Below the pieces are notes generated by a model, which ran no database searches, was not told the DNA's origin, and was given only the letters and a program-made list of their open reading frames with translations. Position numbers and translations under genes: made by a program. A stretch of 53,158 nucleotides of DNA from an uncultured Verrucomicrobiota bacterium (lineage in GTDB: Bacteria; Verrucomicrobiota; Kiritimatiellia; RFP12; UBA3636): contig CAMOSH010000005.1 of NCBI GenBank assembly GCA_946624575.1, forward strand, positions 1 through 53,158, in the 5' to 3' direction. Below, in pieces: positions 1 through 53,158 of the stretch (the stretch's first letter is position 1; every line of letters begins with the position of its first letter).

Positions 1-2
1 GG

Positions 3-920
3 CGAAAGCTCGGCCTGGGTTTCGAGCCGACCCGTGACAAGATTCTCGAGTGGTTTGACGGTTACCGCTTTTCTCCCCAATGCGAAGAGCGTGTCGTGAA
101 TCCGGTCTCGCTCGGCAAACTCTTTTCCCCTGGGGGAGGGGAGTTCAAGAGCTACTGGGAGACGACCGGCGGCTCGTCGCTGGTATTCAACCGCATCAAG
201 GCCGTCGGCAAGTTGCCGGAGGATTTGGAGCACGTCCCGGCCGATTCGATGACGCTCGACGTCTGCGACGCGGAGACGCTGCCCATCGAGGCCCTTCTCT
301 ACCAGAGCGGCTACCTTACCATCAAGGAGGTCGTCCCGCCGCCCAGGCAGACGCCCGAAGAGGAGGAACGCAACCCGAAGCTGGCGACATACGTCCTCGG
401 GCCGCCGAACCTCGAAATCCGGGCGTCCCTGAAGCGCGGCTACATTTCCCGCGTCCTCGGCATGAAGGAGGGCCCGTTCGACACGCTCGTGGACAGGGCG
501 AAGCGGCAGATTGCCTCCGGCGACATCCGGGAAGTGGTGGAGACGATGCTCTTCTCGCTTTACGCGCAGGTGCCGCCGGACTGGCGGATCGCGAACGAGG
601 CGGAGGCGAAGCGCTACTTCCAGCTCTTCTTCGCGATGCTCGGGGCCGACCCCGCGCCGGAGTTCCCCTCTGCGCGCGGCTACGCCGACGCCGTTGTCCA
701 GCGTCCGGATGCCGTCTACGTCTTCGAGTTCAAGTACAACAAGTCCTCCAAGGCGGCGATGCGGCAGATCCGCGAGCGCGGCTACGCCGACAAGTGGAAG
801 GGCGGCAAGCGCCCCGTGACTCTGATCGGAATCAACTTCAATTCCAAGAAGCGCAACATCGACATCCCCGCCATCGAGGCGCTGTCGCGAAGGACGCGCA
901 GGGCCGGATCGTCCACATGA
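3..920 (+). CDS. AAA-ATPase-like / PD-(D/E)XK nuclease protein, 3' part only
   Basis: The reading frame is open at the left edge, so the N-terminal ATPase domain lies outside the window. What remains begins with the end of the AAA-ATPase-like domain (EWFDGYRF, then VVNPVSLGKLF, compare the family's usual DGY...NPxS motif) and continues into a PD-(D/E)XK_9 (DUF1703) nuclease-like domain with the acidic core PDAVYVFEFKY. This family is common in gut anaerobes; its function is unknown and it behaves like a selfish or defence-related gene. The last residues (about 890-920) do not look like the family. The +2 frame continues AKDAQGRIVHMNRYN, so a small frameshift near 890 may have changed the C-terminus. 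Two more members of the family lie in the window (12276-12830 and 53064-53158), both damaged or cut. Confidence 0.8.
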   Translation, partial: RKLGLGFEPTRDKILEWFDGYRFSPQCEERVVNPVSLGKLFSPGGGEFKSYWETTGGSSLVFNRIKAVGKLPEDLEHVPADSMTLDVCDAETLPIEALLYQSGYLTIKEVVPPPRQTPEEEERNPKLATYVLGPPNLEIRASLKRGYISRVLGMKEGPFDTLVDRAKRQIASGDIREVVETMLFSLYAQVPPDWRIANEAEAKRYFQLFFAMLGADPAPEFPSARGYADAVVQRPDAVYVFEFKYNKSSKAAMRQIRERGYADKWKGGKRPVTLIGINFNSKKRNIDIPAIEALSRRTRRAGSST

Positions 921-986
921 ACCGCTACAACCTGGAGCTCTGCGGATGGCGGTCGCTCCATCCCATAGCCTGCAAAAACCCTCCCC

Positions 987-1025
987 CCTCAACGCAAAAA
1001 GTCCAGTAAACTTGCGGGGTTGAGG
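987..1025. terminator. Imperfect hairpin after the AAA/PD-(D/E)XK gene
   Basis: CCTCAACGCAA at 987-997 pairs with TTGCGGGGTTGAGG at 1012-1025 apart from a 3-nt bulge. It lies 67 bp past the stop codon. It could end transcription or mark the edge of the neighbouring transposase remnant. There is no clear T tract. Confidence 0.3.
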
Positions 1026-1085
1026 CGTTGAAGAAAGGCGATTTTGGAAAAGGTCTATGTTGAAACGGGGTCGAAATCGTGGATT

Positions 1086-1740
1086 TTACGCGATATGCTG
1101 TCCCATGGAAGCGTTCAGGATCTTCTCAAACCCCGGAAAATACGGGGCCTTTGGCGGAGATTCATTCGGTTTTGGCGGGGATGCTGTCCCATAGAATCGC
1201 AGCAGTTCCACGGCGTCGTAGTGCAGCCACACCGCCCATCGTATCAGTCCGACAAGGCGCGAATAACTTCCCTTCCACTTCGACAGGTGCTTGAGGTAGC
1301 GAAGGCTGATGCTTCCAGTCGTTGTAGGCCCGGTCTTCCACGACGATGTCCCCGGAACCGAGGTTTCGGCAAAGGTTCGCGGCCTGCGTGATGTCGTGGT
1401 GCTTGGCCTTGTCGACGACGACGCACCGCGGCAGCATGCACGGCACGTCCGTCAGCATGTGCATCTTCACCGCCGCCTTCTTCCTCCGGTGCTTTGCCCA
1501 GTCGATGCAGTTGTGGACGAGACGGATCGTGGAGGAGTCGAGCGCGTAGATGCGCCGGAAGCGGCGCAGTTTCCCGCGTGGCGCCCCGGTGCCGAATGAC
1601 GGATCATGCCGTTGCAGCATGCCGAAGACACTCCAGTACAGCGTCTCGGCCAGTTCCGGGTTTCGTGTCCTGTTGGCATGTGAGAACGTGTTGCGCTTCG
1701 GCGGGACGACCGTCTACACGATCTTCGACAGCCAGGCCGT
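1086..1740 (-). pseudogene. Degenerate IS4-type DDE transposase
   Basis: Read on the minus strand, the frame shows KRNTFSHANRTRNPELAE, then ALDSSTI (first catalytic Asp), WAKHRRKKAAVKMHMLTD (second Asp) and VVEDRAYNDW, all typical of IS4-family DDE transposases. An in-frame TAG interrupts it near 1713 (LSKIV-stop-TVVPP). Near 1310 the reading frame changes: RYLKHLSKWKGSYSRLVGL and a plausible C-terminus ending GFEKILNASMGQHIA are in the next frame. The stretch that should hold the catalytic Glu and the beta-strand insertion is missing, so there is an internal deletion as well as the frameshift and stop. A short direct repeat, ATGCTGTCCCAT, occurs at 1095 and 1191. No intact terminal inverted repeats were found. 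It is inactive. Confidence 0.75.
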
Positions 1741-1791
1741 CGCGGCGCTGCGCGCGGAGCGCGCCGTAGAAGGAAGCGATGCGGTCCGTCC

Positions 1792-4092
1792 CTACCGTAG
1801 CCGATGCCGGGCGATGACTTCGTCCTGCCAGCGCGGGGAGAGCGTGTAGAAGCGCGCGGAGAAGCCGCAGACCTTGACCATGAGGCTCTGGTGCCGCTCG
1901 GGGTGCGCCTTTGCGTCCAGGAGTTCCTCGACGCTTTGGCAGTTGGGTTGCAGCAGGTGCGCCCGCGTCTTGGCGAAGACGCGGAACACGGCCGCGAATA
2001 GCGCCGGGGTCATGCCGTCTTTCTCGAACGAAAGATTGGCGTTGGAGGCGTAGAGCCGCTCGTGCGGGACGGCGGCAAGGGAGCCGATGACCGCCGTCGC
2101 CCCTTCCTTGCACCGGTATTCGCTCGGCGCGAAGCCCTGCGCGAGGCGATCGCCGTCGCGGCGCCCGTCGGGCGTGGCCTTGGTCTTTTCGCCCCAGAGC
2201 AGGAATTCGCGGTAGATCCACGCCGCCAGCACGAAGGGCGATTCCTGGTCGTTCTTGAGTCCGTCGAGGTTGTCGGCGACGGTCTCGAAGAGCCAGCGCA
2301 TGAGGCCGCTCGATTCCGGGGTGCCGTCGCCCCAGTACGGGGCCGCGAGCGCCGCCATGCGCAGCGCCTCGCCGCGCTTGCCCGCCCAGTTGGAACGCAC
2401 GGCGTCCAGAAATTCGGGGAGCGTCGCCGTTTTGTCGCGGAAGCAGACCTTGTCGATGGCGCAGAGCGAATCGACGATGTTGGCGCCGAAGGCGAGCGTC
2501 ATCACGCGCGGGTGGAAGCGCGTGCCGCCGTCGGTGGTGTCGCGGCGGCGTTCGAGGCATCCTTCGAGGCACGCCGAATAGGCGGGGTGCGGAAAGATGC
2601 TCGCCGCCGAGCGCCCGTAGCGGATGTAGTCGCTCGCGGTGTCGCGGAAGAAGCGCATGAAGTTCGCCATGAAAATGCGCTTCACCTCGTCGAATGACTT
2701 CGCGCCGTCGATGGGGTCGTGGCGCAGGCCCGCGCGGCGGTCGGCCTCCGGGTCGCGGTGGATCGTGGCCTCCAGGACGCGCAGGGGCGACATGTAGTTC
2801 GCGGCGTCCACGTCCGTGACGGAATCGACGTTGCCGTCCCAGCATCCGCAGCAAACGTAGTCGCGCGCCTTTTCGGGCGGAATGCCGTGGCCGACGAAGT
2901 TCGGGACGGCGATGTCGTCGTTGAACATCGCGAAGACGCAGTGCCCGGCAAGGACCATCCCGCCGATGCGCTCAAGGTATTCCTGCGGCGAATCGGCGCA
3001 AAAGCGGACATGGAGCTTCGGGAAGACGCAGTCGAGCGCGATGTGGGCGTCGAGGAACATCCGCGTGAGTTCGTTCCAGACGGGACGGCCCTCGGCGTCG
3101 CAGCCGCCGAGCGTCACGGGAATTTCGGCCTCCTGGTCGGAGTAGGCGTCGATGGTGAGGTGCGTGTCGAGGTGTTCGTCGGCGTGGATGAGCCAGCGCG
3201 CAACGAGGTCGCGCGCCTCGTCCTCCGCGAGGACGCCGGAGGCGAGGTCGCGGCGGTAGAGGTCGATGAGCCAGGCGTCGGGGCGGCCCAGGGTGAACGA
3301 GGCGAGGCCGTCCACGTAGGACGGGATTTCGCGCATGAACCAGAGGAGGTTCAGCCCCTCGAAGAAGGTGCGGGGCGGCTCCCACGGGCAGCGCCGCGCG
3401 CTTTCGGCGATGCGCGCGAGCCACGCGCGCCCACGGGAGGGTAGCGCATCCGCTCGACCTGCTTCCGCCAGCCGCCTCTCCGCCTCCTCGGCGAACTTGA
3501 GCTGGAGCGCGTGGATCGTGTCGAGGCCTTCGAGGGCGGTTTCAAGCCACTTGCGGCCGAGCGGGTCGTCGGCCGGACACGCCGCCAGCGCCGCAGCCGT
3601 TTCCTCTCGCACGCCTTTGAAGCCCTTGGAGAAGATGGTGCGGAAGGCGGGGAGGTGGTGCATGTCGTCCACGAACGGGCCGCAGCAGAGCGAATAGCGC
3701 TGGCGGTGGCGCTCACTGGCCCGTCGGAACGCCTCGTCGGGGACGAGGCCCTTCTCGCGATAGAAGCGGTTGCAGAGGGCGTTCACCTCGCGGGCGGGCA
3801 TGATGCCCATGACCCAGCCGCCGTTCACGCCGGACTCGAAGTAGAAGGGCGACTCGGAGAAGAGGAAGGGCTTGAAATGGCGCCGCATGGCGCGGTAGGA
3901 GGCGCGGCGGAGGTCGAGCGCGTCGAAGTCCGGGTGCGCGGCGGCGTAGGCGCGCACCTCCTCGCGGATGGCCGCGTCACTCGCGTCGAACGCCGGGTCC
4001 TTGCACTTGCCGTGGCATTCGTCCGGGTGGAACGCCCGCAGCTGCGCCCTGAGGGCGGAATAGGTTTCGGGATGGAAAGACGGGTTGTTCAT
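1792..4092 (-). CDS. Pyruvate formate-lyase-like glycyl radical enzyme
   Basis: The 766-residue product has the two hallmarks of glycyl radical enzymes. There is a C-terminal radical loop MVKVCGFSARF with the radical Gly at about residue 743, followed by the family signature SPRWQDEVIA. Mid-protein there is a Cys-rich active-site loop, CCGCWDGN (Cys414, 415, 417). Known family members include PFL, glycerol and diol dehydratases, choline lyase and HypD. The CCGCWDGN loop lacks the GCxE motif typical of dehydratases, so the substrate cannot be named. Its start overlaps the stop of the CE7 esterase by 4 bp (ATGA), making it the last gene of a five-gene polysaccharide operon. It could ferment or dehydrate a sugar fragment released upstream. 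No radical-SAM activase is in the window, so activation must be supplied elsewhere. Confidence 0.85.
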   Translation of the reverse strand: MNNPSFHPETYSALRAQLRAFHPDECHGKCKDPAFDASDAAIREEVRAYAAAHPDFDALDLRRASYRAMRRHFKPFLFSESPFYFESGVNGGWVMGIMPAREVNALCNRFYREKGLVPDEAFRRASERHRQRYSLCCGPFVDDMHHLPAFRTIFSKGFKGVREETAAALAACPADDPLGRKWLETALEGLDTIHALQLKFAEEAERRLAEAGRADALPSRGRAWLARIAESARRCPWEPPRTFFEGLNLLWFMREIPSYVDGLASFTLGRPDAWLIDLYRRDLASGVLAEDEARDLVARWLIHADEHLDTHLTIDAYSDQEAEIPVTLGGCDAEGRPVWNELTRMFLDAHIALDCVFPKLHVRFCADSPQEYLERIGGMVLAGHCVFAMFNDDIAVPNFVGHGIPPEKARDYVCCGCWDGNVDSVTDVDAANYMSPLRVLEATIHRDPEADRRAGLRHDPIDGAKSFDEVKRIFMANFMRFFRDTASDYIRYGRSAASIFPHPAYSACLEGCLERRRDTTDGGTRFHPRVMTLAFGANIVDSLCAIDKVCFRDKTATLPEFLDAVRSNWAGKRGEALRMAALAAPYWGDGTPESSGLMRWLFETVADNLDGLKNDQESPFVLAAWIYREFLLWGEKTKATPDGRRDGDRLAQGFAPSEYRCKEGATAVIGSLAAVPHERLYASNANLSFEKDGMTPALFAAVFRVFAKTRAHLLQPNCQSVEELLDAKAHPERHQSLMVKVCGFSARFYTLSPRWQDEVIARHRLR

Positions 4093-5447
4093 ATTGTTTC
4101 AGCATCATCCTTGCCAAACACGGAGGCGACGGCGCGGAGTCGCGCGTCGCCATCGGCGGTGTCGGGAAAAGACAGGCGCTGCCAGTCGTCGAGTTCACGG
4201 TAGAGGCAATCAAAAACCGCATGGCCCATGCCGATGCCATGGACAATCGCCTTGTCGGGAGAGGGACAGACGTTATAGGCCGAATAGCCGGAATGCGGCG
4301 GGCAGACAATGTCGCAGAATCCCACCACGAAGCGTATCGGGCACGTTATCAGCCGCGCGAAGTTGGCTCCGTCAAAATAAGGCGCCCAGCGTTCCGCGCC
4401 ACTCCTGTTTTCCGGCGCCTGGTTCTCGACAATTGACGGCCATCCGCTTTGGCGCGCCTCCGTTCTGGATCCCAGCAAATCCGCCATGGCGGGAACAAAA
4501 ACGCAGCTGCTTGTGAAATGACGGTTCAAGGCGGTCAGGATGAGCCCGAAGCCTCCGCCCTGCGACGCGCCTGTATAGCAGAAGGAGGAATGGTCACATT
4601 CGGGACGCGCTGCAAGCCAATTTATCGCCCGGTTGATTCCAAGAATCGAGGAGTAGTAGAAATAATCCTCGCGACTCCTGTGGATTCCTGCCAGGCTGTA
4701 TCGCGACACACCGTTCGGCTTGCAGTATTTTTCGATTTGCTCATTGAAAAGCCGCTGACGTTCCGCATCTGCTTCCGGCGTGTTTCCTTCGTGCTGGCGA
4801 TACGAGTGGACGTTCATTGTGAGGGTGATTCTGTCTGGCTCGACTGGCGTTTCGCAAGCGCCTATGCCCGATCCAGGAACGCTGACGCGGACAGGGAGCG
4901 GGACCTTCGCCTTGGGAATTGAAAGCCATCCGTAAACGCGACGCCCTCCATACGATGCGAAGCTGACCCGCCAGTAGTTGCACGGGCCATTGGAACGCTC
5001 CGGCACAAGCTCGACTTGCGCATCAACTGGTACAGTTTCGTCAAGCCTACTGACGGCATCTTTCCAAAAATCGGCGAAGTCACCAGGGCAAGGGGTTGCT
5101 GGGCGAATCTCCTCCGGCGAAAAGGCGATGCCAAATCGAAATGCATTGTCCGAATTTCCGGGATTTGAGGCAACGGCGATTTCGGGAGAGCGATATTCGA
5201 CCGTGAGCCGCGCAAAGCCCGGAGTCGTGCGGGACACCGCTACCAGAAAGGGATTCTCTTTTGAGAGATCGACATCGCGCTCCTCGAATATGCGCTCGCC
5301 GAAATTGTCGAGGCGCAGATGCAAAAAACCTTCGCTGGCTTTGGTACCGTTTGCCAAGGCGGCCGACACCTCCAGCGTTGCGGTTTCGCCGGTGCGATAG
5401 ACGCACCCATCGCGATCTGGAACGACCTTTATCGAAATGGTTTTCAT
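4089..5447 (-). CDS. Acetyl xylan esterase, CE7 (AXE1) family
   Basis: This is a 452-residue alpha/beta hydrolase of the AXE1/CE7 type, which removes acetyl groups from xylo-oligosaccharides and related sugars. The nucleophile elbow GASQGG places the catalytic Ser at about residue 295; GFCDIVCPP gives the Asp at about 379 and GMGHAVFD the His at about 409. An N-terminal extension of about 120 residues (VVPDRDGCVYRTGETATLEV) looks like an Ig-type beta-sandwich, as in many Verrucomicrobia CE7 proteins. There is no signal peptide at this start, so it may act in the cytoplasm on imported oligosaccharides. It begins 6 bp after the upstream glycosidase and overlaps the glycyl radical enzyme gene by 4 bp, so it is co-transcribed. 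Confidence 0.88.
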   Translation of the reverse strand: MKTISIKVVPDRDGCVYRTGETATLEVSAALANGTKASEGFLHLRLDNFGERIFEERDVDLSKENPFLVAVSRTTPGFARLTVEYRSPEIAVASNPGNSDNAFRFGIAFSPEEIRPATPCPGDFADFWKDAVSRLDETVPVDAQVELVPERSNGPCNYWRVSFASYGGRRVYGWLSIPKAKVPLPVRVSVPGSGIGACETPVEPDRITLTMNVHSYRQHEGNTPEADAERQRLFNEQIEKYCKPNGVSRYSLAGIHRSREDYFYYSSILGINRAINWLAARPECDHSSFCYTGASQGGGFGLILTALNRHFTSSCVFVPAMADLLGSRTEARQSGWPSIVENQAPENRSGAERWAPYFDGANFARLITCPIRFVVGFCDIVCPPHSGYSAYNVCPSPDKAIVHGIGMGHAVFDCLYRELDDWQRLSFPDTADGDARLRAVASVFGKDDAETI

Positions 5448-5453
5448 CTTACG

Positions 5454-8400
5454 TTAGCGTGGCGAAATCCAGACGCCAGACACGGCGATGCCATGCGGTC
5501 GCGCAGCCGTGTCCGGGAAGAGCCATTGGCCGATGCCGAAATGAATGTCTATCGCCTTGCGGATGTCGAACTTTTCGCCGTTTGGCGGTTCGCGCCCTGT
5601 GGCATGCAGATAGGGGACGAACTCGCCGGAAGGAATCGGAATATCGCGCCACTCCTCAGTAAGAGGCACGATGGTCGTCCAGGCAAAGCCGCGAACATCG
5701 ACAACAACCATTTCCATCTTCGTCGTGGCGGGTTCAAGCGCCCGTGCCCGCACCATGACAGAACCGGGAAGCGGCTCACTAGGGAACAGCCGCGCGAACG
5801 CGGCATCATCACATCCAGACGCGAATTCAGCGAACGTCGTGGCGCTATCAAGATTTCCGAGACGCATTGCAACGGCGCGGTCGCCGCGCCCGTCGTCCTC
5901 CGCCGAAATTTTCGCACCGGAGACGTATGTGTTCGCCGCCTGTGCAGGATCGAAGAAATTCCAGCCTGATGCCGCAGTCGGCGGTGAAGCCTCACGAGGC
6001 GAAATCCTCGTATGGCCGGCAAATGACGGCGACGGCATGACGAATGCTGGGATTCCCGACGCCTCAACCGCATTGCGCTGCGCATCACCGAAATTGTCGC
6101 CCTGCGTCAGCACGAAGTCCCCGGCTGGTAGAACGAGACTTCCCGCAACTGCCTTGCCTACTGACGTTCCATCCGTCTGCCATGCCGAGAAGTCTGCACC
6201 GAGGTCGTCCAGCCCAATGCGGATTGCGATCAAGTCGGGCAGAATCTCCGTCTTGACGTTGCTTCCGCCGGCATACGGGTCGGCCACGTCGACGACCGAT
6301 GGCGCAAGTTGCAGACGCCAGACGCCATCGGCGCACTTGTCAAGGAAATGGCAGCCGTTGCCGTCGCTTTCGAAAACCGGCGAAGAGCCGCATCCCCAGA
6401 TGCGGGTCAGGCGTTCCGGCGCCGGAGGCTGCGTGCCCGTGTCGGCGGTATGCAGATAGTCGCGCTCCGTGACCATCTCGGAGAGATTCTCCGCCGGGAC
6501 GATGCGGAACGGCGGAAATGCCATTTCACCGCATGCTGGGGGAAACGCCTCGCCGCGCGGCAGTCGACGGAACACTTCTGCGGCGATGGCAAGAGAAATC
6601 GCCTTTGCCGGGGTGTGGAAGAGATTGAGGTGGTGCGTGCGGCAAACGCGGTTGCGCGGGGCAATGTCCGTGGCGATGTAGTGGAACTGGAATGCCATGT
6701 CCATCCCTTCGGCGCAGAACTGGCGGGCCATCGCCGGAAACATGTAGGCTCCGGGAACGTCCGCCGCGTCGAACTCGTAGATCATCTTCTTCAGGTCGCG
6801 AAGTTCCGGGACATCGCGGATTGACGAGCGCCGCACCATGGCGAGGCGGTTCCCCTTGCGGGCCGCGCCGGAATCGAGGCCCGTAGGGTATGACGAGCCG
6901 GACACGCCGTCAATTCTGGCCGCCGCGCTCGCCTTCTCGCGTTTCAGCCAGCAATTCCAGTAAAGCGGTTTGCGCGTCCCCGCTTCACGCGCGGCGTCGG
7001 CGAGGCGATTCACAAGTTCCGTCACCTTGTCGTCAGAAAGTCCGGCTGGATACTTTGGCTCGTTCAAAAGCTCGAATGCGGCAATCGCCGGATCGTCCGC
7101 GTAGCGCCGCCCGGTGAAAGGGTTGACATGACGGATGAGTTCGCTGACAAAGCGGCACTCGGCATCGATCACGGATGAATTGGAGGTGAGGTCGCTTCGG
7201 TTTCGGCCAGAGGCGAAGCCGCCGATGTCGCACGGCGTCGGCCAGCCCGAAATCAGGGTGACGACCGTCTTGATGCCGTTGGAGGCGCAGAGGGCGATGA
7301 GTTCGTCCATCAGAGCGAGATGGTCGTTCGCCACAAGCCCGCCGTCGGGCGTCGAAATCTCGCGGTCAAAGTAGTGGACGCGGATTCCGTTTAGCCCAAG
7401 CCGCACGAACTGCGACACATCCCTGCGCATGGCGGCGCGGATGTCGATCCCCTCGCTCCGCATCTGGTCGTATGTCTGCGCGAACGGCGCAAGGTAGTTG
7501 ACGCCGAAGAGTCGCCCCGAACCATCACCGCCCACGCGCCGAAGGATCCGCGCATTACGGATGGCGTATGCCACGTTCGTCCCGGTCGGGTTGCAGCCGA
7601 AGGCCAGCCGCAAAAGCCCTTTCGTCCCGATTCCCACCTTGCCGGTCTTCGCATCGACTTCTCCCTTGAGGTCGATTTGGTATTCCGTCCAGCGGTCGGT
7701 CGGCGTCGGCAGCCGGAACCACTCCTCGCCTCCAGGACCGATGAACCCAACGCGATGGTAGGCGGCCCCTGGCCGCTCCGCCGTCAGCTTCGCCTCGAAC
7801 GAGAGGATGTCTGCGTCCTCCAGATCCTCGGCGGGGAGGTCGAGTTCGTATTGCGGATAGCACCACCGGTCGGCGGGACGCTTCCAGCGGAACGCGAATC
7901 GGCAGGAGCCATCCGCCTCGTCGGCGGCGACGTCGAACATGTCCGCCGAGTCGTTCCGGCGCCAGCGTCCGGTGCAGGCAATGCCAAGCGGCGTCGCACG
8001 GCAGTTCGCAAGCAAGGCGTGGCGCGACTTGAGGCGCATCGCGGCGGGCGTCGTTCGGCATCCGTTGAACGAGCCGGAGACCACGATGTCGGCGGGGACA
8101 GCCTCCGGCAGGTCCGCCGACGCGCAGACGGTCTCGACACGCGCACACCCCATCGGTGGCAGGACGATGCTTTCCGGCAGCCCATCCATCCGGCATCCGG
8201 CGACGTGAAGCGTCCCCGTCTTGGCCGTATCCGAAAGGTTCCACACGTTGATTTTCAGCCGTCCCGCCGCCTTCGTGAGCGCGGCGACCGACTTCAGGTC
8301 GCACCAGACAAAGTCCTCCCGAGACAGGATTGGCGCGATGACGACGGAAAGGTCCACATCCGGCGCCACAGTGTGGACGTGTGAGCCGACGGAGCGGGCG

Positions 8401-9638
8401 CGTCTCGCGGGGACGAGACCGCGCAGCCCATCCGCATATCCGGGCATCCGCGTCGTTCGGATTTCGCGGCCGTCCAGCGCGAACGTCCGAGCAAGATCCG
8501 GTCCGTCGGCAAGCATTCCGGATTCTGTGTCCAGCGGCGAAACCGCCCAGTGCAGGACGGTCTGAAAGCCGTCGCCCTGCCGGAACACGAAGGCGCGGAC
8601 GCCCTCGCCAACATCAAGTTCGCCTTCAAGCGTGGCGTTTCCGACGCGCCGGATCATCTCCGCCATCGCGTCGCACACGGGCTTGGGCGATCCGTCGCGC
8701 CGCAGAGCGCCCCAGTCTTTCGCGCCGCCGTTTTCGTTATATGCCCCGAAAATGAAGAAGAAATTCCGCGCCACGCCCTCCATCTGCATGAGGACCTGCG
8801 ACTTTACCCAGAACTCCGCCTGCAATCGCTCCTGCCACGGCGAATGGGCCTTCAATCCCGCGCGGGGGCCGTCCAGTTCAGCATCGCCCTCCTGGACGAG
8901 GCCGCTTTCAGTCACCCAAATCGGCGCGTCGGCCATGCCCCAGCGCGCCAGGGCGTCGCGAAGGTCGGCGAAGATCGCCGGGTATTCGCGCAGTGGGGTG
9001 TACACGTGCAGATTGAGCGCATCGACGTATGCGGCGAGGTCGCTCGCAAACAGCGCGTCATCGTAGGCCGTGCGCCGCCCGAAAACGAGCGACGGGTTCA
9101 GCACGGCGGCCCTCGTTCCCGCCGCGTGGAAGCCGAGCGCCGCAGCCTTGAACGCAGCAGCCATCTCCCAGGCCGGTTCGGGAGTCTGGGGGTAAAGCGG
9201 CTCGTTCCAATATTCCCACCCCGCAAATTCGTCGCGGAAGGCGTCTGCCGCCGCGCGGCAGAAGCGGAAGCACGCCGCGAGATCGCGGGGCAACGCTTCG
9301 CCGTCGCCGCGCGCCCAGCCGGGGGTGTCGTGGAAGACGTCCAGCATGTCCAGCCCCAGCGCCCGGAGCTTTTGCGCGTTGTCGAGGTAGTGTCCCCACG
9401 CCGGCGCCTTGTCCGCCGACGGCTGGACGCCCGCCTAGCTTAGGCGCTCGCGCATCGCGGAAAATCCCACACCGGCGGCAAGTTGCGCGACGTTGTCCTG
9501 GTCGTTGCGGGAAACCCACGACAGCGCCGAATCGACGCCGTAGAAGGAGGAGGAGGGCGTTTCGGCGCCCGGGGCGAACCCTGACGCCGAAACGAGGAGC
9601 GCCAGCGCAAGGCCGAGGCGTGGATGAAGCCGCTTCAT
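5454..9638 (-). pseudogene. Giant exported two-module glycoside hydrolase with an in-frame amber codon
   Basis: The start at 9638 is fixed by a 4-bp ATGA overlap with the stop of the upstream gene and gives a signal peptide, MKRLHPRLGLALALLVSASG. Codon 68 (9437-9435) is TAG in the context MRERLS-stop-AGVQPS; related TIM-barrel glycosidases have RERLSW here, so a Trp codon (TGG) has probably become TAG. Without it, one frame runs for 1394 codons. Module 1 resembles GH39/GH5-type barrels: acid/base Glu about 146 (EYWNEP) and nucleophile Glu about 244 (WVTESG). The middle is beta-sandwich-like. Module 2, from about residue 710, is a second GH5-like barrel: Glu about 860 (FELLNEPKY) and Glu about 955 (MIYEFDAAD), then another beta-rich region. 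The remainder is undamaged, so the mutation is recent, suppressed or a sequencing error. Reinitiation at 9347 would yield a truncated, unexported protein. Confidence 0.75.
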
Positions 9639-10999
9639 GGAATCGTGATGGCTAGGCGGCAACCGTATTCAAAGTCCGATGTACTGCTGCCGCCCCAGTT
9701 GGATTGGACGCCGAAGCGGAAGGCTGACCGGGCGCGGGCCCACGATCCCGAATGCCAGCTTGCGCCCCTCGTCACGCGCCGTGTTCCGTAGGCGCCGGTG
9801 TCCGGCCCGCGCGGATCGACCGCCTCGGCGGAGGCCGGGCAGTCGTACCAGTCGAGGCACCATTCCCAGACGTTGCCGACCATGTCGTAAAGCCCGTAGT
9901 TATTTGGCGCCTTCAGCCCGACCGGCTGGGGGCGCGTCAGGTTCGCGAGCTGCGAGTTTCCGTTGAACTGGTATAGCATCCATCCGATGTTCCCGATAAT
10001 GGGCCATGGGTTGGACACCTGCGAGCCGCCGATGGCGACGGAGGCGCCGTCATAGAGCTGCGCGGCTTCGCCCGCGCGGCAGGCGAACTCCCACTGCGCA
10101 TCTGTCGGCAAGTCGAACTTCAGGCCGCCCGTCCTGTCGCGGAATTTCTGGAGATAGCCTTTAACGGCATCCCCCGTGGTCGGCCAGTTGATGTTCTCCG
10201 ACGTGGTGCCGCGAATGGCGTCGTAGGACATCGAGTGTACGGGATGGACTTCTCTGTCGATTCCGCTCCAGCTGAAATCCCCCGACGGGCTGATGTAGGA
10301 CGTCCCTTCGCTCGTGAACCGCTTCGCCTGCGCCTGGGTGATGGGATAGACGCCGATCCAGTAGTCGTTCGTGAGCGTCACATAGTGCGCCGTCTCGCTC
10401 GAGCCGTAGGTGACGCCCGTGCCGCTCATAACCTCGACGTCCTTCACCGATCCGATCGCCGTCGCATCGGCGGCAGACATGCCCATCCGCCATTTGACGC
10501 CCGCCGCGGGGATGTGGCGCATGACGATGGTGTTCGTCTTGTAAACGCGGGCGCCAAAGCCCCCGGGGAAGGCGTTGGTGCTGGCGAAGTAGTGGACGAA
10601 TTCGCCGTCACCGAGGTAGCCGTCGCCGTCTTGATAGAGATCGACGACCATGTAAGGCGGCGGGGCACAGAGCGGCCACGCCTTGACCTCGACCGTCATG
10701 TCTCCGGCGGCGATGCGGTGGTCAGGCCACGATTTCGTGGGTTGCCAGCAGATGGTGCGGGTGCCGGACGCGACCTTCTTGTTCACGTCGCCCGTCATGT
10801 TTGTGAAGTTCGACTCTCCAATGGAGACGCCGTTCGTAAGGACATCGACTGTGACGATGCAGTCCTGATCGACCGTGTAGCCAATGGTGACGAGACGAGA
10901 GGCGTCCTGCCGGACGCTGACGCCCGAAATGGCGGGTGACGAGGCCTGAGACGCGGTGGCGAGGCCGAAGAGAAGAGTTGCGATTGCAGAGTTTTTCAT
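9635..10999 (-). CDS. Exported FGE-sulfatase-fold protein, probably not catalytic
   Basis: The 454-residue product has a signal peptide (MKNSAIATLLFGLATASQAS), an Ig-like N-terminal domain of about 100 residues (GVSVRQDASRLVTIGYTVD) and a C-terminal formylglycine-generating-enzyme fold (YWIGVYPITQAQ, LPTDAQWEFACRAG, NNYGLYDMVGNVWEW, RVTRGASW). True FGE enzymes carry two active-site cysteines after the RGGSW motif. Here the segment reads RGASWHSGSWARARSAFRFG with no Cys, so it is more likely a binding or scaffold protein with a C-type-lectin-like fold than a sulfatase activator. An AGGAA ribosome site precedes the start. It lies 22 bp after the small exported gene and overlaps the giant glycosidase by 4 bp. 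Confidence 0.85.
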   Translation of the reverse strand: MKNSAIATLLFGLATASQASSPAISGVSVRQDASRLVTIGYTVDQDCIVTVDVLTNGVSIGESNFTNMTGDVNKKVASGTRTICWQPTKSWPDHRIAAGDMTVEVKAWPLCAPPPYMVVDLYQDGDGYLGDGEFVHYFASTNAFPGGFGARVYKTNTIVMRHIPAAGVKWRMGMSAADATAIGSVKDVEVMSGTGVTYGSSETAHYVTLTNDYWIGVYPITQAQAKRFTSEGTSYISPSGDFSWSGIDREVHPVHSMSYDAIRGTTSENINWPTTGDAVKGYLQKFRDRTGGLKFDLPTDAQWEFACRAGEAAQLYDGASVAIGGSQVSNPWPIIGNIGWMLYQFNGNSQLANLTRPQPVGLKAPNNYGLYDMVGNVWEWCLDWYDCPASAEAVDPRGPDTGAYGTRRVTRGASWHSGSWARARSAFRFGVQSNWGGSSTSDFEYGCRLAITIP

Positions 11000-11021
11000 T
11001 GTTGGGTTCCTATGGTTGATG

Positions 11022-11306
11022 CTACTTGAAGAGGATGATTGTCGCCGGTTTATGCGAGGAGAACTCCGTCAAGAGGACGATGCCGGACATGTCGCCGGTT
11101 CCCGAATCGAACGCCGGTTCGCCCGCGACCTGCGGGACTGTCGCGACGATGGCCGTCGCGGTTGCCGGTGGCGTCGCGCCGGGGTAGGACGCGCGTCCCT
11201 CCTGATTCCAGAAAACGCCGGACGCCGCGTCCGGCGAGTCTGCCGACGCATAAGGAACGACCGCCGTGAGCGCCGCCGTGGCGGCGATGAGCGTGGTGCA
11301 TTTCAT
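11022..11306 (-). CDS. Small exported protein of unknown function, first gene of the operon
   Basis: The 94-residue product begins with a clear signal peptide (MKCTTLIAATAALTAVVPYASA). The mature part is short and without recognisable motifs; it ends with a hydrophobic stretch (GIVLLTEFSSHKPATIILFK). I do not recognise the family. It is the promoter-proximal gene of an operon with the FGE-fold protein, giant glycosidase, CE7 esterase and glycyl radical enzyme, and has an 80-nt leader after the TATAAT box at 11388-11393. The mirrored operon at 46-53 kb also encodes a signal-peptide protein of unknown function next to its FGE-fold gene, so it may be an assembly or anchoring partner. Confidence 0.65.
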   Translation of the reverse strand: MKCTTLIAATAALTAVVPYASADSPDAASGVFWNQEGRASYPGATPPATATAIVATVPQVAGEPAFDSGTGDMSGIVLLTEFSSHKPATIILFK

Positions 11307-11381
11307 TTTTTTGAGCCTGTGCCGTAGCGTTGATGCGCTTTCGCCGGCGCGCCCGACGCGGGCGCCACCGCGAAAACATTG

Positions 11382-11405
11382 CCATCAATTATACGCTTAC
11401 GCCAC
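11382..11405 (-). promoter_or_regulatory. Promoter of the FGE-fold/glycosidase/CE7/glycyl-radical operon
   Basis: The minus strand reads TTCAAA, 17 nt, TATAAT (-10 at 11393-11388). The block TGGCGTAAGCGTATAATTGA is shared almost exactly with the promoter of the mirrored operon at 46240-46262 (one mismatch), well beyond what a bare -10 box needs. A shared regulator or sigma factor is implied. Confidence 0.65.
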
Positions 11406-11422
11406 CGCGCTTTGAATCTCAA

Positions 11423-11446
11423 AAAACGACAAAAACATATCGTTTT
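11423..11446 (-). terminator. Possible terminator of the AraC gene
   Basis: On the minus strand AAAACGA, a 10-nt loop and TCGTTTT are followed by more T. The stem is AT-rich and short. It lies just after the AraC stop codon and before the next operon's promoter. Confidence 0.35.
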
Positions 11447-11462
11447 GTGAAATTTTCGCCGT

Positions 11463-12257
11463 TTATGAGCGGAGTCGCGAGGGCGGGAGACCGGTGAGGC
11501 GCTTGACGAAGCGCGAGAAGTTGAACTCGGTGGAGAATTCCAGCTCGTAGGCGACATCCTTCACGGTTCGGCCCGGATCGGCGAGCATGGCAAGGGCGCG
11601 GTCCAGCAGCGCCTGCTCAAGCCACTCGTGCGGCGTCATGCCGAGAAGCGCGGAAAACGCCCGCGCGAACTGTGTGCCACGGACACCCATGCGCTCTGCG
11701 AGATCCCGGACGCCCGTCCTCGCGTCGAGCGTGTCGGCAACGGTGCGCAGGGCGTCGGCATAGGGTGCGAGGCGCAGCAGGTCGAGCGCCGGACGCTCCG
11801 GCCAGAAGGAACGAATCGCCTCCAGCGCGACCGACTCCGCCGCGGCGTAGCGGCGAACGGGATCCGTGTCGGCGAAGACGGACTTGACCTTCTCGGCAAG
11901 TGTGCCGCCGGGATCATCAATGACGAAACGACCTCGAAGGCCAGACAGGGCATCCACGCCCGGAAACAGCTCGTAGCGGAAATGGATTCCCATGTGGTGG
12001 TTGGCGGCAGCATAGCGGATGCGCATCGGCGTCCTGGCCGCCGTGAAAGCCAGGACGCCAGCCGACAACGCAGACCGCTTGCCCTCGACCTCGATCCAGG
12101 ACGGGTCGCGCTCGTCGTCGGCGAGGAAGAGAGAAAGCAGGTGGAACGGCAGGTTCCAGCGCTTGTCGTATTTCGCCGTTTCCTCCAGCAGATGAACGAG
12201 CTTGAACGTAGGCCGCGCGATGATCTGCCTGTAGTTCTGGAAAAGCGGCTGGCTCAT
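11463..12257 (-). CDS. AraC-family transcriptional regulator
   Basis: The 264-residue protein has an N-terminal cupin-like sensor domain (about residues 20-130, with YAAANHHMGIHFRYELFPG) and a C-terminal AraC double helix-turn-helix (about 165-262). The first HTH is VRDLAERMGVRGTQFARAF; the second is VKDVAYELEFSTEFNFSRFV, ending in the usual LPPSRLR tail. It reads toward the five-gene operon that starts 157 bp downstream and is the obvious candidate to regulate it, though this is only inferred from position. It starts 18 bp after the remains of an AAA/PD-(D/E)XK gene. Confidence 0.85.
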   Translation of the reverse strand: MSQPLFQNYRQIIARPTFKLVHLLEETAKYDKRWNLPFHLLSLFLADDERDPSWIEVEGKRSALSAGVLAFTAARTPMRIRYAAANHHMGIHFRYELFPGVDALSGLRGRFVIDDPGGTLAEKVKSVFADTDPVRRYAAAESVALEAIRSFWPERPALDLLRLAPYADALRTVADTLDARTGVRDLAERMGVRGTQFARAFSALLGMTPHEWLEQALLDRALAMLADPGRTVKDVAYELEFSTEFNFSRFVKRLTGLPPSRLRS

Positions 12258-12338
12258 GGCTCGTTGCCAGTGTCGTCAGACCTCCTCCGCCAGGAGGCAG
12301 TTGCCACCCTTGAAGACGAGGACGAGGCGGTGGAGGGA

Positions 12339-12396
12339 GACGGAGCCTCCGGCTCCGTCGGTTGAAAGGTTGAAAGGTTGAAAAGTTGAAAGGTTG
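12339..12396. repeat. Hairpin plus TTGAAAGGT-type tandem inside a coding frame
   Basis: GACGGAGCC-tcc-GGCTCCGTC (12339-12359) is a perfect 9-bp hairpin. It is followed by four imperfect copies of a 9-10-bp unit, TTGAAAGGT, up to 12396. The same combination is at 53127-53158 in another gene of the same family, where the window ends. Read in frame it adds about 18 residues without a stop. Confidence 0.8.
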
Positions 12397-12704
12397 GCGG
12401 TTGGACTTTCGACGGGCTTCAGCCGCCATTTGGCGACGAGCGCCGGGTCGGCGGAATACCGGTCCAGCTGCTCGGCGGCCTCGGCCTTGAGGGCGGCGAG
12501 GTCGGCTGGCGTCGGCTCGGTGTCGCCCGGCTTGAGGTATTTGAGTTCGATGATCGCCGCGTGGGCGATGTCAGGCCACTCAAGGAGGCGGGGTTCGAGC
12601 GCGATGTCGTAGAAGCCGCCGCCGGCTTCGCCTTCATGGTGAACGAAATATGGCCCCGCCGCGCGAGCCTCATTGATATTGATGTTTCTGTCAATGGTGA
12701 TCAT

Positions 12705-12775
12705 TTGGAGTTTTTGTCAATGACACAAATGTCAATTGAGCATCAATGACACAAATGCCAATGTCAATCGGTCAT
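12705..12775. repeat. AT-rich repeat at a deletion junction
   Basis: Short units of the form GACACAAATGTCAATTG and their inverted copies fill this stretch, in sharp contrast to the GC-rich surroundings. It resembles the CACAAATGACAA repeats inside the GH5 and symporter genes but is not the same sequence. It marks the place where the ATPase domain of the flanking pseudogene was lost. Confidence 0.6.
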
Positions 12776-12904
12776 GGCGGATTTCGGCGTAGTCCGATAC
12801 GCCGTAGAGGATGGGGCGGGGTTCTTCCATGGCGTCTCCCTTGTCGTTCACCGCCGCCAATCATAGCAGACGAAAGTCAAAAGTCAAAAGCCGAAAGTTG
12901 AAAA

Positions 12905-13003
12905 CGGAACGCCCGCTTGAAAACCACCATGGCACATGGTATTCTTCGCGCCAACGCCTCGCCTGTTGGCGGGGTATCACCCCAGCCAATTGGGAAAGTT
13001 CTA
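12905..13003 (+). promoter_or_regulatory. Mobile promoter repeat, copy A
   Basis: This is a 99-bp copy of a three-copy repeat. It has TTGAAA at 12917-12922, a 17-nt spacer and TATTCT at 12940-12945. The spacer carries a perfect inverted repeat, ACCATG-gca-CATGGT (12926-12940), ideal for a repressor. The conserved transcribed part has a GGCGGGG-containing stem and ends in TTGGGAAAGTTCTA. It points at the XylR-type regulator starting at 13139. Confidence 0.75.
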
Positions 13004-13093
13004 TTCAAGAAAAAAAGTCTGTGGGGTTTCCTGAACCGCAGGAAATGCTCGAAACCCCTGTATTTTCAATGGTTTTGAAATTTAGGGGATAGT

Positions 13094-13117
13094 TTATCCC
13101 CCAGTTTTGGGGGATAA
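13094..13117. promoter_or_regulatory. 9-bp perfect hairpin in the leader of the XylR-type gene
   Basis: TTATCCCCC (13094-13102), a 6-nt loop and GGGGGATAA (13109-13117) end 21 bp before the start codon. It could be an operator or an mRNA structure that limits translation, as no ribosome site is visible between it and the ATG. Confidence 0.45.
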
Positions 13118-13138
13118 GCCTGCCACAAAGGTGCTCGC

Positions 13139-14374
13139 ATGCCGCATTCATCCGCGCAAATTGGGTGCAAGACGTTTTTCATCCGCGCCGCCGAGACGGC
13201 GCCCGCGATTCTCTACATCGGCTTCGCCCAACGTAGCGGCATGGGTTCCGTGCGGCTCGCCGGCATCCGCCGCTACGCCGCCACGCGGGGGTGGCGCGTC
13301 GAGGTCCTCGGCAACGATGTCTGCTCGCCGGAACCGCTTCGCGACGCCCTTGCGCGGTTCCGTCCCATCGGCTGCGTGGCGGAGTGCTGGTGTCCGGAAA
13401 CGGCGTTGCGTCCAGCCCTCTTCGGGCGCATTCCAGTCGTCTATTTCGAGCCGCCGAACCGTCCGGGATGGCGGAACGCGCGCGGGGTCGTCTGCGCCGA
13501 GGCCGCCGTTGCGCAAATGGCCTTCAAGGAACTCTCCGACGGCCGGCCGGAAGCGTTTGCCGCGCTGTCCTTCTTCAAGGACGAGCGATGGTCGCAGGAA
13601 AGGATCGAGTCCTTCCGCGATTGCTGTCGCAATGCCGGCTTCGACTGTCCGGTTTCGTATTTCAAGGTTGGAAGCTACGAGGAGCTTCCGTCCTGCGTCG
13701 GCGAACTGGTCCCGTGGGCGCGATCACTCCCGTCGCATTGCGCCGTCTTTGCCGTCAACGACTTCTGCGCGCTCGGCGCGGCGAGGGCCCTGGCCGGTGC
13801 CGGGCGCACCTATCCGCGCTCCGTGACGCTCGTCGGCGTGGACGGCGTGGAGATCGATGACAGGGACAAGGCCCTTGCGGCCACGATTTCCACGGTCCGG
13901 CTCGACTTCGAGCTCGCCGGCTTTCTCGCGGCGAAAATGGTCGCAGAAACCGCCGAACAAGGCGGTCCGGCGAAACGCACCGCGTTCTTCCCCCCGCTGA
14001 TGGTGGACCGCCGCAAATCGACGCGGGGCTTCGGGCGCCGCGAACCGCACATTCTCGAGGCCATCGAGATGATCCGGCGCGAGGCGTGCGACGGCCTCAC
14101 TGTCGCGCAGCTTGCCTCCCGTTTCCCGGGCACCCGCCGCCTCTTCGAGTTGCGATTCCGCGAGGCCGCCGGCCATTCCGTGCTCGACGAAATCCTCAAC
14201 GTCCGCCTGGCACGCGCGATGGAACTGCTTTCCGGCACGGACATGCCGGTTTCGGCGATCGCGCACTTCAGCGGGTTTTCCGGCGAATGGGAATTCTGGC
14301 ACTTTTTCCGGAAACGGACCGGGGTGTCGCCGCGAACGTTCCGCAGCGATCGAAGACAGCCTACCGGCCGCTAA
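13139..14374 (+). CDS. XylR-type regulator (sugar-binding domain + AraC HTH)
   Basis: The 411-residue product has a periplasmic-binding/LacI-type sensor domain (about residues 22-300: APAILYIGFAQRSGMGSVRLAG, GRIPVVYFEPPN, CAVFAVNDFCALGAARAL, LVGVDGVEID) and a C-terminal AraC DNA-binding domain (about 310-405: GLTVAQLASRFPGTRRLFEL, then MPVSAIAHFSGFSGEWEFWH). This layout is that of XylR from enteric bacteria, which activates pentose genes, and it lacks the N-terminal HTH of LacI proteins. It lies directly upstream of the GH5 and LamG genes on the same strand and is a candidate regulator for them. Promoter-repeat copy A and a strong hairpin precede it. Confidence 0.85.
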   Translation: MPHSSAQIGCKTFFIRAAETAPAILYIGFAQRSGMGSVRLAGIRRYAATRGWRVEVLGNDVCSPEPLRDALARFRPIGCVAECWCPETALRPALFGRIPVVYFEPPNRPGWRNARGVVCAEAAVAQMAFKELSDGRPEAFAALSFFKDERWSQERIESFRDCCRNAGFDCPVSYFKVGSYEELPSCVGELVPWARSLPSHCAVFAVNDFCALGAARALAGAGRTYPRSVTLVGVDGVEIDDRDKALAATISTVRLDFELAGFLAAKMVAETAEQGGPAKRTAFFPPLMVDRRKSTRGFGRREPHILEAIEMIRREACDGLTVAQLASRFPGTRRLFELRFREAAGHSVLDEILNVRLARAMELLSGTDMPVSAIAHFSGFSGEWEFWHFFRKRTGVSPRTFRSDRRQPTGR

Positions 14375-14486
14375 TTAAATTTCGCAAAATCCAATATTTC
14401 GAACACGCTGATGCGGTATCGTGGATGCGTCCGTTGCGGAGTATGGGGAATCTCCGTCGCCCGCCGCCGGACAGGAGACAGCCGCA

Positions 14487-16175
14487 ATGCAGCTTAGCAC
14501 AGTCCATTTCCCCATAGTTCTCGGCCTGCTTCTTTCCGCGTCGGCACTGCCGGCACGGGCGCAGGAGGTGCAGAGCCCGATGCCGACGCTCCGTCCCCTG
14601 TCCGGGCTGGAATGGCGGCTGCCGAAGAAGTATGCGACGCTCGAAGGAGACCGACTGGTCGTCGACATCCCGGCGGAGGCCGGTCCGTCGGATGCCTGCG
14701 CGACGGCCCGGCTGCCGGCGGCGATGCTTGCGGACGCGGGCGGCTTCGCGATGGCGGTCGAGGCGGAGGGGCGCGGCATTTCCAAGCCCGCCAAGCGGCA
14801 CCTCGGCCTCAAGTTCCAGCTCCATTGGCGCGATGAAGCCACCGGACGCGAGGGCTACCCCAACTGCGCGAACGAGACGGGGAACTTTGCCCGCAAGACG
14901 CTCCTCAACGAAGTGGACTTCTCCGGAGCGCATCCCGACAATGTGACGCTCATGCTCGGACTCCAGGGCGTGACCGGCCGCGTCGAGTTTGATCTCTCCA
15001 CCCTCCGCGCCGCCCCCACCCAGGGGCTTTTCCGCCGCATAAACGAAGGCTGGGTGGTGCGGTATCCGGACGACAAATGTTCACAAATGACAAGTGTTCA
15101 CAAATCTCAATTGAACACAAATCACAATTTGAATTTGCAATTTGTGAACCATGAAGATTTGTCATTTGTGGACAATCAGCCCCGCAGGGGCTGCATGCTC
15201 CCCGGCCGCGCGACGACGGAGGACGACATCGAGACGCTCCACCGCTGGGGCGCGACGATGGCGCGCTTCCAGATGTCGCGCCGCAGTGAAAACACAAACC
15301 TCGTCGAATACGCCGCCTGGGTCGATTCGCGCCTCGACAACCTTGAGGATGTCCTTCGCTGGGCCGCCGCGCGCGGCATGAAGATCTGCGTCGATCTCCA
15401 CGCCACCCCTGGCGGGTGCGACGCCTCTGGCGGGCAGGCCCTCTTCTGCGACGAGCGCTACGCGCGCGCCTTTGTCGATACCTGGCGCCGCATCGCCGCC
15501 CGCTGCATGGCACTGGCCGCTGTGGCGACGGCGCCCCCGCCGTCGCGCGACGACGAGGCGTCGTCGCCACAACTAGCAGGCCATCCAGCCATCTACGGCT
15601 ACGACCTCATGAACGAGCCGCTCCAGAACGGCCGCGCGAAGTTCGACTACTGGACAATCCAGCGCCTCGCGGCGGAGGCCGTGCGCGAGATCGATCCCGT
15701 GACGCCGATCATCGTCGAGGCCAACCACTGGGCGCTCCCGGACGCCTTCTCCTACCTTTCGCCGCTTGCGATGGACAACGTCATCTACCAGGTCCACTTC
15801 TACGACCCGCACGACTTCACCCACCAGGGCGTCGGCGGGCGGCCCATCGGCCCGAAGTGGCCGGACCCGGAGAAGAACTGGACGCGCGACCGGCTCCGCG
15901 AGATTCTCCGCCCGGTGCGCGCGTTCGAGGCGCGCCACCATGCGAAAATCTACGTCGGCGAGTTCAGCGCCGCCGCCGGGGCGGAAGGCGCGGAGAACTA
16001 CCTGCGCGACTGCATGGCCCTCTTTGGCGAATACGGCTGGGACTGGACCTACCACGCCTTCCGCGAGTGGAACTGGTGGAGCGTGGAGCACGAAGGCCCC
16101 GACCCGAAGCACATGGCCCCCGCCACGGACGACACCCCGCGCAAGCGCGCGCTTTTGGAGGGATTCTCCAATTGA
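14487..16175 (+). CDS. Exported GH5-family glycoside hydrolase with in-frame palindromic insert
   Basis: The start at 14487 is chosen because AGGAGA lies just upstream and a signal peptide follows (MQLSTVHFPIVLGLLLSASA). Residues about 30-190 look like a beta-sandwich. The GH5 (cellulase-superfamily) barrel follows (TEDDIETLHRWGATMARFQM, GMKICVDLHATPGG), with acid/base Glu about 377 (YDLMNEPLQ) and nucleophile Glu about 492 (IYVGEFSAA). Residues about 197-231 are encoded by an AT-rich palindrome (15074-15177) and read CSQMTSVHKSQLN...LSFVDNQP, unlike any GH5 sequence. A second insert near residue 345 (ALAAVATAPPPSRDDEASSP) comes from another hairpin, about 15516-15570. The C-terminus ends inside a third AT-rich repeat. 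The catalytic residues are all intact, so the enzyme may tolerate the inserts as surface loops. Confidence 0.85.
   Translation: MQLSTVHFPIVLGLLLSASALPARAQEVQSPMPTLRPLSGLEWRLPKKYATLEGDRLVVDIPAEAGPSDACATARLPAAMLADAGGFAMAVEAEGRGISKPAKRHLGLKFQLHWRDEATGREGYPNCANETGNFARKTLLNEVDFSGAHPDNVTLMLGLQGVTGRVEFDLSTLRAAPTQGLFRRINEGWVVRYPDDKCSQMTSVHKSQLNTNHNLNLQFVNHEDLSFVDNQPRRGCMLPGRATTEDDIETLHRWGATMARFQMSRRSENTNLVEYAAWVDSRLDNLEDVLRWAAARGMKICVDLHATPGGCDASGGQALFCDERYARAFVDTWRRIAARCMALAAVATAPPPSRDDEASSPQLAGHPAIYGYDLMNEPLQNGRAKFDYWTIQRLAAEAVREIDPVTPIIVEANHWALPDAFSYLSPLAMDNVIYQVHFYDPHDFTHQGVGGRPIGPKWPDPEKNWTRDRLREILRPVRAFEARHHAKIYVGEFSAAAGAEGAENYLRDCMALFGEYGWDWTYHAFREWNWWSVEHEGPDPKHMAPATDDTPRKRALLEGFSN
15074..15177. 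repeat. AT-rich palindrome inserted in frame in the GH5 gene
   Basis: The left arm TGTTCACAAATGACAAGTG...CTCAATTG and right arm CAATTTGTGAACC...GTCATTTGTGGACAA are inverted copies over about 40 bp. The 104-bp block contains no stop in the gene's frame. The same element occurs in the symporter gene (26943-27067) and a half-copy at 16170-16222. Confidence 0.85.
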
Positions 16176-16222
16176 AATTTGCGATTTGTGAACAATTGTG
16201 ATCATTGAGGATTTGTGAACAT
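16170..16222. repeat. Half-copy of the AT-rich palindromic repeat at the GH5 3' end
   Basis: This contains two tandem units related to GATTTGTGAACAATT, overlaps the GH5 stop codon and fills the gap before the next gene. The last residues of GH5 are therefore encoded by repeat DNA. Confidence 0.7.
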
Positions 16223-16255
16223 TCCATCAACCCTAAAACTCTAAAGGAGTAAACC

Positions 16256-18496
16256 ATGAATAAACGCATCGCCAGTCATTCGTCGTTCCCACGACGCGAG
16301 GCCGTCCTTCGCGGCATCGCCGCGGTCGTCCTTGCGGGAGCGGCTTGCACCGCGACCGCCTCCGCCGACACCATCGACGCATCGGCCTTCGCCGGACATT
16401 TCGACATCATGTTCCCCGGCTACGCCGGAGCGGCGCCGGTCGAGAACTTCCCGGTCCTCGTCCGCCTTTCCGCCGAGCGCAACGGCTTCGACTACGCCGC
16501 ATGCCAGGCCCTTGGCGCCGACCTGCGCTTCGCCGACGCGGCCGGCAACATCCTCCCCTGCGAAGTCGATACGTGGACCCCCGGCGGCGAATCGCTCGTC
16601 TGGGTCAAGGTGCCGTCGCTCTCCCGCTCCACGCGCATCACCGCCTACTACGGCTGCGCCAACCCGCCCGCCAACACGCCGTCGGCCGTGTGGTCCAACG
16701 GCTTCGTCGGCGTCTGGCACCTCGGCGGAAGCGCGCTTCCGCTCAAGGAATCCTCCGGCGTCGGCACGGACTTCGATACGTCGAAGGACAACGGCGAGAC
16801 CCTCGGCGCGCCCGGCGCCGTCGGCGGCGCGGTGGATTTCGCGACGGGGGGACGCACCGGCCGCCTGAGCGCAGCCGACGATCCCGACCTCGACGGATTC
16901 AGCAGCTTCTCCGTCGAACTCTGGTCGAAACAGGCGGCGGGGGCGGATTACCAGCCATACATGCTCACGAAAACCGCGACTGGCGAGTTCGCCTACACCC
17001 TCTACCAGAACAGGGGAACGTCGACGACGAACAGCGTCTTCTACGTATTCTCTGACGCGACGAACAACGGACGGAAAAATATCGCCGGAGACAGCCGGAA
17101 CCTCGTCGTCCCCGCGATGGGCGTCTGGAACCACCAGGCTTTCGTCCGCGACCTCGCGAAGGAAAAATCCTTCAGCTATCTCGACGGCACGCCCGTGCCG
17201 GAGGGGGGCAAGACGCTGACCGCCGAAGAAATGGTGGCGGTCTGCGACAGCTCTTCCCCGCTCTACCTCGGGAACGCGACCGGAAACAACCCCTCGGCAG
17301 CCTTCCCCGGCCAGATCGACGAGCTGCGCATCTCGAACGTGGCGCGGTCCGCCGACTGGGTGAAGGCGACGCACGACTGCGTCGCGGACGCGGACTTCGC
17401 CGCCTACGAGGTGGGCAACGACTGGACGAAGTATGCGCGCAAGTTCACCGTCTCGTTCCCCGGCGCGCCGGACGGGACGCTCACGGACTTCCCGGTTCTC
17501 GTGAAGGTGGAGGAGAACAGCCCCGCCGGCTTCTCCTACGCCGAATGCCTTAAGCCCGAAGGACGCGACCTGCGCTTCGCCGACGCCGCCGGAAACCTCC
17601 TCGCCTGCGAGGTCGACACGTGGAACACGAACGGCGTGTCGGCCGTCTGGGTCAAGATTCCGGCGCTCACCGCCTCGACGAAGATCACCGCCTACTACGG
17701 CTGGAGGTTCGCGCCGCCGGTCGATCCGGCGGACGTCTGGGACGACGGCTACGTCGGCGTCTGGCACCTCGGCGAAAGCAAGCTCCCGCTGCGCGAGTCG
17801 TCCGGCGTCAGCACGGCGTTCAACGAAACGGCGGACGGCAACGAGACGCTCGGCGCCACCGGCGCCGTGGGCGGCGCGGTGGATTTCGCGGCGGGGACGA
17901 CAAGCAGCCGTCTCCTGGCCCCCGACGACGACGATCTCGACGAATTCGACGACTTCACCGTCGAAATGTGGACGAAGCAGGAAAGCGCGATGCCTTCGAG
18001 TGCCAATGGCGGCTACCAGCCATACCTGCTCACGAAAGTCGCGTCCGGGGAGTACGCCTACATCTTCTACCAGAACACGGTCACGGCGAACGGCGTTTTC
18101 CGGGTTGGCAACGGCTCGGGCAATGCGAACATCAGCGGTTCGGCCATGATCCCCGCGATGAACGAATGGAACCACCAGGTCGTCGTCCGCGACACGACGG
18201 CCCAGAAGGCCTACTGCTACGTGAGCGGCTTGCCGACGCCCGAAGGCGGAATCGCGCTGCCCGACGGATACGGCGTGACGATTCCCGACAGCTCCTCCCC
18301 GCTCTATCTCGGCAACGCGCAGACGACAGCCAACAACAAGGCCTTCCCCGGCCAGATCGACGAGCTGCGCATCTCGAAGGTCGCTCGGTCGGCGGCGTGG
18401 GTGAAGGCGACGCACGACACGGTCGCCGCGCCCTCCTTCGCGCGCTATTCCGCGACCCGCGGCAACAACGACGCGACGATTATCTCCCTCCGGTAG
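16256..18496 (+). CDS. Exported protein with two tandem DUF2341-LamG units
   Basis: The 746-residue product starts after an AAAGGAG ribosome site. It has a signal peptide (VLRGIAAVVLAGAACTATASA) and two near-duplicate units, about residues 40-385 and 395-735. Each unit has a DUF2341 domain (ENFPVLVRL / TDFPVLVKV, then DLRFADAAGN, CEVDTW, ITAYYG) followed by a LamG/concanavalin-A-like domain (GVWHLG, GAVGGAVDF, SSSPLYLGN, FPGQIDELRIS, SAxWVKATHD). LamG domains bind carbohydrate or protein on the outside of the cell. The two units are so alike that they must come from an internal duplication. It follows the GH5 gene by 80 bp and may hold the substrate or anchor enzymes. Confidence 0.85.
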   Translation: MNKRIASHSSFPRREAVLRGIAAVVLAGAACTATASADTIDASAFAGHFDIMFPGYAGAAPVENFPVLVRLSAERNGFDYAACQALGADLRFADAAGNILPCEVDTWTPGGESLVWVKVPSLSRSTRITAYYGCANPPANTPSAVWSNGFVGVWHLGGSALPLKESSGVGTDFDTSKDNGETLGAPGAVGGAVDFATGGRTGRLSAADDPDLDGFSSFSVELWSKQAAGADYQPYMLTKTATGEFAYTLYQNRGTSTTNSVFYVFSDATNNGRKNIAGDSRNLVVPAMGVWNHQAFVRDLAKEKSFSYLDGTPVPEGGKTLTAEEMVAVCDSSSPLYLGNATGNNPSAAFPGQIDELRISNVARSADWVKATHDCVADADFAAYEVGNDWTKYARKFTVSFPGAPDGTLTDFPVLVKVEENSPAGFSYAECLKPEGRDLRFADAAGNLLACEVDTWNTNGVSAVWVKIPALTASTKITAYYGWRFAPPVDPADVWDDGYVGVWHLGESKLPLRESSGVSTAFNETADGNETLGATGAVGGAVDFAAGTTSSRLLAPDDDDLDEFDDFTVEMWTKQESAMPSSANGGYQPYLLTKVASGEYAYIFYQNTVTANGVFRVGNGSGNANISGSAMIPAMNEWNHQVVVRDTTAQKAYCYVSGLPTPEGGIALPDGYGVTIPDSSSPLYLGNAQTTANNKAFPGQIDELRISKVARSAAWVKATHDTVAAPSFARYSATRGNNDATIISLR

Positions 18497-18780
18497 CCGA
18501 GGAAAGCCGGCACGTGCGGCGTTCGCATCTAGTATAATCCTTAAAATCGCAGTTGGCCCAAACAGACATTCTCACACAGAGGCACGGAGGCACAGAGATT
18601 GAGAGTTTTATGGATGCACATGGCTTCCATTCGCAATACACCTTTTGGGTGAAGCCCCGCATGCGATTTCAAAGGCATCAAAAGCCCTTCTCCAATGTTC
18701 TCCGTGCCTCTGTGCCTCTGTGTGACACATTAACCGCGACATTTAGGATAATCCTTCTCCATGTAGTATAATCTTTCTTC
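18497..18780. other. Intergenic region with a widely spaced inverted repeat and a leaderless-type promoter
   Basis: Arms TCACACAGAGGCACGGAG... (18572-18597) and ...GTGCCTCTGTGCCTCTGTGTGA (18698-18725) are inverted copies separated by 100 bp. A TATAAT box at 18533-18538 faces the repeat. A second, GTAGTATAAT with hexamer 18767-18772, ends 8 nt before the next start codon. No gene was seen between the arms. Confidence 0.65.
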
Positions 18781-20310
18781 ATGCAAACACCCGCCCTAGA
18801 CATCTCCCTGGGCCGGCAGCTCTTCGTGGATGACGCGCTCGTCGAATCGACGGCGGGGGTCGTGCGCCACTGGAACAGGCCGGTCAAGCGGGACGCCCCT
18901 GTCGTCTGGCCTGGCCTCCCCGGCGCCGTTCCCGCAATCACCGACCTCGCCACCCCGGACGACCCGGTCAACCTCGTCTGCGCCACCGACGGCGGACTCT
19001 GGTGGGATCCGACGCGCCGCGCGTTCCGCCTCTGGTACAACGTGGACTGGCTGGGCGACATCTGCTACGCGGAGTCGACGGACGGCCTTTCATGGGAGTT
19101 TCCCGACATCGGCGTCGTCCACGGCACAAACCGCGTTTTCGCAAGCGACGTCATCGACAGCTGGAGCGTCATGCCGAACTACGCGGCCCCCGACCCCTAC
19201 ACCGACTGGAAGCTCCACGTCTCCTCTCCCTACGTCCCGCCCGCGTGGCCGCCGACGACGGACGACAGGCTCTGGGAATCGGGGGACGGGCTGCACTTCC
19301 GCCCACTCGGCCTCGCGGGCCGCTCCGGCGATCGCTCGACCTCCTACTACGACCCCTTCCGCGGCGAATGGGTCTTCTCGCTGCGCTCGGCGTCGCTGCC
19401 CCGCACTCGCCATCGCTTCGCCTCGCGAGAGTTCGGGGGCGACGCCTGCCGCTGGGCGTGGCCGGGGGACGCGGCCGCGCCGGAGTCGCTCCGCGGCGCC
19501 CCGGAACCGGAGCCGTGGCTCGACGCCGACTACGGTCCGGGCCGCCAGCTCTACAGCTTCAACGCCGTCGCCTACGAGTCCGTCATGCTCGGCGCGATGG
19601 AGATTCTCGTCAACACCGAACACGACAACGGCGACTGCGCCAAGGTCGGCCTTCCCAAAAACACTGGCCTGCACTTCTGCTTCTCGCGCGACGGCCGCAC
19701 CTTCACGCCGCGCGCGGAGCCGGACATCGCGCCGGAAGGATGGGGGAGCGGCGCGTGGGACACGGGCTACCTCTCGGCCACCGGCGGCGTCTGCGTCGTG
19801 AAGGACGAGCGGCTCTGGTTCTACTACTCCGGACTGCGCGGCGACAGGCGGCGGCTGGCGAGCGGGACAACGTGGTTCCGCAACGGCATGTATTCCAACG
19901 GCGCAATCGGCCTCGCGACCCTGCGGCGCGACGGCTTCGCGGGAATGGTCGCCGACGGGCGCGGCGAGATCGTGACGAAGCCGCTCGTCTTCGACGGCGG
20001 CCACCTCTTCGTCAACGCGGAGTGCCGGTTCGGATCCGTCTCGGCCGAAATCCTCGGCGAGGACGGCAGGCCGGTTCCCGGCTTCACGGCCTGCGACTGC
20101 GCGTCGTTCCGCCAGGCCGATTCCACGAAAACGGAACTGCGCTTCGCCGGCGGGAGCCTCGCCGCCCTTTCCGGCCATCCGGTGCGCATCCGCTTCATCC
20201 TCGAATGCGCGACGCTCTACGCCTTCTGGGTCTCGCGCTCGCTGCGCGGGGAGTCGCGCGGTTACGTCGCGGCCGGCGGACCCGCCTATCCCGGCCTCCG
20301 CGACCTGTAG
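18781..20310 (+). CDS. Beta-propeller glycosidase-like protein (GH32/GH43-like)
   Basis: The 509-residue protein has no signal peptide. Its opening, LGRQLFVDDALVESTAGVVR, and following repeats (GGLWWDPTRRAFRLWYNVDW, YAESTDGLSWEFPDIGVV, TSYYDPFRGEWVFSLRSAS, LHFCFSRDGRTFTP) are typical of a family of predicted glycoside hydrolases in Planctomycetes and Verrucomicrobia with a five-bladed beta-propeller of the GH32/43/68 type. The exact substrate is unknown. The C-terminal 120 residues form a beta-sandwich-like domain. The TATAAT box at 18767-18772 leaves only 8 nt before the ATG, so the mRNA is probably leaderless. It lies before the GH2 gene on the same strand. Confidence 0.7.
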   Translation: MQTPALDISLGRQLFVDDALVESTAGVVRHWNRPVKRDAPVVWPGLPGAVPAITDLATPDDPVNLVCATDGGLWWDPTRRAFRLWYNVDWLGDICYAESTDGLSWEFPDIGVVHGTNRVFASDVIDSWSVMPNYAAPDPYTDWKLHVSSPYVPPAWPPTTDDRLWESGDGLHFRPLGLAGRSGDRSTSYYDPFRGEWVFSLRSASLPRTRHRFASREFGGDACRWAWPGDAAAPESLRGAPEPEPWLDADYGPGRQLYSFNAVAYESVMLGAMEILVNTEHDNGDCAKVGLPKNTGLHFCFSRDGRTFTPRAEPDIAPEGWGSGAWDTGYLSATGGVCVVKDERLWFYYSGLRGDRRRLASGTTWFRNGMYSNGAIGLATLRRDGFAGMVADGRGEIVTKPLVFDGGHLFVNAECRFGSVSAEILGEDGRPVPGFTACDCASFRQADSTKTELRFAGGSLAALSGHPVRIRFILECATLYAFWVSRSLRGESRGYVAAGGPAYPGLRDL

Positions 20311-20321
20311 TCGCCCCATCT

Positions 20322-20401
20322 ATTCGGGCACACTTTTTGTAAAAATGCAGAAAGCGTGCCCAAAATTCAACCCGATGATTCGGGCACGGTTTTTGGAAAT
20401 C
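20322..20401. promoter_or_regulatory. Array of three GGGCAC-type sites before the GH2 gene
   Basis: ATTCGGGCAC followed by a T-rich run occurs directly repeated at 20322 and 20378, with an inverted version (AAAGCGTGCCCAAAAT) at 20351-20366 between them. Sites one and two form a 10-of-11-bp stem (20326-20336 with 20351-20361). It could be a terminator of the upstream gene, an operator array, or both. Confidence 0.5.
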
Positions 20402-20422
20402 AGCCGAAAAGATCCTACGCAA

Positions 20423-23161
20423 ATGAACACGGAAACAACAGACGGGCTTTTCTCCGATTCGACGATGGAGCCGTTCGACGACGGCTGGAGCTTCACGCCG
20501 CCGGGCGCCTCCGCCGCGCGGCCCGTCACGCTCCCCCACGCCTGGAACGCGGAGGGCTGGAGCTACGAGGCGCCCAGGCCGGCCGAGCCGGCCGGGACGG
20601 GCGTCTACCGCAAGACGCTGCGCGGCGTCGGCAAGGGCGACGTCCTCAAGTTCGAAGGGGTCGCGCTCTCCTGCCGCGTCCTGATCGACGGGATGGAGGT
20701 CGCGTCGAACCTCGGCGCGCACCGCGCCTTCGAGGTCCCGCTCGATTCGGCGAAGGAGGAATCCGAACTCGTGGTCGAGGTGACCGACAAGCCCTCCACG
20801 CCGCTTCTGCCGGAGGGCTGCGACGCGGTTTTCGCGGCCTCGCCGCGATACCGGCGCTGGCCCGCCGCGTTCGGCTCCTCCATGAAGGCCGGCGGCATCT
20901 GGCGGCACGTCCATCTTGTCCACCGGCGGACGACCGTCATGGAAACGCCCGCCGTCACGCCCGTCGGCACCCGCTTCGAAGGCACGCTCTCCTTCCGCGG
21001 CAGCCCGGAGGGCCATTCGGTGCGGCTCACGCTTTCCGACGGCGCGGAAACCGTCGTGAAGACCGTTCCCGCAACCGTCGGCGCCTTCGCGATCGCGCCG
21101 GAGCGCCCCGTCTTCTCGTGGCCGCTTCGCCCGCACCTCTACACGCTCGTCTCGGAACTCCTCGCGCTGGACGGCGCCGTTCTCCAGACGATCCGCCAGC
21201 CGCTGTGGCTCATGACCTTCGAGACGCGCGACAGCGAGTTCCGCATGAACGGCAGGCCCTACTTCCTGCGCGGCCAGAACGGATTCCCGCACTGCAACGT
21301 CCCCTACGACCGCGACTACATCCGCCAGTATGTTTCCGCCTGCCGCGCGCAGGGCGTCGAAATCAGCCGCTTCCACACCGAGCCGCCGTCGCACGAATGG
21401 CTCGACGAGTGCGACCGCCAGGGGATCATGGTGATCCTCGAAATGCCGCTCCACGGCTCTGTCGGCTGCTATTCCTTCGGCAGCGAGCAGTTCCAGAAGA
21501 CGGAACTCGCCGAAATCCTCTCGGTCGTCCGGGAATGCCGCCGCCACCCCTGCGTCCAGATCTGGAGCATGGGCAACGAGCTCATCGTCGCCTGCGAGCG
21601 CGACCGCGGCCTCGGCAAGCCGCTGTTCGACGTGCTGGAGGGCTGGATCGCCGAAGTGCGGAAACTCTCCGCCCAGCCGGTGATCGCCAACTCGAACGGC
21701 GACGCCGCCAACCTCGTCCACAAGACCGTCGGCGACATCGACGACATCCACCAATACGGCGGGTGGTACACGGAAACGCTCTACGACCTCAGACATTTCG
21801 CCGACTGCACCCTCAAGAACGACATGCTGTTCCAGCCCGCGATCAGCACGGAGAGCATCGCGGCCTACACGAACGACGACGGCGAACCCTTCGTGCGGGG
21901 GAACGACGTCCGCCAGCGGAAAGTCGTGGACATGCGCATCGGCCGGATAGCCGACCTCTCCGCGCAGGTGCAGGACTACCAGGCGTTCATGCTCAAGGAA
22001 TACGCCGAGGCCCTGTGGCGGCGCCGCCGGCCGGACAGCAATTTCGCCGGCTACATCCCCTTCGGGCAATACACATGGTTCCGCCATCCGTTCCAGAAGG
22101 GACCCGGAGGCCTGGAGCCGAAGCGCATCTGGGACGCCTTCCGCGAGGTGCTGGGGCCGGTGCATGTCCAGCTGGAATGTTTCGACCGCCACGTTTACGC
22201 GGGCGCGTCGATTCGCGGAACCCTGCGCCTCTACCACGAAAACGTGCATCTGCCGGAAACCTGCGAGTTCGCGGTCCGCGTGGAAAGCGCCGGCGAAGTT
22301 CTCTTCTCCGCCCCGGTCGCGGTGCGCTACCACGAATCGGCGGAGATGGCCGTCGAGCTTGGGCCCTTCCCGAAAGGGGTGCGGTGGCTGGAGCTCGCCG
22401 CGCTCGCGGAGGGGCGGGTCGTCGCGCGGAACCATCTCGACCTGCGCGGCTACGCGGTCGGGGAGGCGGAGCCCGCGCGGAATGTCGCGGTCTTCGACCC
22501 CGAAGGGCGGCTGCGCGGCATCGGGACGGAACTCGGCGACCCGGCGGAAATCGCCGGATTCGACCCGGTGAGGACGACGTTCCTCGTCGGCCCCCATGCC
22601 CTGGGCCGCCAGACGCAGTCCGCGCGGGACGCGGTCCGCGACTGGATCGGGCGCGGCGGGTTCGCAATCGTCCTGGAGCAGAACCCGGGACCGTGGACGG
22701 GCAATGTCTTCGGAACGGGCATCGGGTTCGTCCGCGCGTGCCAGCCGCAGTGGTCGCGCTGGGCGATGAACCTCGTGAAGCACACCGACCGCGCCGACAT
22801 CTGCGAGCCGTCCGACCCGCTGTTCGCGGGGCTGGCGGAAGAGGACATGCGCTGGTGGAACGGGGACACCTTCCTCGCCCACGACTACCTCGCGCTCGAC
22901 ACGCTGCGGGAGGGCGACCGGATCCTTTCGCGCATCGGCAACGGACTCGACGCCGGCGAACTCATGCCGGTGCAATACGAATACCGGGATTCGGGCTACA
23001 GCCTGACCGCCGTCGAACGCCGCGTCGGGCGCGGCGCGATCCTCTGCACTTCGCTGCTCGTCGGGACGAAACGCGGGCTCGAACCCGTCGCCGACATCCT
23101 GCTCGGGAACCTGATTCGCCGCGGACGGTCGCGTCCCGGCGCGTGGCGCGCCTTGTGCTAG
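20423..23161 (+). CDS. GH2-family glycoside hydrolase (beta-galactosidase/glucuronidase-like)
   Basis: The start is taken at 20423 (MNTETTDGLFSDS), since upstream codons are part of repeat DNA. The 912-residue product has the GH2 order: an N-terminal sugar-binding jelly roll (about 15-170: PVTLPHAWNAEGW, GVYRKTL), an Ig-like sandwich (about 175-265), and a TIM barrel (NGRPYFLRGQNGFP, EISRFHTEPPSHEWLDECDR). The acid/base Glu is about residue 386 (WSMGNELIVA) and the likely nucleophile about 477 (AISTESIAAY). The last 250 residues look like an extra sandwich and a GATase-like domain (FLVGPHALGRQTQSARDAVR). There is no signal peptide, so it probably acts in the cytoplasm on imported oligosaccharides. 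GH2 covers galactosidases, glucuronidases and mannosidases; I cannot choose. Confidence 0.82.
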   Translation: MNTETTDGLFSDSTMEPFDDGWSFTPPGASAARPVTLPHAWNAEGWSYEAPRPAEPAGTGVYRKTLRGVGKGDVLKFEGVALSCRVLIDGMEVASNLGAHRAFEVPLDSAKEESELVVEVTDKPSTPLLPEGCDAVFAASPRYRRWPAAFGSSMKAGGIWRHVHLVHRRTTVMETPAVTPVGTRFEGTLSFRGSPEGHSVRLTLSDGAETVVKTVPATVGAFAIAPERPVFSWPLRPHLYTLVSELLALDGAVLQTIRQPLWLMTFETRDSEFRMNGRPYFLRGQNGFPHCNVPYDRDYIRQYVSACRAQGVEISRFHTEPPSHEWLDECDRQGIMVILEMPLHGSVGCYSFGSEQFQKTELAEILSVVRECRRHPCVQIWSMGNELIVACERDRGLGKPLFDVLEGWIAEVRKLSAQPVIANSNGDAANLVHKTVGDIDDIHQYGGWYTETLYDLRHFADCTLKNDMLFQPAISTESIAAYTNDDGEPFVRGNDVRQRKVVDMRIGRIADLSAQVQDYQAFMLKEYAEALWRRRRPDSNFAGYIPFGQYTWFRHPFQKGPGGLEPKRIWDAFREVLGPVHVQLECFDRHVYAGASIRGTLRLYHENVHLPETCEFAVRVESAGEVLFSAPVAVRYHESAEMAVELGPFPKGVRWLELAALAEGRVVARNHLDLRGYAVGEAEPARNVAVFDPEGRLRGIGTELGDPAEIAGFDPVRTTFLVGPHALGRQTQSARDAVRDWIGRGGFAIVLEQNPGPWTGNVFGTGIGFVRACQPQWSRWAMNLVKHTDRADICEPSDPLFAGLAEEDMRWWNGDTFLAHDYLALDTLREGDRILSRIGNGLDAGELMPVQYEYRDSGYSLTAVERRVGRGAILCTSLLVGTKRGLEPVADILLGNLIRRGRSRPGAWRALC

Positions 23162-23209
23162 ACCGAAGTTCCAGCGCTAAGGCGCACCTCCCCAGAAGCG
23201 GGTGGCCCT

Positions 23210-24628
23210 TTATTTGAGCGGTGCGGGCGCATTTCCGCCCGTCCAATTCTCGTTCCGGTTTCTGGGAACACCGCCCCATACTGGAGATTTCGCCGACAAC
23301 AACCGAAACACCTCCGCCTGATACGCGGTCGGCTCCGTGTCCATCGAGACCGGGATTCCGCCCGCTTCGACCGTGGTGCGGCACTGCGAGGCGAGCGCCG
23401 ACATAACCCCGCGCCAGTCCCGCAGGGCGAATCCGCCCGCCGAAAGCCCGGTCCATTTCTTGCATTTCGCCTCGTCCGTGGGGCCGGCCTTGGCGACTGG
23501 ATCCCGCGCTGCGCGGGCGCGGCGAGGTGGCGCGTGCCGTGCGAGCGGACGATGTGCGCGCCCCAGCGCCCGTCGCGCGAGATGCCGGCGAGGAAGGCGT
23601 TGAGGAACGCCTCCTCGACGAAGTCCGCGTAGCGGGGATCGCCCGTGAGGAGCAGCAGCTCGCGGTTGAGGCGGATCCAGTGGACGACGTCGCAGAGCTC
23701 CGTCATGCCGTTCACGCGCGCGGCGGCGTGGAGGAAGTGGTCGAAGTAGCTCTTCCCGGACGAGGCGCCCGTGCCACGAGAGCACGGCGTCGAGGGCGCG
23801 CCGGTCGCCCGTGGCGCGGTGGTATTCGACGAGCCCTTCGAGGCAGCTCAGGATTTCGTAGGCCTTGGCCCAGAAGGTCGGGAGCGGATACCACGCGTGG
23901 ATCGGCTCCGCGCGGAAGGCGTCGCTGATCAGCGTCGCGGGCGAGGGGGAAACGTCCGGGGCGGGGTCCATCGCGCGGACGATGTCGCGGGCGAGCGAAA
24001 GGTAGCGGTCCGTCCCCGTGAGGCGGTACAGTTCCAGCAGCGGGCGCAGGATGCTCATGGACGAAACGCCGTGCCACGCGCCGGTCTTGTCGAGCGTCAG
24101 GCCGAGGCGGCCGAGCTGCGCGATCAGATGGTCGGCCATCCGCACGGCGGCGGCAAGGCATTCGCTGTCGCCGGTCGCCTTGTGCAGCTCGATCAGCGCC
24201 CAGAGCGTGTACTTGCGGCCCCAGACGTTGAAGCACCAGTGCGTGCGGGCGTCGGGATTCTCCGGGTGGTTCCGGAGGAAATCCTCGCGCGAGTAGGTGG
24301 AGAGGTAGCCGTTGGGCTTCTGGAATTCGGCGATGAACTCGTGCGCCCTGGCGAGGACCCAGCTACGCAGTTCGGGGTCGCGCGTGTAGGCGACGGCGCC
24401 GGCGAAGCAGAGCATCGTCTTTCCCCAGTATTCGTTCTGCCAGCCGGGACTGTCGGGGTTCGTGTTGTCCCAGTGCGTGCGGAAGGAGTTCACGCACTCG
24501 TCGTACATCGGGCCGCGCGCCCAGTCCGAATCGGCGCGGGCGAGGAGGCAGGCGTCCGCCGCCGCGCCCGCGCGGCCGCGAAGGCGCACGTCGCCGGGGG
24601 CGGCGGGGGTGAGGGAATCGGCGTTCAT
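23210..24628 (-). pseudogene. DUF1680 / GH127-like glycosidase, two compensating frameshifts
   Basis: The gene starts at 24628 (MNADSLTPAAPGDVRLRG) and shows the alpha/alpha-toroid pattern of DUF1680, a family that includes beta-L-arabinofuranosidases (GH127) and related enzymes: WQNEYWGKTMLCFAGAV, EFQKPNGYLSTY, ARTHWCFNVWGRKYTLWALI, GAWHGVSSMSILRPLLEL. Near 23770 the frame shifts. The middle part is in another frame (MTELCDVVHWIRLNRELLLL, TGDPRYADFVEEAFLNAFLA, GTRHLAAP). Near 23500-23520 it returns to the first frame (CKKWTGLSAGGFALRDWRGV) and ends at 23210. Both shifts are single-base class events in GC-rich DNA, so sequencing error and real decay are both possible. It lies 32 bp after the GH99-like gene and is probably co-transcribed with it. 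Confidence 0.75.
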
Positions 24629-24660
24629 GGTTTCGTCTTTGCTGCGGGCCGTGTTCGCGC

Positions 24661-24695
24661 CTACCGCCAGCGGAGGCCGTTGAAGGGATGGACCG
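24661..24695. repeat. 35-bp repeat supplying the end of the GH99-like gene
   Basis: CTACCGCCAGCGGAGGCCGT and the following 15 bases match 39773-39807 with a single mismatch. Here it encodes the final residues and stop codon of the enzyme. Confidence 0.75.
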
Positions 24696-26502
24696 GGCCG
24701 CCGTCGTCGTCCTCGACGGGATACGGGCCGCGGCCGATGTCGGCGGGGACGTAGTTGGTCGGCCAGCCGCCCTCGGGCTTCACGCCGAAGACGTCGCGCA
24801 CGGCCTCGTACATTCCGAAGCCGAATTCGCCGTTCGGCTCGGCGTAGGAGCCTTCGCCCCACTCGTTGAGCGGTCCGAGGCAGACGCGCTTCGCGCCCGT
24901 CTCCTCGGCGTAGCGGCGCGCCTCCCGGCAGAGGCGCCGGAACGCCTCGACCGAGCGGTGGTGGACTTCGATCGGTCCGTCGTTCCACGGGAAGTCCCAG
25001 TAGCCGGTGGTGAGATTCGGCAGGAAGGCCGCGGGGCTCGCGTCGCGCATGGCGCGCCAGTAGCCGGGGCTCGCCGCCACGATGTCGTCGTATTCGCGGA
25101 CCCAGGGGATGTTGCCGTCCGGCCCCGCCGGCACCTCGATGTAGTGGTAGGTCGTCGTCTCGTCGAAGCCGTAGTCCGCCATCCGCTTCACATCGACCGA
25201 AAAGCCCAGGCACTGCCCCTGGAAGTAGATGCCCTTGTAGCCGGCGTCGCGCGCCATCTGCCGGGCCAGGTCGAGCATGCGCTTGCATCCGCCGGGGCCG
25301 TTGTCGCGCTCCAGCCGGTCGCCGCTCCACACGCTGAAGTACGGCATGCCGTCCACATACTTGTAGGACGGGTGCCGGAAGTCCTTGTCAAGGCACTTCT
25401 GGATGATGTTCGTCCAGTGCGTTTCGTCGCATTCCGGAGGCGGGATGTGGTTGCACCACATGTTCGCGAATTTCAAATGCTTCGCGAACTTCGAGCCCGC
25501 GAGCGCCTTCTCGAACTTGGCGTCCCGGCCGTACCAGTCGACGAGGAAGAACGAGATGCCGTTCTCGACCGCCCACTTGATCTGCCAGTCGAGGACTTCC
25601 GGCTCGTAGTTGTCGTACCAGCCGAGCGCCGGACGCCGTTCTGGCGCCATGCGCCAGACCTTGAGCCAGTGGTGCGCGCGCGCCCAGTCGGGGAAGTAGA
25701 AGGCGCCGACTTCGCACGGCTCCGTCCGGATGGGCTTCGGCTCCGGGATGTAGGCGAGGTCCTGCGGAAGGCCGAGCGAGGGCTCGATTTTCACAGGTAC
25801 TTCGGCGACCGCCTCCGGGGCGTTGCCGCCGGAGAAGACGAGGCGGGCGGTGAACGCGCACGGCGCGTCGGCGACAACCGTCACGCGGTGCAGGACGGAG
25901 TCGCCGCCGCGGAGGTCGCAAAGGCGGCCCGCGGCGTCGGCATCGGCGAGGCGCACGCCGTCCGGAAGTCCCTCGACGCGCACCGTCACGCCGGTCGCGG
26001 CGAGGGTTCCCGCGTTGAAGACCCCCACCTCGATGTCCACAGGGCGACCCGCACGATCGAGTTTCATCGGCGCCTTCGTGTGCGAGAGGATGAGCTCGGG
26101 CGGAATGCCGGGATTGCCGGTGACGATGCGAAGGTCGCGGATGGGGATTTCCTCCTGGGTCTTGTCGTTCAGGACGCGGAAGGAGGCGATGTCTCCGTCC
26201 CACTTTTCGGCGATGTCGGGGGCGGGGTAGTTGGCGTTCCAGCGGACGGGCGCCGCGCCGTCGAAGAAATACCGGCGCTCCCTGCCGTCGCCAATGAGGT
26301 GGAGATGGCGGAAGGCGAGGTTCGTCTGGCCGCCGGCCGTGACCCATTCGATGTTCGCCCACACCGTGCGCGACTGCGGTGGCACGGTGAAGACCGCGCC
26401 CCCGCGCCCGGGAACGGCGGTGCCGAGAACGGGAGGGCCGCTTTCCGCCGCGAAGGCGATCCCGGAAACGGCCAGCAACGTTGCACAGAGAATGGCTTTC
26501 AT
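24661..26502 (-). CDS. Exported GH99-like / WbsX-type enzyme
   Basis: The start at 26502 gives a signal peptide (MKAILCATLLAVSGIAFAAE) and lies 8 nt after a TATCCT box. After about 230 residues of beta-sandwich the protein has the WbsX/GH99-like barrel: GAFYFPDWARAHHWLKVW, GWYDNYEPEVLDWQIKWAVE, GISFFLVDWYGRD, GPLNEWGEGSYAEPNGEFG. The C-terminal ExNEWxEG motif is diagnostic of PF14307 proteins. GH99 enzymes act on alpha-mannans; relatives in gut Verrucomicrobia act on varied glycans. The last residues (HPFNGLRWR) and the stop codon are contributed by a 35-bp repeat that recurs at 39773-39807. A regulon palindrome lies 61-80 bp upstream of the ATG. It is probably an operon with the DUF1680 gene downstream. 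Confidence 0.82.
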   Translation of the reverse strand: MKAILCATLLAVSGIAFAAESGPPVLGTAVPGRGGAVFTVPPQSRTVWANIEWVTAGGQTNLAFRHLHLIGDGRERRYFFDGAAPVRWNANYPAPDIAEKWDGDIASFRVLNDKTQEEIPIRDLRIVTGNPGIPPELILSHTKAPMKLDRAGRPVDIEVGVFNAGTLAATGVTVRVEGLPDGVRLADADAAGRLCDLRGGDSVLHRVTVVADAPCAFTARLVFSGGNAPEAVAEVPVKIEPSLGLPQDLAYIPEPKPIRTEPCEVGAFYFPDWARAHHWLKVWRMAPERRPALGWYDNYEPEVLDWQIKWAVENGISFFLVDWYGRDAKFEKALAGSKFAKHLKFANMWCNHIPPPECDETHWTNIIQKCLDKDFRHPSYKYVDGMPYFSVWSGDRLERDNGPGGCKRMLDLARQMARDAGYKGIYFQGQCLGFSVDVKRMADYGFDETTTYHYIEVPAGPDGNIPWVREYDDIVAASPGYWRAMRDASPAAFLPNLTTGYWDFPWNDGPIEVHHRSVEAFRRLCREARRYAEETGAKRVCLGPLNEWGEGSYAEPNGEFGFGMYEAVRDVFGVKPEGGWPTNYVPADIGRGPYPVEDDDGGPVHPFNGLRWR

Positions 26503-26510
26503 GGGGAGAA

Positions 26511-26516
26511 AGGATA
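26511..26516 (-). promoter_or_regulatory. -10 box of the GH99-like operon
   Basis: TATCCT on the minus strand is 8 nt from the start codon, so the transcript would be leaderless. No good -35 box is present at the right distance, consistent with dependence on an activator bound at the palindrome centred 59 bp upstream. Confidence 0.5.
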
Positions 26517-26562
26517 CCACAACGACCTCCCGCAAGCGACCTCGACGGTTTCATCCGCTCAC

Positions 26563-26582
26563 AAACCGGCCTAGTCCGGTTT
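26563..26582. promoter_or_regulatory. Regulon palindrome 1 (upstream of GH99-like gene)
   Basis: AAACCGGCCTAGTCCGGTTT has 7-bp perfect outer arms. Its centre is 59 bp from the -10 of the GH99-like gene. It also contains the stop codon (TAG) of the SSS symporter gene. Confidence 0.7.
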
Positions 26583-29129
26583 GCCGTGGGAAGGCTGCCG
26601 CGCGACGAATCCGTTGTCGGAGGCGTCGCGGACGCGGGCGCCGAGGTCGCGGAAGAGGCGGATCAGGTCGCGCAGGCCGCCCCAGATGAACCAGACCGTG
26701 CAGACCATCCCCAGGACCATCGGGATGCAGAGCGTCATCACGTAGTAGTAGCCGCCCCACCACGCCGCCGGGAACGGCCGGGCCATGTTCCAGAACATCA
26801 CGCCGATCGTCGCGATGCCGATCCGCCACACGAACATGTAGAGGAACGTGGCCCACGCGATGATCCGGTCCCCGCGCGTGTACTCTTCGTCGATGCCGAC
26901 GAGGCGCGTGAGCAGTCGCGCCGCGAGCGAAGGACGGCGCGAATTGTTCACAAATCTCAATTGTTCACCATTGTCCACAAATGACAAATCGCAATTATCC
27001 GGTTCGGAGGCACCCTTTGTCATTTGCGATTTGTGAACATTTGCGGATTTGCGGAATTGTGAACAATCCTCCTTGTCGACGGCTTCGCCACGGTGCAGCA
27101 TGCGGTCCAGATCGAAGGGCCCCACGCCGAAGAAGCGCCGGGCGATCCACGAGCCGAGGCAGTAGGCGGCGATGGAGAGGACCATCGAGAGACCGTAGAT
27201 TTCGGTCGAGTTGATGAAGAGCTTTTCGCGAAAGAGTTCCAGCGCCTGCTCAAGCGAGCTCTCGCCGGAGTTGAAGCCGAACGACCAGTCCACCCACGGG
27301 TTCAGCGGGCGGGAGAGGTCCGCGAAGAAGCGGAACACGCCCTCCGTCCAGCCGTGGAGCGAGAGCCACGGGACGACGTGCGACGCCCAGACGCGCTGCG
27401 TGATCAGCCCGACGAGCGAGAAGCCGGAACCGAACGCGATGGAACACCACGCGCCGGCCGTGTTGCCGAAGCGGGTGTAGAGTCCGAAGACCATCACGGT
27501 GCCGCCGCCGCCGAGCCACACGGCGCACAGGATCTGCGTGAAAAGGTTGATGTAGTCGAGCTGGCTGAAGAAGACCGCGACGACGAAGAAGAAGACCGCG
27601 ACGGCGACCGACGCCCAGCGGAGCATCGCGATGTGCCGGCGGCTGTCCGGCGGCGTCTTCCGGAAGGGCAGCACCACGTCCTGCACCCAGGTCGCGGCGG
27701 CGTTGAAGATGCGGGAGTCGTCCGTCGAGACGAGGAGCATGAGCATCAGCAGCCCGAAGAGGCCGATGACGCCCGCGGGCAGGAGCTGGTGCAGGACGAC
27801 CGGCATCATCATCTGCCCGTAGAGCGTGCGGACCTTCTGCGCCTGCTTGGCGTTGGCGCCCTGAACGGCGGCCAACGCCGGGGAGGGCGCGGGAATCTCG
27901 GCGTCCGGGTCCGTCCTGTGGCGTTCGACGGCGCTGGCGATGGCGTCGGCTTCCGCGCGCAGCGCGTCCGGGACGTTGTCGTTGATGACGTCGCGCGCGG
28001 CGTCGATGTAGGGCGTGTCGTTGTTCTTCAGCTGCGAGAGGGGTTCGTCCTGGAGGCGCGCCGGCAGGGCGTCGAGCGCGGCGGCGATCCGTTCGCGGGC
28101 CGCGGGGTCGGGAACCGCTTCGGCTGCCACCTTTTCGAGGAGCGCCACGCGCGTCGCGTGCGACGAGAAGCCGCCGTGCTCGCCGGGCAGGACGTAGCGC
28201 CCGTGGTTCATCACCGTGATGACGAGCAGCGTCACGAGGCCGATCATCGTGTAGGCGTAGCCGTTGCGCCACGAGCCGAGGACGCCCGCCATCTTCTGCT
28301 CGTGCGGGGTGCGTCCGGCGCTCGAGGTGTCGTTGCCGAACCACGAGGCGCGCTGCAGGACCGTGGACATCAGCCATACGCCGAGGGCGAAGAGGTTGAA
28401 GTCGCGGAGCTTGTCGATGTCGAACGGATTGAGGAAGCTCTCGCCGGGGACGCGGTTCATCATCACCGGCTCCATCGTTTCATGCCAGTCGAACGAGAAG
28501 AAGATCCAGACGGCGACGATGGCGAAGATCGGATAGGAGAGCATTCCCTGCACGGTGTCGGTGACGAGGAGCGAAATCCGCCCGGCCGGCCAGAGGGCGA
28601 CCAGGGCGAAGGCGATGCACGCGCCCACGATGAGCGCGAAAGTGGGGACCGCGCGGCCGAGAATCGAGACCGTGTGCGGAAGCCCGAGGAAATAGACGAA
28701 GAAGTTGGCGGCGATGGCCGGGCCGATCGCGTTGGCCACCATCTCCGTGAAGTTGCGCAGCACGGCCGCGAAGATGCGGAAGGTCCGGTTGTAGCGCATT
28801 TCGAGGAACTGCCCGAACGAGAGCGCCCGCGTCGCGCGCCAGCGGTAGACGCAGTAGCCCGAGAGCGAGAGGAACATCCCGAGCAGCGTCGGAAGGATGC
28901 CCCAGAAGGACATCGCCGAGCCGGCCCGGTAGGTCGCCTCGCAGTTGGCGACGATCGTGATGACGCTCATGCTCGCGGCCACGTCGCCGACGCTGATGAC
29001 GTAGCGGCCCGCGACGCGCCCGGCCGCGAGGAAGTCCACCGCGTCGCGCGCGTAGCGCTTCGCATACACGGCAAGCCCCAGCACGGCGGCGAAGGGGACG
29101 AACATGAGGATCCAGTCGATGAGGTGCAT
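26571..29129 (-). CDS. Sodium:solute symporter (SSS family), sugar-type
   Basis: The 852-residue membrane protein has the sodium/solute symporter pattern of many hydrophobic helices: MHLIDWILMFVPFAAVLGLA, an ISVGDVAASMSVITIVAN motif, SFGQFLEMRYNRTFRIFAAV and LMLMLLVSTDDSRIFNAAAT. It is longer than the usual 500-600 residues because of a soluble loop (about 325-445) and extra C-terminal helices. Residues about 688-729 are encoded by an AT-rich palindrome (26943-27067), and the inserted peptide (ANVHKSQMTK...LSFVDN) resembles the insert in the GH5 enzyme. The insert falls in a cytoplasmic-looking loop between helices. I chose the start at 29129, 10 nt after a TAGAAT box, rather than the in-frame ATG at 29141. 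It probably imports the oligosaccharide or sugar released by the exported enzymes. Confidence 0.85.
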   Translation of the reverse strand: MHLIDWILMFVPFAAVLGLAVYAKRYARDAVDFLAAGRVAGRYVISVGDVAASMSVITIVANCEATYRAGSAMSFWGILPTLLGMFLSLSGYCVYRWRATRALSFGQFLEMRYNRTFRIFAAVLRNFTEMVANAIGPAIAANFFVYFLGLPHTVSILGRAVPTFALIVGACIAFALVALWPAGRISLLVTDTVQGMLSYPIFAIVAVWIFFSFDWHETMEPVMMNRVPGESFLNPFDIDKLRDFNLFALGVWLMSTVLQRASWFGNDTSSAGRTPHEQKMAGVLGSWRNGYAYTMIGLVTLLVITVMNHGRYVLPGEHGGFSSHATRVALLEKVAAEAVPDPAARERIAAALDALPARLQDEPLSQLKNNDTPYIDAARDVINDNVPDALRAEADAIASAVERHRTDPDAEIPAPSPALAAVQGANAKQAQKVRTLYGQMMMPVVLHQLLPAGVIGLFGLLMLMLLVSTDDSRIFNAAATWVQDVVLPFRKTPPDSRRHIAMLRWASVAVAVFFFVVAVFFSQLDYINLFTQILCAVWLGGGGTVMVFGLYTRFGNTAGAWCSIAFGSGFSLVGLITQRVWASHVVPWLSLHGWTEGVFRFFADLSRPLNPWVDWSFGFNSGESSLEQALELFREKLFINSTEIYGLSMVLSIAAYCLGSWIARRFFGVGPFDLDRMLHRGEAVDKEDCSQFRKSANVHKSQMTKGASEPDNCDLSFVDNGEQLRFVNNSRRPSLAARLLTRLVGIDEEYTRGDRIIAWATFLYMFVWRIGIATIGVMFWNMARPFPAAWWGGYYYVMTLCIPMVLGMVCTVWFIWGGLRDLIRLFRDLGARVRDASDNGFVARQPSHGKPD
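26943..27067. repeat. AT-rich palindrome inserted in frame in the symporter gene
   Basis: Outer arms ATTGTTCACAA (26943-26953) and TTGTGAACAAT (27057-27067) are perfect inverted copies, with further inverted CACAAATGACAAATCGCAA-type units inside. It has no stop in the gene's frame. It is the same family as 15074-15177. Confidence 0.85.
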
Positions 29130-29139
29130 GGCGCAATCC

Positions 29140-29145
29140 ATTCTA
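29140..29145 (-). promoter_or_regulatory. -10 box of the symporter gene
   Basis: TAGAAT on the minus strand is 10 nt from the chosen ATG, giving a leaderless or near-leaderless mRNA. No recognisable -35 box is present. The regulon palindrome is centred 59 bp upstream. Confidence 0.5.
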
Positions 29146-29191
29146 CCCGACGCCCCGCCGCTGGAGTGCGTTTCTTGCCGCGTTTTCGCAG

Positions 29192-29211
29192 AAACCGGCC
29201 TAGGCCAGTTC
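29192..29211. promoter_or_regulatory. Regulon palindrome 2 (upstream of the SSS symporter)
   Basis: AAACCGGCCTAGGCCAGTTC is a near-perfect palindrome around CCTAGG. It lies in the 96-bp gap between the AAA ATPase stop and the symporter promoter. Confidence 0.7.
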
Positions 29212-29237
29212 CGTCGCGCCAGAGGCGCCGGCTCTGC

Positions 29238-30659
29238 CTACGCCTCGAACAAGTCGTCCAGCGTCACTTCGGACTGGACGTTACCCGCATACTTGTTTTT
29301 CGCGAGACCGTATGTCGTCACGTATGTGACATGAATCGCCTTGCGCGTCCCGGTTTCCCGCTTGAATGCCGACACCTTGCGACGCATGGACGCATCGTCG
29401 TCCGCGTCAAGCGCGTATGCGTCCGGCGCGAATTTCATCTCGCAGAGATTCACGATCCCATCGCTGCGGTCAATCAGCAAATCGATTTGCGCGCCTTGTT
29501 CCGCCTCATCGATAGGGCGACCGCACCGCCAGGCGTAGTTCAGGGAATGGACGCCACCGATTTGGAGCGCGCGCTTGATTTGCTCGACGTGCTCCAGACA
29601 AACCAGTTCAAACGACAGACCCTCCCATGTGTTCAAGAGCGGGGAGTTCACGGACGATGACCAGAACTTCGGGTCGTCGTCTGTGTTTTCGCGCGCGAAT
29701 CGGAGATGGAACAGCGTAAAGTTGTCAATGAGCTGGTAAAGCGAGTCCCGTATCCGTTTCGCGCCCATGCGGTATCGCCTGACGAACCCGCACTGAGCGA
29801 GTTCCTCAAGATATTTTGTCAGAGTCCCGGAGTTCGAAATTCCAGTCGCCGCCGAAATCTCGCCACGAGTCAGTCCCGCCCTTCGAGAGCAAAGCGCCCC
29901 AACGATTTCGACATACGGCGCGTCTTTCGCGAACAGGGACGAAAATAACTCCCCGAACTCCGATTCGAGCTTATCCTCGTTCGCGAAAAAGATTGCGTCC
30001 ATGTTTTGCGCGACGCTCAGGCCGCGCTGGAGGTGGTTCCAGTAGAATGGGACTCCGCCTAGGGCCATGTAGTATTGCACCAGTTGGTAGCGCGTCGCCT
30101 CCATCCCCATGGATTCAGCCAGTTCCTCGCATTCGGACAGGGTGAACGGGTGGAGCGGGATGCGGACCGTCACGCGGTTGTGAAGCCCGCCGCGGCTGTG
30201 GATCACCTTGTTCAGCATCCACGAAGTGGCAGATCCGCAGACGATGAGCAAAATGTCCCGCCGGGCCGACGCCCAGGCGTTCCAGAAATTCTCCAGTGCC
30301 GGGATGAAGTTCGCGTTTGGCTTGTCCATCCACGGCATTTCGTCCAGAAACAAGATTTTTTTGGGGGCGGCCGACAACTGCACGACCGTCTTCAGTTCGT
30401 CGAATGCCTGAAACCACGTCTTCAACGAAGGGCATTTGGTATGCCCGCTCTCGACCAGTGAGCGGCGGAAACGTTCGAGTTGGATTTTCGTGCCGGAGTT
30501 TGCGACTCCGGAATGCTGGAACGCAAACCGAGAATTGAACGTCTCTCGGACAAGAAACGTCTTTCCAACGCGACGTCGCCCGTAAACGGCGACGAACTCC
30601 GAACTGCCGCTTTCTGCGGCCATCTGCAATCGCTCAATTTCCTTTTTGCGCCCTATCAT
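29238..30659 (-). CDS. AAA ATPase of the archaeal-type family with C-terminal DUF234 nuclease-like domain
   Basis: The 473-residue protein has a Walker A motif VYGRRRVGKTFL (Lys33), a Walker B motif KKILFLDEMPW (Asp106, Glu107) and a winged-helix region (GLTRGEISAATGISNSGTLT). It ends in a DUF234-type PD-(D/E)XK domain (GAQIDLLIDRSDGIVNLCEM followed by KF). Proteins of this PF01637+PF03008 build are common in gut bacteria and archaea; their role is unknown, with links to mobile DNA. AAGGAGT precedes the start and a TAGTAT box lies about 30 nt upstream. Its GC content is visibly lower than that of its neighbours, which points to recent acquisition. It has no functional connection to the flanking sugar genes and separates the symporter from the oxidoreductase. 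Confidence 0.85.
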   Translation of the reverse strand: MIGRKKEIERLQMAAESGSSEFVAVYGRRRVGKTFLVRETFNSRFAFQHSGVANSGTKIQLERFRRSLVESGHTKCPSLKTWFQAFDELKTVVQLSAAPKKILFLDEMPWMDKPNANFIPALENFWNAWASARRDILLIVCGSATSWMLNKVIHSRGGLHNRVTVRIPLHPFTLSECEELAESMGMEATRYQLVQYYMALGGVPFYWNHLQRGLSVAQNMDAIFFANEDKLESEFGELFSSLFAKDAPYVEIVGALCSRRAGLTRGEISAATGISNSGTLTKYLEELAQCGFVRRYRMGAKRIRDSLYQLIDNFTLFHLRFARENTDDDPKFWSSSVNSPLLNTWEGLSFELVCLEHVEQIKRALQIGGVHSLNYAWRCGRPIDEAEQGAQIDLLIDRSDGIVNLCEMKFAPDAYALDADDDASMRRKVSAFKRETGTRKAIHVTYVTTYGLAKNKYAGNVQSEVTLDDLFEA

Positions 30660-30743
30660 CGAAAGACTCCTTTGTAAACGGATGGCTTTATACTAGCATT
30701 TGGAGCAGATAAAGTCAATAGTCTCAGCTAAAATATGTGAATC

Positions 30744-30782
30744 TTTGACTATATCTCTGATTTTTCCGGCGATATAGTCAAA
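30744..30782. promoter_or_regulatory. Perfect 12-bp inverted repeat upstream of the AAA ATPase
   Basis: TTTGACTATATC (30744-30755) and GATATAGTCAAA (30771-30782) flank a 15-nt spacer. It lies 85-123 bp before the ATPase start and about 95 bp after the oxidoreductase stop. A related half-site AAAGTCAATAG is at about 30714. It may be an operator or the edge of the acquired segment. Confidence 0.5.
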
Positions 30783-30874
30783 AGTCCCTGCGTTCGTGAC
30801 GAAGGCACGGCCCCTTGCGTTTGCCTCGGCATGAAAGTGCCAAAAACTGCAATCCTCGAATGAGACCGTGCTTT

Positions 30875-31909
30875 TCAGGAGATGCCGCACATCCGCAGCA
30901 GCGCGCGATGCACGGCGAGGTCGTGCTCGCAGAGGTCGTCCGGCTCACGCTCCTCGCCGCGGACGATGCGGGCGAACTGCCGGAGCTGCCCGGCGTAGCG
31001 GTTGAGGAGGCCGTTTTGGAACTGCGGCTCGAAGCGGAGCGTCTGGCGGCCTTCGGGAATCCCCCCGGCGGCCTCGCAGAGGTTGAGGTCGAGAACGAGG
31101 CCCTTTCCGTCGAAGCGCTCGAACGGGGCGATCTCGGCGCTGCCGTTCGTGCCGGAGACGCGGAGGCGGCGCCCGAAGGCGCCGGCGCGGCAGCGGTCGC
31201 AGGAGCGGACGATGCCGATGGCGCCCGCCTCCCATTCGAGGACGCCGAGGCAGTTGTCGCGCGAGCCGGGGGCGGAGCCGGGGGCGTCGCGCAGGACCGG
31301 CGGACGCGCCGACGACGGCTCGCCCAGCATGGAAACGAAGAAATCGACGAGATGGCAGCCGAGGTTGTAGAGGATGCCGCCCCGGAAGGACGAGAGGTAG
31401 CGCCGGTAGTCGTCGTCGCCGTAGCCGTGGTCCATGTCCGCCTCGATTCCCCACACGTCGCCGAAGACGCCGCGGCGCACGGCGTCCGCGAGCCACTGGA
31501 TCGCCGGGTTGGCGCGGAACATGTAGCCCATCTGGACGTGGAGGCCGCGCGCACGGGCCTCCGTCCGAAACCGCGCGAACGGCTCGTAGGTCTCGCCGCC
31601 GGGCTTGTCGAGGTGCATCGGCAGCCCGTGCGCCAGGACGCGCTCCGCCGTCGCCACGAGGTCGCCGTTGGTGACTTCGACGAAGGCGGCGTCGATGGTC
31701 TTGTCCGCCCAGACCTGCTCCTCGGCGAGGAGCGGCACGCCTTCGAGGACGGAATCGGGGCGGCGGAGCGGGTAGCGCGGCGACGCGCCGTCGCGGTCGT
31801 CGACGAGGCCGACGAGCTCGAACTCGTCCGGGAGCGCCCGGATGGTCGTCAGCTTGTCGACGGCGTGTTCGTGGGAAATGCCGAACTGGACGACGCGGAT
31901 TCTTTTCAT
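30875..31909 (-). CDS. Gfo/Idh/MocA-family oxidoreductase
   Basis: The 344-residue protein starts at 31909 by a 4-bp ATGA overlap with the epimerase gene. It has an N-terminal Rossmann fold (MKRIRVVQFGISHEHA, LVGLVDDRDG), the family's Lys motif (HLDKPGGETYEPF) and the C-terminal domain with the His motif (GGILYNLGCHLVDFFVSMLG). Such enzymes oxidise or reduce sugars and inositols with NAD(P); the substrate cannot be read from sequence. It is the last gene of an operon with the epimerase and the exported LamG-like protein. Confidence 0.88.
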   Translation of the reverse strand: MKRIRVVQFGISHEHAVDKLTTIRALPDEFELVGLVDDRDGASPRYPLRRPDSVLEGVPLLAEEQVWADKTIDAAFVEVTNGDLVATAERVLAHGLPMHLDKPGGETYEPFARFRTEARARGLHVQMGYMFRANPAIQWLADAVRRGVFGDVWGIEADMDHGYGDDDYRRYLSSFRGGILYNLGCHLVDFFVSMLGEPSSARPPVLRDAPGSAPGSRDNCLGVLEWEAGAIGIVRSCDRCRAGAFGRRLRVSGTNGSAEIAPFERFDGKGLVLDLNLCEAAGGIPEGRQTLRFEPQFQNGLLNRYAGQLRQFARIVRGEEREPDDLCEHDLAVHRALLRMCGIS

Positions 31910-32916
31910 TGCCGCGCCTCCAGCCATTCGTCCATGCGACGGCCTTCGCCTTCGTAGCCCTGCCACTCGTAGCCGCGGGGGACTTTCGCGAGTTCGGTTT
32001 CCAGCCCTTTCGCCAGCGGCATCAGGTCGCCCTGCGAGAGGCCCGTCGCCGCCAGGATCTTCGAATTGTCGACGATGCGCTCGAAGAGGCGGTCCGTCCG
32101 CAGCTGCCACGTCAGACCGAGGTCCCACGGGTCGGGGCAGCGGATGCGCATGAAATCCTCCTCCGGCGCCCAGACGACCCGGAGTCCGCGCAGCGAGGCG
32201 TAGAGTTCCGCGATGTCGCCCCACGCGTGGTGTTCGGCCGTCGCGAGCGTGTAGGTCTCGCCGGCGGCGCGGTCGTCGAGGACGAGGCGGGCGATGAACC
32301 GGGCGTTGTCGCCGGCCCACGTGAGCGTCCCCTGCACGTCGCGCGCCGTCTCGGGCAGGACGACCGCCTTGCCCCGGTCGGCGCGCCCCACGACGGTCGG
32401 CGCCTCGAGCGTGACGAGCTGGTAGCGGTAGGTGGAATAGGTGATCGAGGGGCGGACGATTGTCCAGTTGCGGTGGCCGAGGGAGCGAAGGATGCGCTCG
32501 CCGCGCGCCTTGTAGATGCTGTAGTCGTCGGAGTTGCGCAGGATCGGGTCGTCGGCGGTGTCGACGAGGAGCCGCGAATCCTCGCGCACGGGGACGTCCT
32601 TGCCGTCGTAGACGCGGTAGCTGGAGAGATAGACGTAGTGTCCGCAGGCGGCGGCCATGCGGGGCAGTTTGGGCGCGAGTTCCGCCGTCGGGTAGATCAG
32701 GAAGTCCACGATGGCGTCGTAGTGGCGGGCGAGGAGCGGGGCGAGGAAGGCCCCGTCCTTGGCGTTGCCTTGGATGCGGCGGACGCCGGGCGGATCGAGC
32801 GAGGGGTCGGGGGCGTCGAGCGACACGGCGTCGACGGCGTGTCCCATCCGGGCGAGTTCCGGGACGACATAGCGCCCCATGGCGCCGGAGGCGCCGAGAA
32901 CGAGGACGGTTTTCAT
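31906..32916 (-). CDS. NAD-dependent epimerase/dehydratase
   Basis: The 336-residue short-chain dehydrogenase-like protein has the nucleotide-binding motif GASGAMGRYV at residues 8-17, then VYLSSYRVYDG and YSIYKARGE, where Tyr and Lys of the YxxxK motif are present (extended SDR). It resembles predicted nucleoside-sugar epimerases found beside Gfo/Idh/MocA oxidoreductases in Verrucomicrobia. It overlaps the oxidoreductase gene by 4 bp and starts 33 bp after the exported LamG-like gene. The pair probably interconverts a sugar acid or keto sugar released by the locus. Confidence 0.85.
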   Translation of the reverse strand: MKTVLVLGASGAMGRYVVPELARMGHAVDAVSLDAPDPSLDPPGVRRIQGNAKDGAFLAPLLARHYDAIVDFLIYPTAELAPKLPRMAAACGHYVYLSSYRVYDGKDVPVREDSRLLVDTADDPILRNSDDYSIYKARGERILRSLGHRNWTIVRPSITYSTYRYQLVTLEAPTVVGRADRGKAVVLPETARDVQGTLTWAGDNARFIARLVLDDRAAGETYTLATAEHHAWGDIAELYASLRGLRVVWAPEEDFMRIRCPDPWDLGLTWQLRTDRLFERIVDNSKILAATGLSQGDLMPLAKGLETELAKVPRGYEWQGYEGEGRRMDEWLEARQ

Positions 32917-32949
32917 GGCGTCGCGGATTCCATGGCGGGCCGTCCGCCG

Positions 32950-34950
32950 TCAGCGCACTGTCAGCACGAAGCCGATGGGCGGCGGAACGCCGAGCGTCCC
33001 GGAATCTGAAAGGACCCGCGCCGTCGTGTTCACGACTTCGTTCACGGCCTCGAACGCGCCCGTTCCGGAATTGCCGAAGAATGTGCCGTCGCACTTGTTG
33101 TAGAAGCCGACTTCGCCGTTCTTCATCGCCGGCAGCAGGTCCAGGACTCGCGTGTTCTCCTGCGACATCACGCGCCACGCCTTCACGTATCGGCATACGC
33201 CCTTCGCGAAAAAGTTCACTGTGCCGGCCGAGTTGAGGGCGAACACGGCCATCGGGCACGGCGCCGTGAATGTCGTCTTCGCTGATTCCGGCACCGTCAC
33301 GATGCGGCTGCCGCCGATCTCCAGGCCGGCGGAATACGCATTGACGACGCGCGAAAGGTAGGCTCCGTCCACGGCCTGTTCCGGATGGTTTGAATTGGCG
33401 TTCCAGTTGGCGTAGTCAAAGCGGTAGCCGAGGCCGCCCTCCAGGTGCCACACCGCGAACGAGGCGCTGCTCGGGCCTTGCCGGGCGCCGAAAACCACCT
33501 GGTTGCCGAGCGTCGTGTCGAACTGGAAGTCGGCCATCACGTTAGCCGTCTGCGTCGGCACGAAGTCCGTCAGCACGTATTGCTCCCCGGTGGCGCGGAT
33601 GCCCTCGAACTGGCGGTCGTAGGTCGCGGAGCCGCTGCGGGCGACGAGGAAGAACCGGTAGAAATGCTCCGTGTCGCGCTCGATTTGCCACGGGAACGAG
33701 AGCGTCATCGAAGTCGTCGCGGCGGGAACGTTCGTCACGAGGACGGTGTTCTCCGCAGGCCAGTCGGCGATGGCGCCGCCGTGGTCGGCGGAGTCGTGCG
33801 TCGCCACGAGGGCGCAGTCGGCAAGGCCGGCAGTGAAGGTCAGGTCGGCCGTAGGCTGGCGGTGGTTGCGGTAGAATTTGGTGATCGTCATCGTGCGGTC
33901 TGTGCCGTAGGGGTTAAACACGGCACTGGCATCGACCGAGGTGCCGCACGAGCTATGCGCCTTGTCCGCGCCGCCAATGAGTGTTCCCGTGACGAGCGAC
34001 TCGAACGTCCCGTTGACGCGGTTGTAGAAGCTGACGACGCCGTTCTTGCGGCAGGGGACGAGGTCGGCGGCCAGGGTCGTCGTCCTGCTGTCGGTGTCGC
34101 TCCACGCCTTGAAGGAGTGGATGGTGGCCTGTGCCTGGCTGCCGACGCCGCCAGCCGTGCTCATGCCGAAGAGCGCCATAACGCAACCGGGCTGGACTGT
34201 CTCAGGACTACCTGACAGATTGCAGTTGTTTTCTTTTGGCAATAGGGTCCCGTCAATTTTCAACCCGTGGTAGTCGGCTTCGGCAAGGTAGCGTCTCCCG
34301 GCTGCGGGATCGACGTAACTGTTCTTGACCTGTGCGCCGTAATCGATTCGCCAGCCATGGCCCGCGCTGCCGGACGGAACGATGGTCAGAAGGCAGAAGG
34401 AGTTCTGCCCCGCGGCCGATCGGACGCCGAAGATCGCCTGGTTGGCGAACGCGTCGAGCGTGAGGTCGCAGCGGACGGCGGCCGTCGAGGACGGCGTGAA
34501 GCCCGTCTTCACGGATTGGGTGCCGTCGGCGGTCGCGCCTTCCAGTTCGACGACGGAATCGTCGGGCGCGATGCGGAAGACGCGAACGAAGGGAAGGCCC
34601 GAGCGCAACGTCGCGACCGGGGCGTCGCAGGAGGTGGCTCCCGCAGGGACGTCGGCGAGCCAGTCGAGATGCGTCCAGTTGCCCATCGCCGTTCCGCAGT
34701 CGTCCGCGCCCCAGGCGAGGAAGAGCCGCGTCGGCGAGGCGCTCTCCGGGAACGAAAGGCTCAGCGAGGAGAGAAGCCCGTCCGTCTGGGCGCTTCCCGC
34801 CACGACGATGTCGTCCGCGGCCCGCACCGCGGGCGCCGCGAGCAGGGCGAACGCGAGCGCCGCGCCCAGCGCGACCGACTGGAAGGCCCCAACGGGGCGG
34901 AATGGCGCCGCAAAGCGGGCGCCGTCTGTCTTGAATCCGGTGTTCATCAT
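32950..34950 (-). CDS. Exported protein with two LamG-like repeats
   Basis: The 666-residue product has an AGGAG ribosome site 8 nt before the start and a signal peptide (about residues 20-45, SVALGAALAFALLAAPAVRA). Two homologous units follow (about 50-325 and 345-650), each with a SLSFP/LSFPW strand, NQAIFGVR / NQVVFGAR, a GxRxDY strand, GLKIDG / GLEIGG and the ending KNGVVSFYN / KNGEVGFYN before GTF. This pattern is typical of large exported protein sets in Kiritimatiellae and Lentisphaerae and is probably a laminin-G-like, glycan-binding fold. It is the first gene of the operon with the epimerase and oxidoreductase. Confidence 0.75.
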   Translation of the reverse strand: MMNTGFKTDGARFAAPFRPVGAFQSVALGAALAFALLAAPAVRAADDIVVAGSAQTDGLLSSLSLSFPESASPTRLFLAWGADDCGTAMGNWTHLDWLADVPAGATSCDAPVATLRSGLPFVRVFRIAPDDSVVELEGATADGTQSVKTGFTPSSTAAVRCDLTLDAFANQAIFGVRSAAGQNSFCLLTIVPSGSAGHGWRIDYGAQVKNSYVDPAAGRRYLAEADYHGLKIDGTLLPKENNCNLSGSPETVQPGCVMALFGMSTAGGVGSQAQATIHSFKAWSDTDSRTTTLAADLVPCRKNGVVSFYNRVNGTFESLVTGTLIGGADKAHSSCGTSVDASAVFNPYGTDRTMTITKFYRNHRQPTADLTFTAGLADCALVATHDSADHGGAIADWPAENTVLVTNVPAATTSMTLSFPWQIERDTEHFYRFFLVARSGSATYDRQFEGIRATGEQYVLTDFVPTQTANVMADFQFDTTLGNQVVFGARQGPSSASFAVWHLEGGLGYRFDYANWNANSNHPEQAVDGAYLSRVVNAYSAGLEIGGSRIVTVPESAKTTFTAPCPMAVFALNSAGTVNFFAKGVCRYVKAWRVMSQENTRVLDLLPAMKNGEVGFYNKCDGTFFGNSGTGAFEAVNEVVNTTARVLSDSGTLGVPPPIGFVLTVR

Positions 34951-35027
34951 GGGTCTTGGTCTCCTGAAAGGGGGATTGGAAACGAGGGTCGAACGCGCCG
35001 GGCCCAGCGGGGGCCGGCGACGGGCAT

Positions 35028-35033
35028 ACTACC
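35028..35033 (-). promoter_or_regulatory. -10 box of the LamG-epimerase-oxidoreductase operon
   Basis: TAGTAT on the minus strand is about 78 bp before the start at 34950 and 57 bp from the centre of palindrome 3. Confidence 0.5.
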
Positions 35034-35077
35034 ATGCTGGCGGCGGAAAAACCGTTCGGAAGCCCGCTTCAATGGAG

Positions 35078-35097
35078 AAACCGGCCTAGGCCAGTTT
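35078..35097. promoter_or_regulatory. Regulon palindrome 3 (between divergent operons)
   Basis: AAACCGGCCTAGGCCAGTTT is a 20-bp palindrome around CCTAGG with one mismatched pair. It sits midway between divergent promoters: 57 bp from TAGTAT on the left and 59 bp from TATTCT on the right. Confidence 0.75.
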
Positions 35098-35143
35098 TGT
35101 CAGGAGCGGGCGAAGGGGGACGCATGTCGGATGCGCTGCGTGG

Positions 35144-35149
35144 TATTCT
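35144..35149 (+). promoter_or_regulatory. -10 box of the DUF4380 gene
   Basis: TATTCT in the context TGGTATTCTTG is 32 bp before the start at 35182. There is no clear -35 box. Confidence 0.5.
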
Positions 35150-35181
35150 TGCTCCCGAACCCCGCCACAAGGAGCCATGCC

Positions 35182-36120
35182 ATGCAAGCCCATCGCCTTT
35201 TCGCCAGCCTTTCGCTTTCGCTTCTCGCCATCGCCGTGCCGCTGCGCGCGGCGGACGTCGAGACGATCGTCCTTGAGAACGGCGCCGTCCGCGCCGAGAT
35301 CGTCCCGGCCTGGGCCGGTCGGCTGATGTCCTTCGGGCGGCCGGGCGGCGGCAACGTCCTCTGGACGCAGCCCGAGGCGGCGGACTTCGGCTGCCATCCG
35401 AGCGGCAAGCCACGCTGGAAGAACGTCGGCGGCGAAAAGACCTGGGTGGGGTCGGATCCCGCCGCCTGGCGCGCGTTCGAGGGCGTCGAGTCCGGTCCGG
35501 TCTGGCCGCCGCCCGCCTGGTTCGACGCCCTGCCGATGCAGGTCGTCGCCGCGGATGCGACGAACGTCGTTCTGCGCACGGCGGCCCATCGCGGTGGCGA
35601 CTGGGTCGTCGCCCTGGAGCGCGCCTTCTCGCTGGAGGCGGACGCGCTGGTCGTCCGCTCGCGCCTTCTCACGGAGGACGCCGGCGCGCGCGGACCGGAC
35701 ACGCTTCCGGACGACGACCGCCGCCTGTGGTCCATCGCGCAGATTCCGCGCCCGTCGTCCGTCATGATCCGGCTTTGCGGCGACGGGCGGCACGCGAAGT
35801 TCGGCGAAATCTCCGCGCCGGAACCGGACGAACCGGCCGGCTGGTCGCGCATCGACGTTCCCGGCTCGGCCGCGGCCCGCAAGATTTCCGCCGACGGCGA
35901 CGCGCTCGCGGTCCGGCTCGCGGACGGGAGCGGCTGGTTCCTGATGGAGCAGACGGCGCCGGAGCGGAGCCTTTCGGGCTTCGCCGAGCCCGGGCGCGCC
36001 ATGGTCTACGCCTCGCCGGACGACTTCAAGCCGTCCGTCTATGCGGAGCTGGAGTTCGCCGCCTACGGCCCGGACGCGGAGCACGCCGTGCGCTTCTCCC
36101 TCCCGAAGGAGCTGCCATAG
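35182..36120 (+). CDS. Exported DUF4380 protein (mutarotase-like fold)
   Basis: The start at 35182 follows AAGGAG and gives a signal peptide (MQAHRLFASLSLSLLAIAVP). The 312-residue product opens with VLENGAVRAEIVPAWAGRLM, FGRPGGGNVLW, the pattern of DUF4380, a galactose-mutarotase-like beta-sandwich. The family has no assigned reaction; similar proteins may convert anomers or bind oligosaccharides in the periplasm. Its promoter shares palindrome 3 with the divergent LamG-epimerase-oxidoreductase operon, which ties it to the same regulon. Confidence 0.75.
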   Translation: MQAHRLFASLSLSLLAIAVPLRAADVETIVLENGAVRAEIVPAWAGRLMSFGRPGGGNVLWTQPEAADFGCHPSGKPRWKNVGGEKTWVGSDPAAWRAFEGVESGPVWPPPAWFDALPMQVVAADATNVVLRTAAHRGGDWVVALERAFSLEADALVVRSRLLTEDAGARGPDTLPDDDRRLWSIAQIPRPSSVMIRLCGDGRHAKFGEISAPEPDEPAGWSRIDVPGSAAARKISADGDALAVRLADGSGWFLMEQTAPERSLSGFAEPGRAMVYASPDDFKPSVYAELEFAAYGPDAEHAVRFSLPKELP

Positions 36121-36130
36121 CGGCCTCAAT

Positions 36131-36158
36131 CCGACGAACGCGGGGCCGGGTTCGTCGG
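36131..36158. terminator. Convergent hairpin between DUF4380 and GntR genes
   Basis: CCGACGAAC (36131-36139) pairs perfectly with GTTCGTCGG (36150-36158) around a 10-nt loop in the 47-bp space between convergent genes. There is no T tract, so termination would be atypical or Rho-assisted. Confidence 0.45.
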
Positions 36159-36167
36159 CGGGACGGG

Positions 36168-37268
36168 CTACGCGCCGCCCAACGAGGAGGCTCGGGCGAC
36201 GAGCTCGGCGGAGAAGAGGACCTGGCGGGGCGGGAGCGTGTCGCGGCCGAGGCGCAGGGCCATGAGGCGCGCGGCCTCCTCGCCGATGAAGCGCGAGGGC
36301 TGCCGAATCGAGGAGATGCCGAGGGACCGGGAGTGCGAAATGTCGTCGAGCCCGATGTACCGGACGCGCCGCCGGGAGAGCGCCTCCCAGACCGGCATAA
36401 AGTCGATCGCCATGTCGTCGTGGACGAAGACGATGCCGTCGGGACGGGCGCGGATGACCGAACGGACGAAGGGCCTGTCCGCCGGGTCGCCGCGGAAGAG
36501 CAGGCCGGCGTCCGCCGGAAGGCCGTTCTCCTCCAGCGCGTTGCGGAAGCCGGAAAAGCGCGCGTCGACCGTCCAGACCTGCTTGGCGTGGCTCACGTAG
36601 ACGAGGCGCCGGCAGCCCCGCGAAAGAAGGTGCGCCGCCTGGCGGTAGCCGGCCTGGACGTTGTCGATGCCGACGAAGTCGAAGTCGCTGCGCAACGGGA
36701 ACGGGACGATGTCGCGGTCGATCAGGACCACCGCGATGCCGGCCTCGCGCAGCGTTTCCGCGATCTCGCGGTTGCGCCGGCCGCCGTCGGCCGGGGAGTC
36801 CTGCGGCACGAAGAAGACGCCCCGGACGCCCGAGGCGCGGCAACGCTCCACATAGTCCGCGAGCGGGGCGTCGCGGGCGAGGTCCTCGAACTCGCGCCGG
36901 GCGCCCCAGATCAGGTTCAGGTTGTAGGAACGCGCGCGGTCGGCGATCGAACCGCAGACGGCGGAGAAGAACTCCCGGACGTCCATGTCGGCGATGAGCG
37001 TGGCGACGAACATCCGGCCCGGCGCCGGGCCGGACGCGGGGTTCACGAAGGCGCCGGCGCCCCGGCGGCGCACCACGAGGCCGTCGCTCTCGAGGATGTC
37101 GAGCGCCTTGGCGGCGGTCGCGCGGGAGACGCCCCACCGCCGCAGGAGCGCCCGCTCCGACGGCAGCTTCCCGCCAGCGTAGGCTCCCGAGAGGATCTTC
37201 TCGCGGAGGTCGTCGGCCATGAGGCGGTACGGGGGCTTTCCGCTGGGTTTCTCGGTGGATGTCTTCAT
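36168..37268 (-). CDS. GntR/LacI hybrid transcriptional regulator
   Basis: The 366-residue protein has an N-terminal GntR winged helix (about residues 12-78: YRLMADDLREKILSGAYAGG, LPSERALLRRWGVSRATAAK) and a LacI-type sugar-sensing domain (about 85-360: LADYVERCRASGVRGVFFVP, IDRDIVPF, FVGIDNVQAGYRQAAHLLSR, DGIVFVHDDMAIDF). AraR of Bacillus has the same layout. It ends 47 bp from the DUF4380 gene and sits beside the set of promoters that share the 20-bp palindrome, so it is a good candidate to bind it. A TAGAAT box at 37276-37281 is 7 nt from the ATG, with TTGCGC 18 nt further up, so its mRNA is probably leaderless. Its own promoter lacks the palindrome. Confidence 0.85.
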   Translation of the reverse strand: MKTSTEKPSGKPPYRLMADDLREKILSGAYAGGKLPSERALLRRWGVSRATAAKALDILESDGLVVRRRGAGAFVNPASGPAPGRMFVATLIADMDVREFFSAVCGSIADRARSYNLNLIWGARREFEDLARDAPLADYVERCRASGVRGVFFVPQDSPADGGRRNREIAETLREAGIAVVLIDRDIVPFPLRSDFDFVGIDNVQAGYRQAAHLLSRGCRRLVYVSHAKQVWTVDARFSGFRNALEENGLPADAGLLFRGDPADRPFVRSVIRARPDGIVFVHDDMAIDFMPVWEALSRRRVRYIGLDDISHSRSLGISSIRQPSRFIGEEAARLMALRLGRDTLPPRQVLFSAELVARASSLGGA

Positions 37269-37630
37269 GGGGCGGATTCTACCAGAAACCTCTTCTGCGG
37301 CGCAATGCCGGCCGTCCGCCCCGTCGAGCGAGTTGCGCAAATGGTAAAAATCCAGTTGCGAAAACGAAAATCCGGGGCAGGGAGCAGGGACAGACCTCGT
37401 AACGTCCCGGACCGGCGAGGAGCGTGTACGCGGAGCAGGGACAGACCTCGTAACGTCTGCGGAGTCTGCGGAAGCGCGACAGGGGGGTGGCGGTCTCCAG
37501 ACCGCCGTTTGCGCCGAAGGCGGACTGGAATCCTCACGCGGAGTTCGCGGAGTCTGCGGAAGCGCGGCAGGGAGCAGGGACAGACCTCGTAACGTCCTTC
37601 TCGGTTCGTAGTGCCGCGCCGAAGCCCGGC
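37269..37630. repeat. Repeat-filled intergenic region
   Basis: No gene is seen here apart from the GntR promoter at the left end. Three exact 26-bp copies beginning GGAGCAGGGACAGACCTCGT are at 37381-37406, 37432-37457 and 37571-37596. GCGGAGTCTGCGGAAGCGCG occurs at 37456 and 37547. A palindrome GGCGGTCTCCAGACCGCC is near 37488. These are several unrelated dispersed repeat families lying side by side. Confidence 0.75.
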
Positions 37631-39295
37631 TTACCGCGGAGCGGGCGTTCCGGAGACAAGCAGCTTGTATTCGACCGAGTCGAGAAGCGCCTGCCATGCC
37701 GCTTCGATGATGTTTTCGGAAACACCAACGGTGCCCCAGCGCATTGAACCGTCGGTCGATTCAATGAGAACCCGCGTGACCGCCTTCGTGGCCTCCTTTG
37801 AGTCGAGGATGCGGACGCGGAAGTCCGTCAGAACGACCTTGGCGATTTCCGGATAGAACTTCGTAAGCGCGGTTCGAAGAGCCTTGTCGAGAGCGTCAAC
37901 TGGGCCGCCCCCCTCTCCGGCCGCAAGCTCCGAATGGTCGCCGACGCGCAGCTTGACCGTCGCTTCGGAGCGGCAGTCGCGGTCGCCGCCGCGTTTTTCG
38001 ACGAATACGCGGAACCCCTCGAGCTCGAAGAACGGCTTGTGTGCGCCCAGCGCCTTGCGCGCGAGAATGCGGAAGGACGCATCCGCAGACTCAAAGGAGA
38101 AACCCTCCGCCTCCCGGCTCTTGAGCTCGTCCACGACGCGACGCACCTCTTCGCGCGAAAGATCTCCGCCGTCGGCCCCGGCCGATCCGTCAATGGCGGC
38201 GCCGGTCTGCTTGAGGCGATACAGGACGTTGGCGGCCCCGCTCAGCTCCGAAAGCACGACATGCCTTTCGTTGCCGACGGCCTCGGGCCGGATGTGCTCG
38301 AATGTGGCCGGATTGCGGCGCACGCCCGCCACATGAGCGCCCGCCTTGTGGCTGAAGGCGGATTCGCCGACAAAAGGCGCGCGTGGATCCGGCCGCTGGT
38401 TGACGAGGTCGTCAACAGAGAGGGAAAGAGCCCGCAGCCCGGCAAGCTTTTCCGGTTCGACGACGCGACGCCCAAGCTTGAGCTGCAGCGCCGGAATGAT
38501 GGTGGTGAGATTCGCGTTTCCGGCCCGTTCCCCATATCCGTTCATGCAGCCCTGTATCATCTGCGCCCCGGCCCGGAATGCAGCCAGCGAAACCGCGATG
38601 GCCATTCCGCAGTCATTGTGCGCGTGGATGCCAAGCACGGGCATGGGGACGCCCGGAGCGGCGGCTCGGCGCATGGAGGAGGAAACCGCCGACACTATGT
38701 CGTGGACCTCCTCAGGCATCGTGCCGCCGTTCGTGTCGCAGAGCGTTATCGAGTCCGCGCCAGCCTCTCGCGCCCTTTCCAAAACGGACAGTGCGTAGCC
38801 TGGATCGTCCTTGTAGCCGTCGAAGAAATGTTCGGCGTCGAAGTGAACGGCCAGACCGTGCTCTTTGAGATATGCGACGGTTTCTGAAACCATGTCGAGA
38901 TTTTCGGAATCCGTCGTTCGCAGGACTTCGCGCACGTGCAGACGCCATGACTTGCCGTATATCGCGGCGGCACCGGTGCCGGCTCCAAGGAGGGCCTGGA
39001 CGAGCGGATCGTCGGCGCAGCGCCCACCCGCGCGACGGGTCGAGCCGAAGGCGACGATGCGAACTCTCGAAAACTTCTCCTTCGCGGCGTCCTCGAAAAA
39101 CTGGCGGTCGCGCTCGTTCGAACCGGCGAAGCCCCCTTCAAGCCACGGAACGCCGAACTCGTCGAGCAGATGGGCGAAACGCAATTTTCCCGCCCGAGAA
39201 AAGGCGATCCCAAGCGCCTGCGCGCCGTCGCGCAAAGTGGCGTCGTAAATCACAGGTGGGAGGGCGGTGTCGGAGTCGGAGAAATGCTCGTTCAT
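37631..39295 (-). CDS. cimA: (R)-citramalate synthase
   Basis: The 554-residue enzyme would condense pyruvate and acetyl-CoA to citramalate, the first step of the threonine-independent route to isoleucine. It has the LeuA/HMGL-like barrel (VIYDATLRDGAQALGIAFSR), the substrate loop SITLCDTNGGTMPEEV, the metal-binding HxH motif (VLGIHAHNDCGMAIAVSLAA), GCMNGYGERAGNANLTTI and a LeuA-type regulatory domain at the C-terminus (about 430-550). The phrase FSHKAGAHV separates CimA/AksA-type from other members. The start at 39295 (MNEHFSDSDTALPPVIYDAT) fits the family. It is the only clear housekeeping gene in the window and its base composition is slightly lower in GC than that of the sugar genes. Confidence 0.9.
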   Translation of the reverse strand: MNEHFSDSDTALPPVIYDATLRDGAQALGIAFSRAGKLRFAHLLDEFGVPWLEGGFAGSNERDRQFFEDAAKEKFSRVRIVAFGSTRRAGGRCADDPLVQALLGAGTGAAAIYGKSWRLHVREVLRTTDSENLDMVSETVAYLKEHGLAVHFDAEHFFDGYKDDPGYALSVLERAREAGADSITLCDTNGGTMPEEVHDIVSAVSSSMRRAAAPGVPMPVLGIHAHNDCGMAIAVSLAAFRAGAQMIQGCMNGYGERAGNANLTTIIPALQLKLGRRVVEPEKLAGLRALSLSVDDLVNQRPDPRAPFVGESAFSHKAGAHVAGVRRNPATFEHIRPEAVGNERHVVLSELSGAANVLYRLKQTGAAIDGSAGADGGDLSREEVRRVVDELKSREAEGFSFESADASFRILARKALGAHKPFFELEGFRVFVEKRGGDRDCRSEATVKLRVGDHSELAAGEGGGPVDALDKALRTALTKFYPEIAKVVLTDFRVRILDSKEATKAVTRVLIESTDGSMRWGTVGVSENIIEAAWQALLDSVEYKLLVSGTPAPR

Positions 39296-39770
39296 TTTAT
39301 GGCGCCGCCACCCGTCATGGTTCAGCGGCAGGCGGCTGCGCAAACAATACCCCCCCGCCGCCCGCCAGTCAACAGCATGGCCTCACCCCGCATTGCGGCT
39401 CCGGACTTGACGACGGTCCCAGCCGCCGCAACAAATGCCGCAACCGCATGGGAAAAGCCGACGTCAAGACAACGAATGCTTCCAAGAATGACTGAAATCT
39501 GTTCAATGACATTCCCAACTCCTTCTCAGCTTGCGGACTCCGCACACGATTACACAAAGAAAAGGGACGGAAGGGACTGAAGGACGAGCGGGACTGGCGA
39601 GACGGGCGGAAAAGGCGCAAGTCGCGCCAGTCCCGCCAGTCCCGCATGTCCCGCCTGTCGCGCTCGTCCCGCCGGTCCTAGCATGGGCGTCGGCGCGGCG
39701 GGACGTCGCACACCCCATTTCCGCGGGCAGGATGCCCGCGCTCCCAGGAGGGCCGCGCGGCGCGCAATAC
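39296..39770. other. Intergenic stretch with a doubtful small gene and dispersed repeats
   Basis: On the minus strand AAGGAG precedes an ATG at about 39513 that opens 47 codons (MSLNRFQSFLEAFVVLTSAF). A neighbouring frame over the same DNA (39322-39520) reads more like a protein (ISVILGSIRCLDVGFSHAVA) but has no start. Either may be a remnant; neither is convincing. From 39560 to 39680 there are tandem and inverted copies of a GCGGGACTGGCGAGACGGG-like unit. Near 39722 lies the hairpin GCGGGC-aggat-GCCCGC followed by GCGCTCCCAG. Confidence 0.5.
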
Positions 39771-39772
39771 CG

Positions 39773-39807
39773 CTACCGCCAGCGGAGGCCGTTGAAGGGA
39801 GGGACCG
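39773..39807. repeat. Second copy of the 35-bp repeat
   Basis: This matches 24661-24695 with one mismatch. Here it lies downstream of the remains of a XylR-type gene instead of inside an enzyme gene. Confidence 0.75.
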
Positions 39808-39812
39808 TCGAT

Positions 39813-40600
39813 TCAACCCCGGACGCCCGCCCTGCTCGTTACGGCAATTGCGAAAGGCTCGTTTGCGCCGCCACAAGTGGCGATGCGGCGCCAGGCGCGG
39901 GGCGAGAGGCCTGCGTCGCGGCGGAAGAGGTTGGAGAGGTGTTGCGCATGGCAGAAGCCGCACTGGCGGGCGATCTCGCCAAGCGTCATGCAGGACACTG
40001 GAGAGCGGCACGCTTTGGTTTTCGCACATCAGATGGTCGTCGCCGACGCCAAGAACGGCGAACTCCTCCGGCACGGCGACGCCGTGGGCGCGGCAGGCGG
40101 ACAGCGCTATGGCGGCGTCGGAGTCGTCGTAGCAGAAAAGGGCGAGCGGACGCGGCGCGGTGCGGAATTTCTCCGCAAACCAGCGCAAAACGGCGCGCGG
40201 ATCGTCCCAGCGCTTCGTATCGAGGTCTTCCGACAGCACCCAGCGGAAGATGTCGGGGATGCGGCCTCCCGGCCGCGTCACGCGGCTGAAAGCCGCATCC
40301 CCCGGCGGTGGAGCCGCGGGGATGCCCGTCCACGTTTCGCGGAAGCCCATGAAGCGGTCCGCGTGGACCGGCGTCCACTTGGTGGAGAACCAGGCGGCGT
40401 GGCGGTGGTTGCGCTCGATGAAATGCTCGGCGGCGAGGCGACCGATGGCGCGGTTGTCGCCGCAGACGCGGGGGAGTTTGATTTCGGGATGCTCGGCGGT
40501 GAGATCCACGACGGGGATGCCTCGGCGGCGGAGTCGGCGAACGAGTTCGAGAAGCTCCGGTTCGTCGCGCAGCGTGACAAGGGCGCCGTCGCCGCGCCAC
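39813..40600 (-). pseudogene. XylR-type regulator, truncated and internally deleted
   Basis: Read on the minus strand, from about 40600, a sugar-binding domain is clear: ELVRRLRRRGIPVVDLTAEH, DNRAIGRLAAEHFIERNHRH, ADRFMGFRETW, FCYDDSDAAIALSACRAHGV and FAVLGVGDDHLMCENQSVPL, then SSV. Directly after SSV the frame changes into the last part of an AraC domain: MTLGEIARQCGFCHAQHLSN, LFRRDAGLSPRAWRRIA (about 39950-39885). About 90 residues between the two (end of the sensor and first HTH) are missing. The N-terminus is replaced by promoter-repeat copy B. It cannot bind DNA normally. Confidence 0.7.
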
Positions 40601-40730
40601 CCAAACGCAGACCGGGCCGACCGCCAAAAATCGGAACGCCCGATTGAAAACCACAATGGCACATGGTATTCTTCGCGCCAACGCCTCGCCCATTGGCGGG
40701 GTATCACCCCAGTCAATTGGGAAAGTTCTA
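40598..40730 (+). promoter_or_regulatory. Mobile promoter repeat, copy B
   Basis: This 133-bp copy starts ACCCAAACGCAGACCGGGCC and ends GGGAAAGTTCTA. It has TTGAAA at 40644-40649, a 17-nt spacer and TATTCT at 40667-40672. The operator ACAATG-gca-CATGGT has one mismatch. It faces right, away from the regulator remnant, into a region without an intact gene, so it is probably a non-productive insertion that truncated the regulator. Confidence 0.75.
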
Positions 40731-40838
40731 GTAAGAACTGCGTCAATTGCTCCTTCTGAATCGATGGACAGGGACAATCTTCAGGTTCGACGGCTTGGCT
40801 AGACGACCTTGAATGCCGAACCCCATAATTTCCTCGCA

Positions 40839-40966
40839 CTAGAGCGGTTTCATAAAAAGTGTAGCCTTTTCTGGTATGGACGCGCCCACGGCGCGTCCGC
40901 CATTTCGGACGTTTCGTGGAAACGTCCCTGCTGGAAACGGTTACGAAATAGTTGAAACCGCTCTAG
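40839..40966. mobile_element. 128-bp element with nested hairpins (MITE-like)
   Basis: Perfect 14-bp terminal inverted repeats, CTAGAGCGGTTTCA (40839-40852) and TGAAACCGCTCTAG (40953-40966), enclose two perfect 9-bp hairpins with 3-nt loops: GGACGCGCC-cac-GGCGCGTCC (40878-40898) and GGACGTTTC-gtg-GAAACGTCC (40907-40927). The folded strand would be a three-stem clover. There is no coding capacity. Flanks show no obvious target duplication. It may be a non-autonomous transposon or a structured RNA element. Confidence 0.7.
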
Positions 40967-41072
40967 CTCTCAACGCGGCCGTCGTCGGAGAAATAGCTGC
41001 CGGGCGCTGGGCGTCGCGCAGCGCAACGAAGACGGCCTGCGCGGCAGACTTCGTCATCATTGGGCACCTCTG

Positions 41073-41417
41073 TCACCGAATGCATCCGAGAATGATGCCG
41101 GCGATGCAGAGGACGGCGCCGACGGACTGGTGCAGGTCGATGCGCTCATGCAGGACAAGCAGTCCGTACGGGAAGAAGCCGAAGATGCACGAGGCGACCA
41201 CGACCGGATACCCCATGGATCCGGCGCCGAGGCGCTCGAGCCTGTCAAGTCCGGGGAAGGCAAGATACCTGCTCGTGAGGAAAGAGATCGAGCCCAAGAC
41301 CGAGGCATAGGCGGCAAGCGCCCGGAGTTCGCCGGGAATAGTGCAGGGGATGGATTCGGATTCGTCGTCGGCGCGCAGGCGCCAGACGCCGTCAAGGGAA
41401 AGAAGCGAGTCGTTCAT
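41073..41417 (-). pseudogene. Chimera of a beta-mannosidase start and a DMT-transporter end
   Basis: The 114-residue frame starts MNDSLLSLDGVWRLRADDES and continues IPCTIPGE, the standard beginning of a GH2 beta-mannosidase. At about residue 32 it changes to the last helices of an EamA/DMT permease (YASVLGSISFLTSRYLAF, MGYPVVVASCIFGFFPYG, SVGAVLCIAGIILGCIR). The catalytic part of the first gene and the first half of the second are missing, so one in-frame deletion joined two neighbouring genes. It starts 23 bp after the GH78 gene, where a beta-mannosidase gene in the same operon would begin. A folded, working product is unlikely. Confidence 0.65.
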
Positions 41418-41440
41418 GAATTGCATTTCGCCGCATTTGC

Positions 41441-43149
41441 CTATTCTTCCAATGTCACGCCCTCTGGCGCGGAGACTTGCACGTCGGCCTTTCCGTCGCA
41501 CTTTCGTTCGACATGCACCCGAATGGCATCGCCGGTGGGGAGGGCCATCGCGCCTTCGGCCCAGTCGAGGTCGCCAAGGAAGGGCCGCACGTCCACGCGA
41601 CGGCATCCTACGTCGAGTGGTCGGATGCCGAGAACATGGCGGATGCACCACGCTGCCGGGCCGCAACTCCAGCCATGGCAGAGCGAATGCCGGAACCCGG
41701 GGTAGCAGAACTCGCCGAAGTCCCCGTGGATGTCGCGTCTGCCCGACACCGGAAGTTCGTCGATACGGAAGGCGTTCTTCGTCCAGTCCATGTCGAAGTT
41801 CTCCCAGAAACTCGTGGCGCCCATGTCGAGCATCCCGCCCCAGTAGTCCCGGATGCATTGAAGCGCGAATTGCTTCTCGCCGGCCTCGCACATCGCTTCT
41901 AGCATGTAGTAGCCGTAGAAGGTTGACATTCCCCTCACGCCGTCCTTTCCGAGAACGTGCGCAAACATCTCCGCCGGATCGCGAAGCCCGGCAAGGGCAA
42001 GCATGGCGGCTGCCTGCTTCGATCCGTGCGGCTCCAGAGCGCCTCGAAGGGCCGCAAGGCGCGCCGCCGCGGCCCCGCACCGCGCGGCCAGGACATCGTC
42101 GCCGAGGGCCTTCGCAAGGAATTCCCCGTCACGCCATGCGAGCAGCGCGAGCGCCTGCATCCCGGCGTGGACGGCGGGGCGGTTGTGCTCGGTGGGCCAG
42201 TCCAGGAACGGGCGGCGGATGCCATCGAGGATACCATCCGGCGTCATGAACGTCTCGAGATGGCAAAACATGGTGGCAAGGTAGTCGCGGTGTTTCCCCA
42301 AATAGGCAAGGTCGCCGGTGAAGCGGAACCATTCGGCGAGGTTCCGCACCCACCAGAGCGTGTAGGGCGTCATGTTGTTCATCCACTCGTCCGGCGGCGT
42401 GGTCGCGGCCATGAGGTCGAGCGATTCCGGCAGGATGGGCTGTGCGCCGAATACGGAGAGGATCGCCATCGTCTCGGGGTGCATGTCGCCCATCCAGACG
42501 AGACGGTCGCGCTTGATGCCGTCCCAGAGGAAGTCTTGGCAGCAGAGGTGAACCGTGTGAACGGCGGTTTCGAAGATCCGGTTCAGACGCTCGTCCGAGG
42601 AGCGGAATGCCCCCAGGCGCGCCATGGGGCGCATGAGCGAGACGGCGCGGACGAATTCAAGCGAAACCGATCCCGGCGTCACGAGGTCGATGCGGATGAA
42701 CCGGAAGCCGGTGTTGCCGACTTCGCGGGTTCCGAATACCGGGACGCCGACGATGTCGTCCCGCATCGCATGGTCGTTTGTCGAACCACGCTCGCCGATG
42801 TCGGACATCGCCTCGGACACGGACTCGCCGAACCGGAGCCGGAGGCGCATCCCGCGCGGACCCGCGCCAAGCCCAAGCTGGACGCCGCCGTGGAGTTCGC
42901 GGCCGAAGTCAAGCAGGATGCTCGGCACCTCGCCGTCGTTCGAGAGAACGCACCCATGCGGCTTCCAGAACCCGCTTTCAGGCACCTGCCCGCGCACAGG
43001 CGCCAGCAGGGCCTCGGCGTCCCTGACCGCGAACCGTTCGCCGTATGAGAGAACCGGCTTCGGGGTCGTCCACACAATGCGGACCGGGTTGACATACGTG
43101 CGGGTGCGCGGATCCGGGACTTCGTGCGCCGCGGCTTGCTCGTTGTGCA
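41441..43149 (-). CDS. GH78-family alpha-L-rhamnosidase-like enzyme
   Basis: The start is taken at 43149 (MHNEQAAAHEVPDPRTRTYV), because codons upstream belong to promoter-repeat copy C. The 568-residue product has an N-terminal beta-sandwich (about 45-190, ILLDFGRELHGGVQLGLG), then a six-hairpin toroid: CCQDFLWDGIKRDRLVWMGD followed by MHPE is the GH78 general-acid region, and later FLDWPTEHNRPAVHAGMQAL, TSFWENFD, CYPGFRHSLCHGWSCGPAAW. Family members release L-rhamnose from pectin and flavonoid or bacterial glycans. No signal peptide is seen. Its promoter is the repeat itself, with about 50 nt of leader. Confidence 0.85.
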
Positions 43150-43150
43150 T

Positions 43151-43280
43151 TAGAACTTTCCCAATTGGCTGGGGTGATACCCCGCCAAGGCGGGGAGTTG
43201 GCGCGAAGAATACCATGAGCCATGGTGGTTTTCAATCAGGCGTTCCGATTTTTGGCGGTCGGCCCGGTCTGCGTTTGGGT
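43151..43280 (-). promoter_or_regulatory. Mobile promoter repeat, copy C, driving the GH78 gene
   Basis: On the minus strand it has TTGAAA (43235-43230), a 17-nt spacer and TATTCT (43212-43207). The perfect operator ACCATG-gct-CATGGT (43226-43212) overlaps the spacer. A CCCCGCC-tt-GGCGGGG hairpin follows in the leader and the repeat ends 2 bp before the start codon of the rhamnosidase gene. Confidence 0.8.
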
Positions 43281-43445
43281 GTCGCGGACGCCGCGATGTC
43301 CAGACCGAGCGCCGCGAGCATTAGATCGGAAAAGCCGCCATTTAGGCTGCTTTTCGCGTATTTCTCATATAGCCCGACGGCGTTGGGAAAGTTCTAATAG
43401 AATCTTTGTAGAAATTTGCATAAGTTCCGCATCCCTTTTTTACCG
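43281..43445. other. Intergenic region between divergent genes
   Basis: No gene is seen. TTGGGAAAGTTCTA at 43383-43396 repeats the 3' end of the mobile promoter repeat. A TAGAAT box at 43398-43403 is 42 nt before the plus-strand start at 43446 and may serve it. Confidence 0.5.
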
Positions 43446-43634
43446 ATGAGCAATTCAACCGTCAATTTTGTCAAACGCCGCAAGCCGATTGCCGCCAACA
43501 TCGGCGTCGTGAGCGTGGGGCTCGACACCTACTGGGCGCAGTGCCCCGGCCTCCTTGACGACATGAAGCGCAAGGAGGATGCCTTCGTGGCTAAGCTTGA
43601 AGGGCGGCCATCCCCGGCCACCGTGGCTTCCGCC

Positions 43635-43679
43635 GCCGAAAGTGGAGCCGCGCGGTCACTGGCCGTGCGGTCTTTCGGC
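43635..43679. repeat. In-frame palindrome encoding AESGAARSLAVRSF
   Basis: GCCGAAAG (43635-43642) and CTTTCGGC (43672-43679) are the outer arms; CCGCGCGG and CCGTGCGG pair inside. Related copies at 44121-44195 encode SESGAASASVV and SESGAARALAVRV in the same protein. Confidence 0.7.
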
Positions 43680-44120
43680 ATGGCGGACAACCCGCAGCAC
43701 ACCGCCGCGCTGGTTCCGGCCATGAAGGCGGCTGATGAGGATTTCTTCCTCGGCGAGGCTTTACAAGGCGGCCTCCAGCTCAACACCGTCATCTCCACGC
43801 GCAACTGGCGGACTCTGGCCTCCTTCCATTCTTCACTTTTCATTCTTCCCGTATCCGCCCTTCTTTCGCCGGAGAACCTCGCGGCGCTCGATGCCTTTGC
43901 CGCGCAGGGGGCGAAGTTCCTTGTCTATGGCTCGCTAGACGGCGCACCGGCCGCGTTGCTTGAGCGCCTTGGCCTTGCCCTTGCGGAGCCGCTGGAAGGC
44001 GAGTTCACGGTCGAAATCGCGGACGGCGCGCCATGCGACACCTTCGCTTCCGGCGCCCTTGCCACCCGCATCCGCGTGAACCCCACCTTCGATGGCGGCG
44101 GCCTCGCCGAGGTGGCTGGA

Positions 44121-44195
44121 TCAGAGAGTGGAGCCGCAAGCGCTTCTGTCGTGTCCGAGAGTGGAGCCGCACGGGCACTGGCCGTGAGGGTTCTC
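44121..44195. repeat. Two further copies of the ESGAA palindrome
   Basis: GAGAGTGGAGCCGCA occurs twice, at 44124 and 44157. The second copy has its right arm (GGCCGTGAGGGTTCTCG), the first lost it. Both stay in the gene's frame. Confidence 0.65.
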
Positions 44196-44948
44196 GTGGT
44201 TGCCCGCCAGGGCGCCTCTCGCCGCGTTCTCGCTTCGCGTTGCGGCGCCTTCGCCTGGGTGCGCTCAATCACGCCTTGCGATGCCATAAACACTGCGAAT
44301 GCCCGTCACTTCGACTACGCGCCACCTACGCAGGTGTTTCCCGTCGAGCGCCTCATGCGCCATGTCCTAGGCGCGGCCTTCGGCTGGAGCCTCCTCACCG
44401 ATGCCCAATCCATCGCGGCGCTTCTCCCGCGCACGAACATCTCGCGCCACGACAACGCCTTCTTCTTCACCGTCTATGCGCCGGATACCACCGCCTCGAT
44501 GCGCGTCCGCACGCCGTATGGCGCGCCGCTCCTCACTGAGCGCGAGACGCTGCTTGCAAACGGCGAGGCCATTTGGCATCCCGACAAGTCCTGGCGCCGC
44601 GAATGCCGTCTCTTCGCCGACGGGCAGCAATCGGGCCCCATCTCCGTCAAGACCTCTTTCGCGGCCTATCCTGGCTTCGCTGGCCGACTGCAAGTGAAGG
44701 GCCTTGATGGCGCGACCCTCCGCTTCTTCCCGCCCCTGGGCTTTGCAGCGGGCGCTCCCGCGTCCGCCCTCCCCGAACTCGTCCATTCCGACTGGAACCT
44801 CCTCGCCGAGCCAATCGCGCCCGAATGGGAGGAAACCCCAGACGGCCCCCTGCGCAGTCTGGCGCAACGTCACCGGCCCAGTATTCATTGCCTGGTAGTT
44901 TCTATGTGGAACCGTAGGTGAAGGGGGACCTTTGCGTGGAGTGCGCTG

Positions 44949-46148
44949 TCATTCATCGGCAGCGTCGCGGTGGGTGCGGCGCCAAGTGGTCATGGTTGTG
45001 CCAGTGGCCTGTTTGAAAAGCGTGGTGAGATGGCTGTCGTGGAGAAAGCCCGTCTCATCCACTATTTCCCCGATTGTTAGAGCCGTCGTCTCCAGAAGCG
45101 ACTTTACCCGCTCTATTTTCTCGCGCAAGATCAGTTCGCGAACAGTCGTGCCGAGGTGGCGCCTTATGTTAATTTCCAAATAGCGCCGCGAACAGTTTGC
45201 CGCCTCGACGGCATCCGAAACCTCAAAGTGGCGTCGCCCTGCCTCGGCGTGGATGGCCTTCAGCGCCCGTGCCAGAACGGGGTCGCGCATCGCATCGTAG
45301 CCAGTCGATCCGCGTGTGACGACGGTCAGTGGCTCCATTACGACGCCTTGCTGCGGAATTGTCTGTCCATGTAGCAGGGCGTCCAGCATTTCGGCGGCCT
45401 TCCATCCCCGCCGGTAGCCGCCGGTGCGGATGCTGGAGAGCGCGGGGTGCGTCGATTCACAGAGAAGGGGGTCGTTGTCCACGCCAAGCACGGCAATGTC
45501 CTCAGGGACGCGGAGGCCGGCGGCGGCACAGGCGTCGAGGACGAGCCGCGCGCGGCCGTCCATGGCGGCCAGTATGGCCGTCGGCTTCGGGAGACCGAGT
45601 AGGAAGCGAATCAAGTGCGGCCGCTCGGCCGCCCAGTCGCATCGTCTGCGCACCGTAAGCTTCCCGTAAACGGCGCAGTCGAAACCCGCCGCCGCGAGCG
45701 CGCCACGGAATCCATCCCGTCGTTCGATGTTCCATCCCATGTCGCGTGTTTCGCCGACGTAGGCGAAGGACCTGTAGCCGCGCTCAAGGTAGTAGCGCGC
45801 CGCAAGGGCGCCGACGCCGGCGGAATCCATCTTGACGAACGGGACGCCCGCCAGCGGATGGTCCGCCACAGGCGGCTCCGCCCAACTCTCGGAGAGGATG
45901 ACCGGGATGCCCAGCGCCAGTATGTCGAAGACCTCGTTCAAAGCCGTGTTCTGGACGATCGCGCCGTCTGCGTCGAGTCGCTTCAAATCGAAGTTCTGGT
46001 CTTCGCGCCGGCCTTCCGCGAAGAGAAAATGCCACGGCCCGTTTCGCCGCTCATAGTCGATGATTCCCCGACAGACCGTCCGCACGCTCTTGAGCTGGAG
46101 GTTCGAGAAAACAAGCGCCACCACGGGGATTTTTCCTTGCCCATGCAT
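44949..46148 (-). CDS. XylR-type regulator (sugar-binding domain + AraC HTH)
   Basis: The 399-residue protein has a LacI/periplasmic-binding sensor (about residues 8-285: IPVVALVFSNLQLKSVRTVC, DGAIVQNTALNEVFDILALG, YYLERGYRSFAYVGET, AVLGVDNDPLLCESTHPALS) and a C-terminal AraC domain (about 300-395: FEVSDAVEAANCSRRYLEIN, LTIGEIVDETGFLHDSHLTT, LFKQATGTTMTTWR). It is divergent from the FGE-fold/giant glycosidase operon, with 183 bp between starts, and probably controls it. Its promoter is textbook: TTGACT at 46183-46178, 17 nt, TAGTAT at 46160-46155, and only 6 nt to the ATG, so the transcript should start at or next to the start codon. Confidence 0.87.
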   Translation of the reverse strand: MHGQGKIPVVALVFSNLQLKSVRTVCRGIIDYERRNGPWHFLFAEGRREDQNFDLKRLDADGAIVQNTALNEVFDILALGIPVILSESWAEPPVADHPLAGVPFVKMDSAGVGALAARYYLERGYRSFAYVGETRDMGWNIERRDGFRGALAAAGFDCAVYGKLTVRRRCDWAAERPHLIRFLLGLPKPTAILAAMDGRARLVLDACAAAGLRVPEDIAVLGVDNDPLLCESTHPALSSIRTGGYRRGWKAAEMLDALLHGQTIPQQGVVMEPLTVVTRGSTGYDAMRDPVLARALKAIHAEAGRRHFEVSDAVEAANCSRRYLEINIRRHLGTTVRELILREKIERVKSLLETTALTIGEIVDETGFLHDSHLTTLFKQATGTTMTTWRRTHRDAADE

Positions 46149-46154
46149 GAGAAG

Positions 46155-46183
46155 ATACTAGCGAAATCCCCTTGCAAAGTCAA
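46155..46183 (-). promoter_or_regulatory. Leaderless-type promoter of the XylR gene
   Basis: TTGACT-N17-TAGTAT with 6 nt between the -10 box and ATG. This is the clearest promoter in the window and the best evidence for leaderless transcripts in this genome. Confidence 0.75.
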
Positions 46184-46237
46184 ATCTTGTCATGCGCGAA
46201 TCCGATAAAAATAATGCGCAAAACATAGTGGCTGGCG

Positions 46238-46264
46238 AAATGGCGGAAGCGTATAATTGATGCC
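46238..46264 (+). promoter_or_regulatory. Promoter of the second FGE-fold/glycosidase operon
   Basis: The TATAAT box at 46252-46257 lies in TGGCGGAAGCGTATAATTGA, nearly identical to the promoter of the first operon near 11382-11405. The transcribed leader of about 70 nt carries an exact tandem duplication of 22 bp (46267-46288 and 46289-46310) before the ribosome site. Confidence 0.65.
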
Positions 46265-46331
46265 GTCAATTCCTGACAACCTAACCAACAATTCCTGACA
46301 ACCTAACCAAACCTCAAGGAGTAATAACAAC

Positions 46332-47648
46332 ATGAACACAAGCAGACCCATCAGCAAATCAAGGCCTTCGGGAGCCATTCCACTCCTTGCGAGCATAGCG
46401 GTCGCCGCAGAAGCGGCTCTTCCGTTTGCCGCCCATGCCGCGACAGGCGTCACCGTTGACAGCGTGACGCAGCGCTGGCCCTGGAACAACAAGCTCGACA
46501 TCACCTACACGGTGACGGGCGGGCAGGACGTGGCGTCCGGCCAATACTGCAAGATTGTCTTCACGACGGTCATCGACGGCACGACCTACACAATCGACGG
46601 CACGACCGACGTTCCAGCGAGCGCAGCCAGCGGAACGCATACGATCACCTGGGATGCGCCGGAGGGCGTCCGCCGCACGGACTGCACGATGTCCGCCGCC
46701 GTCTATGCCACCGATGTCCCGAGCGGCGACGACTACATGGTCATCGACCTCAATACCGGCGTCGTGACCTGGGAGGGGATGCTCGCGTCCCAGGCAGACT
46801 CGAACGCCCGCTACAACACGGACACCTACAAGACGACCAAAATGGTCCTGCGCAAGGTGCCCAAGACCGCCGACAGCGCCTCGCTCCCCAACGGACCCTT
46901 CACGAGCGGCTACCCGACGGGCGACGCAGACCACCCCACGCAGGCGAACATCACCAGTACTCCGAAAAACTGGACAACAGACCGCGACTACTACATCGGC
47001 GTCTTCCCTGTCACGCAGGGTCAGATCAGCACCGTGTACGGTGGCTGGAATCCCTCGCAAAGGAAGGATGACATCGCGGGGAATGTCACGGCGCACCGCC
47101 CTGCGGAAACGATTTCATGGACGCAACTCCGCAGCGCCAATCTAAAATCGACAGACAAGATTGCGTCCATCGCCGCCGTCGATGGCAATTCCTCGTTCTT
47201 CCAGCGGCTGATGCTCAAGACGGGCAACAAGTTCGCCTTTGATCTGCCGACGGAGGTGATGTTCGAAATCGCAGAGCGCGCCGGCGCGACGACCTACTAC
47301 TATTGGGGCAACACGATGGACACCTCCTACGTCGTCTGCTCTGAAAACAGCGGCGGCAGCACGGTCGCCGTCGGCTCGCGCCTCCCGAACGCCTGGGGCC
47401 TCTACGATACCTGCGGCAATGTGAACGAGTGGATGCTTGACGAGCGCGGGGCCGATGAACTGGCGAACCACGTGGACGCCTTTAAGCCGGCGTATCAAGG
47501 CAACAGCAACCGATTCATGCATGGCGGCGGCCACTACAATGAAGCCTCGTCGTCCGGCAGTTTCTACGCCTCCAACCGAGGCAACTACAGCGCTGTAGGC
47601 TATTCGGGAAGCGGCACAGGCTTCCGCGTCTCGTATGTCCGGCAGTAG
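46332..47648 (+). CDS. Exported FGE-sulfatase-fold protein, probably not catalytic
   Basis: An AAGGAG site precedes the start. The 438-residue product has a signal peptide (AIPLLASIAVAAEAALPFAA), an Ig-like N-terminal domain (VTVDSVTQRWPWNNKLDITY, TVTGG) and an FGE fold (YYIGVFPVTQGQISTVYGGW, FAFDLPTEVMFEIAERAG, NAWGLYDTCGNVNEWMLDE). The end, where active FGE has its Cys pair, reads FMHGGGHYNEASSSGSFYAS and lacks cysteine. It shares domain order with the FGE-fold protein at 9635-10999 but is only distantly similar in the N-terminal domain. It is followed 14 bp later by an exported protein of unknown function and then a giant glycosidase. Confidence 0.85.
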   Translation: MNTSRPISKSRPSGAIPLLASIAVAAEAALPFAAHAATGVTVDSVTQRWPWNNKLDITYTVTGGQDVASGQYCKIVFTTVIDGTTYTIDGTTDVPASAASGTHTITWDAPEGVRRTDCTMSAAVYATDVPSGDDYMVIDLNTGVVTWEGMLASQADSNARYNTDTYKTTKMVLRKVPKTADSASLPNGPFTSGYPTGDADHPTQANITSTPKNWTTDRDYYIGVFPVTQGQISTVYGGWNPSQRKDDIAGNVTAHRPAETISWTQLRSANLKSTDKIASIAAVDGNSSFFQRLMLKTGNKFAFDLPTEVMFEIAERAGATTYYYWGNTMDTSYVVCSENSGGSTVAVGSRLPNAWGLYDTCGNVNEWMLDERGADELANHVDAFKPAYQGNSNRFMHGGGHYNEASSSGSFYASNRGNYSAVGYSGSGTGFRVSYVRQ

Positions 47649-47662
47649 CCGAGGAGGCCGAC

Positions 47663-48532
47663 ATGAAAACCTCTTTTTCGCTTCTCTCCCTCGCGGCGCT
47701 GGCGGCGCTTCTCGTGCCATGCGCCCATGGCGACCCGCTGGCGGTCTCTACCGACCTCGTCTATGCGCTCGACACGATCGCCTCGCCGCCCCGTGCCGTC
47801 AAGACGGCGACCGACCTCGCCCAAACGGCGTCCTACTTCGCGGGCGAGACTGTGACGGCCACCGCTCCCGACGGAACGGTCTTGACACTCGTCTCGGACG
47901 CTACGTCTGATGGGACCCTGGCGCTGTCCGCCCTGAACGCCGGCGGCGTCTGGACGCTTGCGAACTCGAACCAGGGGACCGCGACGTTCTCCGTGCGCCA
48001 CTCGTTCTTCGGCACGCTTGGGGACGGCACGGCGGCGTCTCCGGCAAAACTGGTCGATGGAGACGAACTCGTCGATTATGCGGCGGGCGACGGCTATGTC
48101 TTCTCGCTCGCGGATGGCGACAGCTCGCTCTTCGCGGCGCTGGCGATTCCCGCCGGATACCGCATTGAGGAAACTGACGGCGGAGCATGGCGGCTTGTCA
48201 CCTCCGCGAACGGTCTCCAGTATCTCGCGGCGGAAGTCCCCTATCCCTTCGATAGCCGTCAGCCCGGCCCCGACCGCAGGACAAGGGAGTCAAAAACGCT
48301 GCCAGTCGCCTACAGCGGCGACAACTGGCGCTTCGGATACTCCGCCGCGGCGACGCTGACCCTGACCCCGCCCTCCGGCGCGGCGACGGTGATGAACCTC
48401 TCCGGCACCGGCGCCTTGCCGTTCAAATTCACACCGGGCGAATGGACGGTGACGCTCGCGATGGCCGACGGCTCGACGCAGTCGGCGGTCCTGAATATCA
48501 ACGGCGATGCGTTCACGATGATCATGCGGTAG
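47663..48532 (+). CDS. Exported protein of unknown function
   Basis: GAGGAGG lies just before the start. The 289-residue product has a signal peptide (MKTSFSLLSLAALAALLVPC) and a beta-rich mature part with Ala/Thr/Gly-rich strands (FAGETVTATAPDGTVLTLVS, FSVRHSFFGTLGDG, SAAATLTLTPPSGAATVMNL). I do not recognise a family. It sits between the FGE-fold gene and the giant glycosidase in one operon. By position it corresponds to the 94-residue exported protein of the first operon, although I see no clear sequence similarity. Confidence 0.65.
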   Translation: MKTSFSLLSLAALAALLVPCAHGDPLAVSTDLVYALDTIASPPRAVKTATDLAQTASYFAGETVTATAPDGTVLTLVSDATSDGTLALSALNAGGVWTLANSNQGTATFSVRHSFFGTLGDGTAASPAKLVDGDELVDYAAGDGYVFSLADGDSSLFAALAIPAGYRIEETDGGAWRLVTSANGLQYLAAEVPYPFDSRQPGPDRRTRESKTLPVAYSGDNWRFGYSAAATLTLTPPSGAATVMNLSGTGALPFKFTPGEWTVTLAMADGSTQSAVLNINGDAFTMIMR

Positions 48533-48592
48533 GATTTGCTTGAACTGCGGAAGTTCGGCCAACTTTTGACAGGATTAACAGGAGTCGAAGAG

Positions 48593-51500
48593 ATGGACTT
48601 TCCAACACGGGAAAACTGTATGTGGCGTTCTTTTTTGTCGGGAGTTTTCATGTGTGCGTTGATGGCTTGCGGCGTTGAGGAGGACTGCTCCGTCCCCGTT
48701 CGTCCGGGAAACTCGGGAAAGGGCGTCCCGTTCTGGAACGGCCGCGCCACCTTCTTCCGCTACGCCCCATCCTTCGCCTTCGCAAAGGTGGAGGGCGCCG
48801 AGCGATACAGGTTCACGCTCGTTCGTGGAAGCAACCGCGAAATACACGAAACGCACGAAAAGTCCCCCGAGGCCCCGCTCTCGTCAATCTGGAACGACCT
48901 CGCTCCAGGGCCGTGGGAGGTCGTCTGCGAGGGCCTTGACGCCGACGGAACGCCCCTGGGCGAGGCGGGACGCCGCGCCTTCGTGAAGACGGCCCCCTTC
49001 CGCGGCCAGTGCGCCCCCGCCGCGCGCCCCTACCGCCTTGCCGCGCTGATGATCTACGACTACATGACGTCGCTCCCGGCGATGACACGGCTCGTGGAGA
49101 CGGGCCTCCCCGACCAGGAATACCAGCATAACGCCTACCCCTCAAAGACCCATGCCGCGCACATCGCGGCCATGCTCGACTGGGCCGCCTTCGACCACGC
49201 AAACCGCGAGAAGGCGATGCGCTTCGCGGTTGCCTCCGGCGACTACCTCCTCTCGCAGCTGGAGCCGCCGGACGCGCCGCTCGCCTTCTGGCCGCCGACC
49301 TACGGGCGTGAGCCGCTGGCTTTCGACCCCGCCGCGAACGGCGGTGAAAACCGTCCCTCGATGGTGGGCAACGACCCCGAAGGCGCCGCCAAGTACCGGG
49401 GCCAGGTGATGACCCTCTACCCGGCATCGGCAGGTATCGCCTTCGTCCGCCTCGCCGCCGCGACAGGGGAAAGGAAGTATCTCGACGCGGCCATCGGCAT
49501 CGGCGAGACCTACCTCAAAACGCGCCGCGCCGACGGCACCTGGCCGCTCAAATACTGGCTCGCGACGGGCGAGGTGCAGTGCCCCAACCCGCTCGTCCCG
49601 ACGGAGCCGCTGGCCTTCTTCGAGGCGCTGGCCGACGCCACTGGCGAGACGAAGTGGCGCGCGGCGGCCGACGACTGCTTCGCCTGGCTGGAACGCGGCC
49701 CGCTCACGGACTGGAACTGGGACGGGCAGTTCGAGGACATCGAGCCGCGCCCGCCCTACCAGGACCTTACGAAAGACAATGCAATCGACACTCTGTTCCA
49801 GCTCCTGAAACGCAAAGGAGACGACCCTGCCACGCGGGTTAGGGCGCGCGAACTCCTGCGCTGGAGCGAGGACCAGTTCGTCTTCTGGGAGGCGCCATGC
49901 GCGCCGGAGGAAATACTGCCGCGCCCCGACGGCGGGCAGTGGCGCCCCGGACGCTTCCACTACCCATCCGTCTTCGAGCAATACAGCTGCTACACCGCCA
50001 TCGACGCCTCTGCGGCGAAGATGATAGCCGCCTATCTGGCGATGTTCCGCGCCGAGGGTGACCCGCTCGACCTCGCCAAGGCGCGGGCGCTTGCCGACGC
50101 CATAACACAGATCCAGGAGCCCTCGGGGCGCGTTCCGACCTTCTGGTCGCCCAAGGACGACCCCGTCTCCACACCCCTCTACGACTGGCTCAACTGTATG
50201 GCCGCCTCGGCCAAGGTCCTTGCCGACCTCGACGCCGCCATCCCCCCGCCACCCGTCACCTCGACCTTCGGCGGCAACCTCAACGTTCCCTCGGCTAAGA
50301 CATTGGTCTGCGCCCGCTCCGCCGGCACGAACTGGCAGATTGTGGGCACGGAAATGGAGGGCGATCCGCTTGCACCTGGTCTTGCCCCCGGCGCACCCGC
50401 GCCGGGCCCTTCTCTCTTCCGCCTTTCCCTGCACCCCGAAGTGAATCTGCCTCCCATCTGCTGCACGCTTCGCGTCGCCAACGTCCCCGGCGGCGTTCGC
50501 GCCGAATACGCCTTTACCCCGACCGGGGACGTTTCCCTCAACATGCTCGCCGTCGAGTCGCAGTTCCAGTTCGCAGACTACGCCGGAGGACACATTGAGG
50601 CGGACGGTACCCGCATAGTGCTGCCAGATGGGCGTAACCCCGTAAAAATCTTCTCCGGCGCGGTGACGAACCTCGTCGTCGCCGCCGGCACACCCGACGG
50701 CCCGCGACTGTCACTGGCCTTTGACGCGCCGACATCCGTCTTCATACAGAATGGCCGTCCGTGGAATCAGGAGCATTTTGCCCTGCGCATCTTCCCGGAC
50801 GGCGAGTCGCCTTTCCTGAAGGGGCGGGAATACCGCGTGGCGATGACCATCAGGGGCGCGGGTGCCTTCGACCCCGATGGCGGCAAGCCGCTCACGCTCG
50901 CCGACAACCCCGACTGGGTTCCGCTCGCCACAAGCCCCTGGATTGCGCCTGGGTCGGCGCTCGACTTCTCCACCGTCGTTCCGCACCATAGTCCAGCGGG
51001 CAAGTTCGGGCGCGTCATGGCACGCGGCGGCCACTTCGAGTTCGAGAATCTGCCGGGTGTCACGCAGCGCTTCTACGGCGTAAACATCTGCGGCGACGCC
51101 AACGTGCCGCCGCTTGGCACCGCCGACCGCTTCGCCGCAAACCTGGCGCGCGCCGGCTACAACGCCATCCGCATCCACCACCACGAGACCGACCTTGTGG
51201 CGGGGACGGTAGACCCTTCGGCGACAACGCTAAATCCAGAGCGGATGCGGCGTTTCGACGCCCTTGTCGCAGCCTGCATCGAACACGGCCTCTACCTTAC
51301 GACTGACCTGTTCGTCTCGCGGCAGGGCATTGCCTGGCGCAGTGTCGGTGAAGACCGCGACGGCACGGTGGACATGGTCTCCTTCAAGCACCTAGTTCCA
51401 GTCCACGAGGGTGTATGGTCGAACTACACTGCCTTCGTCCGCAATTTTCTAAGTCACCGTAACGAATTCACTGGCCGTCCGCTTGCCGAGGAGCCGGCCC

Positions 51501-52984
51501 TCGTCGGTCTCTCGCTCGTGAACGAGGGGCCGCTTGACAGCAAACCGCCTTCTTGGTACGCACACTGGCCGCAGTGGCGCGAAGAATGGTCTCGCTGGAT
51601 TACGGCGCGGAGAAATGGCGATCCTGGGCGATGGGAAGGCGTTCCCGAAAATCTGGAAGAGATTCCCGACATCTATGACTCCGCCGCGACGGCGGCCTTC
51701 CTCGACTTTCTTCAGGAAGTCGAGAGCCGCTTTGCGGCCCGCGTCCGGGCCGTCCTCCGCGACGAGTTAGGATGCCGAGTTCCGCTAACGAACATGAATT
51801 GCGGCTATCGCAACGCCTTCATGGCCGTCTGGCATGATGCCTACGACTACATCGACACCCACTTCTACATCGACCACCCTGTCTTTCTCGGTCGGGCGTG
51901 GCGACCACCGCAGCAGTGCCCGAACGCCAATCCGTTCAAGTCGCCGACGCGCGGCGGACTCCCCGTTGCAACGCTCCGCTTTTTCGACCGGCCCTTCACC
52001 GTCTCGGAATGGAACTACTGCGGCCCGGGGAAGTTCCGTGGCTTGGGCGGCATCACGACTGGGGCCGAGGCGGCACTCCAGGATTGGTCAGGACTGTGGC
52101 GCTTCGCCTGGACGCACGGCTCGCTGGGGGTCACGCATCCTGAAGAGAAGGGCGTCGGCAGTTTCGACATCGCGAACGACCCCCTTCAGCGGGCCGGCGA
52201 CCTCGCCTGCGCATGCCTTTTCCTGCGCGGGGATCTGGCACCTCTCCGCGAGAAGTTCGCCGTCGGTATCCCGCGAAGCGTCTTCGCGGCGCCAGACCCG
52301 CTTCTCAACAAGAGCGCCGCCGACAAGAGCTTCGCCGCCGAGGGGTGGACCGTGCGGCTGGGAACGGAACTCACGGATGGCCCGTCCGCGCCCGGTTTTG
52401 CACCTGGCGCTCCCGAACCGGGTTCCTCCCCCGTGTCCATCGACGAGGCGACGGGGCGTTTCACCATCTCCACGCCGCGCACGGCTGGCGGTTTCGCCGA
52501 AGGCGGCGCCATCAACGCTGGCGCAATGCGGGCCGTCTTGTCAGGCGCGCCGGCGACCATCTGGGCCAGTTCGCTTGACGGCGAGCCGCTTTCCACTTCC
52601 AGGCACATTCTGGTCGCACACCTCACCGACGTGCAGCCCCGCGGCGCGATTTACGCTGACTGGGAGCGCACAATACTCCTCGAATGGGGCGCTCCGCAAC
52701 CACTCGTCATGCGAGTCGGCCGCGCCGAAGTTTCGCTGGCGCTTGCTCCTTGCGCCGGGAAAGGGCCTGATTCCGGAACTGCGTCATTAACTTCCGGTGG
52801 CGGCGCGGCGCGCCTTCTGCCGCAACCTCAGGTCTTCACCCTCGCCCCCGACGGCACACGCCGGTGCGAGGTCCCCTCCGCCTTCGACCCCGTCACAGGC
52901 CGCCTATCCTTCACCGCCATTGTTGCGCGTGACCCAGCCTCCGCCACCTACCTTTACGAAATCTCTCGCCCCGACGCGCCATGA
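48593..52984 (+). CDS. Giant exported two-module glycosidase (six-hairpin toroid + GH5-like barrel)
   Basis: I chose the start at 48593, 7 nt after AGGAG; it gives a lipoprotein-like signal (FLSGVFMCALMACG), so the protein may be anchored to a membrane. The product has 1463 residues. Residues about 125-530 look like an alpha/alpha toroid (AAHIAAMLDWAAFDHANREK, GIAFVRLAAATGERKYLDAA, IGETYLKTRRADGTWPLKYW). A beta-rich part follows, then from about residue 820 a TIM barrel (QRFYGVNICGDANVPP, ARAGYNAIRIHHHETDL) with acid/base LSLVNEGP and nucleophile TVSEWNYCGPG. A C-terminal sandwich ends it. Two APG-type hairpin repeats (50368-50410, 52388-52429) and a short EIHETHEK repeat lie in frame at linkers. 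It parallels the giant enzyme of the first operon. Confidence 0.8.
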   Translation: MDFPTRENCMWRSFLSGVFMCALMACGVEEDCSVPVRPGNSGKGVPFWNGRATFFRYAPSFAFAKVEGAERYRFTLVRGSNREIHETHEKSPEAPLSSIWNDLAPGPWEVVCEGLDADGTPLGEAGRRAFVKTAPFRGQCAPAARPYRLAALMIYDYMTSLPAMTRLVETGLPDQEYQHNAYPSKTHAAHIAAMLDWAAFDHANREKAMRFAVASGDYLLSQLEPPDAPLAFWPPTYGREPLAFDPAANGGENRPSMVGNDPEGAAKYRGQVMTLYPASAGIAFVRLAAATGERKYLDAAIGIGETYLKTRRADGTWPLKYWLATGEVQCPNPLVPTEPLAFFEALADATGETKWRAAADDCFAWLERGPLTDWNWDGQFEDIEPRPPYQDLTKDNAIDTLFQLLKRKGDDPATRVRARELLRWSEDQFVFWEAPCAPEEILPRPDGGQWRPGRFHYPSVFEQYSCYTAIDASAAKMIAAYLAMFRAEGDPLDLAKARALADAITQIQEPSGRVPTFWSPKDDPVSTPLYDWLNCMAASAKVLADLDAAIPPPPVTSTFGGNLNVPSAKTLVCARSAGTNWQIVGTEMEGDPLAPGLAPGAPAPGPSLFRLSLHPEVNLPPICCTLRVANVPGGVRAEYAFTPTGDVSLNMLAVESQFQFADYAGGHIEADGTRIVLPDGRNPVKIFSGAVTNLVVAAGTPDGPRLSLAFDAPTSVFIQNGRPWNQEHFALRIFPDGESPFLKGREYRVAMTIRGAGAFDPDGGKPLTLADNPDWVPLATSPWIAPGSALDFSTVVPHHSPAGKFGRVMARGGHFEFENLPGVTQRFYGVNICGDANVPPLGTADRFAANLARAGYNAIRIHHHETDLVAGTVDPSATTLNPERMRRFDALVAACIEHGLYLTTDLFVSRQGIAWRSVGEDRDGTVDMVSFKHLVPVHEGVWSNYTAFVRNFLSHRNEFTGRPLAEEPALVGLSLVNEGPLDSKPPSWYAHWPQWREEWSRWITARRNGDPGRWEGVPENLEEIPDIYDSAATAAFLDFLQEVESRFAARVRAVLRDELGCRVPLTNMNCGYRNAFMAVWHDAYDYIDTHFYIDHPVFLGRAWRPPQQCPNANPFKSPTRGGLPVATLRFFDRPFTVSEWNYCGPGKFRGLGGITTGAEAALQDWSGLWRFAWTHGSLGVTHPEEKGVGSFDIANDPLQRAGDLACACLFLRGDLAPLREKFAVGIPRSVFAAPDPLLNKSAADKSFAAEGWTVRLGTELTDGPSAPGFAPGAPEPGSSPVSIDEATGRFTISTPRTAGGFAEGGAINAGAMRAVLSGAPATIWASSLDGEPLSTSRHILVAHLTDVQPRGAIYADWERTILLEWGAPQPLVMRVGRAEVSLALAPCAGKGPDSGTASLTSGGGAARLLPQPQVFTLAPDGTRRCEVPSAFDPVTGRLSFTAIVARDPASATYLYEISRPDAP
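48836..48861. repeat. ACGAAA-type short tandem in frame
   Basis: GCGAAATACACGAAACGCAC is a short near-tandem that encodes REIHETHEK in the giant glycosidase. Similar tandems occur between genes in many related genomes. Confidence 0.5.
50368..50410. repeat. In-frame hairpin encoding LAPGLAPGAPAPGPS
   Basis: CCCGGCGC and GCGCCGGG pair around an ACCC loop. A diverged second copy at 52388-52429 encodes SAPGFAPGAPEPGSS in the same protein. Confidence 0.65.
52388..52429. repeat. Second APG-type hairpin in the giant glycosidase
   Basis: CCCGGTT and AACCGGG form the stem. Both copies are in a linker next to a beta-sandwich region. Confidence 0.65.
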
Positions 52985-53063
52985 TGCCCTACCCGCGCAC
53001 ACGCACCTACCATCGGCCACGACAAAAAACTGTCGGTAAATACTAAAAGACGGCAAATGGGAA

Positions 53064-53158
53064 TCAGGCCTCCTCCGCCAAGAGGCAGTCGCCGCCGCGG
53101 AACACGAGGACGAGGCGGTGGAGGGAGACGGAGCCTCCGGCTCCGTCGGTTGAAAGGT
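53064..53158 (-). CDS. AAA-ATPase-like / PD-(D/E)XK protein, C-terminal end only
   Basis: The last residues before the stop at 53064 are SLHRLVLVFRGGDCLLAEEA, nearly the same as the end of the pseudogene at 12276 (SLHRLVLVFKGGNCLLAEEV). The rest lies beyond the right edge. The same GACGGAGCC hairpin (53127-53147) and the beginning of the same TTGAAAGGT tandem are inserted at the same place in both genes. Either the repeat entered before the copies diverged, or one copy arose from the other. Confidence 0.75.
   Translation of the reverse strand, partial: LSTDGAGGSVSLHRLVLVFRGGDCLLAEEA

Follow-up and report, generated by a model that had tools for sequence, protein, structure and literature searches.

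What kind of sequence codes for nothing, folds into a clover and lies between two broken genes? The 128-bp feature that raises this question (40839-40966) was found in a stretch of 53,158 nucleotides (the window), which is contig 5 of a Kiritimatiellae MAG of 3.95 Mb that is 92% complete. The original prediction offered two readings, a MITE whose transposase is elsewhere or a structured RNA. We consider it very probable that the clover is a non-autonomous mini-element of the IS630 family (Tc1/mariner-type) with a REP pair as passenger, inserting at CTAG and rebuilding the stop codons located there.

Structure of the element and its family

The element is closed by the predicted perfect 14-bp terminal inverted repeats, CTAGAGCGGTTTCA at 40839-40852 and its exact complement at 40953-40966. 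Since the terminal-repeat pattern is expected only 0.21 times per window when up to two mismatches are allowed, a chance origin of the perfect inverted pair is ruled out. Two perfect 9-bp hairpins with 3-nt loops are likewise present, GGACGCGCC-CAC-GGCGCGTCC at 40878-40898 and GGACGTTTC-GTG-GAAACGTCC at 40907-40927. The DNA fold of the element reaches -38.2 kcal/mol compared to a mean of -17.1 for shuffled sequences (z = -7.3; equalled by 0/200 shuffles) and, as anticipated, the palindrome can form the clover on either strand. The three-stem clover is borne out, but a weaker inner stem, GTAGCC / GGTTAC, which extends each terminal repeat into a 27-bp end, had been overlooked. Similarly, the hairpins had been recognized, but not the GTAG-type tails that turn them into an inverted REP pair.

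In the window copy, the left IS630-type end (TAGAGCGGTTTCATAAAAAGTGTAGCC, 27 bp including TA) occupies 40840-40866 on the plus strand, and the right end occupies 40939-40965, reading TAGAGCGGTTTCAACTATTTCGTAACC on the minus strand. The core between them, an inverted REP pair (REPIN) at 40873-40931 with 33-nt arms on either side, consists of REP 1 (40873-40898, plus strand), a GGTAT tail followed by the first hairpin, and REP 2 (40907-40931, minus strand), the second hairpin with its GCAG tail. Both tails are degenerate (GTAT and GCAG) compared to other family copies, which carry GGTAG or GGCAG and CTACC. The core of the genus copies is symmetric, with GGTAG plus hairpin on one side, hairpin plus CTACC on the other and arms of 33-36 nt per side, and the shell of the family follows the pattern TAGAGCnnTTT(10)GTAGCC plus its complement. 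The span of 128 bp is correct for the feature as inserted, C/TA ... TA/G, a context in which nearly all copies are found, but its outer C and G are bases of the CTAG target. The true unit runs from TA to TA (40840-40965), and the non-coding element proper, placed between the duplicated TAs by comparison with the empty site discussed below, would comprise 122 bp (40842-40963), in agreement with the predicted lack of coding capacity.

The element is neither single-copy nor devoid of relatives. A genome-wide search returned five full copies in its own genome (G000), and one copy each was found in the sister genomes G001, G002, G006, G007 and G009 of the same genus. When a genome collection was scanned for the end-plus-REP pattern, matches were obtained in named Kiritimatiellae MAGs and in one Methylacidiphilum MAG, while the end pattern alone has 39 matches in 15 of the 162 genomes of the order versus 1 for a reversed-pattern control. 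Two copies at different sites of the own genome (L003 and L004) are 97.7% identical, and this similarity suggests a fairly recent movement. The compensatory changes that had been proposed as a check are present. When ten copies from the genus are aligned, 94% of the alignment cells pair in the clover structure and eight pairs are changed on both sides, a number reached by 0/500 shuffles. Counts of this kind are raised by the relatedness of the copies, but only 0-2 doubly changed pairs are left when the pairing partners are slid by 1-3 columns. Two other details of the copies were observed. L004 and L005 (G000:C116 and C11) both adjoin the same larger repeat with CACAGAGGCAC motifs, near contig ends, and at several loci of G041 (L112, L126, L134, L140) a left IS630-type end precedes about 50 conserved bases, without a right end that can be recognised.

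The neighbours of the window copy are broken indeed, with a regulator remnant similar to periplasmic-binding proteins (PF13377) on the left and a fused remnant on the right. The element does not account for the breakage of the regulator. A separate inverted repeat, about 137 bp in length (40592-40730 / 43151-43287; 94-97% complementarity between arms that are spaced about 2.4 kb), has one of its arms in the same remnant and looks like a different repeat family. At the other side of the window (1162-1620, minus strand), there is a DDE_Tnp_1 transposase fragment (PF01609) without matching ends.

IS630-type ends, the CTAG target and stop codons

The link to IS630 is provided by a metagenomic viral contig of IMG/VR (L221), which is not a Kiritimatiellae genome. 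It contains a 1,006-bp element (12641-13646) with two overlapping ORFs matching HTH_Tnp_IS630 and DDE_3, and its two 27-bp ends are identical to each other at 25/27 positions and fit the end pattern of the family. In addition, the six plasmid relatives of the L221 transposase that were examined (~50% identity), annotated IS630 elements such as ISMno11 among them, have TAGAGC at their left end (6/6). Because the L221 ends bound an IS630 transposase and the plasmid relatives start with TAGAGC, we assign the shell to the IS630-type MITEs. The idea of a MITE with its transposase elsewhere is thereby supported and made specific, namely an IS630-family MITE with TA duplication at CTAG. A search of the own genome yielded no IS630 (DDE_3) transposase; as this MAG is 92% complete, the source transposase may have been lost or may be unassembled. 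Across the genus, DDE_3 gave a single match, in G001, without matching ends, and the IS630 relatives in the order carry other ends, e.g., TATAGCATTTTTC in L237. As another candidate source, IS5/IS4-type DDE_Tnp_1 transposases were rejected, none of the 28 examined loci being flanked by the element's ends.

An empty site was found for one family member, L297 in G008, whereas the flanks of the window copy gave no clear match elsewhere. The convergent gene pair that surrounds L297 lacks the element in the sister genome G007 (L364), where a single CTAG contains the overlapping TAG stops of both genes. Comparison of both sites shows that the one TA within CTAG has become a TA at both element ends, a TA target duplication. 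At some other sites, the left-hand gene also ends at CTAG in relatives without the element. For L019, L122, L124 and L138, the joined flanks correspond to half sites only, the gene that ends at CTAG having a different neighbour in some relatives, and the joined gene ends are not adjacent in the sister species examined. Gene order may thus be influenced by palindromic copies recombining with one another.

We propose the following mechanism. An IS630 transposase would recognize the 27-bp ends and act in trans, and the mini-element inserts at CTAG with duplication of the central TA. Because the element ends start with TAG, the first base after TA being G, insertion into a TAG stop preceded by C rebuilds TAG at both edges. 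A gene ending at CTAG, or two convergent genes with a common CTAG, consequently keep their stops. The inverted GTAG-type REP pair is a passenger riding inside the MITE, presumably with its own, RAYT-type route of spreading.

Placement on stop codons was analyzed for 27 copies, a flank being accepted when it has an open frame that the element's own TAG terminates and whose GC content across codon positions is that of coding DNA. The element supplies the stop of at least one flanking gene in 22 of the 27 copies and both stops of a convergent pair in 11, and no copy (0/27) passes with frames shifted by 1 or 2 bases. Five copies have no gene end, including the window copy, which sits in decayed genes and passes on neither flank (class xx). 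The background was derived from 741 kb of G008, where the 235 CTAG sites outside called elements comprise 6 shared stops, 68 single stops, 155 sites with neither and 6 sites too near a contig end. Double stops occur in 7 of the 10 copies of G008 that are classifiable on both sides, a sample found by family similarity and not random, versus 6 of the 229 classified CTAG sites (Fisher p = 2e-8). The excess persists in comparison with stop-bearing CTAG sites only (p = 4e-5), for which single-stop sites were pooled regardless of the direction of the next gene. Given these ten similarity-found copies and single-stop sites not split by direction, tolerance of insertions between convergent genes is a sufficient explanation, and the double-stop excess probably reflects tolerance rather than targeting. 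More tentatively, the ends of this IS630 lineage could be adapted to stop codons, the element being directed to, or selectively kept at, a CTAG common to convergent stops, splitting them and leaving each gene a transposon-supplied TAG. Overlapping gene ends would then become separate, and the element and its REP cargo would have a safe niche.

The same excess at double-stop sites would be expected from a domesticated gene-end module, kept between convergent genes because each of them gains a stop and both transcripts are terminated or protected by its hairpin. Such a role, which would also agree with stable stems maintained through compensatory change and with the occupation of one site in three sister genomes (L002, L016, L017), is nevertheless improbable: an intrinsic-terminator signature is absent in the window element, L302 and L002 and weak in L300, the five copies without a gene end do not fit, and gene ends are the expected place of best survival for MITEs anyway.

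Shells and REP cores occurring separately

That the REP pair is a passenger in an IS630-type shell is reflected in the separability of both parts, since REP pairs exist outside the shell and the shell can enclose other cores. The REP pair is found without shell at L006, L020, L035, L036 and L038. Conversely, shells of 107 bp (L122, L138 and L289; G007 and G005) have a ACGGAACG palindrome as core and no REP pair, shells of 65 bp in G008 (L277-L283) have a single short GC hairpin instead of the pair, and further shell versions measure 100-105 bp (L285-L287, L291). Shells in Methylacidiphilum and in the order's other families also enclose REP-like pairs close to their centre, with different sequences. 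As a separate observation, the shell-less pair at L006, L038 and L039 seemingly lies within coding sequence, possibly in frame, in a similar context in three genomes.

These exchangeable cores bear upon the view that a REP-associated tyrosine transposase (RAYT) moves all 128 bp as an enlarged REPIN whose outer ends are just a flanking palindrome. This view would agree with the inverted GTAG-type REP pair of the core, with the RAYT genes and their flanking REPs in the genus and order, and with the REP dimers known within longer palindromes of Anabaena variabilis and Halothiobacillus neapolitanus (PMC3733652). Yet the same ends surround REP-less cores and an IS630 transposase and are accompanied by TA duplication, which makes this view very unlikely. 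At the RAYT loci searched, no RAYT is flanked by the REP type of the element (GGTAGGGACG REPs); the RAYT genes L214, L215, L217 and L219 of the order have their own REP types (GAAGCGACA, GCGACGACG, GCACGCCC hairpins) as flanks. The clade thus has several REP/RAYT systems side by side, and at L071 (G000:C217) a RAYT-like Y1 transposase, surrounded by GCGACGACG REPs, is in frame with a pyruvate-formate-lyase-like domain in one ORF (PF02901 + PF01797), which looks like an in-frame insertion. The structured non-coding RNA gene originally considered as an alternative, for which the strong fold and the compensatory changes could be invoked, is hardly credible given an Rfam search in which, with E values up to 1 allowed, no match overlaps the element, a palindrome on both strands, the replacement of the core by unrelated palindromes in relatives and copies at scattered sites, like mobile DNA.

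Comparison with known systems

Insertion at CTAG with a stop rebuilt on both sides offers a simple, testable route to harmlessness for a transposon. Small elements could thereby separate overlapping convergent genes without the loss of either protein. The arrangement also clearly exemplifies how mobile DNA of two unrelated kinds can be nested in one unit, the IS630 MITE and the REP pair each occurring without the other as well, and it bears on the question why REP pairs of other bacteria sit inside longer palindromes. In the literature, which was covered in part, we found no paper on IS630 elements that rebuild stop codons.

ERIC and Correia/NEMIS are palindromic, non-coding repeats of about 100-170 bp inserted at TA, and by description they resemble the element in size, palindromy and TA insertion, but their hosts differ. 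Neither is known to contain a REP core. With IS630-family MITEs and the autonomous ISMno11, the element has the TA target duplication and ends starting with TAGAGC in common, together with the lack of coding capacity in the case of the MITEs. It differs from those MITEs by its REP-pair core and by the documented placement on TAG stops, in many cases on the two stops of convergent genes. With REPINs and GTAG-type REP dimers mobilized by RAYT (PMC3116915, PMC3733652), it shares the inverted hairpin pair, compensated stems and the occurrence of the pair alone, and GTAG tails are seen in other copies of the family; here, however, the pair is enclosed by an IS630-type shell, and the tails of the window copy are degenerate. 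The nesting has its closest parallel in section 7 of PMC3733652, where REP dimers inside long palindromes are described for A. variabilis and H. neapolitanus. These palindromes likewise have a REP pair at their heart, but no REP-less versions of them were found, nor were they attributed to a transposon, whereas in the present family REP-less shells exist and belong to IS630. The MITE and the REP pair are each ordinary; their combination and the documented stop-codon placement are new.
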